Shown here piece by piece: positions 1-64,000 of a DNA stretch of 64,000 nucleotides. Where the stretch lies: contig NZ_CP116615.1 of NCBI RefSeq assembly GCF_024832785.1, positions 1,054,001 through 1,118,000 of the forward strand. Reading direction: 5' to 3'. Under the pieces are notes generated by a model. It searched no databases. It was given only the letters and a program-made list of their open reading frames with translations, and was not told the DNA's origin. The position numbers and the translations under genes were made by a program. The stretch is from Fontisphaera persica. Its GTDB lineage: Bacteria > Verrucomicrobiota > Verrucomicrobiia > Limisphaerales > Fontisphaeraceae. The first letter of the stretch is position 1; every line of letters starts with the position of its first letter.

Positions 1-216
1 AACACGGTGGCGGCAGGCGCGTTGTTTGAGCCGGATGCCGGACTGCCGCGGCGGGAGGTGGATCGGTCTGCCTTGCTGCGGGACATGGCCGGGGTGGTAA
101 ATTATGTCGGTGATTTGGTGAAGGTGGGGCAAGCCGCGGCCGCAGCCACGAACACGCCTCCGTTGCCGCGGCTCAATCCTACCGACTTCCTTCAGCGTTA
201 TCGTCAGGGACAGTGA
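1..216 (+). CDS. C-terminal end of an unidentified protein (5' end outside window)
   Basis: An open frame runs from the first base of the window to a TGA at 214-216 and encodes about 71 residues. It is probably the tail of a longer gene, because it is open to the window edge and has no convincing start. The visible part is Ala/Arg rich with a short helical stretch and no recognisable motif. It lies 52 bp before the ATPase gene in the same direction, so it may be the first gene of the ABC transporter operon, but nothing in the sequence shows its function. Confidence 0.45.
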   Translation, partial: NTVAAGALFEPDAGLPRREVDRSALLRDMAGVVNYVGDLVKVGQAAAAATNTPPLPRLNPTDFLQRYRQGQ

Positions 217-268
217 AACACTGGCATTTTCCCTTGTGCAGCTACGGGGCGGCGTCTAGGTTGAAATC

Positions 269-949
269 ATGCTCAAACTGGAAAGCGTTTCGAAAGCCTA
301 TCCGGGACCTGATGGGGCGCCGGCAGTGGTGATATTGCGGGAGGTGAGCCTGGAGCTGCCGGCGGGCGCCAGTTTGGCGGTGATTGGTCCCAGTGGTTGT
401 GGCAAGAGCACGCTGTTAAACCTGATGGGCACTTTGGACCAGCCGGACTCCGGCAAGGTCTGGTTGGAAGGCCGTGATCTCTCGCAACTTGATCCGCTTG
501 CTTTGGCTGAAGTGCGCAACCGGCGCATTGGGTTTGTTTTTCAAGCGCATCACCTGCTGCCGCATTGCACGGTGTGGGAGAATGTTTTGGTGCCGGTGCT
601 GGCGCAGGGCGGTGTTTCTGCGGAGGCAGAGCAGCGCGCCCGCCGACTGTTGCAGCGGGTGGGGCTGGGCGAGCGTTTGTCGCATTTGCCCGGCCAGCTT
701 AGCGGTGGCGAACGGCAGCGGGTGGCGGTGGTGCGGGCGTTAATCAATCAGCCAGCGTTGTTGCTGGCCGATGAACCCACCGGCGCACTGGACCGCCGCA
801 GCGCCGCGGAGCTGGCCCAGCTCCTGGTGGAGCTCAACCGCGAGGAACAGGTGACGCTGGTGGTGGTCACGCATGCCCTGGAACTGGCCCGGCAGATGGG
901 GCGGGTCATGGAATTGCGGGATGGTCAATTGTCGGAGGTCAAGCCATGA
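269..949 (+). CDS. ABC transporter ATP-binding protein, LolD/MacB type
   Basis: A 226-residue ATPase that would energise the FtsX-family permease encoded immediately downstream. All nucleotide-binding elements are visible: Walker A GPSGCGKST at about residues 40-48, a Q-loop (FQAHHLLP) near 91-98, the ABC signature LSGGERQRV, Walker B LLLADEPTGALD and the H-loop His in VVVTHALELA. The length and the TGALD D-loop are typical of the LolD/MacB/FtsE group, whose systems move lipoproteins, drugs or peptides or control cell-wall enzymes from the inner membrane. The stop codon overlaps the next start (ATGA at 946-949), so the two are almost certainly translationally coupled. The substrate cannot be read from the sequence. 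Confidence 0.93.
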   Translation: MLKLESVSKAYPGPDGAPAVVILREVSLELPAGASLAVIGPSGCGKSTLLNLMGTLDQPDSGKVWLEGRDLSQLDPLALAEVRNRRIGFVFQAHHLLPHCTVWENVLVPVLAQGGVSAEAEQRARRLLQRVGLGERLSHLPGQLSGGERQRVAVVRALINQPALLLADEPTGALDRRSAAELAQLLVELNREEQVTLVVVTHALELARQMGRVMELRDGQLSEVKP

Positions 950-3900
950 CGCGGTTTCGCCTGGTCCGGCGCAGCCTGGTATTTCATTGGCGCGCTCATG
1001 TGGGAGTGGTGCTGGGGGTGATGGTGGGGGCGGCCGCGTTGACGGGCGCCCTGGTGGTGGGGGATTCGGTGCGCGCCAGTCTGCGCGAGCTGGCCCTGGG
1101 GCGCCTGGGGGGCATTGAGTATGCGCTGGATGCGGGGGACCGCCTGGTGCGCGCTGAGGCAGCGCAGGCTTTGCAAAGTGCTTTGTTCCGCCCGGTGGTC
1201 CCGGCCTTGTTGCTGCCCGGCATGGCTGCCAGTCAAGACCAGCGCGGGCGGGCGAATCGTATTCAAGTGTTGGGAGTGGATGAGCGCTTTTGGGGTTTGG
1301 CTCTTGCGCCGCCACCCTGGCGTGAAGTGCCGCGTGATGCTGCGTTTTTGAATCGTGCCCTGGCCGCCCAACTTCAAATCACGCACACGGGCGAGGTGGT
1401 TATCCTGCGCTTCAAGAAGCCTTCCATGCTGGCGCGGGAGGCTACGGTGGCGACCAAAAGCGATGCGGAGGTCGCCTGGCGGGTCACGGTGGCCGGCATC
1501 GTGGAGGATGCGCATCTGGGGCGTTTCAGTCTGCGGGCCAATCAAACCATGGCTTATAATGCCTGGGTGAATCTGAAACAGCTCCAGGAGCTGGTGCAAC
1601 AGACCAACCGGGCCAATTTGTTGCTCGTGGGGCAGGCGAAAGCAGCCGGTCAGGATGCCCGCAATGGGGAACAACTCCAGGAGGAGTGGCGCAAAGTTTG
1701 GAATATCGAGGATGCGCAATTGCGCGTGCGTTTTTTGATGGATGAACCGGCGGTGGAGCTGTTAACGGATCGGGTATTTCTAGATCCGCCGGTGGCGCGG
1801 GCGTTCATGAAGCAGCTACCGGGTGGGAGGCCGGTACTCACGTACGTGGCCAACTTGTTGCGAGCCGGTGAACGCGCGACGCCTTACAGCATGGTGGCGG
1901 CACTGCCATCCCCTCCACTGCCGTTGTCGCTGGCGCCTCATGAAATCATCATCAACTCCTGGCTGGCGGAGGATTTGGGGATTGGGCCGGGGGCTTCATT
2001 GGCCATGAGTTATTTTGAGGTGGATGCGGGCACGGTGTTAATCGAGCGTACCAACGTTTTCACCGTGCGTGACGTGGTGCCGATGGATTCGCCGTTGTGT
2101 GACCGGACCCTGATGCCGGAATTTCCGGGAATTGCAGATGCGGAAAGCACGAGTGATTGGGATGCGGGTTTTCCCCTGGTGCATCGTATTCGTCCAAAAG
2201 ACGACCAATACTGGCGGCAATATCGCGGGACTCCTAAAGCCTTCATCAGCCTGGAGTCCGGCCAGAAGATGTGGGGCAATCGTTATGGGGAAATGACTGC
2301 CCTGCGCTGGCCGGTGACCACAGGCGCGTCGGCGGGCCAGTTGATGGAAGCCATTGGGCAAACCTTCAAGACATATTTGAAGCCCGAGGATTTGGGGCTG
2401 CGTTTTGAGCCGGTGCGCGCCCAGGCCTTGGCGGCGGCGGGCGGCTCGCAGGATTTTGGCGGTTTGTTCATTGGCTTCAGCTTGTTTCTGATTGCAGCCG
2501 CGTTGATTTTGACGGCTTTGCTGTTTCGTTTTGGGGTTGAGCAGAGGATGGCGGAGGCGGGATTGCTGCTGGCGGTGGGTTATCCGCCGCGTATGATGCA
2601 ACGGGTTTTCCTGGGGGAAGCCCTGGCGCTGGCGGTGGTGGGGAGTCTGGTGGGAATGGTGGGAGGAGTGTTTTACGCACGGGCCATTTTAATCGGATTG
2701 ACCACTTTATGGCGCGATGCCACCGGACTGAACACACTGTTGCTGGAGGCAACGCCGGCCAGCCTGGCGATTGGCTTTGCGGCCAGCGTGATAGCCGCCA
2801 TAGGCTCATGTTGGCTGGTGTTGCGACGGTTGGGACGGCAGCCTGCCGTGACGTTGCTGGCCGCCCAATGGGGCACGGCGTTGCCCCAGATAAAAGGCTG
2901 GCCGTGGTTGTCACTGGTCGCGGTGGGGTTGGCTCTTGGGTTGGTGGGCCTTGGCGTGTTGGGGGGACGGGGCGCCGAGCCAGCCCTATTTTTCCTGGGT
3001 GGAGCGTTGTTGTTGGGAGGCATGATTGGCGTGGTGCGCTGGGGGTTGGGTTGGTGGCTGCGGCGGCCCGCGGCGGACAAACCGGTGCGAATGACCCAGC
3101 TTTTGCTGCGTGGTTGTGCACGGCGGAGAAATCGCAGCGTGGCTACGGTCAGCCTGCTTGCCTGTGGCAGTTTTGTGGTGGCCGCCATTGGTGTATTTCG
3201 TCTGGACGCCCTTCGCCAGGCGGACCATCCGCGCTCCGGCACGGGGGGATTTGCCTTGGTGGGCGAATCCACTTTACCCGTACTGCGAGACCTGAATTTA
3301 CCGGAGGGGCGGGATTTTTATGGCTTGAGTCAGGAGGACCTGGCGGACGCGCAAATCGTGCCGTTTCGGATGCGGGAGGGGGATGATGCGAGTTGCTTGA
3401 ATTTGAATCGTGCCCAGCGTCCCCGGGTTTTGGGCGTGCGGCCGGAAAAGTTGTTTGGCCGTTTTACCTTCGGTCAGGTGGCGGGCAAAGCCCCGGTGGA
3501 TGATGCCTGGCGTTTGTTGCGGCGCGAAAACGCCCGCCAATACCTGCCTGATTTGCAGCCGGACGAAGTGCCTGCCATAGGCGATGCGGCTTCCATACAA
3601 TGGGCCTTGAAGGCGAAGGTGGGGGGCGTCATGGAGTACACGGATGAACGGGGGCAAACTTTCAAACTGCGTCTGGTGGGCGGGGTGGCCGGCTCGCTGT
3701 TGCAAGGTTTGCTGATTATTGATGAAGAAGAGTTTCGGCAGCGTTTTCCGAGCGAAAGCGGACACCGGTTTTTCCTGATTCATGTCCAACCTCGCGGCGG
3801 GGAGCGTGACCGGCGGGTTCGGGAGGTGGCGGCCACCTTGACCAGAGCGCTGCAAAACACGGGATTTGAGGCCACTTTGGCGGTGGAGCGGCTGGCGCAA

Positions 3901-4299
3901 TTCAATGCGGTGCAAAACACCTACCTCAACACGTTTCAGGCGTTGGGAGGATTGGGATTATTGCTCGGCACGGCGGGGCTGGCGGTGGTGGTGCTGCGCA
4001 ATGTGTTGGAACGCAGGGCTGAACTGGCCTTGTTGCTGGCGGTGGGTTATCCGCCTGGCCGCCTGCCGCGCTGGGTGTTGGGTGAACACCTGGCTTTGCT
4101 GCTGGCCGGCTTGACCATTGGCGTGCTGGCAGCCTTGATGGCGGTGGCGCCAGCTTTGCTATCGCCGGGGACAGGCATTCCTTATTTATCCTTGTCGGGG
4201 ACATTATTGGCCATTGGGGTCAGTGGCATGTTTTGGACCTGGGTGGCGGCGCGGTTGGCGGTACGCGGGCCGTTGCTTGCGGCCTTGAGAAATGAGTAA
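946..4299 (+). CDS. FtsX-family ABC transporter permease, long double-module form
   Basis: An 1117-residue inner-membrane protein, the partner of the preceding ATPase. It has an N-terminal membrane anchor (about residues 18-40), a large periplasmic domain, a first FtsX membrane module near residues 500-640 containing the LLLAVGYPPRMMQRVFLGEAL cytoplasmic coupling segment, further membrane segments near 655-700 and 730-765, a second periplasmic domain, and a C-terminal FtsX module near 995-1110. The coupling motif recurs there as LLLAVGYPPGRLPRWVLGEHL, so the two halves look like an internal duplication. MacB and LolC/E are much shorter (about 400-650 residues); this length fits the AttF/AttG-like or DUF214-type exporters. 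The substrate is unknown. The ATG overlaps the ATPase stop. Confidence 0.9.
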   Translation: MTRFRLVRRSLVFHWRAHVGVVLGVMVGAAALTGALVVGDSVRASLRELALGRLGGIEYALDAGDRLVRAEAAQALQSALFRPVVPALLLPGMAASQDQRGRANRIQVLGVDERFWGLALAPPPWREVPRDAAFLNRALAAQLQITHTGEVVILRFKKPSMLAREATVATKSDAEVAWRVTVAGIVEDAHLGRFSLRANQTMAYNAWVNLKQLQELVQQTNRANLLLVGQAKAAGQDARNGEQLQEEWRKVWNIEDAQLRVRFLMDEPAVELLTDRVFLDPPVARAFMKQLPGGRPVLTYVANLLRAGERATPYSMVAALPSPPLPLSLAPHEIIINSWLAEDLGIGPGASLAMSYFEVDAGTVLIERTNVFTVRDVVPMDSPLCDRTLMPEFPGIADAESTSDWDAGFPLVHRIRPKDDQYWRQYRGTPKAFISLESGQKMWGNRYGEMTALRWPVTTGASAGQLMEAIGQTFKTYLKPEDLGLRFEPVRAQALAAAGGSQDFGGLFIGFSLFLIAAALILTALLFRFGVEQRMAEAGLLLAVGYPPRMMQRVFLGEALALAVVGSLVGMVGGVFYARAILIGLTTLWRDATGLNTLLLEATPASLAIGFAASVIAAIGSCWLVLRRLGRQPAVTLLAAQWGTALPQIKGWPWLSLVAVGLALGLVGLGVLGGRGAEPALFFLGGALLLGGMIGVVRWGLGWWLRRPAADKPVRMTQLLLRGCARRRNRSVATVSLLACGSFVVAAIGVFRLDALRQADHPRSGTGGFALVGESTLPVLRDLNLPEGRDFYGLSQEDLADAQIVPFRMREGDDASCLNLNRAQRPRVLGVRPEKLFGRFTFGQVAGKAPVDDAWRLLRRENARQYLPDLQPDEVPAIGDAASIQWALKAKVGGVMEYTDERGQTFKLRLVGGVAGSLLQGLLIIDEEEFRQRFPSESGHRFFLIHVQPRGGERDRRVREVAATLTRALQNTGFEATLAVERLAQFNAVQNTYLNTFQALGGLGLLLGTAGLAVVVLRNVLERRAELALLLAVGYPPGRLPRWVLGEHLALLLAGLTIGVLAALMAVAPALLSPGTGIPYLSLSGTLLAIGVSGMFWTWVAARLAVRGPLLAALRNE

Positions 4300-4611
4300 G
4301 AAATTCTACAGAGCGGTTATAAGTATAGGTGATAGATAGTCCTATTTTAGAAAACCTTTTTTTTAACCGTTGACGCGGTTTGACGTTAAGGCAAATTAAA
4401 TCACTGCTGTGCGGTGTTGAACGATTCAGAGTCTGCAAACGGCAACGGGACGGCAATGCCGGCACATTCAGGGGGAGGCGAAGGCCTGCTTCACCCCACA
4501 GGCGGCCCCCCATGACGGTGAAGGGCATGACCGGATGGCAGTAAGAATGCCCAGAAAAAGCAAAGAGCCGGAGCGACTTTTGAGCGAACTTCGGCAAAAC
4601 TGAGTGATCGA
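4300..4611. other. Intergenic region between the FtsX permease and gltB
   Basis: These 312 bases hold no convincing gene. Just after the permease stop there is a weak hairpin (ATAGG at about 4326-4330 pairing with CCTAT at about 4342-4346). It is followed by an eight-T run at about 4356-4364, which could serve as a poor terminator. Two TTGACG hexamers (4370-4375 and 4380-4385) resemble -35 boxes, but no good -10 box lies 16-18 bp downstream of either. The rest is the leader of gltB. No Shine-Dalgarno sequence is evident before the gltB ATG. Confidence 0.4.
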
Positions 4612-7600
4612 ATGAGCAATAGAACAGCAACCGAGACGGCTGAACTGCAGGAGCAGCGCCCGCCGGGCCGGCAGGGACTGTATGATCCGCAGTATGAGCA
4701 TGACGCCTGCGGGGTGGGATTCGTGGTGCACGTCAAGGGTCGGCGTTCACATGAAATCATCGAGCAGGCGCTGCAAATTCTGATTAATTTGCGGCATCGC
4801 GGCGCCTGCGGTTGCGAGGATAACACCGGTGACGGAGCAGGCATCTTGATTCAGATGCCGCATGAGTTTCTGGCGGAGGCCTGTGCGGAAGCGGGCATTC
4901 GTTTGCCCAAGCCGGGCCATTATGGGGCGGGCAATGTTTTTTTGCCGGTGGATGCGGCTGAGCGCCGTCGGGCCAAGGAGCGGTGCGAGCAGATTATTCG
5001 GGAAGAGGGCCAGGAATTGCTGGGCTGGCGGCGCGTGCCGGTGAATAATGGCTCGCTGGGGGCCACTGCCCGGGCGGGCGAGCCGGTTATTGAACAGCTT
5101 TACATTGGGCGCTCGCCGAAGCTGGCGGACCCGATGGCTTTCGAGCGCAAATTGTACGTCATCCGGCGGCGGCTGGAAAATGCCATTCGATATGGGACGC
5201 CGGGGGGCAGCGCGTTTTACGTGTGCAGCCTCTCATACAAGACGCTGGTTTACAAGGGCATGTTGATGTCCGAGCAGTTGGGCGAGTACTACCCTGAACT
5301 GGCGGATCCAGCGATGCGTTCGGCGCTGGCGCTGGTGCACTCACGCTTCAGCACCAACACCTTTCCGAGCTGGGATCGGGCGCATCCGTATCGTTACATC
5401 AGCCACAACGGTGAAATCAACACCCTTCGCGGCAACATCAACTGGATGCATGCGCGGCAGGCGATGATGGAATCGGAGGTCTTTGGTGAAGATTTGAAGA
5501 AGCTGCTGCCAATCATCTGCCAGGACGGCAGCGACTCGGCCATGTTTGACAACTGTCTGGAGCTGCTGGTGCTGGCGGGGCGTCCCTTGCCGCATGCGGT
5601 GATGATGATGATTCCGGAGCCGTGGCAAAACCATGAAACCATGGACCCGGAGAAGCGGGCCTTTTACGAATATCACCGGTGTTTGATGGAGCCGTGGGAT
5701 GGGCCGGCTTCCATCTCGTTCACTGATGGCATCCGCATTGGGGCGGTCCTGGATCGCAACGGTTTGCGGCCTTCACGGTATTATGTGACCACCGATGATC
5801 TGGTGATCATGGCCTCGGAGGTGGGCGTGCTGAATATTCCGCCGGAAAAGGTGGTGCACAAAGGGCGTTTGCAACCGGGGCGCATGTTGCTGGTGGACAC
5901 GGAGCTGGGGCGGCTGGTGGCCGATGAGGAAATTAAGCGGCAAATTGCCACCGCCTACCCATACCGCCAGTGGCTGGACAAGCATCTGGTGAAACTGGAT
6001 GACCTGCCGGCGGCGCCACCACCCCCGGCGCCGGACCACCAAACCATTCTGCAGCGGCAGGTTGCGTTTGGATATACTTACGAGGACGAGCGTTTTATTC
6101 TGGCCCCCATGGCCAAAGATGGGGTGGAGCCGCTGGGTTCGATGGGGACCGATACGCCGCTGGCGGTGCTGAGCAACAAACCACAACTGCTCTACAATTA
6201 CTTCAAGCAGTTGTTTGCGCAGGTGACCAACCCGCCGATTGATTACCTGCGCGAGGCCATCGTCACGGCGACGGATACCACTTTGGGCTCGGAGCGCAAT
6301 CTGCTGCGGGCGGAGCCGGGCAGTTGCCATTTCATCTGGCTGCCCACGCCCATTGTGGACAATGACGAACTGGCCCAAATCAAGAACCTGAACAGCCACG
6401 GGTTCAAGTCAGCGGTACTGCCAATTCTTTATCCGGTGGCCGAGGGCGGGCCAGGGCTGGCCAAGGCGGTGGAGCAGCTTTGCCGACAGGCCGAGGCGGC
6501 CATTCAGAATGGAGTGAACGTGCTCATCCTCTCGGATCGGGGAATAGACCGGGAGCATGCTGCCATTCCAGCCTTGTTGGCGGTATCGGGTTTGCATCAC
6601 CACCTCATTCGCGAAGGATTGCGGACGCGGGCCAGTCTGGTGCTTGAATCGGGCGAGCCGCGGGAGGTGCATCATTTTGCGCTGCTGATTGGCTACGGAG
6701 TGAGCGCCATCAATCCGTATCTGGCCTTTGAGACGCTGGACGACATGATTCGGGACGGCGTATTGAATGGTTTGGACCACGAAAAGGCCGTCAAGAATTA
6801 CATCAAGGCGGTGGTCAAAGGGGTGCTCAAGGTCATCTCCAAGATGGGCATCTCGACGATCCAGAGTTATCGCGGGGCGCAGATATTCGAGGCCATCGGC
6901 TTGAGCCAGGAGTTTGTGGACAAATATTTCACGTGGACCTCTTCGCGCATTGAGGGCATTGGTTTGGACGAGGTGGCCGAGGAAGTCCGGCTGCGGCATG
7001 AGCGGGCATTTCCGCCGATTCCGATCCAAGATTACACGCTGGATCCCGGCGGGCAGTATCAGTGGCGCAGCGACGGTGAATTCCATCTGTTCAATCCGGT
7101 GACGGTGCACAAGCTGCAGCAGGCGGTGCGGAACAACAGTTATGAAATGTTCCGGGAGTACTCCGCCGCCGTGAATCAACAGGCGAAAAACCTGTGCACG
7201 TTGCGCGGTTTGTTCAGCTTCAAGTTTGCGCCGCAGATTGTGCCGCTGGAGGAGGTGGAGTCCGTGGAATCCATCATGCGGCGGTTCAAGAGCGGCGCGA
7301 TGTCCTATGGCTCCATCAGTCAGGAGGCGCATGAGACGCTGGCGATTGCGATGAACCGCATTGGGGGCAAGAGCAACACCGGTGAAGGCGGTGAGGACCC
7401 GGCGCGTTATGTGCCGCTGCCGAATGGGGATTCCAAAAACAGCGCCATCAAGCAGGTGGCGTCCGGGCGTTTTGGGGTGACCAGTTTGTATCTGGTCAAC
7501 GCCAAGGAACTGCAAATCAAAATGGCCCAAGGGGCCAAGCCGGGAGAGGGCGGACAGTTGCCGGGGCACAAGGTCTATCCGTGGATAGCCAAGACGCGCC

Positions 7601-9237
7601 ATGCCACGCCGGGGGTGGGGTTGATTTCGCCTCCGCCACATCATGACATCTACTCCATCGAGGATTTGGCGCAACTGATTTACGATTTGAAAAATGCCAA
7701 CCATCATGCGCGCATCAGTGTGAAGCTCGTGGCGGAAGTGGGCGTGGGGACCGTGGCCGCCGGCGTGGCCAAGGCGCATGCGGACGTGGTGCTGATCAGC
7801 GGCCATGATGGTGGCACCGGCGCCTCGCCGCTGACCTCGATTAAACATGCGGGGGGTCCGTGGGAACTGGGGCTGGCGGAGACGCATCAGACTCTGGTGC
7901 TCAATGGGCTGCGGAGCCGGATTGCCGTGGAGGTGGACGGGCAGCTCAAAACGGGGCGCGATGTGGTAATTGGCGCATTGCTGGGGGCGGAGGAATTTGG
8001 TTTTGCCACGGCGCCGCTGGTGAGCATGGGTTGCATTATGATGCGGGTGTGCCACAAGAACACGTGCCCGGTGGGCGTGGCCACGCAGGATCCGCGGCTG
8101 CGGAAGAACTTCACCGGCAAACCGGAATACGTGGTGAATTTCATGCGTTTTGTGGCGATGGAAGTGCGGGAGCTGATGGCACAGTTGGGTTTCCGCACCT
8201 TTGATGAAATGGTGGGGCGGGTGGACCGGCTGGAGGTCAAGCGGGCAGTGGACCATTGGAAGGCCAAGGGGCTGGACTTTTCCCGTCTGTTCCATCAATC
8301 CAAGGCGGCTGCCGACCACGAGCGTTATTGCCAGATTACGCAAAACCATGGGTTGGAGCAGAGCATGGATTATCAAATGTTGCTGCGTCTGTGCGAGCCG
8401 GCGCTGGCGCATGGTGAGAGGGTGCGGGCCGTGCTGCCCATCCGCAACAGCAATCGCGCGGTGGGCACGATGCTGGGCAGCGAGGTGACCCGCCGGTATG
8501 GCGGCGATGGATTGCCGGAGGACACCATCCATCTGCATTTCAAGGGTTCCGCGGGGCAGAGTTTTGGCGCCTTCATGCCGCGGGGCATCACCTTTGAGCT
8601 GGAAGGTGATGCGAATGACTACGTGGGCAAGGGGTTGTCGGGAGCGCGGTTGGTGGTGTATCCCCCCAAGGGTTCGGTGTTCCGCCCGGAGGAAAACATC
8701 ATCATCGGGAACGTGGCCCTTTACGGGGCCACCAGCGGCGAATTGTTTGTCTGCGGCGTGGCGGGCGAGCGTTTTGCCGTGCGTAACAGCGGCGCGGTCG
8801 CCGTGGTGGAAGGCATCGGCGACCACGGCTGCGAGTATATGACCGGGGGTCTGGTGGTGGTGTTGGGGCAGACTGGCCGGAATTTCGCGGCGGGCATGTC
8901 CGGCGGGGTGGCGTACGTGTTGGATGAAGGCGGGCCATTCCAGCGCACCTGCAACCGGGAGATGGTTTCTCTGGTGAAACCCGACGAGGAAGATTTGGAG
9001 ACGGTGCGGGGATTGATTGAGCGGCATGTGGCGCTGACGCGGAGTCCGCGCGGGCAGGAGATTCTGAATCAATGGGAACAAATGGCGCCACGTTTCATCA
9101 AGGTGTTGCCGAATGATTATGCGCGCGTGCTCAAGGCGATGCGCAAGGTCAAGGAAGCCGGGCTGACTGGTGAGGAAGCCGTCATGGCGGCCTTTGAAGA
9201 GAACATCCGTGACGTGGCCCGCGTGGGCGGGGGCTAA
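4612..9237 (+). CDS. gltB: Glutamate synthase (NADPH) large subunit
   Basis: The 1541-residue alpha subunit of bacterial GOGAT makes two glutamates from glutamine and 2-oxoglutarate. The N-terminal class-II glutaminase domain starts at Cys33 (DACGVGF), the predicted nucleophile exposed by removal of a 32-residue propeptide. The central and FMN-binding synthase domains follow, with the glycine-rich segment [13 protein letters not shown]. The 3Fe-4S ligands lie in [12 protein letters not shown] (Cys1141, Cys1147, Cys1152). The C-terminal GXGXG-rich beta-helix domain (residues about 1280-1500) includes [19 protein letters not shown]. Length matches the family (about 1500). gltD follows after 56 bp, so the two form one operon. 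The ATG at 4612 leaves a propeptide of normal length, which supports this start. Confidence 0.97.
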
Positions 9238-9293
9238 GCTGCCGGCGGCAAGCAAATTAGCAGACAATCCATCAACACCGAGAGATTTACACC

Positions 9294-10778
9294 ATGGGCA
9301 AGCCAACTGGATTTCTTGAGTTTGTGCGTGAATTGCCACCGGAGGTGCCACCCCTGGAGCGCATTCGCAACTGGGATGAATTCCATTTGCCGTTTCCGGA
9401 GGAAAAATTGCGAGACCAGGGAGCGCGGTGCATGGACTGCGGCACGCCGTTTTGTCACACCGGCATGCTGCTGGCCGGCATGGCCTCCGGGTGCCCGATC
9501 AACAACCTGATTCCGGAGTGGAATGATTTGGTTTATCGCGGGCTGTGGAAGGAAGCCTTGCAGCGCCTGCACAAGACCAACAACTTTCCGGAGTTCACCG
9601 GCCGCGTTTGTCCGGCGCCGTGTGAAGGGGCATGTGTGCTGGGCATCATTGAGCCGCCGGTGACCATTAAAAGCATTGAGTGCGCCATTGCCGACAAGGG
9701 TTTCGACATGGGGTGGATCACCCCCGAGCCGCCACCGCGCCGCACGGGCAAAAAGGTGGCGGTGGTGGGTTCTGGCCCGGCGGGGCTTGCGGCGGCCGCC
9801 CAGTTGAACAAGGCTGGGCATACGGTCACGGTTTTTGAGCGGGCGGACCGGATTGGCGGATTGCTCATGTACGGCATCCCCAACATGAAGCTCGACAAGC
9901 GCGTGGTGCAACGGCGGGTGGATTTGATGGCGCGCGAGGGAGTTAGTTTTGTCACCAACACCGAGGTGGGGCGCAATTATCCGGCAGAAAAGTTGTTGCG
10001 CGAGTTCGACGCCGTCATCCTGTGTTGCGGGGCCACCAAGCCGCGGGATTTGCCCATTGAGGGGCGGCAGCTTAAAGGGGTGCACTTTGCGATGGAGTAT
10101 TTGACCGCCAACACGCGCAGCCTGCTCGACTCGCAGCATCAGGATGGGCGGTTTATTTCGGCACGCGACAAGGATGTCATTGTGATTGGGGGCGGGGACA
10201 CGGGCACTGACTGCGTGGGCACGGCCATTCGGCAGGGCTGCAAGAGTGTGTTGCAACTGGAAATTCTGCCGCGCCCGCTGGACCAGCGTCCGGCGGATAA
10301 TCCGTGGCCGCAATGGCCGAAGACATTCAAAGTGGATTACGGGCAGGAAGAAGCCGCCGCCCTCAGCGGGGAGGACCCGCGCAAGTTCCGCATTACGGCC
10401 ACCAAGTTCCTGGGGGATGAGCATGGGGCGGTGCGCGGGGTGCGCACGGTGTTGGTGGATTGGAAGAAGGATGAGCAAGGGCGCATGGTGCCGCAGCCGA
10501 TTCCCGGCACGGAGCATACGTACCCGGCGCAACTGGTGTTGCTGGCCATGGGCTTCCTGGGGCCCGAGGATGGCTTGATTCAACAGCTTGGGCTGGACCG
10601 CGATGCCCGCTCCAATGTCAAGGCGGAGCACGGCAAGTTTGCCACCAATGTACGGGGGGTGTTTGTGGCTGGCGACATGCGCCGTGGACAGAGCCTGGTG
10701 GTATGGGCGATTAACGAGGGGCGGGGCGCCGCGCGCGAGTGTGATCGCTATCTCATGGGCAAGACGGTATTGCCTTAA
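9294..10778 (+). CDS. gltD: Glutamate synthase (NADPH) small subunit
   Basis: The 494-residue beta subunit takes electrons from NADPH through FAD and passes them through 4Fe-4S clusters to GltB. The N-terminal cysteine-rich domain carries [10 protein letters not shown] and CPAPCEGAC, typical for the two low-potential clusters. An FAD Rossmann motif [12 protein letters not shown] lies near residues 157-168, and the NADPH-binding motif [13 protein letters not shown] near 298-310. The terminal FAD motif is [19 protein letters not shown]. Length matches E. coli GltD (about 472) with a slightly longer middle. It is cotranscribed with gltB on position and spacing. It is followed by a 72-bp gap and a convergent gene. 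Confidence 0.97.
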
Positions 10779-10850
10779 TAATCCCTACAAGTTGAGCGAG
10801 CGTGGCCGCGGCTGGCGTGTGTCAGGGGCGGCCTGCCTGAGCGGCCAAGA

Positions 10851-11546
10851 TTATTTACTGCTTTGAACCCTGGCAGCACCGCCGGGGTGGTCCGGTCTCA
10901 TCAAACGTTGCCATAGCCATTCCAAGCCTTTGGCCTTGGCCAGGCCATGCAGGGATTGCAGGAGGGCATCGGTGGTTTGCAGGTGGGTTTGCACCCAGTC
11001 TTCCACCTGCAACTGGTAATAGCCGCGTGTTTCTGCCTGGCGCAGGCTGCTGTACCGCATGCGGCTCCAGCTCAACACCAGGGTTTCGATGCCGGCAAAC
11101 TCCAGCGGTTTTTTCTCTGTGCCAGCCTGGGCGCCGGTTTTTGCGGCTGCCTTGGTGATGCGTTCGCGCACGGTTTCCAAATTCAAGCGTCCGTCGGCGC
11201 CTTCCACGACATGGAGTTCAGCAATGTTCAGGCGCAAGACTTTGAAACGAAGCTGGCGCCGCAGCAACGCGCCCCGGTCGTATTCCACCCACACTTCTGG
11301 AATGCTCAGGCAGGGGGTCCCGCCATGGGTGGCCGAGTTATACAGCAACACATTTTCCATCCGCAGGGTGGGCCGCAGCCAGCCCACTTCCATGCGGCCA
11401 ATGCTGGCATGGAGGCCGGACCACTCCTCCAGCCGTTTTTCCGTCATTTCCTTGGATATTTGATCCATCATCAGCCAGAGTCCCAAGAGCAGGAGCAAGG
11501 CCACCACCAGAAGTCGGAAACACCATCGCGTCAGCCAGCGTATCAT
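10851..11546 (-). CDS. Membrane-anchored AsmA-like hypothetical protein
   Basis: A 231-residue protein with one N-terminal membrane segment (about residues 5-26, rich in Leu/Val) and a periplasmic remainder. The part after the anchor, with an alternation like GWLRPTLRMENVLLYN and VEYDRGALLRRQLRFKVLRLNIAELHVV, resembles the start of AsmA/DUF748 proteins that form beta-taco lipid-transport structures. It is far shorter than those (usually over 600 residues), so it would be only the N-terminal unit. The ATG at 11546 was chosen over a start 12 codons upstream because it forms an ATGA overlap with the preceding gene's TGA. The assignment to the AsmA superfamily is tentative. Confidence 0.6.
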   Translation of the reverse strand: MIRWLTRWCFRLLVVALLLLLGLWLMMDQISKEMTEKRLEEWSGLHASIGRMEVGWLRPTLRMENVLLYNSATHGGTPCLSIPEVWVEYDRGALLRRQLRFKVLRLNIAELHVVEGADGRLNLETVRERITKAAAKTGAQAGTEKKPLEFAGIETLVLSWSRMRYSSLRQAETRGYYQLQVEDWVQTHLQTTDALLQSLHGLAKAKGLEWLWQRLMRPDHPGGAARVQSSK

Positions 11547-12163
11547 CGGAGCATCAAATCTTCGGGGCGGACATCCAGGCATTCATCGTGGTCTTCCCAG
11601 ACCACCGCCGGATAAAGCGCGAGCAGTTGGGGCAAAACCTCCCGGTGAAGTTGAAGCAACAAATCCCGAGCCGCTTCAAAAGCGCGGTCAAGCTCGTCCT
11701 CGTAATTGGCCACGCGTTGTTGTTGTGCCTGCTCCCAGTGCGCCACCTGATGGACCGGCGCGTAAGTCTGGCACCACAACAGGATGGATTGGGTGAGTTC
11801 CGCCGGCAGTTCTTCCAGCGTCACGGCCGTTTCTCCGCAATGCAGGCACAGCAGGCCGGTTTCCTTGACATCGCGGGTGAACATGGGCACCAGGGGCGCC
11901 CGGCAGCAGGTGGCTTCGTTGTAGGGGGCGGGGCGATTGGTCAATCGCTTGAGCCAGATTTGGCGCTCGTGGGCCACCATGCTCGCGACGCGGTAGGCGC
12001 TGACCAGGGGATGCGAGGCGCGCCAGATTTTGCCGGTAAGCTGCCCCAGCGTTTGCGCCAGCCAGCGAGCCAAGGTTAAATCGTCAAACTCCCGGAAGAC
12101 GAGCGCATACTCCTGCCACAATTGATCCAGTGCAGCATCGTCATGTGCTTGCATCCAGTTCAT
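11543..12163 (-). CDS. Hypothetical protein with a possible zinc-ribbon
   Basis: A 206-residue soluble protein with no family I recognise. Residues about 84-115 contain NEATCCRAP followed 20 residues later by LLCLHCGET, a cysteine spacing that could form a zinc ribbon. The C-terminal half is helical and acidic (ELDRAFEAARDLLLQLHREV). It is the first gene of a two-gene operon; its stop overlaps the start of the AsmA-like gene by four bases. It is divergent from the glycoside hydrolase gene, with about 100 bp between the two starts. Function unknown. Confidence 0.6.
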   Translation of the reverse strand: MNWMQAHDDAALDQLWQEYALVFREFDDLTLARWLAQTLGQLTGKIWRASHPLVSAYRVASMVAHERQIWLKRLTNRPAPYNEATCCRAPLVPMFTRDVKETGLLCLHCGETAVTLEELPAELTQSILLWCQTYAPVHQVAHWEQAQQQRVANYEDELDRAFEAARDLLLQLHREVLPQLLALYPAVVWEDHDECLDVRPEDLMLR

Positions 12164-12265
12164 GATGAACTTCGCGGTCTAAAACTCAAGCTTCCAGTTG
12201 GTTGGGAAGGTGGAGGTGACCTGATGTGGTGGACAGAAGTGGGCGGACAGGGTACAAGCAAAACC

Positions 12266-14629
12266 ATGAGCCGCATTGCAATCCCTCAGGTGGTGGTGTG
12301 TTGGTGTTTTTGGGTGGTTTGGTGTTGTGTCGGACTGCCGTTGGAAGCGGCGGAAGTGAAGGCTCCGCCGCCCGGCAATGTGTATTTGGCGGGGGAGGAG
12401 GTGGTAGTGCCGGTGCCGGGTGGGGGAGAGGGATGGGAGTTGCTCAGTTACCGCGATGAGAGCCGCGTGCCGGTCACTCTTCAAGGAGGCCGGGCTGTGC
12501 TGGGGCGTTTGCCGGTGGGTTTTTATCGTTTGCGCGCGAGCAACGCTGCGCCGGGGGTGTGGATTTCGCTGGCCGTCATAGAGCCCCTCAAAAGTCCCAC
12601 TCCGGCCCGTTCGCCCATAGCACTCGATGTCGCCATGGCCTGGTTTTATCCGCCGGAGAAAATGGAGGCTGCGGCCCGTTTATGCGCCCTGGCGGGGGTG
12701 AACTGGGTGCGGGACCGGATGACGTGGCGCGAGCTGGAGCCGGAGCGCGGGAGGTTTGCGGCTGCCACACGCTATGATGTGAGTGCGCGGGCGCAGGCTG
12801 GGGCCGGGTTGCGGGTGTTGCAGGTGCATCATCATTCGCCGGAATGGGCCAACCCGGTGACGAAACGTTTTCCGTTAGATTTGCGCGATGCGTATCGCTT
12901 CCAGCGGGAGCTGGCGCAGCGTTGGCGGGGTCAGGTGCTGGCCTTTGAGCCGTGGAATGAGGCGGATATTGACGTGTTTGGCGGGCACACCGGCAGCGAA
13001 ATGGCTTCGTTGCAAAAGGCGGCTTATCTGGGCATGAAAGCCGGCAATCCGCAGGTGATTGCCTGCCTGAACGTGTGGGCGCATCATCGTCCGGCCCAGT
13101 TGGAGGATTTCCATGCCAATGCCGCGTGGCCGTATTATGACACGTACAATTTTCATCATTATGAACCGTATGACCGCTATCCGGCTGTGTACGCGGATCA
13201 CCGGGCGGTGAGCGGCGGCCGGCCGCTGTGGATCACGGAATGCGCCATGCCGGTGAAATGGGCGGGGGACCCCGCTTTGAAGGAATTGCCGGATGAAAAC
13301 TTGTGGGATCAGTCCGAGCGGCTGGTGAAAACTTTTGCGGCTGCCTTGCACGAAAATCCAGCCATGGTGTTTTATTTTTTGCTGCCGCACTACGTGGAGG
13401 GGCAAACCCAATTTGGCATTGTGCGCCCAGACCTTTCGCCGCGGCCTGCGTATGTTTCGCTGGCGGCGGTGGGAAGGTTGCTGGCGGAGGCGCGGCCGCT
13501 GGGGCGCTTAAGCAACGGCCCCACCAATGTGGTGGCCTACCTGTTCAAGGCGCGGCCAGAGGGCAGGGAGCGCGAGATTCTGGTGGCGTGGACACGCAGC
13601 GGTGAGACGCCGCTGGCGTGCGTGGCGGATGCCGCATGGGATCACCTGGGGCGGCCCAAGCCGGCGAATGAAGGCGCGTATCGGCTGACTCCAGCGCCGC
13701 TGTTCATCGCGGTGAAGCCGCGAGGGCCATGGCATTTTGAGCCGCCCCCCAAAACTCCGCCGTTCCTGCCAGGCAAACCCTCGCCGGTGGTGTTGCAGGT
13801 GTTGTTGAGCGCGGAGCAGACGGTGCTGGCCAAATCTGCCGCCAAAGTTTCCACCGAGCGGCCGGAAACGCTGGCTGTCTATGCCTATAATTTTTCCGAG
13901 CGACCGGTGCGCGGCACTTTGGTGATGAAGCGCGGGGCGGAATGGGTTGCCGCCACGGCGCAGCGGGACTGGCCCTTACGCATGGAATTGGCCCCCATGG
14001 AGCGCCGCGAGATTCCTCTGCCATTGGATTTGCGCGGCAAACCGGCGCGGATGGTGGAGACGGTGCGCCTGGAGGGCGATTTCGGCACGGCCGGGCGACC
14101 AGTTCTCAGTTTCAATCTCATGCCCCACCCGCCGCGTTTTGACCGGGTTACATTGCTGGCGTTGAGCGGGGCCGGGGATGCTGGACGGTGGGCAAAGGAG
14201 ATTTCAGGCGGCGGCGAGTTGCGCATCGAGGCCGTGACGAATGGCGTGGTGGTGCACGCGGAACCCAAAGGCGTGGACCGCTGGGTTTATCCGCGCCTGG
14301 ATTTAATCGCGGGAGAGCGTCCACCGGAGGGCGCCACGGGCCTGGCCTTTGAACTGACGGTGCATGAGGGCGAGGGCAAGTTCCGGGTCATTTGGCGCGA
14401 GCCCGGCGGGGCCAGTTACGTGTCTGAGGCCACGGTGACTCCCAAGCCGGGTGAAACAGTGGAAACAGTGGCTTTATTTCGGGAGGCGGTGTTTGGGACG
14501 GGGTGGTCACCCTTGGACCCGGATGGGAAGCTGAATCCGCAAATATTGGAGGCGGTGAAAATCGGGGTGAGCACGCCTTCAACGCGAGTGCGTTACACGG
14601 TGCGCAACCTGCGCTGGGTGGCTTATTAA
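12266..14629 (+). CDS. Secreted GH-A clan glycoside hydrolase-like protein
   Basis: A 787-residue exported protein. The ATG at 12266 begins a clear signal peptide (hydrophobic VVVCWCFWVVWCCVG, then Ala-rich cleavage region); an upstream in-frame start would bury it. Residues about 120-420 look like a TIM-barrel of clan GH-A: LAGVNWVRDRMTWRELEPERG at the barrel start, a putative acid/base Glu232 in FEPWNEAD and a putative nucleophile Glu325 in PLWITECAMP. Most of the rest is beta-rich and may bind carbohydrate. The barrel resembles GH39/GH5-type enzymes, but the substrate cannot be assigned. Its stop codon overlaps by 4 bp with that of the convergent ferredoxin gene echF. Confidence 0.75.
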   Translation: MSRIAIPQVVVCWCFWVVWCCVGLPLEAAEVKAPPPGNVYLAGEEVVVPVPGGGEGWELLSYRDESRVPVTLQGGRAVLGRLPVGFYRLRASNAAPGVWISLAVIEPLKSPTPARSPIALDVAMAWFYPPEKMEAAARLCALAGVNWVRDRMTWRELEPERGRFAAATRYDVSARAQAGAGLRVLQVHHHSPEWANPVTKRFPLDLRDAYRFQRELAQRWRGQVLAFEPWNEADIDVFGGHTGSEMASLQKAAYLGMKAGNPQVIACLNVWAHHRPAQLEDFHANAAWPYYDTYNFHHYEPYDRYPAVYADHRAVSGGRPLWITECAMPVKWAGDPALKELPDENLWDQSERLVKTFAAALHENPAMVFYFLLPHYVEGQTQFGIVRPDLSPRPAYVSLAAVGRLLAEARPLGRLSNGPTNVVAYLFKARPEGREREILVAWTRSGETPLACVADAAWDHLGRPKPANEGAYRLTPAPLFIAVKPRGPWHFEPPPKTPPFLPGKPSPVVLQVLLSAEQTVLAKSAAKVSTERPETLAVYAYNFSERPVRGTLVMKRGAEWVAATAQRDWPLRMELAPMERREIPLPLDLRGKPARMVETVRLEGDFGTAGRPVLSFNLMPHPPRFDRVTLLALSGAGDAGRWAKEISGGGELRIEAVTNGVVVHAEPKGVDRWVYPRLDLIAGERPPEGATGLAFELTVHEGEGKFRVIWREPGGASYVSEATVTPKPGETVETVALFREAVFGTGWSPLDPDGKLNPQILEAVKIGVSTPSTRVRYTVRNLRWVAY

Positions 14630-14955
14630 TAGGTTTCCTTGTCCTTGGTGACGGTGGGTTTGCCGTGGTCGGTGTCCAGTTGCAGGCAATTCTTGGGGCA
14701 GACCTCCACGCAATAACCGCAGGAGATGCATTGCAGCCGTTCAATGCCCCATTTTTTGGCGGCGCGATTGACGGTGAGCGCGCGGGTGGGGCATTTTTTG
14801 GCGCACACATTGCAATAAACGCATTTGTCCTTGATGAAAATCAACTGTCCCCGGCTGTGGGGCAGGGGACGCCGTGGGGTAAAGGGATACTGGCGGGTGA
14901 CTGGCGGGTGAATGGCCCATTTCAGGGCCAGTTTGGCCATGGTAAAGTATGCCAT
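14626..14955 (-). CDS. echF: Ech-type hydrogenase ferredoxin subunit EchF (NuoI-like)
   Basis: A 109-residue polyferredoxin with two 4Fe-4S motifs, CVYCNVCAKKCP and CISCGYCVEVCPKNC, related to NuoI of complex I. In Ech hydrogenases this subunit relays electrons from soluble ferredoxin to the small subunit. The length and position as the last gene of the operon match the canonical echABCDEF order. It lies 11 bp after echE. The N-terminus has a short amphipathic stretch (MAKLALKWAIHP) that probably contacts the membrane arm, as in NuoI. The gene ends convergently with the glycoside hydrolase gene. Confidence 0.9.
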   Translation of the reverse strand: MAYFTMAKLALKWAIHPPVTRQYPFTPRRPLPHSRGQLIFIKDKCVYCNVCAKKCPTRALTVNRAAKKWGIERLQCISCGYCVEVCPKNCLQLDTDHGKPTVTKDKETY

Positions 14956-14966
14956 AAGCTAAATCC

Positions 14967-16043
14967 TCAACGTTCCGTGCAACTGATGCAGGGGTCAATG
15001 GTCAAAACCAAGACTGGCACGTCCGCCAGTTCGCAGCCCTGCAGGATTTTCAAGAGGGCTGGCAGGTTGGCGAAGGTGGGGGTGCGCACGCGGAAGCGTT
15101 CCAGGTTTTTGGTGCCGTTGGCCTTGATATAATAAATGACCTCGCCGCGGGGTTGTTCGGTGCGCGCGGTGAATTCGCCTTTGGGGTTGCCGGTGACTTT
15201 GACGCTAATCTCACCCTCCGGCATGCGGGCGGCCGCCTGGCGGATTAAATCCACACTTTGAAAGAGCTCTTCGCAACGCACGGCGCAGCGGGCGTAACAG
15301 TCGCCTTCGGTGCGGGTTACCGGCGCAAAGTCCAGGTCGCCATAGGCGGCATAACCGCGCAGGCGAGTGTCCTGGGCCACGCCGCTGGCACGGAGCATGG
15401 GGCCGACACAGCCCAGATCATAGGCTTCGTCCCGGCTCAGGACGCCAACTTCGCAGAGGCGATCCTTCACAGAGGAATCATCGAGGAAAATTTTCACGAT
15501 GTCGCGCATGTCGGACTCGAGGCGCTGCAATTCTTTCAAGACTTCCTGCATCTGGTCTTTAGGGATGTCCCGGCGGACGCCGCCGATTTTGCAGGCGCCG
15601 AATATCACGCGCCCGCCGGTGGTGGCTTCAATCAAGTCCAACAGGCGCTCGCGCACGCGCCAGGCATGCATGAACAGCGCCTCGAAACCAAAGGCATCTG
15701 CCGTCAGACCGAGCCACAGGAGATGGCTGTGAATGCGCGACATTTCCCCCCAGATGACGCGCAGGTATTGGGCGCGGGGCGGGACGGGGATTTGCATCAA
15801 TTCCTCGACGGCGTGGCAGAAGGTCTCACCATGGATGAAACTGCAAATGCCGCACACTCGCTCGGCCACATACACAAATTCCTGATAATCTTTTTTCTCC
15901 ACCAGCTTTTCCAAGCCGCGATGAATGAAGCCAATGGAGGGCACGGCCTCGACAACGCGCTCGTCCTCAATGACCAGGTCCAGATGAATTGGCTCAGGCA
16001 GCACCGGGTGCTGGGGGCCAAAAGGAATGACAGTGTGGGCCAT
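14967..16043 (-). CDS. echE: Ech-type group 4 [NiFe]-hydrogenase large (catalytic) subunit EchE
   Basis: A 358-residue NuoD-like subunit that retains all four nickel ligands: Cys64 and Cys67 in ERVCGICSFIHGE, and Cys352 and Cys355 in DPCISCTER. These residues are absent from complex I NuoD, so this is a true [NiFe]-hydrogenase of group 4 and not a complex I fragment. The protein ends exactly at the final Arg of the second motif, with no C-terminal peptide to remove. Hydrogenase-maturation protease processing is therefore probably unnecessary, as described for CooH. It reduces protons with ferredoxin electrons, or runs in reverse, coupled to ion movement through EchA/EchB. It is 8 bp after echD. 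Confidence 0.95.
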   Translation of the reverse strand: MAHTVIPFGPQHPVLPEPIHLDLVIEDERVVEAVPSIGFIHRGLEKLVEKKDYQEFVYVAERVCGICSFIHGETFCHAVEELMQIPVPPRAQYLRVIWGEMSRIHSHLLWLGLTADAFGFEALFMHAWRVRERLLDLIEATTGGRVIFGACKIGGVRRDIPKDQMQEVLKELQRLESDMRDIVKIFLDDSSVKDRLCEVGVLSRDEAYDLGCVGPMLRASGVAQDTRLRGYAAYGDLDFAPVTRTEGDCYARCAVRCEELFQSVDLIRQAAARMPEGEISVKVTGNPKGEFTARTEQPRGEVIYYIKANGTKNLERFRVRTPTFANLPALLKILQGCELADVPVLVLTIDPCISCTER

Positions 16044-16051
16044 AGGTTTAG

Positions 16052-16501
16052 TCAGGATTGGGCAGCCGACGAGGGAGGGGCGGCCGGAATGGCGGTAAAG
16101 CTGGCGCCGGGCACTGCTCCCGAGCGCGGGCTGGCGCTGGAGCTGGCCGAGGCATCGGGATTCCGAAAGGGAAAGGGGGTGGCGGTTTTGATAAAATGGC
16201 CGTGAAAGTCCACGGCCATGCCCTCGACTTGCACGTCAAAGAGGTCGTGCATTTCGTTTTCGTACACAAAGGCGGCCCAGTAGATGCGGCTGATGCTGGG
16301 CAACCGGGGGGCGGCGGCCGGCAGGGTGACGCGCAAAGTTTGATAAACCCCCAGCCGGTCAAAGCCGTAATTAACCTCAATTTGCTCGCCGGCGGGGGTG
16401 GCGCTGATATGCACCAGCCGCCAGCCCTCGTGCCGCAGCATCAGGACACGTGCGGGTAGCTCTGCCACCGGCAGGGGTATGATGGTTTGATCAGCTTTCA
16501 T
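16052..16501 (-). CDS. echD: Ech-type hydrogenase subunit EchD (NuoC-like)
   Basis: A 149-residue hydrophilic subunit of the peripheral arm, related to the 30-kDa NuoC of complex I. The diagnostic core is YENEMHDLFDVQVEGMAVDF near residues 80-100, followed by the short FPF motif. It has no cofactor and acts as a scaffold beside EchE. The C-terminal 35 residues are a low-complexity Ser/Ala/Pro tail, longer than usual for EchD. The start overlaps the end of the echC-GNAT gene by 11 bp, so translation is probably coupled. Confidence 0.85.
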   Translation of the reverse strand: MKADQTIIPLPVAELPARVLMLRHEGWRLVHISATPAGEQIEVNYGFDRLGVYQTLRVTLPAAAPRLPSISRIYWAAFVYENEMHDLFDVQVEGMAVDFHGHFIKTATPFPFRNPDASASSSASPRSGAVPGASFTAIPAAPPSSAAQS

Positions 16502-17402
16502 GGCGCATTTTCTCCATATAGACCCAGGTCACCGCTTTGTCATGCGGCACTTCCTTGAAGGGGCGGTAGCCCAAGAGGCCGTAGAGGGCCAGGTTGCGCT
16601 TGCTCTTGTGGCCGGTGAAGGCCTCGAAACGGCGAATGGCCGGCGGCCATACGGCTTCGATTTCCTTGACCAACCGCCGTCCGATGCCACGGCCTTGAAA
16701 ATAGGGATGCACAATCAGCCGCAGGATATGGGCGGTGTCGCCCTCGCTATAACCGCGGACGGCGCCGATGATTTTGCCATTGACCACTGCCTTGAGGAAG
16801 ACCATGCGCTGGAAGTCCTCACGTAATTCGGCCAGGCTTTGTTGGAGCGCCGGCACACTTTCGTCGCCATAGATTTCAGCCTCGCTTTGATAAGCCACTT
16901 TTTGGAGGGCCAGAATCTCGGCCACATCCTCGGGCGTGGCCTGCACAATGATGGTCTGGTCAATGCTGTTGGCGATGGCGGTCATGCGCCGGTGTTTTTC
17001 CTCGAGGACTTCCACCGCCTTGAGGATGCCATCAATAATCGCCTCGGGGCGGGCCGCGCAGCCCGGCACATAGACGTCCACGGGGATGACGGTGTCCACG
17101 CCGCCGGAGATGTTATAACAGTCCTGAAAAATGCCGCCGCTGGCCGCGCAGGCGCCCACGGCGACGACGACCTTGGGTTCTGGCAGTTGGTGGTAAATAT
17201 TTTGGATGACCTGGCGGCTCTGCTCATTGACGGCGCCGGTGACCAGGAAAATGTCCGCATGCTTGGGATTGCCGGTATTGATGACGCCGAGCCGTTCGGC
17301 GTCGTACAAAGGGGTGAGACAGGCCAGGGTCTCGATGTCACAGCCGTTGCAACTGGAGGCATCGTAGTGGATGACCCACGGTGATTTCTTGAACCCGAGC
17401 AT
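16491..17402 (-). CDS. echC: Ech hydrogenase small subunit EchC fused to a GNAT acetyltransferase
   Basis: A 303-residue two-domain protein. Residues 1-140 are a NuoB/EchC-like small subunit with the proximal 4Fe-4S ligands Cys18 and Cys21 (SSCNGCDIE), Cys85 (VGACAASGG) and Cys115 (VPGCAARPEA). EchC proteins normally end about there. Residues about 150-303 are a complete GNAT domain with the acetyl-CoA pyrophosphate loop HPYFQGRGIGRRLV preceded by the ILRLIV strand, and a late LYGLLGYRPFKE segment. The ATG at 17402 is chosen because the family begins just before the KSPWVIHYD strand; an upstream in-frame start would overlap echB by 88 bp. Met140 at 16985 could be an internal start giving free acetyltransferase. 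The acetylation target is unknown. Confidence 0.9.
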   Translation of the reverse strand: MLGFKKSPWVIHYDASSCNGCDIETLACLTPLYDAERLGVINTGNPKHADIFLVTGAVNEQSRQVIQNIYHQLPEPKVVVAVGACAASGGIFQDCYNISGGVDTVIPVDVYVPGCAARPEAIIDGILKAVEVLEEKHRRMTAIANSIDQTIIVQATPEDVAEILALQKVAYQSEAEIYGDESVPALQQSLAELREDFQRMVFLKAVVNGKIIGAVRGYSEGDTAHILRLIVHPYFQGRGIGRRLVKEIEAVWPPAIRRFEAFTGHKSKRNLALYGLLGYRPFKEVPHDKAVTWVYMEKMRHES

Positions 17403-17419
17403 ATCGGTACGTCTGTAGG

Positions 17420-18274
17420 TTAATAGCGCAGCAGGGTCAGCGTTAGGATGTTGCCGAAACCAAGGGCCAGTGTCACTGCCCAGGCGCTTTTCACGGCTGT
17501 CAGCCACTTCAAACGGGCAAAGGTGTTATCAGTCAAAATCAGGAACCCATAAACGGCCAGGGTGGCAATCAGGCCTAGTATGGGCACAGAGGCAAAGAAC
17601 AAATAAACCCAGCCCAACAGTAGCACGGTTTCATACCAATGCGCCACTTCGATCATGGCCAGGGCTTTCCCGGAAAATTCCGTGGTCAAGCCCCGCACCA
17701 GTTCCTGATGGGCGTGGTGCGAGCAGGAAAAGTCGAAGGGGGATTTGCGGAATTTGATTTCCAGCGCGTATAAGAAACCCAGAAAAACACCGGGCAAAGG
17801 GCCCAAAAGCAGGTCTGGATGTTTCACGATGTCATGGACGTAGAAACTGCCGGTCACCAGGTAGATGCTGACGGCGGTGATGAGCACCATCGGCTCATAA
17901 GCCATCATTTGGATAAGCTCGCGCTCGGCACCCAGGAAACTGTAGGGCGAGCTGGCTTTGTAGGCGCCCAGGACCAGGAAGATTCCCGCCAGCGTCAGGG
18001 CAAAAACCACCAGCAACAGGTCTGAGCCGGCAAAAAACAGCCCGCCGGTGAAAATCATCAGCAGCAGGAAGAAGAAAATGTAAAAATTTTGCGAGCGGCG
18101 GACGACGATGGTTTCCTTGTTCCAAAGTTTAATCACGTCATAGAAGGGCTGCAGCAGGGGCGGACCCTGGCGCGCCTGCATGCGGGCCGTGAGTTTGCGG
18201 TCCACACCGGCCAGCAGGCCGCCGAGAAGGGGGGCTGCAATCAGATAAATAACCAGACGCCATCCGGGACTCAT
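17420..18274 (-). CDS. echB: Ech-type hydrogenase membrane subunit EchB (NuoH-like)
   Basis: A 284-residue integral membrane protein with about eight hydrophobic segments, homologous to NuoH. It forms the junction between the peripheral hydrogenase arm and the ion-pumping module. The conserved loop YDVIKLWNKETIVVRRSQ near residues 45-62 and the acidic segment GAERELIQMMAYEP near 115-128 are the characteristic NuoH/EchB signatures. KFRKSPFDFS and HQELVRGLTTEFSG follow in the later quinone-pocket-like loops. Its ATG overlaps the echA stop by 4 bp and the next ATG (echC) follows after 17 bp. Confidence 0.92.
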   Translation of the reverse strand: MSPGWRLVIYLIAAPLLGGLLAGVDRKLTARMQARQGPPLLQPFYDVIKLWNKETIVVRRSQNFYIFFFLLLMIFTGGLFFAGSDLLLVVFALTLAGIFLVLGAYKASSPYSFLGAERELIQMMAYEPMVLITAVSIYLVTGSFYVHDIVKHPDLLLGPLPGVFLGFLYALEIKFRKSPFDFSCSHHAHQELVRGLTTEFSGKALAMIEVAHWYETVLLLGWVYLFFASVPILGLIATLAVYGFLILTDNTFARLKWLTAVKSAWAVTLALGFGNILTLTLLRY

Positions 18275-20157
18275 AACAAGACAAATCCAAGTAAAAACAC
18301 CAACAGACTCAAACCCGCGAACAAACCGCCGCGGAGCAATTGATCTTCCTTGAGCAGGTCCTGGAAATAGTAGTTGCGCATGGTCATGGGCCGGGCGGCG
18401 CCGCGGGCATCCAGGAAATGCGTGTTGTTGCGCTCCACATTCGCCCCGCTCAGATAGGCATCCATGACATGGACCTTGCGCTTATAATTTATGAAACTCA
18501 GGGGGAACAGCCCCACCATGCAGAGCATGATGGTCATGATGATGAAATTGCCGTGGTCCATGGCGGCCGTGCGCCAGTACACCTCCATCACATAAGGCTC
18601 GACGAGTTCCGAGGAAATCAGCGGGAAAAACAGACAGGTCAGGCCGGTCAACACCGTTAGGGCTCCCATGGCCACCCATTCGCCGCGGCCGATGCCTTTT
18701 TCCTTGTTTTCGATGGCGCCGGTGACCTCCAGCAGTTTGCCCAGCCACTTGACCCAGAAGAACAAGGTGGGGGCCGAGCCAAAGCATACAAACACGGCCA
18801 GGAGCGGATAGGAATCCACCACCGCCTTGAGCACGGCCCATTTACTGAGCAACATGCCAAACGGCGCCAGAAACATGCCGGCAATGCCCACCTGTAAAAA
18901 CACGGAAATGCGCGGCAGACTTAAAATCAGGCCGCTCATTTTTTCGATGTCCCGGCTGTGCAACTTGTGCTCGATGACGCCGACGCAGAGGAAAAGCAGG
19001 CATTTGGCCACGGCATGAAAGACGATCATTAAAATGCCGGCCCAGACCGCTTCGTAAGTGCCGATGCCACCGCAAAGCACCACCAACCCCAGATTGGCTA
19101 TGGTGGAGTAGGCCAGCACTTTTTTGGCGTCGCTGGTGCAGACCGCCGCAAACGAGGTCACGACGAAAGTCACCGCGCCTGTCAATGCCAGCACGGTTCC
19201 CGGCACCGTGCCCCACAGTACCGGCGCCAGTCGCAGGATTAGATACAAGCCGGCTTTGACCATGGTTGAGGAATGCAACAGGGCGCTGACGGGGGTGGGC
19301 GCCACCATGGCGCCCAACAACCACCGTGAAAACGGCAACTGGGCTGATTTGGTTAAACCGGCAAAAGCGAGCAGGGCCACTGGCGCGAGAACCACCTCCG
19401 GCGTCTTTTGGAACAAGACTGCCAATTCGATGCTGCCGGCGCGGGTGTGAAACAGCACAATTCCCGCGGCCATGGCCAGGCCGCCCATGAGGTTCAAATT
19501 CAGCGCCCGGAGGGCGTTTTGGCGGGATTCCTCCGTTTGCTTGTAGCCAATCAACAGGAAGGAGCACAGGGTGGTCACCTCCCAGAAAAAGAAAAACCAC
19601 AACAGGTTGTTGGCAAAAATAATGCCAAACATGGCTCCCATGAAGATAAACAACAGGCCGAAAAACATGGGCCGCCGGTCTGCAATCTCGGGGTGGTGGA
19701 CGTCGTGAAATTCCCGCATGTAACCAAGGGCGTAGATGCAAATCAGACCGCCCACCACGCCATTAATCAAGGCCATGAGGATGGAGAATTTGTCCACAAA
19801 GAGGTTCTGGCCCACACGCAACTCTGCGCCATGACTTAACTCGAACCACGCCATGAGGGCGGTTTGGGCGAGCACCAAGGCAACCACCACGGGATGCCGC
19901 TGTTTCCATCCCACCCGCAGCAGATACATCGCCATGCCGCCTTCGCCGGCCAGCATCAACCAGTTGATCCAGTGGGTGTCCACGTGGAAGACATCACCGG
20001 TGTGAAACAGCCGGACAGCCAGATTGACGCTCAAAGCGGCAACAAACAAAACCGTGCCAATGACCACGGCGCGCCGCAGGCGGTCGGAGCGTATGCCCCA
20101 GAGGAGCAGTCCGGCTGCCCAAGGCACGGCGATCAATAATGTCAAAGCGCTCATCAT
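18271..20157 (-). CDS. echA: Ech-type hydrogenase proton-conducting subunit EchA (NuoL-like)
   Basis: A 628-residue polytopic membrane protein with many hydrophobic segments, homologous to the antiporter-like NuoL/NuoM/NuoN subunits. It is the first gene of the ech operon and the probable ion-translocating element. The family core is visible as FFFWEVTTLCSFLLIGYK (with the key membrane Glu), LPFSRWLLGAMVAPTPVSAL and LHSSTMVKAGLYLILR (with the conserved Lys). The C-terminus has a long amphipathic stretch before a last membrane helix, as in NuoL. The ATG at 20157 was preferred to a TTG five codons upstream; no strong ribosome-binding site precedes either. Confidence 0.92.
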   Translation of the reverse strand: MMSALTLLIAVPWAAGLLLWGIRSDRLRRAVVIGTVLFVAALSVNLAVRLFHTGDVFHVDTHWINWLMLAGEGGMAMYLLRVGWKQRHPVVVALVLAQTALMAWFELSHGAELRVGQNLFVDKFSILMALINGVVGGLICIYALGYMREFHDVHHPEIADRRPMFFGLLFIFMGAMFGIIFANNLLWFFFFWEVTTLCSFLLIGYKQTEESRQNALRALNLNLMGGLAMAAGIVLFHTRAGSIELAVLFQKTPEVVLAPVALLAFAGLTKSAQLPFSRWLLGAMVAPTPVSALLHSSTMVKAGLYLILRLAPVLWGTVPGTVLALTGAVTFVVTSFAAVCTSDAKKVLAYSTIANLGLVVLCGGIGTYEAVWAGILMIVFHAVAKCLLFLCVGVIEHKLHSRDIEKMSGLILSLPRISVFLQVGIAGMFLAPFGMLLSKWAVLKAVVDSYPLLAVFVCFGSAPTLFFWVKWLGKLLEVTGAIENKEKGIGRGEWVAMGALTVLTGLTCLFFPLISSELVEPYVMEVYWRTAAMDHGNFIIMTIMLCMVGLFPLSFINYKRKVHVMDAYLSGANVERNNTHFLDARGAARPMTMRNYYFQDLLKEDQLLRGGLFAGLSLLVFLLGFVLL

Positions 20158-20543
20158 GCTCAACTCAGACAACGGGGCGGCCCCAACTGGAATGTGGTAT
20201 TGCCAAGGGCAAAGGGGTGATGGCGGTTGGGATTAACCCGTTGCGGATATGGCGAATGGCCAATGATTGGAAGTTATTATCCTCCTTGCACCGAGACGGC
20301 GCAAGAGGGGGAGCGCAGTTTGAAGGGATGTTAAAGAGGAAGATGCTTGTTTCTAATTCTGAGACATGGGAGGGGTGGCGGTGAAGTGGCAAGAGTGTGG
20401 TTGGTATGGGCTGCGCATGACCAGCATAGAAGCTATTGGCGGATGCAAGGTTAAGTCTTATGGAAACAATAATCAAAAATATAAATATATCTAATCTTAA
20501 AAGATGAGATAATTAACCAAATCTGTTTAATCTTTGGCAAAAT

Positions 20544-20579
20544 ATGCGTAGAGTCTTCAATGGCCTCTGCGTATTTTTT
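20544..20579 (+). terminator. Terminator-like hairpin in the etf-hdr-mvh leader
   Basis: ATGCGTAGAG (20544-20553) pairs with CTCTGCGTAT (20565-20574) over ten positions, two of them G-U, around an 11-base loop. A run of six T (20574-20579) follows directly. This is the architecture of an intrinsic terminator on the plus strand. No coding gene precedes it on that strand, so it could be an attenuator of the downstream operon or the end of a short non-coding transcript. Confidence 0.45.
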
Positions 20580-20689
20580 GAACTATGAAAGCCAAAAAAG
20601 CCGAAAGAGGCATGGTGTCTCTGGGGCTTGCCCATGTTGGGGGGTGTGGGTTTCGGCTTAATTCCCGCAGGAAGGCATGGTGGTGCATT

Positions 20690-20696
20690 GGAGGGG
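20690..20696 (+). promoter_or_regulatory. Ribosome-binding site for an upstream alternative etfB start
   Basis: GGAGGGG lies 7 bases before an ATG at 20704 that is in frame with etfB and would add 11 residues (MAPVPIWHQAL) before the conserved EtfB start at 20737. No comparable site precedes 20737. The ribosome-binding site favours 20704, whereas family alignment favours 20737. Confidence 0.45.
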
Positions 20697-20736
20697 ATTG
20701 CGAATGGCGCCAGTACCCATTTGGCATCAAGCACTT

Positions 20737-21510
20737 ATGAAATACTACGTCCTAATCAAAATGGTGCCGGATACCGTGGAGGAGTTAATCATCGGGGCGG
20801 ACGGCAAATCTTTGGATACCGATGCCGTGCGCCCCAAACTTGCGGACAGTGACGAGCATGCCATTGAAGAGGCGCTTTTGTTGAAGGAGAAAATCGGTGG
20901 GGACGTCGCGGTGGTTGCGCTTGAGTCGCCGGAGGTGGAGGACGCATTGTTCACGGCCCTGGCCAAGGGCGTCAACCAGGCCGTTAAATTGACCGGCGAT
21001 TGGAGCCAGTTGGGCAGTTTGGGAGCGGCCCAGGTGTTTGCCCAATACCTTGCTCCGGATGGCCAATTGTCGGCGGACACGATGGTGCTTTTACGCAGCC
21101 AGGCTTACGATGATTTGGAGGGCGAAATTGGCCCGTGTTTGGCGGAGAAATTGGGGGTGCCCTTCGTGGGGGTGGTGACTCGCATTGTGCCGGGGGCGCA
21201 GGAGGTGAAGGTGACCAAGGAATTTGCCGGGGGGCTGCGGGGCGAGTTTGTCGTGCCGTTGCCTTGCGTGTTGGGCATTCAATCTGCCGAGAAGCCGCCG
21301 CGATATGTGCCCATTGCCAAGGTGCGGGCGGCGCAAAAAACTGCCAAAATTGAGGAGGTAGAGGGAGTGGCGCCGGAAGCCCAGCGTGCGTATGAGGTCG
21401 AGCGCATGTATTTGCCGGAGGCCGCCGGCCGGGCGCAGATGTTGGAAGGGTCGGTGGAAGAAGTGGCGGACAAGGTGGTGGAGGTGTTGGCCCAAAACAG
21501 TTTGTTGTAA
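20737..21510 (+). CDS. etfB: Electron transfer flavoprotein beta subunit
   Basis: A 257-residue EtfB that binds AMP or a second FAD and, with EtfA, carries electrons between dehydrogenases and a membrane acceptor. The family start MKYYVLIKMVPDT and the segment SDEHAIEEALLLKEKIGGDVAVVAL near residues 40-64 are typical. KGVNQAVKL, the ADTMVLLRSQAYDD segment and ELKVKVTKEFAGG-like strand EVKVTKEFAGGLRGEF follow in family order. A ribosome-binding site fits better with an in-frame ATG 33 bases upstream (20704), so the true start is open. It is the first gene of a long operon that continues with etfA and an EtfAB:quinone oxidoreductase-like gene. Confidence 0.9.
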   Translation: MKYYVLIKMVPDTVEELIIGADGKSLDTDAVRPKLADSDEHAIEEALLLKEKIGGDVAVVALESPEVEDALFTALAKGVNQAVKLTGDWSQLGSLGAAQVFAQYLAPDGQLSADTMVLLRSQAYDDLEGEIGPCLAEKLGVPFVGVVTRIVPGAQEVKVTKEFAGGLRGEFVVPLPCVLGIQSAEKPPRYVPIAKVRAAQKTAKIEEVEGVAPEAQRAYEVERMYLPEAAGRAQMLEGSVEEVADKVVEVLAQNSLL

Positions 21511-21533
21511 ATCATCAAAGGAAAGGAATCCAC

Positions 21534-22505
21534 ATGAGCCAGGGCATTTTAATTTGGACGGAACACCTGCGGGGGCAAATTTCCGAAATTACGTTCGAGA
21601 TGTTGGGGCTGGGACGGCAATTGGCGGATGCCTTGAAAGTGCCGCTTACGGCGGCGGTTGCTGGAGCAAACGTCACGGCTTTGGGCAGCCAGTTGGGCAT
21701 GGCGGACAAGGTGCTGTTGGTGGAAAATCCAGCGTTGACGCTTGCCACTGCAGCTACGCAGGCCTCGGTTTTGCAGGAACTCCTGCATCAGGAGCAAGCG
21801 GCGCTGGTTTTAGTTGGGGGTACCAATGTTTCCTTGGGGGTGGGCACTGTTTTGGCGGCGCGCACCCGGCTTCCTTACATTAATTTCTGCAAAGCAGCCC
21901 GGGTGGAGGATGGGGCGGTGGTAGCCACCAGCCAATTATTTGGCGGCAAGGTGCTGGCCGATACGCGCCTGGCGGAGCATCGCGGCATTATCAGTGTTTA
22001 TCCGGGCGCATTCCCGGCAGAGGCTGGGCGCCGTGCAGGCTCGCCGCAACTGATTCCGGCAGCCGTGGAGGTTGCGCCATCGCCGGTCAAGTTTGTTCAA
22101 TTCATTGAACCGGAGACGGGCGATGTGGACATCACCAAACAGGATGTTTTGGTGGCGGTGGGGCGTGGCATCCAAAGCCAGGACAACGTGGCGCTGGCGG
22201 AGGAATTGGCGGCTGCATTGGGCGGGGCGGTGTGTGCTTCGCGGCCGGTGATTGACCAGGGCTGGTTGCCGTTGAGCCGGCAGGTGGGCAAATCGGGCAT
22301 GACGGTCAAACCACGGCTTTACCTGGCCTTGGGCATCAGTGGCGCTCCGGAGCATTGGGAGGGCATGCAAGGCTCGCGGTTGATTGTGGCGGTGAATACG
22401 GACCCGAAAGCACCCATTTTTGATGGCGCCCACTACGGAGCGACGGTGGACGCGCTCGATTTGCTACCGGTGCTGACCGAAAAAGTGAAAGCGCGCAAAG
22501 GCTGA
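21534..22505 (+). CDS. etfA: Electron transfer flavoprotein alpha subunit
   Basis: A 323-residue EtfA. The C-terminal FAD-binding domain is clear: VAVGRGIQSQDN near residues 205-216, then ASRPVIDQGWLPLSRQVGKS near 235-254, then LYLALGISGAPEHWEGM and IVAVNTDPKAPIFD. The N-terminal domain starts with ILIWTEHLRGQISEITFEML. AAGG-type ribosome-binding sequence (GGAAAGGA) lies just before the ATG. It forms the ETF heterodimer with the adjacent etfB product. Nothing in the window encodes an acyl-CoA dehydrogenase, so the electron donor must be encoded elsewhere. Confidence 0.95.
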   Translation: MSQGILIWTEHLRGQISEITFEMLGLGRQLADALKVPLTAAVAGANVTALGSQLGMADKVLLVENPALTLATAATQASVLQELLHQEQAALVLVGGTNVSLGVGTVLAARTRLPYINFCKAARVEDGAVVATSQLFGGKVLADTRLAEHRGIISVYPGAFPAEAGRRAGSPQLIPAAVEVAPSPVKFVQFIEPETGDVDITKQDVLVAVGRGIQSQDNVALAEELAAALGGAVCASRPVIDQGWLPLSRQVGKSGMTVKPRLYLALGISGAPEHWEGMQGSRLIVAVNTDPKAPIFDGAHYGATVDALDLLPVLTEKVKARKG

Positions 22506-22551
22506 GGATTACGGCTAAATCTTTCGCCTTTGCGGCAACCTCGGCGTGGTT

Positions 22552-24699
22552 ATGGAAATGACGCTGCAAGTCAATTCCGTCCTATTAGCGGCGGGGGATG
22601 GGGTGTCGGCCATGGAAACGGCGGTGCGCCAGGCTGCGGCGGCAGGGGGCGTTCCTGATTTGAATCCTGTCAAGGGTGCCTTCCTGGGCCTGCCGGGGGT
22701 GTTGTGGTTGTGGGGTTTGGCCTTGGTGTCTTTCGGCCTGTTTGGATGGCGGGTATGGCGCATTGTTACTGCTTTGCGGCGGGCGCGGCCGGAAAATCGG
22801 TTTGACCAAATTCCCCGCCGTTTGCGGATGGTGGTGGACCATGTTTTGTTGCAGAAGAGGATTTTCAATGAACGGGCCATTGGCTGGCCGCATTTCCTCA
22901 TTTTTTGGGGGTTTGTGCTGTATGCCACGTGTTTCAACTGGTCCCTGGCAAGCGGGCTCTTCCCCTTCCTTAAACTGCCTTTCCCGGATGAAGTCCGGGT
23001 GGTGGCTTTTCTCCTGGAAATCTTTGCCGTCATTGTCCTGGTAGCCCTAGGGGTGGCTTTGGCGCGGCGTTTGTTCTTCCCCCCGCCTCGGCTGCATTTG
23101 AGTCTGGATGCCAATTTGATTTTGGGGCTTATTGCGCTTTTGATGGTCACCACGCTTTTGGGGTCGGGTTTTCGCCTGCAAGCCGAAGGCGGGCACACTT
23201 CAGATTGGGCCCCGCTGGGCAGTTTGTTGGTTCGGGTGCTGCCGGAGACTTCGCCAGCCACGGCCGCCGCGTGGGCCAAGGCCATGTGGTGGCTGCATAT
23301 GCTGGGAGTGTTTTTCTTCCTGTGCTATCTGCCTTTTTCCAAGCACATGCACCTGGTGGTCAGTCCGTTGAATGTATTTTTTGGGCGGCTGCAACCGGTG
23401 GGAACCTTGGATGCCCCGGGTACCAAGGAGGATTATACCACTGGCGCGGCGCATTGGAGCGAGTTTACGTGGAAACAATTGCTGTGCGGCTTTGCCTGTG
23501 CTGAATGCGGACGCTGTGACCGGGCCTGCCCGGCGCAGAACAGCGGTTACTCGTTGTGTCCGCAGGATGTCATTCAGAAGTTAAAACATCATTTTGAACA
23601 GGCCGCCCTCCAAGGTAATGGGGCGGTGGTCACCACCACTTCCAGTGGGGGAGCCAAAGAGGAGGCAATGCCGGTATTGGCCGGGGGGTTGATTCAACCG
23701 GCGGAGGTCTGGGCCTGCACCACTTGCATGGCGTGCATGGAATGTTGCGCGGTCTGGAATGAGCAGGTGCCCATTATTGTGCAGATGCGGCGGCATTTGG
23801 TCAACCAGGGCGCTGTGGATCGCGGCATTCAGGACATGCTCGACAAATTGAATCGCTACGGCAATTCCTTTGGCAAATCCGATCGGATGCGCGCCCGTTG
23901 GGTGCAGAATGGGGGCCTGAAAATCAAGGATGCCCGCAAAGAGGAAGTCGAGTACCTCTGGTTTGTGGGGGATTATGCCTCCTTTGATCCGCGTCTGGAA
24001 TCCATCACCCAAAAGACGGCGCGGTTGTTTGAAGCGGCGGGGTTGAGCTTTGGGCTTTTGTACGAAGCCGAACGCAATGCGGGCAACGACGTGCGCAGGG
24101 TGGGAGAAGAAGGTTTGTTTGAGGTATTGCGCGATAAAAACAAACAGGCTCTCGCGAAGGCGAAATTCAAGGTCATCGTTACGACCGATCCCCACACGTA
24201 CAACACCCTGAAAAATGAATACGGTTTGGAGAATGGCGTGCGGGTGGTGCATTACACGGAACTGCTGTGTGAACTGCTTGCCCAAGGCCGTTTGAAGCTG
24301 CGGCAACCGCTGCAGGGCAAAGTCACCTACCATGACCCCTGCTATCTGGGCCGTTATAATGGTGTTTATGAGCCGCCCCGGGAGGTATTGCGGCGGCTGG
24401 GGCTGGAGGTGGTCGAGATGCCACGTTGCCGCGGACGGAGTTACTGTTGCGGGGCAGGCGGCGGACGTATTTGGATGGAGGATGCGGAAAAGGTGCAGGA
24501 GCGGCCGGCGGAAAGCCGGGTGCGTGAGGCGGCAGCGTTGCCGGGGGTGCAAACGATGGTGGTGGCCTGTCCCAAGGACATCGCCATGTTTCGCGACGCC
24601 CTGAAAACCACGGGGTTGGAAGGCAAGCTGGCGGTGAAAGATTTGGCGGAACTGGTTTGGGAATGTGTGCAGGAGCCGGCGGCAACGACGGCTGCATGA
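22552..24699 (+). CDS. EtfAB:quinone oxidoreductase-like membrane Fe-S protein (NarI-like plus HdrD-like)
   Basis: A 715-residue fusion. The N-terminal third has about five membrane helices with His residues (for example WWLHMLGVFFF and SKHMHLVV) typical of NarI/HdrE-type cytochrome b. It is followed by a two-cluster ferredoxin module, Cys316 onward CAECGRCDRACP and Cys389 onward CTTCMACMECC. A CCG-type domain then ends with CYLGRYNG and CCGAGGGR (Cys632-Cys633). The first half of the HdrD domain has lost its cysteines (ERNAGNDVRRVGEEGLF), leaving one non-cubane cluster site. This architecture is that of the membrane EtfAB:menaquinone oxidoreductase described in syntrophic bacteria, and it lies directly after etfBA. 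The ATG at 22552 is preferred to a GTG two codons upstream. Confidence 0.88.
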   Translation: MEMTLQVNSVLLAAGDGVSAMETAVRQAAAAGGVPDLNPVKGAFLGLPGVLWLWGLALVSFGLFGWRVWRIVTALRRARPENRFDQIPRRLRMVVDHVLLQKRIFNERAIGWPHFLIFWGFVLYATCFNWSLASGLFPFLKLPFPDEVRVVAFLLEIFAVIVLVALGVALARRLFFPPPRLHLSLDANLILGLIALLMVTTLLGSGFRLQAEGGHTSDWAPLGSLLVRVLPETSPATAAAWAKAMWWLHMLGVFFFLCYLPFSKHMHLVVSPLNVFFGRLQPVGTLDAPGTKEDYTTGAAHWSEFTWKQLLCGFACAECGRCDRACPAQNSGYSLCPQDVIQKLKHHFEQAALQGNGAVVTTTSSGGAKEEAMPVLAGGLIQPAEVWACTTCMACMECCAVWNEQVPIIVQMRRHLVNQGAVDRGIQDMLDKLNRYGNSFGKSDRMRARWVQNGGLKIKDARKEEVEYLWFVGDYASFDPRLESITQKTARLFEAAGLSFGLLYEAERNAGNDVRRVGEEGLFEVLRDKNKQALAKAKFKVIVTTDPHTYNTLKNEYGLENGVRVVHYTELLCELLAQGRLKLRQPLQGKVTYHDPCYLGRYNGVYEPPREVLRRLGLEVVEMPRCRGRSYCCGAGGGRIWMEDAEKVQERPAESRVREAAALPGVQTMVVACPKDIAMFRDALKTTGLEGKLAVKDLAELVWECVQEPAATTAA

Positions 24700-24717
24700 A
24701 CAAATGAAGGACAAGCC

Positions 24718-25923
24718 ATGATATCCACGATTGAATATGAGGTCTGCCAGCGGGATACCAAGCTGGACACGCTTTTGAGCACGCCGGAGGGACGGCGAAT
24801 ATTGACCTGCATTCAATGCGGCATGTGCGCCGGGACTTGTCCTTACGGGGACCACATGGACTATCCGCCACGCCGCATCATCAACATGCTGCGCCGTGGT
24901 TTTATCGAGGAGGTTTTTCAGAGCGACAGCATGCTCAAATGCGTGGCGTGTTATGCCTGCATGGCCAAATGTCCGCGGGGCATCCGGCTTTCGGACGTGC
25001 TCCTGCCTCTGGTCAAGGAGCAGACGCTCATGAATTTGCAGGAGATGCCGGCCGAGCTGCAAAAAAGCCTGCAAAACACCTTGCGCTACGGCAATCCCAT
25101 GGGCGAATCCTCGCGGAAACGCGCCAATTGGATTGCGACCGCCCCCCATAAAGTGCCCGTGATGGCCGAGATTAAGCGGCCGGTGGATGTTTTGTGGTTT
25201 GTGGAGTGCTATACCTCTTTTTATGCCCGTGGCCAGGATAACAGCCGTGCTATGGTGCGGCTGCTGCATGCGTTGGGGGTGGACTATGCCATTCTGGGCA
25301 ATGAGGAAAAGTGTGCGGGTGATTGCGGGCAGCTTACGTGGGAGTCGGGCTTGTTTGAGACGCTGACCGACTACAACATGGAGATATTCAAAAAGTATCA
25401 GTTTAACCGCATCATCACCGGCGATGCCCATGCCTTTAACGCTTTCCGCATCCGATATCCCATGTACGGGTTCAACTGGCCGGTGGAGCATACCACCGCC
25501 TTTTTAGCCCGGCACGTGGAGCAGCTTAAGCCCAAACTCAAGAAACCGCTGAACCTCACCGTCACCTACCATGATGCCTGCTGTCTGGGCCGCCGCGCCG
25601 GTCTTTATGAGGAAGCGCGGACCTTGCTCAAGGCTATTCCGGGCGTAAAAGTGGTCGAGATGGTGCACAACCGCATCAATTCCATCTGCTGCGGTGGCGG
25701 GGGGGGCGGGATGTGGCTGGACACTTACTTCAAACAAAAGGGCATGGAACGCCTGAGCGAGCGCCGTATCAAGGAGGCCATTGCCACGGGCGCGGATGTG
25801 CTGGCGGTTTCGTGTCCCTATGAAATCTACCGTTTCGAGGATGCTTTGAAGGTGGTGCCGCACGACAAACCCATGATCGTGCGCGACGTGGTGGAATTGC
25901 TCGCTGAATCATTGGAGGACTAA
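24718..25923 (+). CDS. HdrC-HdrB fusion, heterodisulfide-reductase-like Fe-S protein
   Basis: A 401-residue soluble protein that joins an HdrC-like ferredoxin module to an HdrB-like CCG module. The clusters are bound by CIQCGMCAGTCP (Cys31-Cys41) and CVACYACMAKCP (Cys75-Cys85). The first CCG repeat is degenerate (EEKCAGDCGQLTWESG instead of a CC pair). The second is intact, with HDACCLGRRAG and CCGGGGGG around residues 324-325. In HdrABC such a unit takes electrons from HdrA and reduces a disulfide; here the physiological acceptor is unknown. GAAGGA precedes the ATG, and the gene is 18 bp after the membrane oxidoreductase and 1 bp before hdrA. Confidence 0.88.
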   Translation: MISTIEYEVCQRDTKLDTLLSTPEGRRILTCIQCGMCAGTCPYGDHMDYPPRRIINMLRRGFIEEVFQSDSMLKCVACYACMAKCPRGIRLSDVLLPLVKEQTLMNLQEMPAELQKSLQNTLRYGNPMGESSRKRANWIATAPHKVPVMAEIKRPVDVLWFVECYTSFYARGQDNSRAMVRLLHALGVDYAILGNEEKCAGDCGQLTWESGLFETLTDYNMEIFKKYQFNRIITGDAHAFNAFRIRYPMYGFNWPVEHTTAFLARHVEQLKPKLKKPLNLTVTYHDACCLGRRAGLYEEARTLLKAIPGVKVVEMVHNRINSICCGGGGGGMWLDTYFKQKGMERLSERRIKEAIATGADVLAVSCPYEIYRFEDALKVVPHDKPMIVRDVVELLAESLED

Positions 25924-25924
25924 C

Positions 25925-27919
25925 ATGTACATTCCCAAGAAAAGCGATCCCATCCGCATCGGTTTCTATGTTTGCCATTGCGGGGTGAACATCGCCGGGA
26001 CCATTGATGTCAAGGCGGTGGCCCAATATGCAGCCAAGCTGCCCAATGTGGTGGTGTCCCGGGATTACAAATACATGTGCTCCGACCCCGGCCAGGAGCT
26101 GATTCAGCAGGACATTTTGGAAAACCGGCTCAATCGGATTGTAGTGGCGGCCTGTTCGCCCTTGCTCCACGAGCACACCTTCCGGGGCGCGATTAGCAAG
26201 GCGGGCTTGAACCCCTACTTTTTCCAGATGGTTAACATCCGCGAGCACAACTCGTGGGTGCATACGGACAAGGAGGCGGCCACGCGCAAGGCCATGGCGC
26301 AGGTGCGGGCGGCCATCAACCGGGTGCCGTTGCACAAGCCGCTGGAGGTGAAAAAGGCGCCGATTAATCCCAACGTTCTGATTGTGGGCGGCGGCATTGC
26401 CGGCATCCACGCCGCCTTGGTGCTGGCCAATGCCGGGAAGCTGGTGTATTTAGTGGAGCGCGAGCCGACCATCGGCGGCCACATGGCCAAGTTTGACAAG
26501 ACCTTTCCCACCCTCGATTGCGCCATGTGCGTGCTCAGCCCCAAAATGTCCGCCGTGGACAAACACCCCAACATCCGCCTTTGGACGTACAGCGAAGTGG
26601 TCAAAGTGGATGGTTATGTGGGCAACTATCGCGTGACGGTGCGCCGCAAACCGCGTTACATCATCGAGGATTTGTGCACGGGATGCCAGGAGTGTGTGGA
26701 TGCTTGCGTGTACAAGAAGCCTGCGTTTCCGGATGATTTCAACCTCGGCCTGGGCAAACGCAAACCGGTGTATCTGCCCTTTGCGCAGGCGGTGCCGCCC
26801 ATTGTCATCATAGATCCAGAGACCTGCATTGAAGTCAAAACCGGCAAGTGCAAAAAGACTTGCGTGGAGGCTTGCGGAGACCGCAAGGCGATTGATTTCA
26901 AGCAGCAGGAGGAACTGCGCGAAATCCAGGTAGGCACCATTATCGTGGCCACCGGCTTCAAGACCTTTGATCCTCACCGCACGCCGTACTATGGCTACGG
27001 CGTGTACCCCAACGTGTACACGTCCTTGGAAGTGGAGCGGCTGGTGAACTCCTCCGGCCCCACCGGCGGAGAGGTGGTGTTGAAAAATGGACAAAAGCCG
27101 AAAAAGGTGGCGATTATTCATTGTGTTGGCTCCCGGGATGAAAACACCAACCGTTGGTGTTCCCGGGTTTGCTGCCTTTACTCGCTCAAACTGGCCCACC
27201 TCATCCACGAGCGCACGGAAGCGGAGATATTCAACTTCTACATTGACATGCGCAGCCCGGGCAAAAGCATGGAGGAGTTTTATAATCGCATTGCCGAGGA
27301 GGGCATCCAGATGATTCGCGGCAAAGTGGCGGATGTATTTCCTGATCCTTCGCCCGAGGCCAACGGCCGGCTGGTGGTGAAAGCGGAAGATACGCTGATG
27401 AACCGTATTTTGCATGTGCCGGTGGACATGGTGGTGCTGGCGGTGGGGCTTGAGCCGCATCCTGATGCCGATGACGTGCGCCGCCTGTTCAATATGAGCT
27501 GCAGTTCTGAAGGATGGTTTTTAGAGCGGCATCCCAAACTGGCTCCCGTGAGCACTCCCACCGAAGGCATATTTCTTGCAGGCTGCTGCCAGGGGCCGAA
27601 GGACATTCCCGACTCAGTGGCTCAGGCGGGTGCGGCGGCGGCTGAGGCTTTTTCACTGATTGACCGTGGCCACATTGAGATGGAACCCAACACCGCATTT
27701 GTGATTGAGAGCGAGTGTTCCGGGTGCAAATCTTGCATTCCTCTTTGTCCCTACACGGCCATCAGTTATTTGCCGGATAAAAAGAAAGCCTACATCAACG
27801 AGGCGTTGTGCAAGGGGTGCGGGACGTGTGTGGGGGCGTGTCCGTCGGGTTCGATCGTGCAGAATTTGTTTGAGGACGCGGAGGTGTTTAGCGAGATAGA
27901 GGGGGTGTTGGCGGAGTGA
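25925..27919 (+). CDS. hdrA: HdrA-like flavin-containing electron-transfer subunit
   Basis: A 664-residue protein, the usual size of methanogen HdrA, which bifurcates electrons at its FAD. It has an N-terminal Cys domain (VCHCGVN), an FAD Rossmann motif VLIVGGGIAGIHAALVLA near residues 151-168 and the HdrA-type motif LDCAMCVLSPKM. Inserted Fe-S ligands are CTGCQECVDACVY and CIEVKTGKCKKTCVEAC. The C-terminal ferredoxin module has CSGCKSCIPLCPY and CKGCGTCVGACPSG. The gene has no frame break, but its last 110 bases already belong to the G-rich codon block. GAGGA overlaps the preceding stop and serves as ribosome-binding site. It is the likely hub between MvhD and the HdrCB protein. Confidence 0.93.
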   Translation: MYIPKKSDPIRIGFYVCHCGVNIAGTIDVKAVAQYAAKLPNVVVSRDYKYMCSDPGQELIQQDILENRLNRIVVAACSPLLHEHTFRGAISKAGLNPYFFQMVNIREHNSWVHTDKEAATRKAMAQVRAAINRVPLHKPLEVKKAPINPNVLIVGGGIAGIHAALVLANAGKLVYLVEREPTIGGHMAKFDKTFPTLDCAMCVLSPKMSAVDKHPNIRLWTYSEVVKVDGYVGNYRVTVRRKPRYIIEDLCTGCQECVDACVYKKPAFPDDFNLGLGKRKPVYLPFAQAVPPIVIIDPETCIEVKTGKCKKTCVEACGDRKAIDFKQQEELREIQVGTIIVATGFKTFDPHRTPYYGYGVYPNVYTSLEVERLVNSSGPTGGEVVLKNGQKPKKVAIIHCVGSRDENTNRWCSRVCCLYSLKLAHLIHERTEAEIFNFYIDMRSPGKSMEEFYNRIAEEGIQMIRGKVADVFPDPSPEANGRLVVKAEDTLMNRILHVPVDMVVLAVGLEPHPDADDVRRLFNMSCSSEGWFLERHPKLAPVSTPTEGIFLAGCCQGPKDIPDSVAQAGAAAAEAFSLIDRGHIEMEPNTAFVIESECSGCKSCIPLCPYTAISYLPDKKKAYINEALCKGCGTCVGACPSGSIVQNLFEDAEVFSEIEGVLAE

Positions 27920-27948
27920 GCGGGTTTAGGAGAAAGGAGCGCGGCGTT

Positions 27949-28467
27949 ATGAGTGAGACAGCAGGCAAGCGGCAGGTGGAGGCGGGCTGGAGTCCGCGGA
28001 TAGTGGCGTTTTTTTGCAACTGGTGCACGTACACGGCGGCGGATTTGGCGGGGGTGTCGCGGTTGAAGTACGCGCCGAACGTGCGGGTGATTCGGTTGAT
28101 GTGCAGCGGGCGGGTGGATCCGCAGTTTATTTTGGAGGCGTTTGCGCGTGGGGCGGACGGGGTGTTGGTGGGGGGGTGTCATCCCAATGACTGTCATTAT
28201 GTGGAGGGGAACTACAAGATGCTGCGGCGGGCGCGGTTGTTGCGGCGGATGTTGGCGGGGATGGGGATAGAGGAGGCGCGGTTTCGGCTGGAGTGGATCT
28301 CGGCGGCGGAGGGGGAGAAGGTGAAGGTGGTGGTGAACGAGATGGTGGAGCAGATACGGGCGTTGGGGCCGTTGGGTTTGCCGGGGCGGTGGGCGGAGTG
28401 GGATCGGGAGGTGGCGGAGCTGGCGGCGAAGGTGGAGCGAGAAGAAAGCGAGGTGGCACATGGCTAA
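27949..28467 (+). CDS. mvhD: MvhD-like iron-sulfur electron-transfer subunit
   Basis: A 172-residue MvhD/FrhG-linker family protein. It carries a 2Fe-2S cluster and bridges the Mvh hydrogenase to HdrA. Conserved cysteines occur in FFCNWCTYTAAD, RLMCSGRVDP and VGGCHPNDCHYVEGN, in family order. The ATG at 27949 has a good ribosome-binding site (AAGGAG at 27934-27939, 9 bases away); a GTG overlapping the hdrA stop would add 11 residues of no family resemblance. The frame is intact although it lies inside the G-rich block. It overlaps mvhG by 8 bp. Confidence 0.92.
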   Translation: MSETAGKRQVEAGWSPRIVAFFCNWCTYTAADLAGVSRLKYAPNVRVIRLMCSGRVDPQFILEAFARGADGVLVGGCHPNDCHYVEGNYKMLRRARLLRRMLAGMGIEEARFRLEWISAAEGEKVKVVVNEMVEQIRALGPLGLPGRWAEWDREVAELAAKVEREESEVAHG

Positions 28468-29413
28468 GCCGAAGGTAGCGTTTTACTGGTGTGCGTCGTG
28501 TGGGGGCTGTGAGGAGACGGTGGTGGACTTGGCGGAGGACATTTTGGGGTTGGTGGAGAAGGTGGAGATTGTGTTGTGGCCGGTGGCGATGGACTTCAAG
28601 TACCGGGACGTGGAGGCGCTGCCGGAGGGGGGGATTGTGGCCACCTTTCTCAATGGGGCGATTCGTTCGACGGAGCAGGCGGAGTTGGCGCGGTTGTTGC
28701 GGCGGAAGAGCCGGTATCTGATAGCGTACGGGTCGTGTGCGCACATGGGGGGGGTGCCTGGGCTGGCCAATTTGTACCGGCGGGAGGAGCTATTGCGGTT
28801 CAACTATGAGGGGAGTCCGTCGGTGGTGAACGAGGGAAGGTGCGGCCGCGGGTGGAGCATGAGGAGGGGGCACCGGTTGCATTTGCCGGAGCTGCATGGG
28901 GGTGCGGGCGTTGGATCAGGTGGTGGAGGTGGACTATTATGTGCCGGGGTGTCCGCCGACGCCGTTGGTGACGAAGGCGGCGGTGGGGGCGTTGTTGGAG
29001 GGGCGGTTGCCGGAGCGGGGGTCGGTGTTGGCGCCGGACGTGGCGTTGTGCAGCGAGTGTCCGCGGCGGGAGAGCAAGCCGGTGGACCTGGCGTTGGGAG
29101 AGCTGGTGCGGCCGCATCAGCGGGTGTTGGATGGGACGAAGTGTTTTTTGGCGCAGGGGGTGGTGTGTATGGGGCCGGCGACGCGGGCGGGGTGTGGGGG
29201 CAGTGCATGGGGGAACATGCCGTGCACGGGTGTTTTGGGCCGACGTCGCGGGTGCGGGATCAGGGGCGAAGATGCTGTCGAGTTTGTGTTCAGATTTGGG
29301 GCCGAAGGACGAGGCGGGGGTGGATGCGGTGCTGGGGGATGCCGGATCCGGTGGGGACGTTGTATCGGTATGGGCTGGCCAAGAGCCTGTTGCGGCGGAA
29401 GGTGGGGGTGTGA
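28460..29413 (+). pseudogene. mvhG: MvhG-like [NiFe]-hydrogenase small subunit, interrupted by eight frameshifts
   Basis: Group 3c hydrogenase small subunit carrying Fe-S clusters. As given, the frame breaks eight times, always by one G in a G-run: near 28834-28836, 28866-28870, 28898-28902, 29196-29200, 29209-29213, 29228-29230, 29263-29266 and 29334-29338. Four lack a G and four have one extra, so start and stop share a frame and the length fits an intact 317-residue protein. Reading across them restores YWCASCGGCEE, AYGSCAHMGG, VDYYVPGCPP, CSECPRRESKPVD, QGVVCMGPATRAGCG, MPCTG-CFGPTSRVRDQGAKM and LYRYGLAKSLLRRKVGV, all expected ligand regions. Substitutions that would indicate long decay are not seen. 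Either the sequence has homopolymer errors or the gene was disrupted very recently. Confidence 0.85.
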
Positions 29414-29437
29414 GCGGGAAGGACGTGGAGAGGCAAT

Positions 29438-30952
29438 ATGAACGAAGCAACCAAACAAGCATTTAACGCGGGGAACCTGGCGGCCAATGCGGCGGTGGCG
29501 GCGGCGGCGGCGGCGGGTGAGCATAGATCCGATCACGCGGTTGGAGGGGCATGGGAAGATTGAGATATTTTGGACGAGCGTGGGGGTGTGGAGCGGGCGT
29601 ATTTTCAGGTGCCGGGCTGCGGGGTTTTGAGGTATTTGCGTTGGGGCGGCCGGCGGAGGAGATGCCGCAGATTACCAGTCGGATTTGCGGGGTGTGTCCG
29701 ACGGCGCATCACATGGCGGCGACCAAGTGTTTGGACAGTTTGTATGGGGTGGAGCCGCCGCCGGCGGGGCGGAAGATTCGGGAGCTGGTGTATCATGCGT
29801 TCATGTTGGAGGATCATGCGCTGCACGTGTATGTGCTGGGGGCCGGATTTCATTGTGGGGCCGGGCGCCGGCGGCGGAGCGGAACATAGTGGGGGTGATA
29901 GGGAAGGTGGGGGTGGAGGTGGGGAAGCGGGTGATTGAGATGCGGCGGCGGTTGCGGGAGCTGATTGCGTATTTTGGGGGCAAGGCGGTGCATCCGGTGC
30001 TGGGGTTGCCGGGGGTGTCGAAGGGATTGGCGAAGGAGGACTGGCCGCGGTTTCAGGCGCTGGCGAAGGACGGGCTGGAGTTTGCGCAATTCACGCTGCA
30101 GGTGTTCAAGGATTTGGTGTTGAAGAACCCGGAGTATATGAAACTGATCACCGGGGAGGCGTACACCCATCAGACCTGTTACCTGGGGATGGTGGACGGG
30201 CAGAACCGGGTGAACTTTTACGACGGGCAGTTGCGGGTGGTGGACGTGGAGGAGGGAGCTGATGAAGTTTGCGCCGGGGCAGTATTTGGACTACGTGGCG
30301 GAGCATGTGGAGCCGTGGAGCTACATGAAGTTCACCTACTTGAAGCCGCTGGGGTGGAAGGGTTTTGTGGAGGGGCCGGGGACGAGCCTTTACGCGGTGG
30401 CACCGTTGGCGCGGTTGAACGCCAGCGAGGGTTTTACGACGCCGTTGGCGCAGCGGGCGTATGACGAGTATTTCACGGTGTTGGGGGCAAGCCGGTGCAT
30501 CACACGCTGGCCAACCACTATGCGCGGGTGGTGGAGATGGTGTATGCGGCGGAGCGGATGGTGGAACTGCTGAACGATCCGGAGATCGTGAGTCCGGAGG
30601 TGCGGGTGATTCCGACGCGGACGCCCCAGGAGGGTGGGGGTGGTGGAGGCGCCGCGGGGACGCTGATTCATCACTATCGGACGGACGAGCGCGGGGTGAT
30701 TACGATGGCCAACCTGATTGTGGCGACGGCGAACAACGCGGCGCGGATTGCGATGAGCGTGGATCGAGCGGCCAAGAGCCTGATCCAGGACGGGAAAGTG
30801 ACCGAAGGCCTGCTGAACAAGGTGGAGATGGCCTTCCGCGCCTATGACCCCTGCCTGGGCTGCGCCACCCACAGCCTGCCCGGCCACCTCCCCTCGAAGC
30901 CCGCCTCTACAACCACCTCGGCCAACTCATCGACCTCGCCCGTCGCGAATAG
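29438..30952 (+). pseudogene. mvhA: MvhA-like [NiFe]-hydrogenase large subunit, interrupted by about ten frameshifts
   Basis: Catalytic subunit of a group 3c cytoplasmic hydrogenase. Both nickel motifs survive: SRICGVCPTAHHMA (about 29.68-29.72 kb) and DPCLGCATHSLPG (about 30.85 kb). Ten one-base indels break the frame, near 29516, 29568-29571, 29614-29616, 29838-29842, 29863-29865, 30254-30256, 30483-30487, 30636-30640, 30656-30659 and 30890-30893. Eight are in G-runs, one in a T-run and one in a C-run; five are gains and five losses. Corrected reading gives SIDPITRLEGHGKIEIF, PQITSRICGVC, VVEAPRGTLIHHY and a normal end LYNHLGQLIDLARRE at the TAG 30950-30952, about 504 residues. After the second nickel motif comes the usual short tail. 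GGAGAGG precedes the ATG. Confidence 0.85.
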
Positions 30953-31107
30953 ATCTCCTACCCCCTACGCTAATAGAGGTCCAACCGAGTTTACCGCCGT
31001 TGATGGCGAATCGCATCCTTGTTCTATTTCCAAGTAGAGGAGGACAACAAGGGGGAAAGAAATTCAATTCTTAATAAGCAGTGTTTGAGTGAAAGCCATC
31101 GTTGATC

Positions 31108-31326
31108 TTATTTCTTCCCCGATTCTAAATCTTCGAGCGTATAGACGACAGACGATGGCCTAATTTCAAGAAAAGTAATACGAACCCCCGATAAGACATA
31201 ATCCTTTTCAAGTGAGGTATCTACAGTGACTAACATTCCATGATCCCCGGAGCTGTCGTTGATATTGACAGTCTGTGACACGTTCACTCTTACCAGCGAT
31301 TTATCGAAAGGTTTGTAACGATCCAT
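31108..31326 (-). CDS. Small hypothetical protein, possibly the 3' half of the adjacent lipoprotein gene
   Basis: Seventy-two residues (from ATG 31326) with beta-like character and no recognisable family (VNVSQTVNINDSSGDHG, VVYTLEDLES). It begins 7 bp after the stop of the small lipoprotein upstream. If one base is added near 31345-31350, the upstream frame runs straight into this one (DVS followed by AETASETTMDRY). The two pieces may therefore be one roughly 170-residue lipoprotein broken by a frameshift. The surrounding DNA is AT-rich compared with the rest of the window. Confidence 0.4.
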   Translation of the reverse strand: MDRYKPFDKSLVRVNVSQTVNINDSSGDHGMLVTVDTSLEKDYVLSGVRITFLEIRPSSVVYTLEDLESGKK

Positions 31327-31333
31327 TGTAGTT

Positions 31334-31630
31334 TCAGAAGCTGTCTCGGCTGACATCAAAGACTAGCAAATCAAGATATCTACCTTCACGAATAGCCCGT
31401 AGTTTTACTTCTGCATAGCCTTTATCTACTTTCCCTCCATAAATATCTCTGCCGCCAAAGGCGTTTGGCGAGATCTCCTCGTTTATTGAGACGGAATAAT
31501 GTTGAACCCACTGACGCAGTAAGCTGCTTTTTAAGGGTTGGACAATTAACCGATGTTCACGGACTGTTCCGCAACCCATCAGGAAGACGCTCGTTGCCAA
31601 AACTATCACAGGAATAATTCTTGTGCGCAT
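31334..31630 (-). CDS. Small lipoprotein, possibly truncated by a frameshift
   Basis: Ninety-eight residues starting at the ATG 31630, chosen because it opens a lipoprotein signal: a positive start (MRTR), a hydrophobic core and the lipobox FLMGC with Cys20. An in-frame ATG 28 codons upstream would hide that signal. The mature part (for example SINEEISPNAFGGRDIYGG) is not recognisable. The reading frame ends at 31334 just where the downstream frame takes over, so it may be the 5' half of a longer gene. Base composition is lower in GC than neighbouring operons. Confidence 0.45.
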   Translation of the reverse strand: MRTRIIPVIVLATSVFLMGCGTVREHRLIVQPLKSSLLRQWVQHYSVSINEEISPNAFGGRDIYGGKVDKGYAEVKLRAIREGRYLDLLVFDVSRDSF

Positions 31631-31855
31631 GAGAGGTATCAGGTTAAAGTTTAAACGTGTGAAAAGGTGAAAATCGTAGGCTTTGAAAACAACGCGCCTC
31701 AACTCGTACTCCACATCTTTTAATAAGGTTCACTTTCACTACGTTGCACAATAATTGGTCGGTGAAGCTCTTGTCAAAGTTTTTTATTTTTAATGAAATA
31801 ATCCTTATTATTTAAATAAGAGAATATGCGGGGAGGTATAAGGCGCATATTTGTC

Positions 31856-32524
31856 CTACACTATGTTTTTGTGGTGAAATCGTGATTTGTTGTATTTATT
31901 GGGAAAGATGGGTGGGGGTTGGGAGGGCGGCGGGATTGGTGAAGAGTTGCCAGCGTTCGGGGGCAGGCCTTCCAGGGCGGCGCGGTAGCGTTCGGCGTCG
32001 CGGGGGTGGCTGGTGACGTCGCGGAGGAATATCCAACGGATTTGTTCGGGGTATTGGCGGGCCAAGGCGCCATAAACTTCAGGGTCGCGCTCGCCGGTGT
32101 CGCCCACGAGGATATAGCGGCGATGGGGCCAGCGTTGGAGGATGGCGCTGATGGTGTCGAGTTTGTAGTTTTGCGGAGTGCGCAGCAGTTGCAGCAGAGA
32201 GGCGTCCCCTGCATAGACCCGGCGCAGTTCAAACACTCCTTCGGGAAACTGGTTGGTGCGCACAAAGTCGCACAAGGGATCGTACAAGGCCCAGGAAGAG
32301 CCGCTGACATAAAAGAAGGCGCAGCCCAAGTGGACTTGCCAGCGGCGGTAGAGCGTCGCCATGTCGTCCACGGGGACGAAGGGTCGGCAAAAGGTGTTTT
32401 GCATCAGGGCCTGTTTGTCGAGCACTTGGGAGACACGGATCGTATCGTCTATGTCACTGATGACGGTCCAGCCTTGAGAACTAACCAGGTGCACAGCCCC
32501 TGTAAAATGCCGAAGGCTTTGCAT
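31856..32524 (-). CDS. APP1/DUF2183-like phosphatidate-phosphatase-type protein, short at the N-terminus
   Basis: A 222-residue protein matching the catalytic half of the APP1 (DUF2183) family, a HAD-like fold. Motif I is VISDIDDTIR near residues 22-31, and the late acidic motif is LVGDTGERDPEVYG near 137-150. Typical members have another 100-150 residues before motif I. Here the frame extends only twelve codons further, to a stop at 32561-32563, so the N-terminal domain is missing and the gene may be a remnant. The C-terminal 35 residues are Pro/Ser-rich. Upstream on the opposite strand lies the metal-resistance regulator trio. Confidence 0.7.
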   Translation of the reverse strand: MQSLRHFTGAVHLVSSQGWTVISDIDDTIRVSQVLDKQALMQNTFCRPFVPVDDMATLYRRWQVHLGCAFFYVSGSSWALYDPLCDFVRTNQFPEGVFELRRVYAGDASLLQLLRTPQNYKLDTISAILQRWPHRRYILVGDTGERDPEVYGALARQYPEQIRWIFLRDVTSHPRDAERYRAALEGLPPNAGNSSPIPPPSQPPPIFPNKYNKSRFHHKNIV

Positions 32525-32590
32525 GTATCGGGACGTGTGGGATAAGAATACTTGCCATTCTCAGATGGATGAGGATTAGTTGACCCCGCC

Positions 32591-32896
32591 ATGCACAATG
32601 ATGAGTCATTAATCAAAATGCTGCGAGAGGCCCGCCCCCAATACTCACTGCCTGCGGGTTTTCAGGGGGCGGTATGGCGTCGCATTCGTGAAACAAAAAC
32701 GTCGCCGGATCGAATCCCCGTCCATTGGTTGGAGGTTTTGGCGGAAAGGTGGCTACATCCACGGTTTGCCTTGGCGCTGGCGGCGGTGATGGTGGGGTTG
32801 GGTGTTTTTGCGGGGGCCGTCGAAGGTGCCAAAGAGGCCCGCCTTCAGGCGCGCGAGCGCTATTTGACGGCGGTGGCGCCCCTGGAGGTGCGTTGA
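32591..32896 (+). CDS. CnrY-like membrane anti-sigma factor
   Basis: A 101-residue protein with a cytosolic N-terminus of about 55 residues, one membrane helix (about residues 58-77, ALALAAVMVGLGVFAGAV) and a short periplasmic tail. Sequence alone would not identify it. Its size, topology and position directly before a CnrX-like sensor and an ECF sigma gene match CnrY of the Cupriavidus cnrYXH system (about 95 residues), which sequesters CnrH until metal binds CnrX. The inference depends on context. It ends 3 bp before the sensor gene. Confidence 0.65.
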   Translation: MHNDESLIKMLREARPQYSLPAGFQGAVWRRIRETKTSPDRIPVHWLEVLAERWLHPRFALALAAVMVGLGVFAGAVEGAKEARLQARERYLTAVAPLEVR

Positions 32897-32899
32897 ACA

Positions 32900-33394
32900 A
32901 TGCGGCGGCCCATTTTCATTTTACTTGGCGCAGCGCTATGCTTGTCGTTGATGTTTGTCATCACCCGGCAGGTCACTGCCTTAATTTGGCGGGAGCATGT
33001 GGGGCAAAGTTCCCTGGATGATTTGGAATGGTTGCGACGGGAATTTCGGCTGGGGGACGCTGAGATGGCCGCCATTCGAAAATTGCACGATGGTTACCGT
33101 CTTCAATGCCAGAAGTATTGTAATGAAATTGCGGCTGCCCGCGCTGAATTGGCGCGTCTGTTAAAAACTCCGTCCACCGCCGGTGGGGAGGTGCAACGTC
33201 AATTGGAGGCCATCGGGCGTTTGCGGGCGCAGTGCCAGGCTGCGATGCTGAGGCATTTTGCCGAGGTCAGTCAAGTTATGCCCCCCGAACAAGGCCAGCG
33301 GTATTGGGAGGAGGTGTCCCGTCTGGTATCTGCCGCGCATGAACGGGTTGAAGAAACGATGAGGGGAGGCGCTTCGTCGTCGCATGGACACTGA
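32900..33394 (+). CDS. CnrX-like periplasmic metal sensor
   Basis: A 164-residue membrane-anchored helical protein. An N-terminal hydrophobic segment (about residues 5-24) is followed by an all-helical periplasmic domain of the Metal_resist/CpxP-Spy/CnrX type. It shows the helix with KLHDGYRLQCQKYCNE near residues 58-73 and the MPPEQGQRYWEEV segment near 130-142 that matches the family's LTPEQ-type motif. His, Cys and the terminal SSSHGH could bind metal. It lies between the anti-sigma-like and sigma genes as in cnrYXH, overlapping the sigma gene by 11 bp. Which metal it senses cannot be read from the sequence. Confidence 0.72.
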   Translation: MRRPIFILLGAALCLSLMFVITRQVTALIWREHVGQSSLDDLEWLRREFRLGDAEMAAIRKLHDGYRLQCQKYCNEIAAARAELARLLKTPSTAGGEVQRQLEAIGRLRAQCQAAMLRHFAEVSQVMPPEQGQRYWEEVSRLVSAAHERVEETMRGGASSSHGH

Positions 33395-33995
33395 GGGGAG
33401 GGACCAACTGGATCGTCAGGATATGGCGCGCCTGGCCATGGGAGAACCCCTGGCACTCAATGATTTGATGGATCGCCATGCCGCTGCAGTTTATGGATTT
33501 CTGTGCCGGTTGTTAGGCGATGAGCAAGAAGCCGAGGATCTGGCACAGGAGACATTTGTCCGGGTTTTTGAATCATGCCAAGCCTACCGCTCGGAACAGC
33601 GCTTTACCCCTTGGTTGTTCACCATTGCCGCAAACCTGGCTCGCAGCCGGAGGCGTTCACTTGCTCGCCATCCCATGGAATCATGGGACCACCAATGGGA
33701 TTTGGAAAACACCACGCAAGGCATGGGATCAGGGAGCGCCGAACAGGTTGATCCAGCGCAACAATTGCTGCAAGAAGAGCGCAGGGAGGCGGTGCGGATG
33801 GCGGTGAATCGCCTGCCCAAAGAGTTGCGAGAGGTCATTGTCCTATGTGAATGGGAGGATTTGTCCATGGCGGAAACGGCGTCCGTCTTGGGCACCACGA
33901 TCAAGGCGGTTGAGTCGCGCCTGTATCGAGCGCGCAAGGAATTGCGCAAACGTCTGAGACCATGGCTGGAAGAGGGTATGGCGCAATCCGGTTAA
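33384..33995 (+). CDS. ECF-type sigma-70 factor (CnrH-like position)
   Basis: A 203-residue sigma factor with only regions 2 and 4. Region 2 has LLGDEQEAEDLAQETFVRVF (residues about 44-63) and the RFTPWLFTIAANLARSRRRS core near 73-92. Region 4 has LPKELREVIVLCEWEDLSM and the DNA-recognition helix TTIKAVESRLYRARKELR near 172-189. It probably directs RNA polymerase to the efflux genes downstream under control of the two membrane proteins encoded before it. It overlaps the sensor gene by 11 bp, so the three are coexpressed. A 110-bp gap follows before the YHS-like gene. Confidence 0.93.
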   Translation: MDTEGRDQLDRQDMARLAMGEPLALNDLMDRHAAAVYGFLCRLLGDEQEAEDLAQETFVRVFESCQAYRSEQRFTPWLFTIAANLARSRRRSLARHPMESWDHQWDLENTTQGMGSGSAEQVDPAQQLLQEERREAVRMAVNRLPKELREVIVLCEWEDLSMAETASVLGTTIKAVESRLYRARKELRKRLRPWLEEGMAQSG

Positions 33996-34106
33996 GTTGC
34001 TGACGACGAGATTTTGAGTGTGCTTAAAAAATAGTGAGTGATTTTATCAATTTCGGTGTATATTTGAGAGAGATAGTTTAACAGAACAGCAAATAATGAA
34101 ATTGTT

Positions 34107-34394
34107 ATGAAAATTCAATACCTTGGTTTGGCCTTGGCTGCCAGCGCGCTGTTGTTCCTTGCCGCCGTTACCTCCCGTGCCGCCGAGCAAACAGTGGCAA
34201 AACCCAAGCCTTATCCCTTGGACAAGTGTCTGGTGAGTGATGAGAAGTTGGGCAGCATGGGCCAGCCGTACGTGATTGTGCATGAAGGACAGGAGATTAA
34301 ACTTTGCTGCAAGGCCTGCGAAAAAGGCTTCAAAAAAGAACCGGCCAAGTATCTGAAGAAGCTCGAGGCCGAGCAGAAGAAGAAAGCCAAATAA
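34107..34394 (+). CDS. Secreted YHS/TRASH-like metal-binding protein
   Basis: A 95-residue protein with an N-terminal signal peptide (MKIQYLGLALAASALLFLAA, cleavage near Ala-Glu). The mature part is a small YHS/TRASH-like domain: YPLDKCLVSDEKLGSMG, then IKLCCKACEKGFKKEPAKYL, giving the CXXC-type metal site. Members of this domain occur in copper and other heavy-metal handling loci. It is the first gene after the sigma factor, separated by a 110-bp AT-rich gap that may hold the sigma-dependent promoter. A Lys-rich tail ends the protein. Confidence 0.82.
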   Translation: MKIQYLGLALAASALLFLAAVTSRAAEQTVAKPKPYPLDKCLVSDEKLGSMGQPYVIVHEGQEIKLCCKACEKGFKKEPAKYLKKLEAEQKKKAK

Positions 34395-34420
34395 TTGTCA
34401 TTAACTCCTATGGGCAACTG

Positions 34421-34789
34421 ATGTTTAAGACTGCCGCCAAACATTGCCTTGTGTGGGGGCTGTGCCTGGCCATGTGGGTGGCCATGTTGCCAGCCACGGG
34501 AGCAGCGGTTTGTCCGAGTCCTGACCCCGTGATGGTGGAGGCCTGTGCGTGCGGTGCGGCATGTCAGTGTTGTGTGGAGCCAGGGACGCCGCAGGAGGCG
34601 CAATTGCCCCCGCTCAGCCTGCCAGCCCCCGGCGCGATGAGGGATATGGCGGGTTTGGTTGCGGTGTTGGTGGCCCATATCCCTTCTCACCGGCCAGCCT
34701 TGGCCATTCTCCCTCCCTCTTCCATTGAAGCAGTTCTGCAGGCCCCCTCAGTGGCCCTTTATCAGAAGAACTGCGCCTTTCTCATTTGA
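34421..34789 (+). CDS. Secreted cysteine-rich small protein
   Basis: A 122-residue protein of no recognised family. The ATG at 34421 opens a signal peptide (HCLVWGLCLAMWVAML, then Ala-rich). The mature protein begins AAVCPSPDPVMVEACACGAACQCC: six cysteines within about 22 residues, a likely soft-metal site, followed by a Pro/Leu-rich stretch without cysteines and a final Cys in NCAFLI. It lies 27 bp after the YHS-like gene in a metal-efflux locus, so a periplasmic metal-buffering role is plausible, but only by context. Confidence 0.55.
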   Translation: MFKTAAKHCLVWGLCLAMWVAMLPATGAAVCPSPDPVMVEACACGAACQCCVEPGTPQEAQLPPLSLPAPGAMRDMAGLVAVLVAHIPSHRPALAILPPSSIEAVLQAPSVALYQKNCAFLI

Positions 34790-34799
34790 AATGACCTTC

Positions 34800-34842
34800 C
34801 ACGCCTGAGGTGTGCCCTGCGGGGATGCAGGGCGTTGGCGTG
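34800..34842 (+). other. Nested stem-loop between the Cys-rich gene and cusC
   Basis: An inner stem GCCCTGC (34814-34820) pairs with GCAGGGC (34827-34833) around a six-base loop. An outer stem CACGCC (34800-34805) pairs with GGCGTG (34837-34842). No T-run follows, so it is not a classic terminator. It could be a transcript-processing or pausing element that separates expression of the small metal-binding proteins from the efflux pump. Confidence 0.3.
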
Positions 34843-34937
34843 ATTTCGTGAATTCGGGTTTAGGGACCCGATTTTTCCCAACTGTGCATTTCCATGGGTG
34901 AAGTGTTTTTAACGAAGAATCAGGTTAATCAGGTTTT

Positions 34938-36362
34938 ATGAGCAAAAGCCATGTCATGGGCATGATGGGCCAGGGTGGAGCATCAGGAACTCCACGAGGC
35001 GGTGGTTGGGCATGGGGTTGTTTGGGGCTGGCCGCCATGCTGGCATTGACGGGTTGTCTGGGGCGCACGTTGCCCCAAGAGCGAGCCGCCCGCAAGGAAG
35101 TGGCGGCCGTGGGGCAACAGTACCGGCCAGGGGAGGCGCGGCCCGCTTTGCCCGTCCTCAGCACGAACTCCCTATTGAGTGAATTCGTGCTGTACGGTGT
35201 GCTGAATCATCCGCGGGTGGAGGCGGCGTATTATGAATGGAAAGCTTCGGTGGAAAAAATCACCACTGCTCGTTCCCTGCCGGATCCGCGGTTGACATTT
35301 CAAAGCGATGTCGCCGGCACTTTGATGGCGCTGATGCCGGGGTTGATGATGGAGTTTCCGGGGCCGGGCAAGTTGCGGGCCGAGGCCGCCATGGCTGCCG
35401 CGGAGAGTGACGCGCGTTATTACGCCTTTGAATCGGAGGTGTTGGAGGCCGCCTATGCCGTGCGCAAAAGCTATTATCAACTCTATTTTTTAAGGGCGCG
35501 GATCGCGGTCCTGCGGGAAATGCTCAAGTGGGTGGCGGACACAGAAATGCTCGCGCAGGCTCAACACCAGGTGGGCAAGGTGACCCTGCAGGATGTGTTG
35601 CGGGCGCAGATTGAGAGACAGCGTTTGGAAACCGAAATAGCCAATTTGGAGGACGCACAACAACCCTTGTTGACCCAGTTTAATGCTGCTTTGGGACGGC
35701 GAGATACCGAGGAAACACCGCCTTTGCCGGCACAGTTCCAAACCACGCCGGATGAGTCATTTGTGGAAGATTGGTTGCGGGAGGTGGAGACAAGGCATCC
35801 GCGTTTGCGCGCCATGGCGGCGGAAATACGACAGGCGGAAGCGGCCGTGGCCGTGGCCCGCAAGGGCCGGGTACCGGACTTCAGCGTGGGATTGGAACTG
35901 AATGCCTATGCTTCCCCGCTGGTGGCTTCGCCTCAGGCCGGCGTTACGCTGCCGATTTGGAAAGACAAGATTGCCGCGGAAATTGCCGCGGCACAGGGCC
36001 GGCGGCGGGCCGCTGAGGCGCGTTTATTAAGAGAGCAAATTCAGTTGGCCGTGGAATGGGCGGACCGTTCTTTCATGGTGCGCGAAGCGACGCGAATGAT
36101 TGAATTGTTCCGCGGCCAGCTCATACCCAAAGCGCGGCTATCCCTGGAGGTGGGCCGCGAAAACTACCGTGCCGGGTTGGTGGACTATTTCAACCTGGCC
36201 GAGGCGCAGCGCACGTTGCTGGAGTTTCAACTGGCGGAGATTAATGCACGCGCCCAGCGTGAGCTGGCGCTGTCGGAAATGTCTTTGTTACTGGCTGGCC
36301 GTCTGCCGGAAGGCGCCCCACAACGGCCGGTGACTGAAAAAGAAACATCCCCATCACGATAA
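34938..36362 (+). CDS. cusC: CusC-like outer-membrane efflux lipoprotein (TolC family)
   Basis: A 474-residue outer-membrane channel. It has a lipoprotein signal ending in the lipobox ALTGC with Cys40 and two repeats of the TolC helical/beta-barrel unit. The repeats are recognised by EFVLYGVLNHPRVEAAYYEW near residues 76-95 and by the GRENYRAGLVDYFNLAEAQR segment near 410-430, a hallmark of the OEP family. It forms the outer-membrane exit of the tripartite pump with the next two genes. Length is close to CusC (457). The preceding 148-bp gap contains a stem-loop. Gene naming follows the pump's CusA-like character. Confidence 0.88.
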   Translation: MSKSHVMGMMGQGGASGTPRGGGWAWGCLGLAAMLALTGCLGRTLPQERAARKEVAAVGQQYRPGEARPALPVLSTNSLLSEFVLYGVLNHPRVEAAYYEWKASVEKITTARSLPDPRLTFQSDVAGTLMALMPGLMMEFPGPGKLRAEAAMAAAESDARYYAFESEVLEAAYAVRKSYYQLYFLRARIAVLREMLKWVADTEMLAQAQHQVGKVTLQDVLRAQIERQRLETEIANLEDAQQPLLTQFNAALGRRDTEETPPLPAQFQTTPDESFVEDWLREVETRHPRLRAMAAEIRQAEAAVAVARKGRVPDFSVGLELNAYASPLVASPQAGVTLPIWKDKIAAEIAAAQGRRRAAEARLLREQIQLAVEWADRSFMVREATRMIELFRGQLIPKARLSLEVGRENYRAGLVDYFNLAEAQRTLLEFQLAEINARAQRELALSEMSLLLAGRLPEGAPQRPVTEKETSPSR

Positions 36363-36375
36363 CTTTGATTTGACT

Positions 36376-37818
36376 ATGAGAAAGCTCATTTGCCTGACGA
36401 TGGTGGCCGCCGTTCTGGTGGCGTTGACGGCGTGCCAGCGCCATGAAAGCCAAGGTACGGGACAGAAATACCACTGCCCGATGCATCCCACTTACGTTAG
36501 TGAACGGATGGGCGATTGCCCCATCTGTAATATGAAACTGGTGCCCATCAAGGAAGGGGGCGGTGATGAGCCCAAGGCATCGGCCAAGCCGTATTTGCCG
36601 CAACCGGGCCAATATTATTGCCCGATGAAATGCGAGGGTTCGATAAGTGACAAGCACGGCGACTGTCCGGAATGCGGCATGAAACTGCTGCTTGCCGATG
36701 AGAAAAAAGCCGCCGAATTCGCCGCCGCTGCCGCTGCGCCTTCGCCTCCGCCAGGGCGTGCCGTGATACACATTTCCGCGGAGCGGCGGCAAGCCGTTGG
36801 ATTGCGCACCGCGTTGGTGGAGGAGCGGGAATTGCGGCGCGAAATCTGGGCGACGGCCGTGGTTGAACATGATGAGACACGCTATGCCCGGGTGGCGCCG
36901 CGTTTTGGTGGGTGGGTCAAAGAAATCTATGTGAACTTCACCGGACAGGAAGTGGAGGCGGGGCAGCCATTATTGCGCGTGTACAGTCCAGAACTGCTCG
37001 CAGCGCAAAACGAATACCTCCTGGCGCTGAGGAATGGACAGCAAGCGCGGACCAATCCAGCAGCCACGCTGGCACGCGAAACGGCGGAACGGCTGGTACA
37101 ATCGGCCCGGAAACGTTTGGAGTTATGGCAAATTGCCGCCGAGGAAATTGCCGCCATTGAGGAACGGGGGGCCATTGGGGATGAAACGCTGATGCGCGCT
37201 CCATTCAGTGGCCATGTGCTGAGCAAGTCGGCGGTGGAAGGAAAGGCTTTCATGGCGGGGGAGACGTTGTATGAAATTGCTGATTTGCGGCGCATTTGGC
37301 TGCGGTTGAGCGTTTGGGAGAAAGATTGGCCGCTGATGCGCACTGGTCTGGTGGTGCGCCTCAATTTTCCGGCTTTTCCGGGCCTGGCGTTCACCAACTC
37401 CGTCGCCTTTCTTTACCCACACATTGATTCCCAGACCCGGCGGGGCGAGGCGCGGGTGGAGATGGAAAATCCTGAGCATCGTTTGCGCCCCGGGATGTGG
37501 GCGGAGGCCTGGGTGGACCTTCCACTGGGGCGGCGCGTGGTGGCTCCGGCCAGTTCCGTGCTGGATACCGGTTTGCGGCAGGTCGTTTTTGTGGAGCGCG
37601 GCGATGGCCACTTGGAGCCTCGCGAGGTCAAGGTGGGGGTGAGGACGGATGACTACTGGGAAATACTCGCCGGTTTGCGCGTAGGTGAGCGGGTGGTGGC
37701 CCGCGCGTTGTTCCTGATTGATTCGGAAAGCCAGTTGAAGGCGGCCATAGCCGGCATGGTTGGCCACGAAACCCCGGCTGCAAGTTCCACCAATGTGGTC
37801 AGCAGCCACCCGCATTAA
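36376..37818 (+). CDS. cusB: CusB-like periplasmic adaptor with two heavy-metal-binding domains
   Basis: A 480-residue lipoprotein (lipobox ALTAC) of the HlyD/RND-adaptor family that connects the inner-membrane pump to CusC. It starts with two heavy-metal-binding (YHS-like HMBD) modules, YHCPMHPTYVSERMGDCPIC and YYCPMKCEGSISDKHGDCPE, which are expected to load metal onto the pump. A barrel-sandwich domain (VNFTGQEVEAGQPLLRVYSP), a helical hairpin and beta-barrel domains with LRPGMWAEAWVDL follow, as in CusB. The ATG at 36376 gives the cleanest signal peptide. It is 13 bp after cusC and 13 bp before cusA. Confidence 0.9.
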   Translation: MRKLICLTMVAAVLVALTACQRHESQGTGQKYHCPMHPTYVSERMGDCPICNMKLVPIKEGGGDEPKASAKPYLPQPGQYYCPMKCEGSISDKHGDCPECGMKLLLADEKKAAEFAAAAAAPSPPPGRAVIHISAERRQAVGLRTALVEERELRREIWATAVVEHDETRYARVAPRFGGWVKEIYVNFTGQEVEAGQPLLRVYSPELLAAQNEYLLALRNGQQARTNPAATLARETAERLVQSARKRLELWQIAAEEIAAIEERGAIGDETLMRAPFSGHVLSKSAVEGKAFMAGETLYEIADLRRIWLRLSVWEKDWPLMRTGLVVRLNFPAFPGLAFTNSVAFLYPHIDSQTRRGEARVEMENPEHRLRPGMWAEAWVDLPLGRRVVAPASSVLDTGLRQVVFVERGDGHLEPREVKVGVRTDDYWEILAGLRVGERVVARALFLIDSESQLKAAIAGMVGHETPAASSTNVVSSHPH

Positions 37819-37831
37819 AACGGAAACAGTT

Positions 37832-40800
37832 ATGAAGGATACTGCATCTCCATCCGTCTCCAGCGGGCCGCGGGAGTCAGTGATTGAACGCATCATTGAA
37901 TGGAGTGCCCGCAACCGATTCATGGTGTTCCTGCTGGTAGGGGCCTTGTTCAGCGGGGGGGTGTATTGTGTCAAGAATACACCATTGGATGCGATACCCG
38001 ATTTATCGGATACCCAGGTCATTGTGTACACTGGCTGGGAGGGGAGGAGTCCCAATCTGGTCGAGGACCAAATCACCTATCCCATTGTGACGCGGCTAAT
38101 CAGCGCGCCGCGGGTCAAGGTGGTGCGGGGTTATTCATTTTTTGGCTATTCCTTTGTGTATGTGGTGTTTGAGGATGGCACGGATATTTATTGGGCGCGC
38201 TCGCGGGTCATTGAGTATCTGCAAGGATTGTCCGGTAATTTGCCCCCCGGGGTAACACCTGCGTTGGGGCCAGACGCTTCTGGCGTGGGTTGGGGCTTTC
38301 AATACGCGCTGGTGGATCGGGAGGGGAGGCATGATCCGGGCGAACTGCGCAGCTTCCAAGATTGGCACTTGCGCTATTGGTTGCAAAGCATTGAAGGCGT
38401 GGCTGAAGTGGCCGTTTTTGGCGGGTATGAAAAACAGTATCAGGTGGAATTGGACCCAGGCCGGTTGCTTGCCTACAACCTTCCCCTGGATCGCATTGTG
38501 TCTGCCATTCGCGCGGCCAACAACGATGTGGGGGGACGTGAACTGGAGCGACATGGCACCACGTATCTGGTGCGGGGGCGGGGCTATATACAAAACCTTG
38601 AGGATTTGCGCTGGGTGGTTGTCGGAGTGGATGCGCGCGGCAATCCCATTCTCTTGCGTGATGTGGCCGCCAACATCACCCTTGGTCCTGAGATGCGCCG
38701 GGGGGCAGGGGATTTCAATGGCGAGGGGGAGGTGGTGGGCGGCATTGTGGTCGTACGCCACGGGCAAAATGTGCTGCAGGTAATCGAGCGCGTGAAACAA
38801 CGGCTGGAGGAAATCAAACCTTCTTTGCCGGCGGGTGTGGAGGTGGTGGTTACGTATGATCGGTCGGACCTGATCCGTCGCGCCATTGCCACGCTGCGAC
38901 GCACGCTGATTGAGGAAAGCATCATTGTCTCGCTCATCGTCATGGTATTCCTGCTCGATTTGGGCGGGGCGGCCCGGGCGATTGTGACTCTGCCCATTGC
39001 GGTGGCGCTGGCCTTCATTCCGATGTATTTCATGGGGTTGACCGCCAACATCATGTCTCTGGCGGGCATCGCCATATCCATTGGGGCCATTTGCGATGAA
39101 GCGGTGGTGATGGTGGAAAACGTGCATAAGAAATTGGAGCACGCCCCGCCGGGCCTGACGCGCGCCCAAAAGCAGGAGATTATCATTGGGGCCTGCAAAC
39201 AGTTGGGCAAACCGTTGTTTTTTGCTTTGCTCATTATTACCATCAGTTTTCTGCCCGTGTTTGCGCTGGAAGGGCAGGAAGGGCGGCTTTTCAAGCCCCT
39301 GGCCTATACAAAAACCTTCACCATGGCATGGGCGGCTTTTCTTTCGCTGACTTTGGGTCCGGCGTTAATTGTTTTGATGACGGGCGCCAAGGTCATCCCG
39401 GAATATCGTCATCCCATCAGCCGTTTATTGCACCGGCTTTATTATCCCTGGGTCAGCGCGCTCATGCGGCGGCGTTTGCTGTCCATGGGCATTGCGGTGG
39501 TGGCCGTCGCCTCCAGTGTGCCCATCTTCAAGCGGCTCGGTTCGGAGTTCATGCCGCCATTGAATGAGGGTACCATTCTCTACATGCCTACGACCTTGCC
39601 GACCATTTCGATGACAGAGGCCGTGCGGCTCATGCAAATCCAGGACCGCATCCTGAAGCAATTTCCCGAGGTGCTTACCGTGCATGGCAAAGCGGGCAAG
39701 GCCGAGACCGCCACTGACCCGGCCCCGCTGGAAATGTTCGAGACGGTGGTGCAACTCAAGCCACAAACGGAGTGGCGCAAAGTGCCGCAGGAACGATGGT
39801 ATTCGCGCTGGGCTCCGGGCTGGTTGAAACCGGCCCTCTGCCGACTTTGGCCGGAGGAACGACCATTGACGTGGGAAGAACTCGTGGCGGAGATGGACGA
39901 GGCCTTGCGATTGCCGGGTCTGGTGAATGCATGGACGATGCCCATCAAGGCGCGCATAGACATGCTTTCCACCGGCATACGCACGCCAGTGGGCATTAAA
40001 ATCTATGGGCCGGATTTGGAGGTCATCAGCCGGATTGGGGAAAAACTGGAGGCGGTCATGCGTGAGGTGCCGGGTACGCGCAGTGCTTATGCTGAGCGCA
40101 CGGCTGGGGGGTTGTATATGGATATCATCCCCAATCGTCGCGCCATGGCCCGGTATGGTATGAATGTTGAGGACGTGTGGATGGTGGTCGAAACAGCCAT
40201 TGGCGGCATGGCCATTGACCGCACGATTGAGGGGCGCGAGCGGTATTCCATCAATCTGCGTTACAGCCGTGAATTGCGGGATGAGCCAGAGAAGCTCAAA
40301 CAGATATTGGTGCCCGTGGCGTTGCCCGCCTCGGCTGGGGCTGGTTTCAACGGCATGGGTGAAGGAACCGCGGGGTCTTCGGGCAGCCGGGGGGTGGCCC
40401 AGGTGCCGTTGGGTGAGCTGGCGGAAATTCGCACCACCGTGGGACCGCCCTTGATTAAAAATGAAGATGGGGCGCTTACTGGCTGGGTGTACGTGGACAT
40501 CACGGAGCGGGACATTGGCGGATACGTGGCCCGGGCGCGGCAGGCTGTGCGTGAAAAAATTGAACAGGCCGGGCATTTGCCGCCCGGCTACCGTTTGGAG
40601 TGGACCGGACAATATGAGCACATGCTGCGCGTCAAGGAGCGGCTCAAAATTGTCGTGCCAATCACCTTGCTGCTCATTTTTGTGCTGCTCTATTTGAATT
40701 TCAAAAGTGTGCCCCAGACGTTTATCATTCTTTTATCCATTCCCTTCGCCATGACCGGCAGCTTATGGATGTTGTATCTGCTGGATTACCAGCTCAGTAT

Positions 40801-41248
40801 CGCGGTATGGGTGGGCATCATCGCCCTGGCTGGTTTGGCGGCACAAACCGGCACGGTCATGATTATTTACCTCGATGAGGCGTTTCACCTGTACCAACGG
40901 GCCGGGCGAATGCAGACCCAACACGATTTGTTTGAGGCGATTACTTATGGCGCGGTGCAGCGCGTGCGTCCCAAGCTGATGACCGTGGCCATGATTACGC
41001 TGGGGCTGGTGCCTGCGCTCTGGGCCAGTGGGGCAGGGGCTGAGGCCATCCAGCGAATTGCTGCGCCCATGGTGGGAGGCTTGATTACCTCCACGATTCT
41101 AACCTTGGAAATTGTTCCGGCGATTTACTCGTTGTGGCGCGGGCGACAGGTGAAGTGGGTCAAAGGCCCGCGGCCGCCGCGCAAATCCTGGCAGGAACTC
41201 AGCGAGACATTTACGGACTTGGAACGGCAGTTGCATGGTGGCCAATAG
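37832..41248 (+). CDS. cusA: CusA-like heavy-metal RND efflux pump
   Basis: A 1138-residue inner-membrane RND transporter of the HME class. The CusA-type features are VYTGWEGRSPNLVEDQ, the transmembrane acidic motif ISIGAICDEAVVMVENVHK, LYMPTTLP, GKAGKAETATDPAPLEM and RIDMLSTGI. The three methionines that relay Cu(I)/Ag(I) in E. coli CusA (573, 623, 672) are present here as Met585, Met635 and Met711. The spacing of the first pair is the same; a 27-residue insert lies between the second and third. The ATG at 37832 is preferred to a longer frame that runs back into cusB. It works with the CusB- and CusC-like proteins to expel metal from periplasm and cytoplasm. Confidence 0.95.
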   Translation: MKDTASPSVSSGPRESVIERIIEWSARNRFMVFLLVGALFSGGVYCVKNTPLDAIPDLSDTQVIVYTGWEGRSPNLVEDQITYPIVTRLISAPRVKVVRGYSFFGYSFVYVVFEDGTDIYWARSRVIEYLQGLSGNLPPGVTPALGPDASGVGWGFQYALVDREGRHDPGELRSFQDWHLRYWLQSIEGVAEVAVFGGYEKQYQVELDPGRLLAYNLPLDRIVSAIRAANNDVGGRELERHGTTYLVRGRGYIQNLEDLRWVVVGVDARGNPILLRDVAANITLGPEMRRGAGDFNGEGEVVGGIVVVRHGQNVLQVIERVKQRLEEIKPSLPAGVEVVVTYDRSDLIRRAIATLRRTLIEESIIVSLIVMVFLLDLGGAARAIVTLPIAVALAFIPMYFMGLTANIMSLAGIAISIGAICDEAVVMVENVHKKLEHAPPGLTRAQKQEIIIGACKQLGKPLFFALLIITISFLPVFALEGQEGRLFKPLAYTKTFTMAWAAFLSLTLGPALIVLMTGAKVIPEYRHPISRLLHRLYYPWVSALMRRRLLSMGIAVVAVASSVPIFKRLGSEFMPPLNEGTILYMPTTLPTISMTEAVRLMQIQDRILKQFPEVLTVHGKAGKAETATDPAPLEMFETVVQLKPQTEWRKVPQERWYSRWAPGWLKPALCRLWPEERPLTWEELVAEMDEALRLPGLVNAWTMPIKARIDMLSTGIRTPVGIKIYGPDLEVISRIGEKLEAVMREVPGTRSAYAERTAGGLYMDIIPNRRAMARYGMNVEDVWMVVETAIGGMAIDRTIEGRERYSINLRYSRELRDEPEKLKQILVPVALPASAGAGFNGMGEGTAGSSGSRGVAQVPLGELAEIRTTVGPPLIKNEDGALTGWVYVDITERDIGGYVARARQAVREKIEQAGHLPPGYRLEWTGQYEHMLRVKERLKIVVPITLLLIFVLLYLNFKSVPQTFIILLSIPFAMTGSLWMLYLLDYQLSIAVWVGIIALAGLAAQTGTVMIIYLDEAFHLYQRAGRMQTQHDLFEAITYGAVQRVRPKLMTVAMITLGLVPALWASGAGAEAIQRIAAPMVGGLITSTILTLEIVPAIYSLWRGRQVKWVKGPRPPRKSWQELSETFTDLERQLHGGQ

Positions 41249-41313
41249 GCGGTCTTGCCTCGGGCGGTGCTCCCGCATTGACTTTTCAGCGGCTCTCCCG
41301 AATTCTGCTCTGC

Positions 41314-43533
41314 ATGAATACGCCCATTATGCGCGGGCATTGGCTGCCCTGGTTGATTCTGGTCTTCGGCTCGTGGTGGGGAGGCGCTGCGGAGCGGCAG
41401 TACTTTGTCTCGGCTAGTGCTGCTGCTGGTGGTGACGGCAGTGCTGTCCGTCCTTTTCGGGAGCTGGTGCAAGCCCGTGACGCCATCCGTCATGCTCGAA
41501 AAACCGGCGCCTTACCGGGCGATGCCAGGGTGGTGGTGCGCATCGCCGCTGGGGTCTATGTACTTGAAAATACGTGGGAGCTGACCGCCGAAGACAGCGG
41601 CACGCCGGGCCATCCGGTGGTGTACAAGGCGGAGGGGCCGGGGCTGGCACGAGTGCAGGGCGGGCGCACGCTGCGTCCGGCTGATTTCAAGCCAGTGACC
41701 AATCACCTCATTTTGAACCGCCTTCCGGCGACGGCACGCCAGCGGGTATTGGTTTGTGACTTATCCAGCATTACGTCCGCGGCATTTCCTGAATGGAAAC
41801 CGGCCTTCAAAGGGACTCCGCCTGGCCCCTGGCTGTACATTAATGGTCAACCCATGACTTTGGCGCGCTGGCCTAATGTCGAGGCTACCAACGGCGGATG
41901 GGCGAAATTTTCCAAGGCAGTGGACACCGGGCTGCCCAAACCCGACGCACCGGACCCTGTCATGCGCAAGCAGCGGCCGGGGGCCTTTGTGTTTGATTAT
42001 CCGCGGATGGCTCAATGGAGAATGGAGGAGGGGGTTTGGCTGCAAGGCTATTGGACACATGATTGGGCGGACGAAGTGTTGCGCATGGGCAGCTATGACG
42101 CAGAGGCCAAGGTCGTTCGCCTGGCAGCGCCCCATAATTATGGCATTGCGGCTGGCACTTGGGGCGCCTCTCATCGGCGTTTTTATGCGCTGAATTTATT
42201 GGAAGAACTGGACTCGCCCGGGGAATGGTATTTGGACCGCGCTCGGAAGCAGCTTTACTTGTGGCCGCCCGCCGGCTGGCCCAAGGCCGAAGTGGTGCTG
42301 GCGCTGTTGGCGCAACCGCTGCTGCGCATCAAAGAAACCAGGCACCTCCAGATTATCGGCCTGGCTTTCGAGTACGGGCACGGGGATGGCATTGTGTTGC
42401 AGGACACCGAGCAGGTGGAGTTGGCCGGGTGCCGGGTGGCCAATCTGGGTGGCAGTGGCATTCAAATCCAGGGGCGCCAGAACACAGTGCGCTCCTGCGA
42501 TTTGTTTAATCTGGGTCGCTCCGGCATCAGCCTGAACGGCGGGGACCGCGCGCGCCTGATACCCGCAAACAATCTGGCCTACAATAATCATATTCACCAT
42601 TATGGTTTATTTCAGCGCACCTATGCGCCGGGGATTGGGGCCAATGGCTGCGGCCAGGTGGCGCGCAACAATCGCATTCATGATGCGCCGCACAATGCCG
42701 TGCTGTATGGCGGGAATGAGCATCTCTTTGAACTGAATGAAGTTTATCGGGTGGTCATGGAGACAGGAGATGCGGGCGCTTTTTACACCGGCCGGGACTG
42801 GACCAGCCAGGGCAACATTTTGCGGCATAATTACATTCATGATTTGGGCGTGGGCGACACGGGACACGTCAACACGATGGGGGTATATCTGGACGACTGC
42901 GACAGTGGGGATACCCTCGAGGGCAATGTCTTCTTTCGTGCCGGCCGAGCCATCATGATTGGCGGCGGACGTGACAATACGGTATTGAACAACCTGGTGG
43001 TGGATTGCCCCATTGGTTTGCATTTGGACTCGCGCGGCACCACCTGGAAGCAGTGGAATAATCCGGCAGAGCCAGGGTGGCATTTGGAGGGCAAGGCCCA
43101 GAAATTGAATTACACCCAGCCTCCGTGGAGCGAGCGCTATCCGCGGCTGGCGCGCATAATGCAGGAGGAGCCGCAATGGCCGCTGGGGAATGTCATTCGC
43201 CGCAATGTTTTTGTGGATTGCACCCAAAGGCTTTGTGATTTTGACGGCAATGTACGAAAAATCCTTGAACGACTGGACATTGCGGACAACCTGGCGGTGA
43301 GCACACGTGGGGCCGGCCATATCGCGATGGCCAAAAATCTCAAGGGCTTTCGCGACCTCATGGGCACGGCGGCGGCGCCGGTGGATTTGGGTTTTCGCAA
43401 CGCGGCGGCCGGAGATTTTGCGCTGGCGCCGCGGGCGCGATTGTATGGGGAGCTGCCAGCCTTTCAGCCGATTCCCTTTGAACGTATTGGGCTGGTGGTG
43501 GACGAGTACCGCCGGACGCTTCCGCCGCGCTAA
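41314..43533 (+). CDS. Secreted right-handed parallel beta-helix protein (GH141-like)
   Basis: A 739-residue exported protein. A signal peptide (WLPWLILVFGSWWGGA) follows the ATG at 41314; a second ATG five codons on is also possible. The N-terminal region YFVSASAAAGGDGSAVRPFR is typical of large beta-helix carbohydrate-active proteins. The main part shows beta-helix coils with N-rich turns: LAGCRVANLGGSGIQIQGRQ, LAYNNHIHHYG, VARNNRIHDAPHNAVLYGGN, ILRHNYIHDLG and VLNNLVVDCPIGLHL. This resembles the GH141 family (fucosidase and xylanase activities are known), so a role in polysaccharide breakdown is likely. The substrate is not determinable. Confidence 0.8.
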   Translation: MNTPIMRGHWLPWLILVFGSWWGGAAERQYFVSASAAAGGDGSAVRPFRELVQARDAIRHARKTGALPGDARVVVRIAAGVYVLENTWELTAEDSGTPGHPVVYKAEGPGLARVQGGRTLRPADFKPVTNHLILNRLPATARQRVLVCDLSSITSAAFPEWKPAFKGTPPGPWLYINGQPMTLARWPNVEATNGGWAKFSKAVDTGLPKPDAPDPVMRKQRPGAFVFDYPRMAQWRMEEGVWLQGYWTHDWADEVLRMGSYDAEAKVVRLAAPHNYGIAAGTWGASHRRFYALNLLEELDSPGEWYLDRARKQLYLWPPAGWPKAEVVLALLAQPLLRIKETRHLQIIGLAFEYGHGDGIVLQDTEQVELAGCRVANLGGSGIQIQGRQNTVRSCDLFNLGRSGISLNGGDRARLIPANNLAYNNHIHHYGLFQRTYAPGIGANGCGQVARNNRIHDAPHNAVLYGGNEHLFELNEVYRVVMETGDAGAFYTGRDWTSQGNILRHNYIHDLGVGDTGHVNTMGVYLDDCDSGDTLEGNVFFRAGRAIMIGGGRDNTVLNNLVVDCPIGLHLDSRGTTWKQWNNPAEPGWHLEGKAQKLNYTQPPWSERYPRLARIMQEEPQWPLGNVIRRNVFVDCTQRLCDFDGNVRKILERLDIADNLAVSTRGAGHIAMAKNLKGFRDLMGTAAAPVDLGFRNAAAGDFALAPRARLYGELPAFQPIPFERIGLVVDEYRRTLPPR

Positions 43534-43551
43534 AATTGATGGGCGGGGTGG

Positions 43552-45036
43552 TTACTGGGCAGAGAGACTCTCCGCCTTGGGGATGCCGTAACGTTGCAGG
43601 ATGCGCGCATTGGCGGCATCCATCTGGCTGGCGTCCAGCACCAGGCGGCGCACGGTGTCGCTGCGCACGAATTCAATGACATGATAGCCTTGCTGCGGGG
43701 AGCGGAGGGCGGATTTGACTTCCCGCAGATTGCGAACCACCTGGCCATTGATTTTTTCCACGGCCAGTGCGCGCAGCTCATGGTAACCGAGATTAAAAGC
43801 GTCGGGCAGCACAAACGACATCACCACCAGGGAAGGACGGTCAGGGGTGGGAAATTCGTTGTCGTAGTACACCAGGCGGAAAGGGGCGCGGCGCTTCCAA
43901 TCGTCGCCCCAGGAGCGCAGGAAGGGTTTATTGAGGGGCACCATGACCAATCCGCCGGCGATGAGATATTCCGGCTCCTGGTCGAAGACATGGTCCGGCA
44001 GCATGCGCAGGTGGTAGTCAAACTTGGGCATCCGGTAATTGACGACGCGAATGGCGCCCTCGCGCCAGACGGTAAAGCGGACAACGTCTCCGGCAAATTT
44101 GCCGCGAAGGGACAAATTTTCCAGAATCTGTTGCCCATAGAGGGGGTCCTGGTACCGGCCCTGGGGGTCAATATCAAACCCGTCCACCTGCAAAATGATG
44201 TCAAAGGGTTTGAGGTTTTCTTCCACCGCGGGTAGTTCAGGGACGTAAATGACTGCGACTCCACGCGGTTCGCCGGGCAGCTTGAGGTAACGGTGCGAAG
44301 CCGTGTTGGGGGTTGGCTGCCAGTAGAAAGGGAAGAAACCCAGGCCGCGATAATGGCCTTTTTTTCGCGCTTCAAGCACGTCGCGGATGAAGGTGGCCGT
44401 GAGTGCGCGCACATGATTGTCCACCTGCTGGCAGGTGATACCCGCCAGCTTGCCTCCAGAAATTACGGGGGCTGACCCGCCAATGCTTGTCATTTCGGAG
44501 TCAAATTCCAGATAAAGCGCCGGGATGGGGCTGAGCCGGGCATCATCCACGGTGAATTGGCTGAACTCCACCCGGCGAATTTCCAGATTGGCATTGAGCC
44601 AGCGGGCCACCCGCAAATCGTCCCGCGCAGGCGCGCCATGCAGCAATGGCACGGGTTTCAGTCCTTTCCAGAAAGCCTCGTCTTTCACGGTGAGAATGGC
44701 CAGATTGGCATGGTAATCCACCCAGGCGACGTCGGCTTCATAGAACTGTCCCCGCCCGCCTTTTTGGACGCGCACCAGCGTGCGGTCCTGCAGGTCTTCT
44801 GCCGCCGTGAGGATTTCCCGCGGGGCAATGACCACGCCGGTTTTCAGAAAAGTGCGGGGCCGCTTGACCCACGGCTGCATGGAATCATAGACCACGCGGG
44901 TGGATTCGATGTTGATGATGGCCTGTTCCCAGCGGGCATGGTCAGGCGTTCCGGAGGCGGCACGAGCATGCACACCAGCGCCCAAACTCAGGGCCAGGAT
45001 TAAAGCCAGACCATTAAATTGCCACAAGTGCCTCAT
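43552..45036 (-). CDS. Secreted trypsin-like pseudo-protease (HtrA/Deg homologue lacking the triad)
   Basis: A 494-residue homologue of the neighbouring protease, with a signal peptide (GLALILALSLGAGVHA) and the same trypsin-like plus PDZ-like layout. The catalytic residues are gone: LTAAEDL (Glu80) stands where TNAHVV is expected, YHANLAIL (Asn111) replaces the Asp region, and IGGSAPVI replaces GNSGGPV. It is therefore probably inactive as a protease and may regulate or scaffold its partner. The C-terminal PDZ-like region (LRALAVEKINGQVVRNLREVK) is kept. ATG 45036 overlaps the upstream TGA (ATGA). Confidence 0.8.
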   Translation of the reverse strand: MRHLWQFNGLALILALSLGAGVHARAASGTPDHARWEQAIINIESTRVVYDSMQPWVKRPRTFLKTGVVIAPREILTAAEDLQDRTLVRVQKGGRGQFYEADVAWVDYHANLAILTVKDEAFWKGLKPVPLLHGAPARDDLRVARWLNANLEIRRVEFSQFTVDDARLSPIPALYLEFDSEMTSIGGSAPVISGGKLAGITCQQVDNHVRALTATFIRDVLEARKKGHYRGLGFFPFYWQPTPNTASHRYLKLPGEPRGVAVIYVPELPAVEENLKPFDIILQVDGFDIDPQGRYQDPLYGQQILENLSLRGKFAGDVVRFTVWREGAIRVVNYRMPKFDYHLRMLPDHVFDQEPEYLIAGGLVMVPLNKPFLRSWGDDWKRRAPFRLVYYDNEFPTPDRPSLVVMSFVLPDAFNLGYHELRALAVEKINGQVVRNLREVKSALRSPQQGYHVIEFVRSDTVRRLVLDASQMDAANARILQRYGIPKAESLSAQ

Positions 45037-46493
45037 AAACGACGGTCCTCCGGAATGCCATAATTCTTCATCACCCGCGGTCCGGCTTCGGCTGCCGCTT
45101 CCGCGTCCAGACACTCGAATGTGCCCTTGGGTACAAACTCAATGAGATGCTGGCCGGTTTTTACTTTCGCAAAGGCCGCAATCACATCTTCCAACCTGTC
45201 AATCCGCTGGCCATTGATGCGGTCCACGAGCACCCGTCCCTTGACGTTGAAACTGGCGTTGGCCGGGTCTGCCAGGACGACAGCCAGCACCACCGGCTCC
45301 TGGCGGACGGTGCCGGGCAGCTCATGGCGGCGGTAAAACAACTCGTAGGCCATTTCTGCCCCCACTTCATCCGACCAGTTACGGCCAAAGGTCTTGAGGT
45401 AATCCAGGCTCAACGGCGTGAAAACGAGCCCTCCATGAATGTAATAGCGGGGCAGCACATCGTATTGATTGCCCGCGGCGATGTCGCGTTTTTGCACCCG
45501 CAAGGTCAAATTCACCTCCACTTCCTTGCCTTTGCGCCAGATTTTCAGACGGATGCTTTCGCCGTTTTGAATCTCATGAAACGCGGCCACCACATGCACA
45601 CGGTTGCCCTCGTACAGAATTGTTCCATCACTTCCTACGGGGTAGGGACCCGCCTGCAACAGCACATCGTCCTCGAGCAAAACCCGCTCGGTTTCGTCCT
45701 GCGCCTGTATTCCGTCAATGCGCGCCCCGAACTCGTTGAGCGGCAGTTGCAGGAAACGCCGGTACGCTGGATTGTGCAGGGGCGTGATGCGCACGCCGGG
45801 GGAGGGGAAACCATCATATCGGCCGTCTTCGATGTCCTTCAGGAAATGCCGGATGATGTTTGGTGGAATGAAAAAGCCGGTGTTTTCCAGTCCGGGCGCG
45901 CCCATGAAGGCCACGCCCACCACCTTGTCATCCTGAATCACCGGCCCGCCACTATTGCCCGGGTTAATGGCGGCGTCGGTCTGCACGGCCAGCAGCGAGC
46001 GATTGGCAATGTGGACGTAGGTCTGGATTTCAATGCGTGAAACCACGCCGCGTGTATAGGAAATCTGTTCACCGCCGGCCGGATAACCGTACGTAACCAC
46101 CGTGGAGCGGACCTTCGGCAAGTCCCCCAACTCCAGAGGTTCCAAGCCGTCAAAGAAACGCTCGTCCTCCACTTCCAGCAAGGCCAGATCGCAATCGTGG
46201 CCGATGAACGCGACGCGCGCCAGGAAGGGACGAGGGTCCTGATAACGACGCACCAGGATTTGCCGCGCCCAGCTCACCACATGGGCGTTGGTCATGATGC
46301 GCTTTCCCTTGACCACAAAGCCGGTGCCGCTGCCGCGACGCAATCCTTCCATGCGCCATGGGGCGCCCCAATCTGGCTGTTGGCTGAAGTTGAAAATCTG
46401 GACGACAGACTTTTCCGGATCCGCCGCAAACAGACCGCCGGCCCCCAACAACCACACGGCCAGTCCCAAGGAAATCCAATTGTTACAGCGCAC
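45033..46493 (-). CDS. Secreted trypsin-like serine protease, HtrA/Deg type
   Basis: A 486-residue S1C-type protease with a signal peptide (LGLAVWLLGAGGLFA). The full triad is present: His71 in IMTNAHVV, Asp102 in HDCDLALLEVED and Ser181 in NPGNSGGPV. PDZ-like repeats follow, for example GRVLVDRINGQRIDRLEDVI near the C-terminus. The start is GTG at 46493, needed to include the signal peptide. It lies directly upstream of a catalytically dead homologue with a four-base overlap, so both are made together. A role in periplasmic protein quality control is usual for the family. Confidence 0.88.
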   Translation of the reverse strand: MRCNNWISLGLAVWLLGAGGLFAADPEKSVVQIFNFSQQPDWGAPWRMEGLRRGSGTGFVVKGKRIMTNAHVVSWARQILVRRYQDPRPFLARVAFIGHDCDLALLEVEDERFFDGLEPLELGDLPKVRSTVVTYGYPAGGEQISYTRGVVSRIEIQTYVHIANRSLLAVQTDAAINPGNSGGPVIQDDKVVGVAFMGAPGLENTGFFIPPNIIRHFLKDIEDGRYDGFPSPGVRITPLHNPAYRRFLQLPLNEFGARIDGIQAQDETERVLLEDDVLLQAGPYPVGSDGTILYEGNRVHVVAAFHEIQNGESIRLKIWRKGKEVEVNLTLRVQKRDIAAGNQYDVLPRYYIHGGLVFTPLSLDYLKTFGRNWSDEVGAEMAYELFYRRHELPGTVRQEPVVLAVVLADPANASFNVKGRVLVDRINGQRIDRLEDVIAAFAKVKTGQHLIEFVPKGTFECLDAEAAAEAGPRVMKNYGIPEDRRL

Positions 46494-46712
46494 GTGCGCA
46501 TAGTGATTGGCCTGCTCTTTCTGGTCAAGCGATTACCCCATGGTCCAAAACGGTGTATTCACCAACCTTACGGTGGCCCGTTCCTTGCCTCCTATCTGTT
46601 CCGCTAAATGACGCGCGGGACTGGCAGGGGGTGACATTTTATTTGCGTTTATGGGTTTTTCGTGGCGGATTAGGGGGAAGGGAAGGAATACGAGATTCCC
46701 TGAAAGCAAGCC

Positions 46713-47429
46713 ATGAGCAGGATTACAGGTTTATTGTTTGATTTTGACGGTGTGATTTTGGAAACCGAACAGCCCGGCTATTGGAGCTGGCAGAAAATCT
46801 ATGCCGAGTTTGGCGAGGAGCTGGGCATGGAGCAATTTGCGCTGGTGATTGGCACGCATTTCATTGATTTCAATCCCCGCGCCGAGCTGGAGCGGCGGCT
46901 GGGGCGTGCCCTTGATTGGGAGGAGTTGGAGCGGCGGCGCGAGCAATATCAGCGGGAAATTGTGGCGCGGCAGCCGGTACAACCGGGCGTGCGTGAACTT
47001 ATCCAGGAAGCTCATGCGGCCGGTGTAAAAGTGGCCATCGTTTCCAGTTCGCCGCGGTATTGGATTGAGCACTGGCTGAATCACCACCAGATGCAGGGGG
47101 AGTTTGATTTGATCATGAATGTGGACGAAGTGCCCGTTCCCAAGCCGGCTCCGGATCTCTATCTCGCCGCGTTGAAACGACTGGGACTGAAAGCCGAGGA
47201 TGTGGTGGCGGTGGAAGATTCACCGAATGGGAGCAAGGCCGCGCATCGGGCGGGAATATTTTGTGTTATTGTACCCAGCGAAATTACCGCCCTGCTGAAG
47301 TTCGAGGTGGATTTTCCCAGACTGCCATCCCTGCGGGGAGTAACGCTTGCTCAACTGGAAGGCATGAAGCGGGCCTATTGGCGGGGTGGGGTGTGCGCAG
47401 TCTCGACGGCAGCAGCCGCGAAGTCTTAA
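46713..47429 (+). CDS. HAD-superfamily hydrolase, beta-phosphoglucomutase/phosphatase type
   Basis: A 238-residue HAD hydrolase. Motif I is LLFDFDGVIL (nucleophile Asp10, acid Asp12), motif II VAIVSSSP, motif III the Lys in VPKPAPDLY, and motif IV VVAVEDSPNG. The cap domain is helical and located after motif I, as in phosphoglycolate phosphatase and beta-phosphoglucomutase groups; which phosphate ester it uses is not clear. A short hairpin (GGAAT...ATTCC, about 46685-46699) lies close before the start. It is convergent with the AEC transporter gene, three bases apart. Confidence 0.9.
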   Translation: MSRITGLLFDFDGVILETEQPGYWSWQKIYAEFGEELGMEQFALVIGTHFIDFNPRAELERRLGRALDWEELERRREQYQREIVARQPVQPGVRELIQEAHAAGVKVAIVSSSPRYWIEHWLNHHQMQGEFDLIMNVDEVPVPKPAPDLYLAALKRLGLKAEDVVAVEDSPNGSKAAHRAGIFCVIVPSEITALLKFEVDFPRLPSLRGVTLAQLEGMKRAYWRGGVCAVSTAAAAKS

Positions 47430-47432
47430 TGT

Positions 47433-48416
47433 TCAACCGGTCTGAGTTTGGATGCCCAAGAAGTGAGCGCCCCAGCGGAGCCACCAAGGCATGGTGAGCA
47501 GGGCGGCCAGTGAGGTGCCGAGGACTATGCGCAGGGCCAGGCCGGGGTCGCCGCCGTAGTGGCGGGACATGATGATGGGAAAAACGGCGGCCGGCATGGC
47601 TGCTTGCAGCAAGATGATTTGTTTCAACTCGGGGGGTGCTGGTAGCATATAGCCCAAGAGCAGGAAACCCACGGGCAGGATGCCCAGCCGAATCAGGCAT
47701 GCCCAGAGGATGGGCGGTTGGAGGCGACCGAAACGGAATTCATGGGCATAATCTGCCATGGTGGCGCCCACCAGCACCAAACCGAGGGGGATGGCACATT
47801 GCCCTAGCAGATGCGCGGTTTGGCGAACGAATGCCGGCAGGTGAGGGCCGATTCCGCTGGCGTTGAGGGCCAACCCCACGAGAATTGCCGCCAGGGGCAC
47901 GTTAATAATCTGCCGCCAGCCCGCTTTAAGCCCCTGGCCGGAAATGACCAGCAAGCCCACGCTCCACATCGCGGCTTCCACGCCGATATTGTGGACAAAG
48001 AGGACACCGACGGTTTCGCGGTCAAACATCATCAGGGCGAGGGGCAGGGGAATGTAGCCGTAATTGTAGATACCGGTACAAAGAGCAAAGGTACGGCGGG
48101 CCGTACCGGCGGGCAGGCCGGTGAAACGGGCCAAAGCAAGGGCCACCAGGATGCCCACTGAGACCGTGACAAAACCCGTGGCTGGCGCCAGCAGCAAGGT
48201 GGGAAGCCTTTCCAGCGCGGTGTTGCCCAAGACGGAGTCAAAGATGAGGCAGGGGGTGAAGACGTTGATGGTCACCCGCATCATGCTGGTGTCGGCCTCA
48301 GTGGTCAGCCAGTTGAGGCGGCGCATGAGAGCGCCCATGAGAATTGTGCCAATGACCGGCAAAACGGCGGTCCAGATTCCGGCCATTGAAGCGGTGGGCA
48401 TGGGGCCTTCAGGCAT
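47433..48416 (-). CDS. AEC-family (auxin efflux carrier-like) transporter
   Basis: A 327-residue polytopic membrane protein with about ten hydrophobic segments of the AEC/BART type. The N-terminal region VLPVIGTILMGALMRRLNWL and the mid GIYNYGYIPLPLALMMF segment, containing the family's conserved Asn-Tyr-Gly turn, are characteristic, as is CAIPLGLVLVGATMADYA in the second half. Bacterial members transport malate, lactate or amino acids; the substrate is not clear. Several ATG starts occur within the first 17 codons (48416, 48401, 48386) and the choice is not certain. An intrinsic terminator of the upstream gene lies directly before it. Confidence 0.85.
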   Translation of the reverse strand: MPEGPMPTASMAGIWTAVLPVIGTILMGALMRRLNWLTTEADTSMMRVTINVFTPCLIFDSVLGNTALERLPTLLLAPATGFVTVSVGILVALALARFTGLPAGTARRTFALCTGIYNYGYIPLPLALMMFDRETVGVLFVHNIGVEAAMWSVGLLVISGQGLKAGWRQIINVPLAAILVGLALNASGIGPHLPAFVRQTAHLLGQCAIPLGLVLVGATMADYAHEFRFGRLQPPILWACLIRLGILPVGFLLLGYMLPAPPELKQIILLQAAMPAAVFPIIMSRHYGGDPGLALRIVLGTSLAALLTMPWWLRWGAHFLGIQTQTG

Positions 48417-48437
48417 CGTGGGGCGAGATTGAAACAC

Positions 48438-48464
48438 AAAAAACCGGGAGCGTCACTCCCGGTT
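48438..48464 (-). terminator. Rho-independent terminator of the FG-GAP/cadherin-like gene
   Basis: On the minus strand AACCGGGAG pairs perfectly with CTCCCGGTT (48442-48450 with 48456-48464) around a five-base loop, and a T-run corresponding to 48438-48443 follows. It lies 26 bp past the stop of the gene ending at 48490 and just before the AEC transporter gene, so it should separate the two transcription units. Confidence 0.88.
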
Positions 48465-48489
48465 TCTTGTGGAATTAAAGGTCCCGGGA

Positions 48490-51400
48490 TTACGGCGCGG
48501 TCAGGCGAATCGTCAAGTTGGTGACGTAGGGCGAGGCGTTGATGCCGCCGTAGGACGTGCCGCCGTTATCCACGACGCGCACGCCGAGGGTCACTTCCTT
48601 GCCAATGGCCGAAGCGCTGTTGGTGGGGGCGAATTCCAACATGCCATTGGGATAAATGATGGGCTGGCGCAGGAAAATGGCGCGATTGGTGTTGTTCACG
48701 ATTTGGAAGGTTAGCGCCTGATTGGTTTCGTTGAAGGCGCCCGGATGCCCGTATAGCACATTGGTGCGCACCATTCCTGCGGCCACCGGCACCTGCACCA
48801 CGCTTTGGGTGATGGTGAGTGTGGGCGCGTCGTTGACCGGCAGGATGCGGATGTCGAAGTTATAAGAGGCCACGCCGTTGTCGTAAGGATTGCTGACCGG
48901 GCCTGAATCGTACAAATCCACCAGCACCCGCGTGATGCCATTGGCATCCGGGGCGGTGGCAAAGGTCAGCACGCCCGCGGGACTATTCGTGGGTTGAACG
49001 CTGAACAAGTCTGGCGTGATGGCGGTGGTGACGAAACTCACGGTTTGCGTGTTTTCATGATACTCGAAGGGTCCTGTCTTGATGTTGCGCCACAAATTGC
49101 TGATGGTGGCACCGCTGTCTTCCAGCACGGTTACGACGCGGTTCACCAATTGCGCGGAAGGCGGGTCATTGACCGGCAGAACGGTGATGACGAAGGAATT
49201 GGTGGCGCTGTCCTCCCCGCCGTTGGCGCGCCCGCCGGTGTCGCGCAGGATGACGTTCACGTTGGCTACGCCATTGCTATTGGGACGCGGCCGGTATAGC
49301 AGGGTGTTGTCGGCCTTGCGAATGTAGGGTTGAGTGTAAAAGAGGCCGGGATTATCATTCTGCACGATGATGCTATAACCCTGGGTGGTTTCGTTGGTGC
49401 CCAAGAAGATGGACGAGGCGACGATGAAATTGCTGACCACCTGCATGGGGGCATCTTCATAGACGGTTTGCAGGGACGCTTCCGTCCAATCCAAATAGAA
49501 TACCGGCGGCTGATTTACCGGGAGCACACGAATCATGAAAGTTTTGATGACACTGGTGTCCTTGCCTCCATTGGCCGTGCCGCCGTCGTCACTGACTCGG
49601 ACGGAGATGTAAGCAAAGCCATTGACGAACGGTTCCGGGGTGAAGGCGAGCGTGCCGGTGGAGTCTATTTGGGGTTGGGTGGCAAACAGGCTGGGGTTGG
49701 TGTTACGCGTGACCTCGAAATCACTCAAAATCTGGCCGGCCAACACTTCGTCCGGCGGGCCAACCAGCAAGTCGGTGGCAAAATTAGGAATTACCACATC
49801 TCCCGCGTTTTCCAACACCACCACCTGGTTGGTGCTCAAGTTGAAAGAGGGGGGATCGTTGACCGGGTACAATTCGATGGTGAAATAATTGGTGCTGCGG
49901 TTGACGCCGCCGCGGGCCACTCCGCCAGTGTCTTCCATAATCACTTCCACATTGGCCAGGCCTACTGCATTTTTGGCCGGGCGGAAGGTGAGTTTGCCGC
50001 CCACCAGAATATAAGGCTGGGCCACAAACAAGGCGGGGTTGTCATTGTTGACGATGAAGCGATAGGCCTGGCCGCGTTCATTGGAGGGGCCTACGCTGAT
50101 ATCATAAGCAAAATAATTGATGCCGCTGCCCAGCCAGTCCTCCGGAGCGCTCACCCAGGAGCTAAGGCTGAAGGTGGGGGCGTCATTAACCGGTAAAACG
50201 GTGATGTTCACACGCGCCGGAGCGGAGGTGATGCTGCCATCGTCCACCACATACTCGAAATAGGTCTGGCCGAAGAAATCCGGAAAGCCTTGGAAGTCCA
50301 CGTCCGGCCCGCCAAAGGTGGGTTGAATCAACCAGCCATTGGCGGGGGGAGTGATGATGGTGTAAGTCAGAGGCACGCCTGCGGTCCCGAGCAACTGGAA
50401 ACTGATGGTTTCATCTTCGTTGACGGTCACACCAAAAGATCGCGCCACCGGTGTTTCGTTGATGAGCACGGAAACGGTGCCCGGCGTATAATTGGCCGCC
50501 ACCAAGTCCGGCGCCTCGTCACCATTCAGATTGCCAGCCGCCAGGGCTACAGGCTCGGTGTTGCAGGGGAAATCCCCCACCAAGGTATAGCCATTAGTCA
50601 AACCCCGGAAAATTCGGAGGTCAGACCCCCCGCTAATGCCAACGGCCAAATCCGGGATTTTATCTTGGTTCAAATCTGCCACCACCAAGCCGCGAGGTGT
50701 GGTTACCGTATTGGTCAAGGCGGGGATAAAATTGCCAAATTGATTATTGCGCAGCCCTACAATCATGTCCGAGACATACTTGACTGCCAGCAGGTCTGGG
50801 TAACCATCCGCATTAAAGTCGGCCACGCCAAGCTCCAAGAGACCCGTGCCTCCGCCGGCAGTCACGGTCATCGGCGTGGCAAATGTGCCGTCCTGGTAGC
50901 CAAAAAACACGCTCAAGGTATTGTTGCCCGAGTTGCCCACGACAATGTCCAGCCGCCCGTCTTTATTGAAGTCATCCACCACGACGGAAACAGGGGTTGG
51001 CCCCGTGGCCAGGTTGCCGTTGAGCACAAAGATTTCATCTGCGCGGCCCAGATAAATGGAAATGCTGTTATGGGCCGCGTTGACTACCACCAAATCATTC
51101 GTTCCATCCGAATTAAAATCAGCCACTTCAATGGCCAGGGGGTTATACCCCGCTGGCGTTAAATAAGCCTGAAAAGGCGCAAATCCAATGCCGCTGTTAA
51201 TGAGGTAGGAGAAACCATCCGAGGCTGGATTGGCTACGAGTAGGTCTATGCGCTGGTCATTATTGCCGTCACCGGCGAACACTGCCCGTGGGTCGTCAAG
51301 CGTGCGCAGGTAGGTTGGAGGGCCAAAAGTGCCATCTCCCAGTCCATAACGCACCTGAATGTTGGTGGCCCCGGGGAGGGCAAAACCCACAATCAAGTCC

Positions 51401-51639
51401 AGATTCTTGTCCCCGTCCAGGTCGGCCAGCTTGACCGAGCTGGGAAGCCCCACGTTGATGGGGGGCCCATCCAATGCCGGATAACTGACCGGTGGAGCAA
51501 AGGCCATTTGGCCCAGAGCGGGTTGAAACGCGGCCAGCATGGCCAGCATCAGACACGCTGCGAGCACTCCGGAAATTCGGCGGAAGTTGCGCAGCAAGTT
51601 TGCTGGTGCGAGAGGATGAGCATTCGCTGGTTGTTGCAT
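48490..51639 (-). CDS. Large secreted FG-GAP beta-propeller and cadherin-like repeat protein
   Basis: A 1049-residue exported protein. The ATG at 51639 was chosen because it gives a signal peptide (ISGVLAACLMLAMLAAFQPALG); a further 96 codons upstream are open but not signal-like. Seven FG-GAP/VCBS units follow, each with a DXDXDGXXDL-type calcium loop, for example LADLDGDKNLDLIVG, VDDFNKDGRLDIVVGN and VADFNADGYPDLLAV, predicting a seven-bladed propeller. The C-terminal two thirds consist of cadherin/Ig-like repeats of about 110 residues separated by a recurring linker such as ITVLPVNDAPTFSL, LYPVNDPPSFNL, VLPVNQPPVFYL, VLPVNDPPSAQL and ILPVNDAPTLTI. It is probably a surface or matrix protein. 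Function unknown. Confidence 0.85.
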   Translation of the reverse strand: MQQPANAHPLAPANLLRNFRRISGVLAACLMLAMLAAFQPALGQMAFAPPVSYPALDGPPINVGLPSSVKLADLDGDKNLDLIVGFALPGATNIQVRYGLGDGTFGPPTYLRTLDDPRAVFAGDGNNDQRIDLLVANPASDGFSYLINSGIGFAPFQAYLTPAGYNPLAIEVADFNSDGTNDLVVVNAAHNSISIYLGRADEIFVLNGNLATGPTPVSVVVDDFNKDGRLDIVVGNSGNNTLSVFFGYQDGTFATPMTVTAGGGTGLLELGVADFNADGYPDLLAVKYVSDMIVGLRNNQFGNFIPALTNTVTTPRGLVVADLNQDKIPDLAVGISGGSDLRIFRGLTNGYTLVGDFPCNTEPVALAAGNLNGDEAPDLVAANYTPGTVSVLINETPVARSFGVTVNEDETISFQLLGTAGVPLTYTIITPPANGWLIQPTFGGPDVDFQGFPDFFGQTYFEYVVDDGSITSAPARVNITVLPVNDAPTFSLSSWVSAPEDWLGSGINYFAYDISVGPSNERGQAYRFIVNNDNPALFVAQPYILVGGKLTFRPAKNAVGLANVEVIMEDTGGVARGGVNRSTNYFTIELYPVNDPPSFNLSTNQVVVLENAGDVVIPNFATDLLVGPPDEVLAGQILSDFEVTRNTNPSLFATQPQIDSTGTLAFTPEPFVNGFAYISVRVSDDGGTANGGKDTSVIKTFMIRVLPVNQPPVFYLDWTEASLQTVYEDAPMQVVSNFIVASSIFLGTNETTQGYSIIVQNDNPGLFYTQPYIRKADNTLLYRPRPNSNGVANVNVILRDTGGRANGGEDSATNSFVITVLPVNDPPSAQLVNRVVTVLEDSGATISNLWRNIKTGPFEYHENTQTVSFVTTAITPDLFSVQPTNSPAGVLTFATAPDANGITRVLVDLYDSGPVSNPYDNGVASYNFDIRILPVNDAPTLTITQSVVQVPVAAGMVRTNVLYGHPGAFNETNQALTFQIVNNTNRAIFLRQPIIYPNGMLEFAPTNSASAIGKEVTLGVRVVDNGGTSYGGINASPYVTNLTIRLTAP

Positions 51640-51965
51640 AAGCCAAAAAAATCTCTCGTTGTCCCCTAAACCCCAACCTGCCCTGACCTGAAAACCAAGC
51701 GGGCAGTTACCGGCGCTATTACGTAAAAATTGTTTGATTGCAAACACTTGTAACACAAACAAGCGCCTGTAGCAAGCCTGGATTCCAGAAAAATCGCATC
51801 TCTCCGTGGCATGGCGGAGCTGGGGGTCTGGTACAGTTCCCCCAATTCGTTGACCTTCTGTGCCATTTTGTCCTGCCATTTGCCTTGTGGCGGGCCAAAA
51901 GGTTGGGCTTGGCCGCGACAAGGTCATTTACTTGGCTTACGGGTGTTGGTAATGATGGAAATGAT
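51640..51965. other. Divergent intergenic region with possible stem-loops
   Basis: These 326 bases separate the giant surface-protein gene (minus) from the GH123-like gene (plus). No convincing gene lies here. Three inverted repeats occur on the plus strand upstream of the GH123-like start: CTCCG/CGGAG (51802-51806 with 51815-51819), GGGGG/CCCCC (51822-51826 with 51839-51843) and GGCCAA/TTGGCC (51893-51898 with 51909-51914). They could form a structured leader. The region also contains AT-rich sequence near 51720-51745, suitable for promoters. Confidence 0.5.
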
Positions 51966-54900
51966 ATGCGCAGACATAATTTCCTTCTTTTGTGGATTTC
52001 AGGCTTTGCCGCCACGTGGCTGGTGGGGGGTATTGCTGGCCAGGCCCAAAATCTGGCGCCCAACGGGGGTTTTGAACAGGGCGATGCGGCTCCGTCTGGG
52101 TGGACATTGAGCCAGGGGGCGAAGGGCCAATGGTCTGCGGCTGCTGCCCATGCAGGCCAGCGAGGTATCAGCATCTCAGGGGATGGCCAGGGTTCCGGTT
52201 ATTGGCGCAGTTCACGTCTCCAACTCGCGGCGGGTGGCATTTATCGTATGAGTTTCTGGGCGAGGCGCGAGACCAATGCCACGGGCGGTTGCGTCATCAG
52301 CGGGCCTTCACTGGTGAATCGCGACATCATCCCTGACGCCACCTGGCAGCAGTATCAAAGCCTGGTCGCCATTCCCAAGCATGGCACCAATGACTATCTG
52401 CGTTTGGGGCACTGGGAGGGCAGGGGGACTGCTTATTTTGACGATGTCCGCCTGACGCCCGTTTGGCCGGTTCATGCCGCTTTTGCCAGTGGCTTGGTAT
52501 TGGGCAAGGGAGAAAGCGTGGAGGAGGGCGTGTACCATTGCCGCCTGCATTTCGGAGGGGAGGAGGCCAACTACAGCCGTGTCTTGCACGAGCATCAGTG
52601 TGGTTTCAACACCACACGCTGGAACTTCGGCCCAGGGGCGTATGTCATTTATCGGCACCATGTGCCTGGCGGCTTTCGCGCTGCCAAACTCAACGTGAAC
52701 GTGAATTACCACACCGGGGGACGTTTGCAGGTCGAAGCCAGCCCCAATCGCCAACAATGGCTGCCCGTGGGGACGCTGGACGCCGAGCGGCGCAGCGGGG
52801 AATTGGAAATTCCAGCGGCAGCATTATCGGGCGATACTTTATTCATTCGGCTGCAAGGCGAGGGGGCCAATTGTAATTTGCAAGTTAACCAGTACGAATT
52901 GGCCGCGCCCTTGCGCCAGCCTCTGCCGGATGCGCGGGGCACTTCTGTTTTTGTCGAGCCATCCGAGCCGGCCCCGGCAGAATTGAAAGTCGAATTTCCA
53001 TCCCTGGACACTACCGCCATGCCACCAGCTCTGGTGATGCGCATTCATTATCAAGGAACCCAACGCCTGAATCTGCGCGCCGTCCTTTCCGTGGCTGGTG
53101 GCAGGGAGGAATCATTGGCCATGCCGGTACTTGTCCCTGGTGGCTCACAAGTCGTGCGATTGCCTTTAGGCGCTCCTCAGCCGGGAAACCATGTTGCCAC
53201 GCTGGGTTTAGTGGACGCCCGGCAACGCCGCTGGTTTTCGGCTTCGGCTGAGTTCAAAACCGGCCTGCTGGCGGATTCACGTCCCGGTTATTGGTTGGCG
53301 GAAAACAACAGCATGGGGCTGTGGTGGTGCGAAAGTGGATGGAAAATCAGCCGGGAGCGTGCGCTGCCTGTGCGTCCGGCCGGCGGGAAAGCCAACCCGG
53401 TTAGCCTTGCTGCCGCGCGGGGGGAATATGAGGCGGCACAATTGGTGCTGCGCCCCAACGTGGCGGGCGAAGTGCGCTCCCTTCGCACCAGCCCTTTGCT
53501 TAACAGCCGTGGACAACCTTTGAAAGCCCGGCTGGAATGGATGGAGGTGGCTTACGTGCGGGTGACGCGCCCCACGGACAGCACGTGTGAGCCGGGATGG
53601 TATCCGGACCCCTTGCCGCCGTTGTCCCTGCCCCTGCGGTTGCAAGCGCAGGGCAACCAGCCTTTGTGGCTGAACTGTTACATTGAGCCTGAGGCCCAGA
53701 GCGGGGAATACCGGGGGGAAATCACCCTGGAAACGAGTTTGGGGACGTGGAAAGTACCCCTGCGGATAACCGTGTATGGTTTCACCCTGCCACCCGAATC
53801 GCATTTGCGGAGCGCTTTTGGCCTGGGTACAGGCACCATCAACCGCTACCACCATCTCACCAATGCCGAGCAGCGCATGTTGGTGTATCAAATGTATCTG
53901 ACCAATTTTGCACAGCATCGCATTGCTCCTTATTCTTTCTTTGCATATTCGCCCATCCAGATGCGATTTACGGGCGCGGGTGCAGAAAAACGGGCTGAAA
54001 TTGATTTTTCCGCTTTTGAAAAAGCTGCCCGTCAATGGCTGGATGGCCAACATTTTAACAGTTTTCTGCTTCCATTGCGCGGCATGGGGGGGGGCACCTT
54101 TCACAGCCGTTATCTCGGCGATTTAGAGGGATTCAAGGAAGGCACTCCGGAACATGCGCGTCTGTTCAAGGATTATTTAGGACAGGTGGAACGCTATTTG
54201 AAGGAAAAGGGCTGGTTGGCCAAAGCCTACACCTACTGGTTTGATGAACCTGAACCCAAGGATTACGAGTTTGTCATCGAGGGCATGAAACGCATCAAGG
54301 CCGCAGCGCCCGGCCTCAAGCGCATGCTCACAGAACAACCGGAGCCAGAGTTACTGGGGCACGTGGACATTTGGTGCGGGTTGACTCCCGAGTGGACACC
54401 GGAAAAAGTGGCTGCGCGGCGGGCTGCTGGAGAAGAGGTATGGTGGTACATTTGTTGCGCGCCGCATGCGCCGTACATTACCGAGTTCATTGACCATCCC
54501 GGCCTGGAATTGAGGCTGTGGCCTTGGCAAAGCTGGCAATACGGTGTACAGGGCATCCTGGTGTGGGAAACGGTGTATTGGACCAGCTCGGCCGCTTTCC
54601 CGTCGCCGCGCCAACAGAATCCGTGGGAGGATCCGATGAGCTATGTTTCGGGGTACGACTTCAAACCCGGGCAAATTGGTTATTGGGGCAACGGCGATGG
54701 ACGTTTTTTATACCCGCCGCGTGCCGCGATGGCCACCCCCCAAGCCTGTCTGGAGCCGCCGGTGACTTCGTTGCGTTGGGAAAACTTGCGGGACGGCATG
54801 GAGGATTACGAATACTTCTGGCTGTTGCAGCAGCGCGTGGAGCGCGAGAAACAGCGGGGTAGTTCACCGGCGCGCTGGCGGGAGGCGGAGGCCCTGTTGC

Positions 54901-55010
54901 GCGTGCCAGAGGCCATTTCGCGCGATACCCGAAGTTTCACCACGGATCCGCGCCTGGTGCTGGCTCACCGGGAAAAATTGGCACGCATGATTGAAAAGTT
55001 GGGAGATTAA
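51966..55010 (+). CDS. Secreted GH123/DUF4091-like glycoside hydrolase
   Basis: A 1014-residue exported protein; the ATG at 51966 gives a signal peptide (FLLLWISGFAATWLVGGIAG). The N-terminal 150 residues are jelly-roll-like (PNGGFEQGDAAPSGWTL, FWARRETNATGGC), resembling a carbohydrate-binding module. The C-terminal half corresponds to DUF4091/GH123: LPPESHLRSAFGLGTG, the acidic pair Asp760-Glu761 in YTYWFDEPEP, and the conserved tail SLRWENLRDGMEDYEYFWLL. GH123 enzymes are beta-N-acetylgalactosaminidases with substrate-assisted catalysis by an Asp-Glu pair. The actual substrate here is inferred, not shown. It is followed after 13 bp by the Xer recombinase gene. Confidence 0.82.
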   Translation: MRRHNFLLLWISGFAATWLVGGIAGQAQNLAPNGGFEQGDAAPSGWTLSQGAKGQWSAAAAHAGQRGISISGDGQGSGYWRSSRLQLAAGGIYRMSFWARRETNATGGCVISGPSLVNRDIIPDATWQQYQSLVAIPKHGTNDYLRLGHWEGRGTAYFDDVRLTPVWPVHAAFASGLVLGKGESVEEGVYHCRLHFGGEEANYSRVLHEHQCGFNTTRWNFGPGAYVIYRHHVPGGFRAAKLNVNVNYHTGGRLQVEASPNRQQWLPVGTLDAERRSGELEIPAAALSGDTLFIRLQGEGANCNLQVNQYELAAPLRQPLPDARGTSVFVEPSEPAPAELKVEFPSLDTTAMPPALVMRIHYQGTQRLNLRAVLSVAGGREESLAMPVLVPGGSQVVRLPLGAPQPGNHVATLGLVDARQRRWFSASAEFKTGLLADSRPGYWLAENNSMGLWWCESGWKISRERALPVRPAGGKANPVSLAAARGEYEAAQLVLRPNVAGEVRSLRTSPLLNSRGQPLKARLEWMEVAYVRVTRPTDSTCEPGWYPDPLPPLSLPLRLQAQGNQPLWLNCYIEPEAQSGEYRGEITLETSLGTWKVPLRITVYGFTLPPESHLRSAFGLGTGTINRYHHLTNAEQRMLVYQMYLTNFAQHRIAPYSFFAYSPIQMRFTGAGAEKRAEIDFSAFEKAARQWLDGQHFNSFLLPLRGMGGGTFHSRYLGDLEGFKEGTPEHARLFKDYLGQVERYLKEKGWLAKAYTYWFDEPEPKDYEFVIEGMKRIKAAAPGLKRMLTEQPEPELLGHVDIWCGLTPEWTPEKVAARRAAGEEVWWYICCAPHAPYITEFIDHPGLELRLWPWQSWQYGVQGILVWETVYWTSSAAFPSPRQQNPWEDPMSYVSGYDFKPGQIGYWGNGDGRFLYPPRAAMATPQACLEPPVTSLRWENLRDGMEDYEYFWLLQQRVEREKQRGSSPARWREAEALLRVPEAISRDTRSFTTDPRLVLAHREKLARMIEKLGD

Positions 55011-55023
55011 CGCCTGTCTGATT

Positions 55024-56019
55024 ATGTCCCGACGATCCGCCCCTTCCGAGGCAACCGCTCAGGAAACATCCGGGAAATGCCGGGGGATGACCCCCCTGGC
55101 GATGGATTTTCAGGCTTTTTTGCGCGATTCAAAGGGCGCTTCGGAGTACACTCAGCGGAACTACGCGCAGGCGCTTGGGGAGTTTGAGCAATGGTATCAG
55201 GAGCAGCGCGGACAGCCACCGGATTGGCCCCGATTGAGCGGGGACGATTTCCGCATTTACCTGCGTTATCTTGGCCGGCAAAACTTGAGCCGTTCGGCCA
55301 TTAATGTCCGCTTTTCGGCACTGCGGACTTTTTTTCGGTTCTTATTGCGGCGTGGCGTCGTGGAGCGTTCGCCCATTACCCGTTTGGCCCTGCCCAAGGC
55401 CCCCAAACGGTTGCCGAAGTTTATCACACTGGAACAACTCCAGGGTTTGTTGCAGGCCCCGTTGAAAGAACTGGCGAAGAAGCAAAAAGAGGCGCGCAAG
55501 CCGGTGGAGGCGGCGCCGTATTTGCGTGACGTGGCCATCCTCGAGACCATTTACTCCTGCGGTCTGCGCATCAGCGAATTGTGCGGGTTAACCGCGCAGG
55601 ATTTGGATTGGGGCGAGCACATGGTGCGGGTGCGGGGCAAAGGCAAGAAAGAACGGCTCATTCCGATTGGGGGGCCCGCGTTGGAGGCGATTGAACGGTA
55701 CTGGCAGGCCCTTGGACGGCGGCCGACGGGCAACAGCCCGGTGTTTTACTCGGAGCGCCGCCCCATGTATCCGCGTCAAGTGCAACTGCGCTTGAAACAT
55801 TATCTGGCGGCCGCCGGGCTGGACCCTGCACTGACACCGCACGCCTTGCGGCACAGCTACGCCACGCATTTATTGGATGCTGGCGCTGACCTGCGCGGGG
55901 TCCAGGAGCTGCTCGGTCACGCCCATTTGGCCAGCACCCAGGTGTACACCCACCTGACCACGGAGCGCCTTAAACGGGTGTACGAAAAAGCCCATCCGCG
56001 CGCCAAAGAAAAGCCTTAA
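55024..56019 (+). CDS. xerC: Tyrosine recombinase XerC/XerD-like
   Basis: A 331-residue recombinase for resolving chromosome dimers. The N-terminal SAM-like DNA-binding domain (YTQRNYAQALGEFEQWYQEQ) precedes a catalytic domain with all active-site residues: Arg182 (GLRISEL), Lys206 (RGKGKKERLI), His273 and Arg276 (HALRHSYATHLL), His299 (GHAHLAST) and the nucleophile Tyr308 (TQVYTHL). A helical insert of about 25 residues (KELAKKQKEARKPVEAA) in the catalytic domain is unusual. The stop codon overlaps that of the convergent YihY-family gene by four bases. No integrase-like neighbours or attachment repeats were seen, so a housekeeping Xer role is more likely than a mobile-element role. Confidence 0.9.
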   Translation: MSRRSAPSEATAQETSGKCRGMTPLAMDFQAFLRDSKGASEYTQRNYAQALGEFEQWYQEQRGQPPDWPRLSGDDFRIYLRYLGRQNLSRSAINVRFSALRTFFRFLLRRGVVERSPITRLALPKAPKRLPKFITLEQLQGLLQAPLKELAKKQKEARKPVEAAPYLRDVAILETIYSCGLRISELCGLTAQDLDWGEHMVRVRGKGKKERLIPIGGPALEAIERYWQALGRRPTGNSPVFYSERRPMYPRQVQLRLKHYLAAAGLDPALTPHALRHSYATHLLDAGADLRGVQELLGHAHLASTQVYTHLTTERLKRVYEKAHPRAKEKP

Positions 56020-57443
56020 GCGACAGGGTTGGCTGGTTTTTCTGCGATTCCTGCTGTCAACTTTTCCGCCAGCGTGGCCAGCGTCGTATTGCCCGCGGAC
56101 ATTTCCGCGTCCATGACTTTCTGAAATTCCTGGCGCAAGGTCATCCGCGCCGGATCATCGGCGGTTTCCAATTCCTGTCCCTGTGCTGTGCGCATCGCCC
56201 GCAGAATGTCGGCTACCGTAATCTGCTCCAGCGGACGGGCGGGGGAATAGCCGGTTTCGCGTCCGGCGACCTCCACCGCGAGATGGGCCTGGCACATGAT
56301 GGTTAGAATCTGCGTCACCAGCCGGGTGGGAATTCCCAGAATCCGCGAGAGAAAAGTGGCCGTGGGGGGAGGCTCCCCGCGGACAAAGGCGATGGCCACG
56401 CGGGTCATGATGCGCAACGCCGCAAATTCGCGGCTCAAATGATGGATGTTTTCGGTGACGCGCTCCTGGAGGTAGGCGGAGCGGTTTTGATAGGCGTAGG
56501 CCACTTGCGCGCCGAACAGAAGGAAAAGCCAGGCCAGGTAGATGCTGGCCAGCAGCAGCGGAATCAAGCCCAAGCTGCCGTAGATTTTGCTGTACGTCAC
56601 CACCCGGGTGGTATAGAGCGCGCTCATCAAGCTGTTGAGTTGCCACATAAAACCCGCCACGGCTCCGCCCATCAGGGCGGCGCTGAACTTCACCCGGGTA
56701 TTGGGCATGAACATGTAAAAAGCGGTAAATCCGCTGGTTAACAAAAAGAACGGCAGCACGGAAAAAAGCAGCACACTCACCGCAGGGTAGCGGTTGAAAA
56801 TGTTCAAGGTCTTGGCGAAGTGGGGGGTGCTGGAAAATCCCATGGCCACCAGCACCAGCAGCGGCCCCAGCGTGATTACGGCCCAGTATTGAATGATGCT
56901 CACCAGCACTGGCCGGCTGCGCGTGATGCCCCAAATGTCGTTAAACGTCAGCTCGATGCTGCGCAGCATCTGGATTGCCACAAAGATCAAGGCAATGGTG
57001 CTGGTCACTCCCAGCGCGCCGCTGCTGACGTTGTTGACATAATCCGCGATTTTGGCGGCCACCATCTCCCGGCTGCTGCTCATTTCCACATCTTCCGTTT
57101 TTACCTCCAGGTCCAGGGAGGGCGCCACATAAGCCACGCCGCGGTCAATCAGATCGCGAATGGTTTTCTCTGCGTCTTTTTGCAGGAAAGCGATGGCAAT
57201 GCTCGCGGCCACCGCCAGCACCGGGATAATGGCCAACAACGTGGTATAAGCCAGGGCGGCGGCGCGGACGGGGCAGCGGTTGCGGACGAAACTCTTGAAC
57301 ACCAGCAGCCAAAAGTGAATGAAATCCTTCCAGGAATGGCGTGTCGGCTTCTCCTGCCAGTCCAAGCCGCGGTCTTCCCATAAACCGATGGCCTCATCTT
57401 TTAATTGCGCCAATCTTGAGGCTTTGCCGTTCGCGTTTGCCAT
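56016..57443 (-). CDS. YihY/BrkB-family inner-membrane protein
   Basis: A 475-residue protein with about six membrane helices between residues 45 and 330, typical of the YihY/virulence factor BrkB family: FVRNRCPVRAAALAYTTLLA near the first helix, then TFNDIWGITRSRPVL, FYMFMPNTRVKFSAALMGG and LIPLLLASIYLAWLFLLFGA. A long cytosolic C-terminal extension of about 140 residues follows, with a helical part that may be a winged-helix (ILGIPTRLVTQILTIMCQAH), which shorter relatives lack. The ATG at 57443 was chosen because upstream sequence is not membrane-protein-like. Function of the family is uncertain; the old RNase BN assignment was withdrawn. Confidence 0.88.
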   Translation of the reverse strand: MANANGKASRLAQLKDEAIGLWEDRGLDWQEKPTRHSWKDFIHFWLLVFKSFVRNRCPVRAAALAYTTLLAIIPVLAVAASIAIAFLQKDAEKTIRDLIDRGVAYVAPSLDLEVKTEDVEMSSSREMVAAKIADYVNNVSSGALGVTSTIALIFVAIQMLRSIELTFNDIWGITRSRPVLVSIIQYWAVITLGPLLVLVAMGFSSTPHFAKTLNIFNRYPAVSVLLFSVLPFFLLTSGFTAFYMFMPNTRVKFSAALMGGAVAGFMWQLNSLMSALYTTRVVTYSKIYGSLGLIPLLLASIYLAWLFLLFGAQVAYAYQNRSAYLQERVTENIHHLSREFAALRIMTRVAIAFVRGEPPPTATFLSRILGIPTRLVTQILTIMCQAHLAVEVAGRETGYSPARPLEQITVADILRAMRTAQGQELETADDPARMTLRQEFQKVMDAEMSAGNTTLATLAEKLTAGIAEKPANPVA

Positions 57444-57626
57444 GGCCTCCCATCCTACGGCAAGAGGGCGGGGGAGGGACAGTCTAAAGAAAAGAACCCT
57501 TGCTGCCGATACCGCCGCCGCGGCGGTCAGGAGGCCGAAGGGCGGACGAGTGAACGGGCGGCAACGACTCCACGGCGTCTGCTCTGCGCTTGCGCCTGCG
57601 CGGCGTCGGCGTAAGCTGCCGCGCCA

Positions 57627-58856
57627 ATGGCGCAGAGCCGTCATACGCGTATTACTTACGGCCTCGAGCTGTGGCGCGCCCTGATGAATGGTGTGCTTGA
57701 AACGGCAAGCACGACCTTTCTGCTTCTTATTGCCGTGCGCTGGTTTGGCGCGGGCGCGCTCGCCAAAGGATTGGTGGCGGCGGGCAGCAGCATTGGCTTG
57801 CTGGTTTCCCCGCTGGTGGTATGGCACGTCAGCCGCCGGGGATGGCGCCCGGCGCAAGCTGCCGCCAGTGTGGCGTTGATGGGGGCGTGCCTGTTTGCCC
57901 TCATGGCCTTGCTTCCCCTGGGGCCGGTTTTCATTGTGGGCAGTGTTCTGGGGATGACCGCCATGGCGGGGACCATCCCCTTGATGACCCAGATTTATCA
58001 GAACAACTATCCGGCGGCCGAACGGGGCAAATTATTTAGCCGGACGGTGGCGGTGCGCATTGCGGCGGCCACCGCTTTCAGTTATCTGGCAGGCCGGTGG
58101 CTTGATGCCCGGTTGGATCACTTTCCCTGGTTGCTCCTCATGTTTGCCGTGGCTTTTGGGGTGACCGCCTGGTGTTTGCGGCGGATGCCCTCCCGGCCAT
58201 TGTCCGATGAAGGCGGGCGGCATCCCTGGCGCGCCTGGCGGTACGTGCGGGAGGATCGTCTTTTCCGTCAAACACTGGCGGCGTGGATGCTCATGGGCTG
58301 GGCCAACCTGATGATGTGGCCGCTGCGGGTGGAATATCTGGCCAATGAACGATTTGGCCTGCAGCTTCCGGTGCTGACGATTGCTTTGTTGGTGGGTGTC
58401 ATACCGAATGCTGTGCGCCTGGTGATGAGTCCTCTGTGGGGGTGGTTGTTCGATCGCATGAACTTTTTCACGCTGCGCGTGGTGCTTAACCTGGGGTTTG
58501 CCCTGGGCATCGTGGCCTTTTTCACTGGCCATAGCCTGCCCTCCCTTGTCGTGGGCGCGGTGGTGTTTGGCGTGGCCAATGCCGGTGGCGATGTGGCCTG
58601 GAGTCTTTGGGTCACGAAACTGGCCCCGCCGGCGCGGGTGGCGGATTACATGTCGGTGCACACTTTCCTTACCGGTGTGCGGGGGGTGCTGGCGCCGTTG
58701 AGCGCCTACGCTCTGGCCACACCCGATAATTTGGGCTGGCTCGCGGCGGGATGTGCCGGCTTGATTCTGGTGGCCAGCGCCATGCTCATCCCTGAGATCA
58801 AAGTGGACCGGGAGCGCCGCCGCGGCACGGCCCTGGTGGAGGAGGTTTCCGAATAA
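57627..58856 (+). CDS. Major facilitator superfamily transporter
   Basis: A 409-residue membrane protein with about twelve hydrophobic segments and the usual two-half MFS layout. Recognisable positions are VWHVSRRGWRPAQA (loop 2-3), TQIYQNNYPAAERGKLFSRT (loop 4-5) and SPLWGWLFDRMNFFTLRVVL (loop 8-9). The substrate is unknown. It is divergent from the YihY-family gene across 183 bp and its stop lies 20 bp from the end of the convergent cyclic-nucleotide-binding gene. Confidence 0.86.
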   Translation: MAQSRHTRITYGLELWRALMNGVLETASTTFLLLIAVRWFGAGALAKGLVAAGSSIGLLVSPLVVWHVSRRGWRPAQAAASVALMGACLFALMALLPLGPVFIVGSVLGMTAMAGTIPLMTQIYQNNYPAAERGKLFSRTVAVRIAAATAFSYLAGRWLDARLDHFPWLLLMFAVAFGVTAWCLRRMPSRPLSDEGGRHPWRAWRYVREDRLFRQTLAAWMLMGWANLMMWPLRVEYLANERFGLQLPVLTIALLVGVIPNAVRLVMSPLWGWLFDRMNFFTLRVVLNLGFALGIVAFFTGHSLPSLVVGAVVFGVANAGGDVAWSLWVTKLAPPARVADYMSVHTFLTGVRGVLAPLSAYALATPDNLGWLAAGCAGLILVASAMLIPEIKVDRERRRGTALVEEVSE

Positions 58857-58876
58857 GGAAGACACGCCAGACCAGC

Positions 58877-59575
58877 CTACCCGGAAGACGAGGCGCGCGC
58901 AAAAAGCAATGAATCGTGGTAACGTTTGTTGCTGGTACGGAGCCGGGCGGTCATGGTTTTGCCCACGGCCAGCAGGAAGGGGGCGGCCAGTTCCGGTTGT
59001 TGGGCGGCGAGTTCCTGAAACGCGGCAGCACTGATTTTCAACAGCCAGCTATCCACATTGGCGACCACGTCGGCGCTTCGCGGTCCGGTGTCAAAGAGTG
59101 ATATTTCACCGAAAAACTCGCCCGTTTGCAGGGTGGCCAGCAGACTTTCGCGGCCCTGCACCATCAAGCGCACGCGCAGTTCCCCTTGCAGAATGAGATA
59201 CATGGCGTCGCCGGTTTCCCCTTCGCGCACCACCACCTCCCATTGTTTGGCCTGGCGCATCTCCATGCGCTGGATGAATTGTTGGATTTGGGCATCGCTC
59301 AGCTCGGCAAAAACTTTGATGCGCCGCAGTGCGCCCGCTTTGAGAGAAGATTGGCCGGGGGCCAGTTCGGTGGTGTCTGCGGGAAAAAGAGCGGCCAGCT
59401 CGGGCAGGCTGGCAGCGAGGCGCCAGGCTTCACGTTGCCGGTCATACACCCATGAACCAGGCAGTACCCGTTCCTCTTGTATCCAGGCGCTCAGTTGCGC
59501 CAGGGTCACCGGCCCATAAACCGTTTCATCAGCGCCCCAGAGGAAATACCGCGCGTCGCTTGGGTTGGAAGTCAT
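58877..59575 (-). CDS. GYF_2-like plus cyclic-nucleotide-binding domain protein
   Basis: A 232-residue cytosolic protein. Residues about 8-60 resemble the GYF_2 (DUF4339) domain, with YFLWGADETVYGPVTLAQLS and a final WRLAASLPEL. After a short linker come residues about 80-215 with a CRP-like cyclic-nucleotide-binding fold: VFAELSDAQIQQFI, VVREGETGDAMYLILQGELR and GEFFGEISLFDTGPRSADVV, the last being the phosphate-binding cassette with its Arg. No DNA-binding domain is present, so it is not a transcription factor of the CRP class. A signalling or protein-docking adaptor is likely. Confidence 0.8.
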   Translation of the reverse strand: MTSNPSDARYFLWGADETVYGPVTLAQLSAWIQEERVLPGSWVYDRQREAWRLAASLPELAALFPADTTELAPGQSSLKAGALRRIKVFAELSDAQIQQFIQRMEMRQAKQWEVVVREGETGDAMYLILQGELRVRLMVQGRESLLATLQTGEFFGEISLFDTGPRSADVVANVDSWLLKISAAAFQELAAQQPELAAPFLLAVGKTMTARLRTSNKRYHDSLLFARASSSG

Positions 59576-59662
59576 GGCGCCTTAAGTTAGTGCGGCGCGG
59601 GCGGCTTGGCCAATACAAATTATGCTGTTAGTTTAAGCGAAAACGGGTAGCATGGGCGGGAC

Positions 59663-60361
59663 ATGAAACATGAAGGCAAAGCCACGGTGGCAGCCCTGAA
59701 GCTGGTATTCTGGTCGCTCCTGTTGGTGGCCGGGGTGCTGGCGCTGGGCATCATCGCTGAGTACGTCGCGCGGTTCATTCAAACCGTGCAGTATTTGCTG
59801 CCGGCGCTGTGGGTGGTATTCGCCCTTTTCTGTTTTTATTTCTTTCGCGATCCCAAACCGCTGGTGCCCTCAGACCCCGGCGCGATAGTCAGTCCGGCGC
59901 ACGGCAAAATAGATTTTATCGGGGAGACCGAGGAGCCGTGGCTGGGGGGGCGCTGTCATCGCATCTCCATGTTCCTGTCGCCGCTCGATGTGCATGTGCA
60001 ATATGCGCCGGTGGCGGCGCGGGTCACGCAGGTTATCCATACGCCGGGCAAATTCAGCGCCGCCATGAGCACCGCCACCGCGCAGCACAATGAAAACGTG
60101 TTGATTACCTTGGATGACCTGGAGCGCCCCGGCCAACGGTTGGCAGTGCGGCTGGTGGCCGGCGTGCTGGCCCGGCGCATCGTGCCTTTTGTCAAACCGC
60201 AGGAGGAACTGGCCCGCGGCGATCGGATGAGTCTCATCCAATTCGGTTCCCGCTGTGAACTTTATCTGCCGCTTTCCGCCACCATTACCGTCAAGGTGGG
60301 GGACAGAGTCAAAGGGGGAGAAACGGTGGTGGCGCGGGATACGGTGATGAAAGGGGCATGA
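59663..60361 (+). CDS. psd: Phosphatidylserine decarboxylase
   Basis: A 232-residue decarboxylase that converts phosphatidylserine to phosphatidylethanolamine. Two N-terminal hydrophobic helices anchor it in the membrane, followed by YFFRDPKPLVPSDPGAIVSP and the catalytic region MFLSPLDVHVQYAPVAARV. Autocleavage should occur between Gly195 and Ser196 in IQFGSRCELYLP, giving the pyruvoyl cofactor on a short alpha chain. This short form with an FGSR site is the archaetidylserine-decarboxylase-like type. Its ATGA stop overlap with pssA places both enzymes of the pathway in one operon. Confidence 0.94.
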   Translation: MKHEGKATVAALKLVFWSLLLVAGVLALGIIAEYVARFIQTVQYLLPALWVVFALFCFYFFRDPKPLVPSDPGAIVSPAHGKIDFIGETEEPWLGGRCHRISMFLSPLDVHVQYAPVAARVTQVIHTPGKFSAAMSTATAQHNENVLITLDDLERPGQRLAVRLVAGVLARRIVPFVKPQEELARGDRMSLIQFGSRCELYLPLSATITVKVGDRVKGGETVVARDTVMKGA

Positions 60362-61221
60362 AAACCGCTGACGTCACCCCTCCGGAATCCCCCCCTGTCG
60401 GGACGGGGCTGAAAATCTACTTTCTGCCCAACCTGATGACGGCGGGCAATTTGTTTTGCGGTTTTGTGGCGCTGACAAAAATTGTGGAGGCCGATCCTGA
60501 GGCGCGTAACTTTGCTCTGGTCATTAAAACCGCCCTGGCTTTCATCCTGCTGGCCTGCATTTTTGACTTGTTGGACGGACGGGTTGCTCGTTGGGGCGGT
60601 GCCGAAAGCCCATTTGGCCGGGAGTTCGATTCGCTGGCGGACCTGATTTCCTTCGGCGTGGCGCCAGCGTTTTTGGTGCATCGTATCGTGCTGAAAGACG
60701 TCTTTTCCAGCCATCCGGAGGTGGGATGGTTCATTGCTTCGATTTACCTGATATGCGGGGCCTTGCGCCTGGCCCGCTACAACTGTTTGACCGCCATGTC
60801 CGGCACGGGAGGCGGCAAAGAATTTGTCGGGTTTCCCATACCCGCCGCGGCGGCGTTGGTGGCGTCGCTGACCTTGCTCTTGCTGTGGATTGAAGAGGAC
60901 CGGGTCAAACACAGCCTGTGGCGGTATGGTCTGCCTGCGCTCATGCTTTTCCTTTCCATCATGATGGTGAGCGAAGTGAAGTATCCCACCTTCAAGTCCC
61001 TCAACCTGCGAGCGCAGCGTAACTTTACAAAGCTGGTCATTGCGGCGCTGTTTGTGGGGTGTTTGTTGATTTTGCGGGAGCGGGTATTGTACTGGGTGCT
61101 GCCGTTGCTGTTCACGCTTTATTTGCTTTACGGTTTTGTGCGCCCCTGGCTGCCTCACCGCACGCGGGAGGAGATTGAGGAAGAAGAGGAGGAAGGCCCG
61201 GCGGAGTCCCCGCCACACTGA
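60358..61221 (+). CDS. pssA: CDP-diacylglycerol-serine O-phosphatidyltransferase
   Basis: A 287-residue membrane enzyme that makes phosphatidylserine from CDP-diacylglycerol and serine, the substrate of the neighbouring Psd. The CDP-alcohol phosphotransferase signature is complete: FDLLDGRVARWGGAESPFGR and EFDSLAD, with the catalytic Asp cluster starting at Asp70. About six to eight hydrophobic segments follow. The last 25 residues are strongly acidic (EEIEEEEEEGP). It overlaps psd by 4 bp and is followed by a LysE-family gene after 6 bp. Confidence 0.94.
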   Translation: MKTADVTPPESPPVGTGLKIYFLPNLMTAGNLFCGFVALTKIVEADPEARNFALVIKTALAFILLACIFDLLDGRVARWGGAESPFGREFDSLADLISFGVAPAFLVHRIVLKDVFSSHPEVGWFIASIYLICGALRLARYNCLTAMSGTGGGKEFVGFPIPAAAALVASLTLLLLWIEEDRVKHSLWRYGLPALMLFLSIMMVSEVKYPTFKSLNLRAQRNFTKLVIAALFVGCLLILRERVLYWVLPLLFTLYLLYGFVRPWLPHRTREEIEEEEEEGPAESPPH

Positions 61222-61227
61222 AGTTCC

Positions 61228-61890
61228 ATGGAGGAGGCGTCGCATATTTTTACGCCCTGGCTGACGGGTTTCATTGCGGGTTTTGTTGCCTCCTTCGTGC
61301 CGGGGCCGATTAACGTGGCCATCATCAACCAGGGGGCGCGCCAGGGTTTCAAGTGGGCCTTGATGATTGGGCTGGGCAGCACCGTCATGGAGGTGGTCTA
61401 TTGTGCCATCGCCTTTGCCGGTTTTTCCGCCCTGTTCACCCAGCGTGTTATCAAGGCCATTTTGGAGGTGGTCAGTTTCCTGCTCATGCTTTACCTGGGC
61501 TTCAGGTATTTGCGCGCCAAGGCCATCGAAGACCACAACCCGGCGGCGGACCGCATCGAGCAGAAACTGCATCCCCATTCGGCATTTGCCATAGGCTTTG
61601 TGCAAGTTTTGGGCAATCCCGGGGTATTGCTCATGTGGATTGCACTCACGGCCAGTTTTGTGGCGCATGAGTGGGTGGAGCCCAACTGGCGCGAGAAATT
61701 GACCTGCCTGGCCGGGGTGGCGGTCGGCGCGCTGGTGTGGTTCGTGGGCCTTTCCTATGCCATTTCACGCAAGCACCGCACTTTTTCGCGCCAGACCTTG
61801 TTGTGGATGGAACATCTCAGCGGCGTCCTGCTCTTGATTATTGCGGTGATTCTGGGGGCGCGCATTGTCATTCTGTTGTCCGCGCATTAA
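61228..61890 (+). CDS. LysE/RhtB-family exporter
   Basis: A 220-residue membrane protein with six predicted helices. The family start is clear: GFVASFVPGPINVAIINQGARQ near residues 15-36, then GSTVMEVVYCAIAFAGF, and a late QVLGNPGVLLMWIALTASF. LysE relatives export amino acids or other small metabolites; the substrate is not clear. It follows pssA by 6 bp and its end is 49 bp before the kinase ATG, so it may be part of the same transcription unit. Confidence 0.88.
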   Translation: MEEASHIFTPWLTGFIAGFVASFVPGPINVAIINQGARQGFKWALMIGLGSTVMEVVYCAIAFAGFSALFTQRVIKAILEVVSFLLMLYLGFRYLRAKAIEDHNPAADRIEQKLHPHSAFAIGFVQVLGNPGVLLMWIALTASFVAHEWVEPNWREKLTCLAGVAVGALVWFVGLSYAISRKHRTFSRQTLLWMEHLSGVLLLIIAVILGARIVILLSAH

Positions 61891-61939
61891 TCCGGTTGCC
61901 GGCTCGACAAAAGGAGGGGCTTTCGGCAAGTTTTGGGCC

Positions 61940-63235
61940 ATGCAATCCGAGTCTTTTGCCTTTTTGGCTTCGGTGCGTGAACCCATGCGGCAGGCCGTTG
62001 AAGCGCGGCGGCGGCGGCAGCGGGGCTGGCAGCAATGGGAGCGCAGGGCTTTTGAACGATTGCGCGATTTAATTGTGGGGGATGCCCAACTGGTTCCCGC
62101 CCATCCACAGGTAACCACGCAGGAAGATCAAATCGTCTGGGCGCGCAGTCCAGTGCGGCTGGATTTGGCCGGGGGGTGGACCGACACGCCGCCCTACTGT
62201 TTGGAGTACGGTGGCAAGGTGGTGAACCTGGCCGCCGACCTCAACGGCCAGCCGCCCATTCAGGTGTTTGCGCGCGTCGTCCCGCAGACGGAGATTGTCC
62301 TGCGTTCTATTGATTTGGGCGAAGAAGTCAGGTTGCGCCATTACGCGGACGTGGAAAATTTCGGCGCGCCTTTCACGCCTTTTGCGCTGGCGCGCGCAGC
62401 TTTGGCCTTGGCGGGGTTTGTCCCACGGTTCCATGCGCGGGGCGGTCATTCAAGCCTGCAACGGCATTTGCGCGAGTTTGGCGGTGGTCTGGAAATCACC
62501 CAATTATCAGCCGTGCCCAAAGGTTCCGGCCTGGGGGCGAGCAGCATTTTGGCGGCAACGCTTCTGGCGGCCTTGAATGACCTGTGCGGGTTGCAATGGG
62601 ACAAAAACATGCTTGCTGCCCGGACCTTGGCCATGGAGCAGCTTCTGACCACTGGTGGTGGCTGGCAGGACCAGGCTGGAGCCATTTACAGCGGGGTGAA
62701 ATTGTTGCAGACCGCTCCCGGCTTGCGACAGAACATTCAGGTGCGCTGGCTGCCGGAGCATTTATTTCAACCGGAATACCTTAACCACCGCGTTCTGCTT
62801 TATTACACCGGCATAACCCGTCTGGCCAAAAATATATTACAGGAGATTGTCCGGCAGATTTTCCTCGATTCTCCCACTCATCTGGAAACACTGGCCGCCA
62901 TTGGCCGCAACGCCGAAGCCACCTTTGATGCCATTCAGCGATGTGACTACGAGGGGCTGGCCCATTGTGTAAAGCGTAGCTGGCAGCTCAACCAGGCCCT
63001 GGATTCCGGCACCAATCCACCGCCCATTCAGCATTTGTTGGAGCGGGTGGGCAAACACCTGGCGGCGGCGAAACTGCTGGGGGCCGGGGGGGGTGGATTT
63101 TTATTAATGCTGGCAAAAGACGAGAAAGCAGCAGCGGAAATCCGCCGGCATCTCACCCGGCATCCTCCTAATCCCCGCGCCCGTTTTGTGCGCCTCAGTC
63201 TTTCGGAGACTGGCTTGCAGGTGACACGGAGTTAG
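61940..63235 (+). CDS. GHMP kinase related to L-fucokinase
   Basis: A 431-residue GHMP sugar kinase. The substrate-binding segment is WARSPVRLDLAGGWTDTPPY near residues 67-86, the ATP loop is VPKGSGLGASSILAATLL near 194-211, and the third motif is LLGAGGGGFLLML near 380-392. GGGWQDQAGAIYSGVKL matches the kinase half of the bifunctional fucokinase/GDP-fucose pyrophosphorylase (FKP). The pyrophosphorylase half is absent; residues 1-60 are a short Arg-rich helix. Heptose-7-phosphate kinase is the main alternative. The ATG at 61940 avoids a 26-bp overlap with the LysE-family gene. Confidence 0.85.
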   Translation: MQSESFAFLASVREPMRQAVEARRRRQRGWQQWERRAFERLRDLIVGDAQLVPAHPQVTTQEDQIVWARSPVRLDLAGGWTDTPPYCLEYGGKVVNLAADLNGQPPIQVFARVVPQTEIVLRSIDLGEEVRLRHYADVENFGAPFTPFALARAALALAGFVPRFHARGGHSSLQRHLREFGGGLEITQLSAVPKGSGLGASSILAATLLAALNDLCGLQWDKNMLAARTLAMEQLLTTGGGWQDQAGAIYSGVKLLQTAPGLRQNIQVRWLPEHLFQPEYLNHRVLLYYTGITRLAKNILQEIVRQIFLDSPTHLETLAAIGRNAEATFDAIQRCDYEGLAHCVKRSWQLNQALDSGTNPPPIQHLLERVGKHLAAAKLLGAGGGGFLLMLAKDEKAAAEIRRHLTRHPPNPRARFVRLSLSETGLQVTRS

Positions 63236-63241
63236 GTGGGC

Positions 63242-64000
63242 TTAGAGCGACAACACAAAAGCCGCCAAATCTTCAATTTGTTGCGGAGTCAGGTGGGAGG
63301 TTTTGCCGTGGCGGTCCTGGCGGTTTTTGATGGTCAACACCTCCTGGATGGTGCGGGCGGAGCCATCGTGCAAATAGGGGGCGGTGCGCCAGAGTTCAAT
63401 CAAGGTGGGCGTGTCAAACTCGGCGCTACGATCCAAGGGACCCTGCGTGCCCACATCGTAATGCTTCATATCGGTGTATAACCCCGGCGGATGGCACTGG
63501 GCACAGCCGGTTTGAGCGCTGAGAAACAATTTGCGCCCCCGTTCCGCGGCTTTGGAGAGCTTGCCGTTTTCCAGGTGGGGGCTGGGCAAGGGTTTTAATG
63601 TCTTCAACCATTCATCCATGGCGGTGGGGACACTTTCCGGCTGGACGGTGAATAGAATATGCCGGATGCCAGCGCGCACCGCCGTTTCGGCGGTGTCCCG
63701 GACGCCCATGGACATGGCGGGGGGCGTGCGATGGGAGAGCAACAGGCTTTTACTATTCTTGGGATTGCCGATGCCGTCATTTAATAAATCCCAGTTTAGT
63801 CCATCCACGCGTGCGTCAAACGAGTGGCAACTGGCGCAGGTTTGCCAGCCTTGAAAGCAGATGGTGGCATCGTTGAAATAAAACTCGCCCAGGCGCAGCA
63901 CATCCATGGGTTGCTCCGGCCCCAAAGGCAACGCCTGCGCGCGCCAGACCGGGGCGCTGGTGTCCACCACGCTGAGGTTGTCGCTGAAATAATTGCCGGT
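63242..64000 (-). CDS. Di-haem cytochrome c peroxidase-like protein, N-terminus beyond the window
   Basis: At least 253 residues, open to the window edge at its 5' end. Two c-type haem motifs are visible: CASCH in GWQTCASCHSFDARVDGL and CAQCH in AQTGCAQCHPPGLY. The intervening and following segments (NPKNSKSLLLSHRTPPAMSM, PTLIELWRTAPYLHDGSART) are typical of the MauG/di-haem cytochrome c peroxidase family. The first residues inside the window (GNYFSDNLSVVDTS) look like the last blade of a YVTN beta-propeller, so the full protein is probably a propeller/cytochrome fusion exported to the periplasm. The substrate is unknown. Confidence 0.82.
   Translation of the reverse strand, partial: TGNYFSDNLSVVDTSAPVWRAQALPLGPEQPMDVLRLGEFYFNDATICFQGWQTCASCHSFDARVDGLNWDLLNDGIGNPKNSKSLLLSHRTPPAMSMGVRDTAETAVRAGIRHILFTVQPESVPTAMDEWLKTLKPLPSPHLENGKLSKAAERGRKLFLSAQTGCAQCHPPGLYTDMKHYDVGTQGPLDRSAEFDTPTLIELWRTAPYLHDGSARTIQEVLTIKNRQDRHGKTSHLTPQQIEDLAAFVLSL

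Follow-up and report, generated by a model that had tools for sequence, protein, structure and literature searches.

How does the small subunit of an energy-converting hydrogenase come to carry an acetyltransferase-like domain, and what might that domain do there? This question is raised by a gene on the minus strand (16491..17402) of the window, the 64,000-nucleotide stretch of Fontisphaera persica DNA analysed here. An earlier note, prepared from the letters alone, had described an EchC-type small subunit with all four proximal-cluster cysteines, joined in frame to a complete GNAT domain. Both parts of that description hold.

The fusion gene and its operon

The minus-strand frame is open from the ATG at 17402 down to the TGA stop at 16491-16493, which places both domains in one chain of 303 amino acids with Pfam matches to each. 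Residues 1-138 (16989..17402, minus strand) constitute an EchC/NuoB-like [NiFe]-hydrogenase small-subunit domain, matched by the Oxidored_q6 model over residues 18-128 (E 1.3e-30). The best solved relative of this part is MbhJ, the small subunit of MBH (6cfw_J, E 1.5e-45). Ligands of the proximal [4Fe-4S] cluster are present at Cys18, Cys21, Cys85 and Cys115, and these four cysteines are invariant across 15 fused proteins.

The GNAT domain (PF13673/PF00583) spans approximately residues 149-300 (16503..16958, minus strand), and Pfam GNAT models match residues 176-299 above cut-off (E 1.1e-12 and 4.1e-12). Residues 232-245 read HPYFQGRGIGRRLV and include QGRGIG (residues 236-241, 16680..16697, minus strand), a putative acetyl-CoA pyrophosphate-binding loop with the G-x-[GAS] pattern and the (Q/R)xxGxG/A form by which the CoA loop of the GNAT superfamily is recognized. 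Tyr274 (16581..16583, minus strand) is the counterpart of the usual GNAT general-acid tyrosine, a position assigned by aligning the domain with YpeA and with the standalone family rather than from a CoA complex.

An AlphaFold2 model built with 34 sequences (mean pLDDT 84.5; mostly above 90 in the GNAT domain; unreliable at residues 27-42) confidently predicts a complete GNAT fold in the fusion protein. The modelled domain superimposes on 3f0a, a GNAT solved with acetyl-CoA, over 148 residues (Z 21.4, 1.6 Å rmsd). Residues 119-145 (16968..17048, minus strand; pLDDT 86-91) are modelled as one continuous helix that runs from EchC into the linker and bridges the two domains.

The earlier note also suggested that the GNAT domain could be made alone from an ATG at the junction (Met140, 16983..16985, minus strand). 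This idea fares poorly, as the closest relative, at 93% identity, has Ile at the equivalent position, Met occurs there in only 23 of 33 fused proteins, and the single chain is found in nearly every relative. Because the junction Met is not conserved, separate production of the GNAT domain from this ATG appears unlikely.

The fusion gene is part of an intact six-gene echABCDEF operon encoding the full subunit set of an Ech hydrogenase, all on the minus strand. Upstream are echA (18271..20172), for an antiporter-like membrane subunit (Proton_antipo_M, E 4.5e-51), and echB (17420..18274), for a NuoH-like membrane subunit (NADHdh, E 4.4e-44). Downstream are echD (16052..16501; NuoC-like, Complex1_30kDa), whose first 11 bases are shared with the 3' end of the fusion gene, echE (14967..16043; large subunit) and echF (14626..14955; NuoI-like 2x[4Fe-4S] subunit, Fer4 models). 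EchE carries both Ni-Fe ligand motifs, RVCGIC and a C-terminal DPCISCTER, and the complex is therefore a Ni-Fe hydrogenase rather than merely a complex I relative. The loci checked, whether or not they carry the fusion, share the gene order echA-B-C(GNAT)-D-E-F. The same genome encodes the [NiFe] maturation protein HypD (518.8 bits), pyruvate:ferredoxin oxidoreductase (PFOR, 1853.8 bits) and acetate kinase (AckA). Divergent from the ech operon, the stretch 20677-24699 appears from its translations to contain etfB/etfA-like genes and then a gene for an FeS oxidoreductase that includes a membrane domain, possibly a second electron-transfer module.

Distribution and history of the fusion

A survey of 320 genomes of the same order yielded EchC matches at E < 1e-60 in 18 genomes. 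Fifteen of these carry the fusion, one (G044) is unfused, and two (G121 and G257) hold an EchC on a more distant branch. The fusion is thus kept in 15 of 16 orthologous loci, and the longer EchC proteins with a C-terminal GNAT domain that the earlier note proposed to seek in related genomes do exist. Its counter-scenario, in which the fusion would be missing from every close relative, turned out to be the opposite of what is found. In a phylum-level sample of 388 genomes, fused forms occur in 8 of the 42 with an EchC match at E < 1e-50. A scan of named genomes added fused metagenome-assembled genomes (MAGs) titled Lentisphaerae, Omnitrophota, Phycisphaerales, Fibrobacter, Chitinispirillaceae and Spirochaetaceae, with the caution that MAG titles can be wrong; in this same scan the fusion was absent from the Ech loci of archaeal methanogens and Bacillota. 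A Lacrimispora candidate hinted at by the length of its match (residues 1-219) was rejected, as its frame stops after 155 open codons. The loci examined also include no standalone GNAT gene adjoining an unfused echC. Among the fused copies, one (L127) comes from a complete genome in the same class, 6.0 Mb in size (G399, contig 1, about 5329364-5330332).

Altogether, HMM searches recovered EchC and GNAT in a single frame at 40 loci, corresponding to 34 distinct proteins. One of these is cut by a contig end, and per-residue counts are given over the 33 complete ones. The same fused frame recurs in independent genomes, in 34 distinct proteins overall, which rules out a sequencing or frame error as the source of the fusion. 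The earlier note had left room for a gene-fusion accident, a view refuted by this conservation across several bacterial groups; a recent accident is likewise rejected on conservation together with the dN/dS values given below. As judged from these sequences, the EchC-GNAT fusion is a real and long-kept part of the hydrogenase.

In a tree of concatenated EchA, EchB, EchC, EchE and EchF sequences (75 loci, 15 fused operons), a single branch (SH-aLRT 89) sets the fused operons apart, and unfused ones surround them. The tree of EchC only is poorly resolved, but its likelihood is higher when the fused proteins and G044 are constrained to form one group (p-AU 0.948). Trees of the GNAT domain only recover the fused domains as one clade in one case (87/70) and require two changes in the other two; a single clade of fused GNAT domains has p-AU 0.391, so a single origin is not rejected, nor is it firmly established. 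These trees are compatible with one fusion event, and the simplest reading would be a single fusion that then spread by descent, possibly also by transfer, with loss in G044.

The unfused EchC of G044 (locus L016, 1498-1947) is 78% identical and is encoded in an otherwise identical ech operon. The GNAT domain is cleanly absent and echD overlaps echC directly, as in a natural deletion, and this state is best read as loss of the domain. Its genome holds no close GNAT elsewhere (best E 4.3e-6), and hence no standalone copy of the subfamily as a replacement. The closest standalone GNAT found in the order (G257, locus L186, 1450-1980) is 48% identical and 176 amino acids long, with no hydrogenase gene seen within 3.4 kb. 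In Bacillota, unfused EchC proteins at four loci (L089, L098, L103 and L114) bear tails of 100-130 residues. These were rejected as GNAT domains on their composition, which is of low complexity and acidic, alanine-rich or lysine-rich; the C-terminal end of EchC has therefore been extended more than once.

Selection and candidate function of the GNAT domain

The earlier note judged the GNAT frame to be free of decay, and the intact domain, its predicted complete fold and its substitution pattern agree. Between the window and relative G001, dN/dS is 0.056 for the GNAT domain and 0.011 for EchC; in three pairs without the catalytic tyrosine the GNAT value is 0.087-0.19, and in one further pair (L039/L040) it is 0.29, but with a small dS. 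All these values are rough because dS exceeds 1 in some pairs. Taken from such codon comparisons, the GNAT domain is under purifying selection. It evolves faster than the EchC part, with a mean pairwise identity of 0.62 compared with 0.85.

Key residues of the domain are kept unevenly. Of the 33 complete fused proteins, 32 keep the G-x-[GAS] element of the CoA loop, and 24, the window protein among them, keep the SEA motif on the acceptor side (alpha1-alpha2). All 12 standalone relatives have the alpha4 tyrosine that usually serves as general acid; among the 33 fused proteins it persists in only 15, one of which is the window protein. Fifteen of the 18 proteins that have lost it fall in one branch of the GNAT tree, and the tree as a whole places three changes at this position. 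A review lists this tyrosine as the conserved general acid in 62% of characterized GNAT enzymes, and notes that active GNATs without it exist and that the Y168F variant of AANAT has its Vmax lowered about 30-fold with activity not abolished (PMC4964394). As a pointer to a non-catalytic role, loss of the tyrosine is suggestive only. At eight fused loci (L013, L014, L015, L042-L044, L052 and L127), the GNAT domain is lengthened after alpha2, ahead of the following strand, by an insert that varies and reaches about 25 residues at most.

Acetyl-CoA and reduced ferredoxin are joint products of PFOR, and reoxidation of the ferredoxin by Ech gives H2 and an ion gradient, so that a domain on Ech that binds CoA would be well placed for feedback. 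We tentatively favour, at somewhat below even odds, an acetyl-CoA-sensing regulatory domain over a dedicated acetyltransferase, because the CoA loop is kept in nearly all fused proteins whereas the catalytic tyrosine is kept in fewer than half. The analogy is with PanM, a GNAT relative without acetyltransferase activity to which a role in sensing acetyl-CoA is ascribed (PMC4537548). The GNAT domain would be fixed on the C-terminal helix of the small subunit, which holds the proximal cluster. As acetyl-CoA from PFOR accumulates, its binding to the GNAT domain may report its level to Ech and regulate the complex, with the link to ferredoxin and the direction of the effect on the hydrogenase being conjectural. 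The conserved function would then be acetyl-CoA binding; some members, the window protein possibly among them, would still transfer acetyl groups, and others would have lost this activity. The fuller proposal is held with less confidence: that acetyl-CoA directly gates the hydrogenase by way of a built-in GNAT domain that is partly de-catalysed, in a feedback link between the two PFOR products which arose once and persisted in several bacterial phyla, seems rather unlikely as a whole. Two observations also count against sensing, in that Tyr274 and the SEA motif of the window protein fit an enzyme with an acceptor, and G044 does without the domain.

Those same residues, with the predicted complete fold and the CoA loop, suit a reading in line with the earlier note, in which an active protein acetyltransferase tunes the hydrogenase by acetylating lysines of Ech subunits, ferredoxin or PFOR. 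The wide retention of the alpha1-alpha2 motif is also consistent with an acceptor, and the nearest solved folds include protein acetyltransferases (RimI and Ard1) beside small-molecule enzymes, a mixture that does not discriminate. Such a general role is rather doubtful, given that more than half of the fused proteins have lost the tyrosine while their GNAT domain stays under purifying selection; for the window protein itself, acetylation of the hydrogenase or its carriers is possible. The domain could instead serve structure or assembly, or simply be tolerated as a passenger, and make no use of acetyl-CoA. Its faster evolution, its loss from G044 and the long EchC tails tolerated in Bacillota would suit this explanation, which is nevertheless improbable in view of the nearly invariant CoA loop, dN/dS values well under 1 and retention by all but one of the orthologues in the order. 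We consider it least probable that the domain acts on an unrelated small molecule, being merely co-expressed with and tethered to Ech. Verrucomicrobiota do have standalone relatives that are ordinary GNATs, but here a single chain with EchC is maintained across lineages, and G044 has no standalone copy of the subfamily in place of the domain it lost.

Relation to known systems

Searches of titles and abstracts for EchC, Ech or group 4 hydrogenases with GNAT or acetyltransferase returned no such fusion, in a coverage that lies mostly outside subscription literature. As far as the literature searched shows, no case has been described of a group 4 hydrogenase under direct control by a central metabolite that binds one of the enzyme's own subunits. 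If our favoured sensing reading is true, acetyl-CoA would influence, at the level of the protein, how much H2 fermenting Verrucomicrobiota and their relatives release, and fused and unfused Ech enzymes would provide a ready-made natural experiment.

Among known systems, the locus resembles the Ech group 4 [NiFe]-hydrogenases, with solved relatives MBH (6cfw) and formate hydrogenlyase (7z0s/7z0t), in its six-gene operon, in a small subunit with CNGC..C..C cluster ligands and in a large subunit with both Ni-Fe ligand motifs. This likeness is one of genes, from which ferredoxin-dependent H2 evolution and ion pumping are predicted. The difference is the C-terminal GNAT domain of EchC, found neither in the solved relatives nor in the archaeal and Bacillota loci examined. 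With the GNAT superfamily, the domain shares a complete predicted fold and the CoA loop, and it differs in its fusion to a hydrogenase small subunit and in the frequent absence of the tyrosine that the window protein keeps. PanM/PanZ, which senses acetyl-CoA and acts on PanD without acetylating it, is comparable by analogy only, in the proposed acetyl-CoA-dependent control of a partner protein. It is a separate gammaproteobacterial protein with another partner, and the window GNAT domain falls outside its family (NF033213, 20.6 bits compared with a cut-off of 68). Both halves of the fusion protein are already known; what is new is their union, its breadth and its pattern of conservation.
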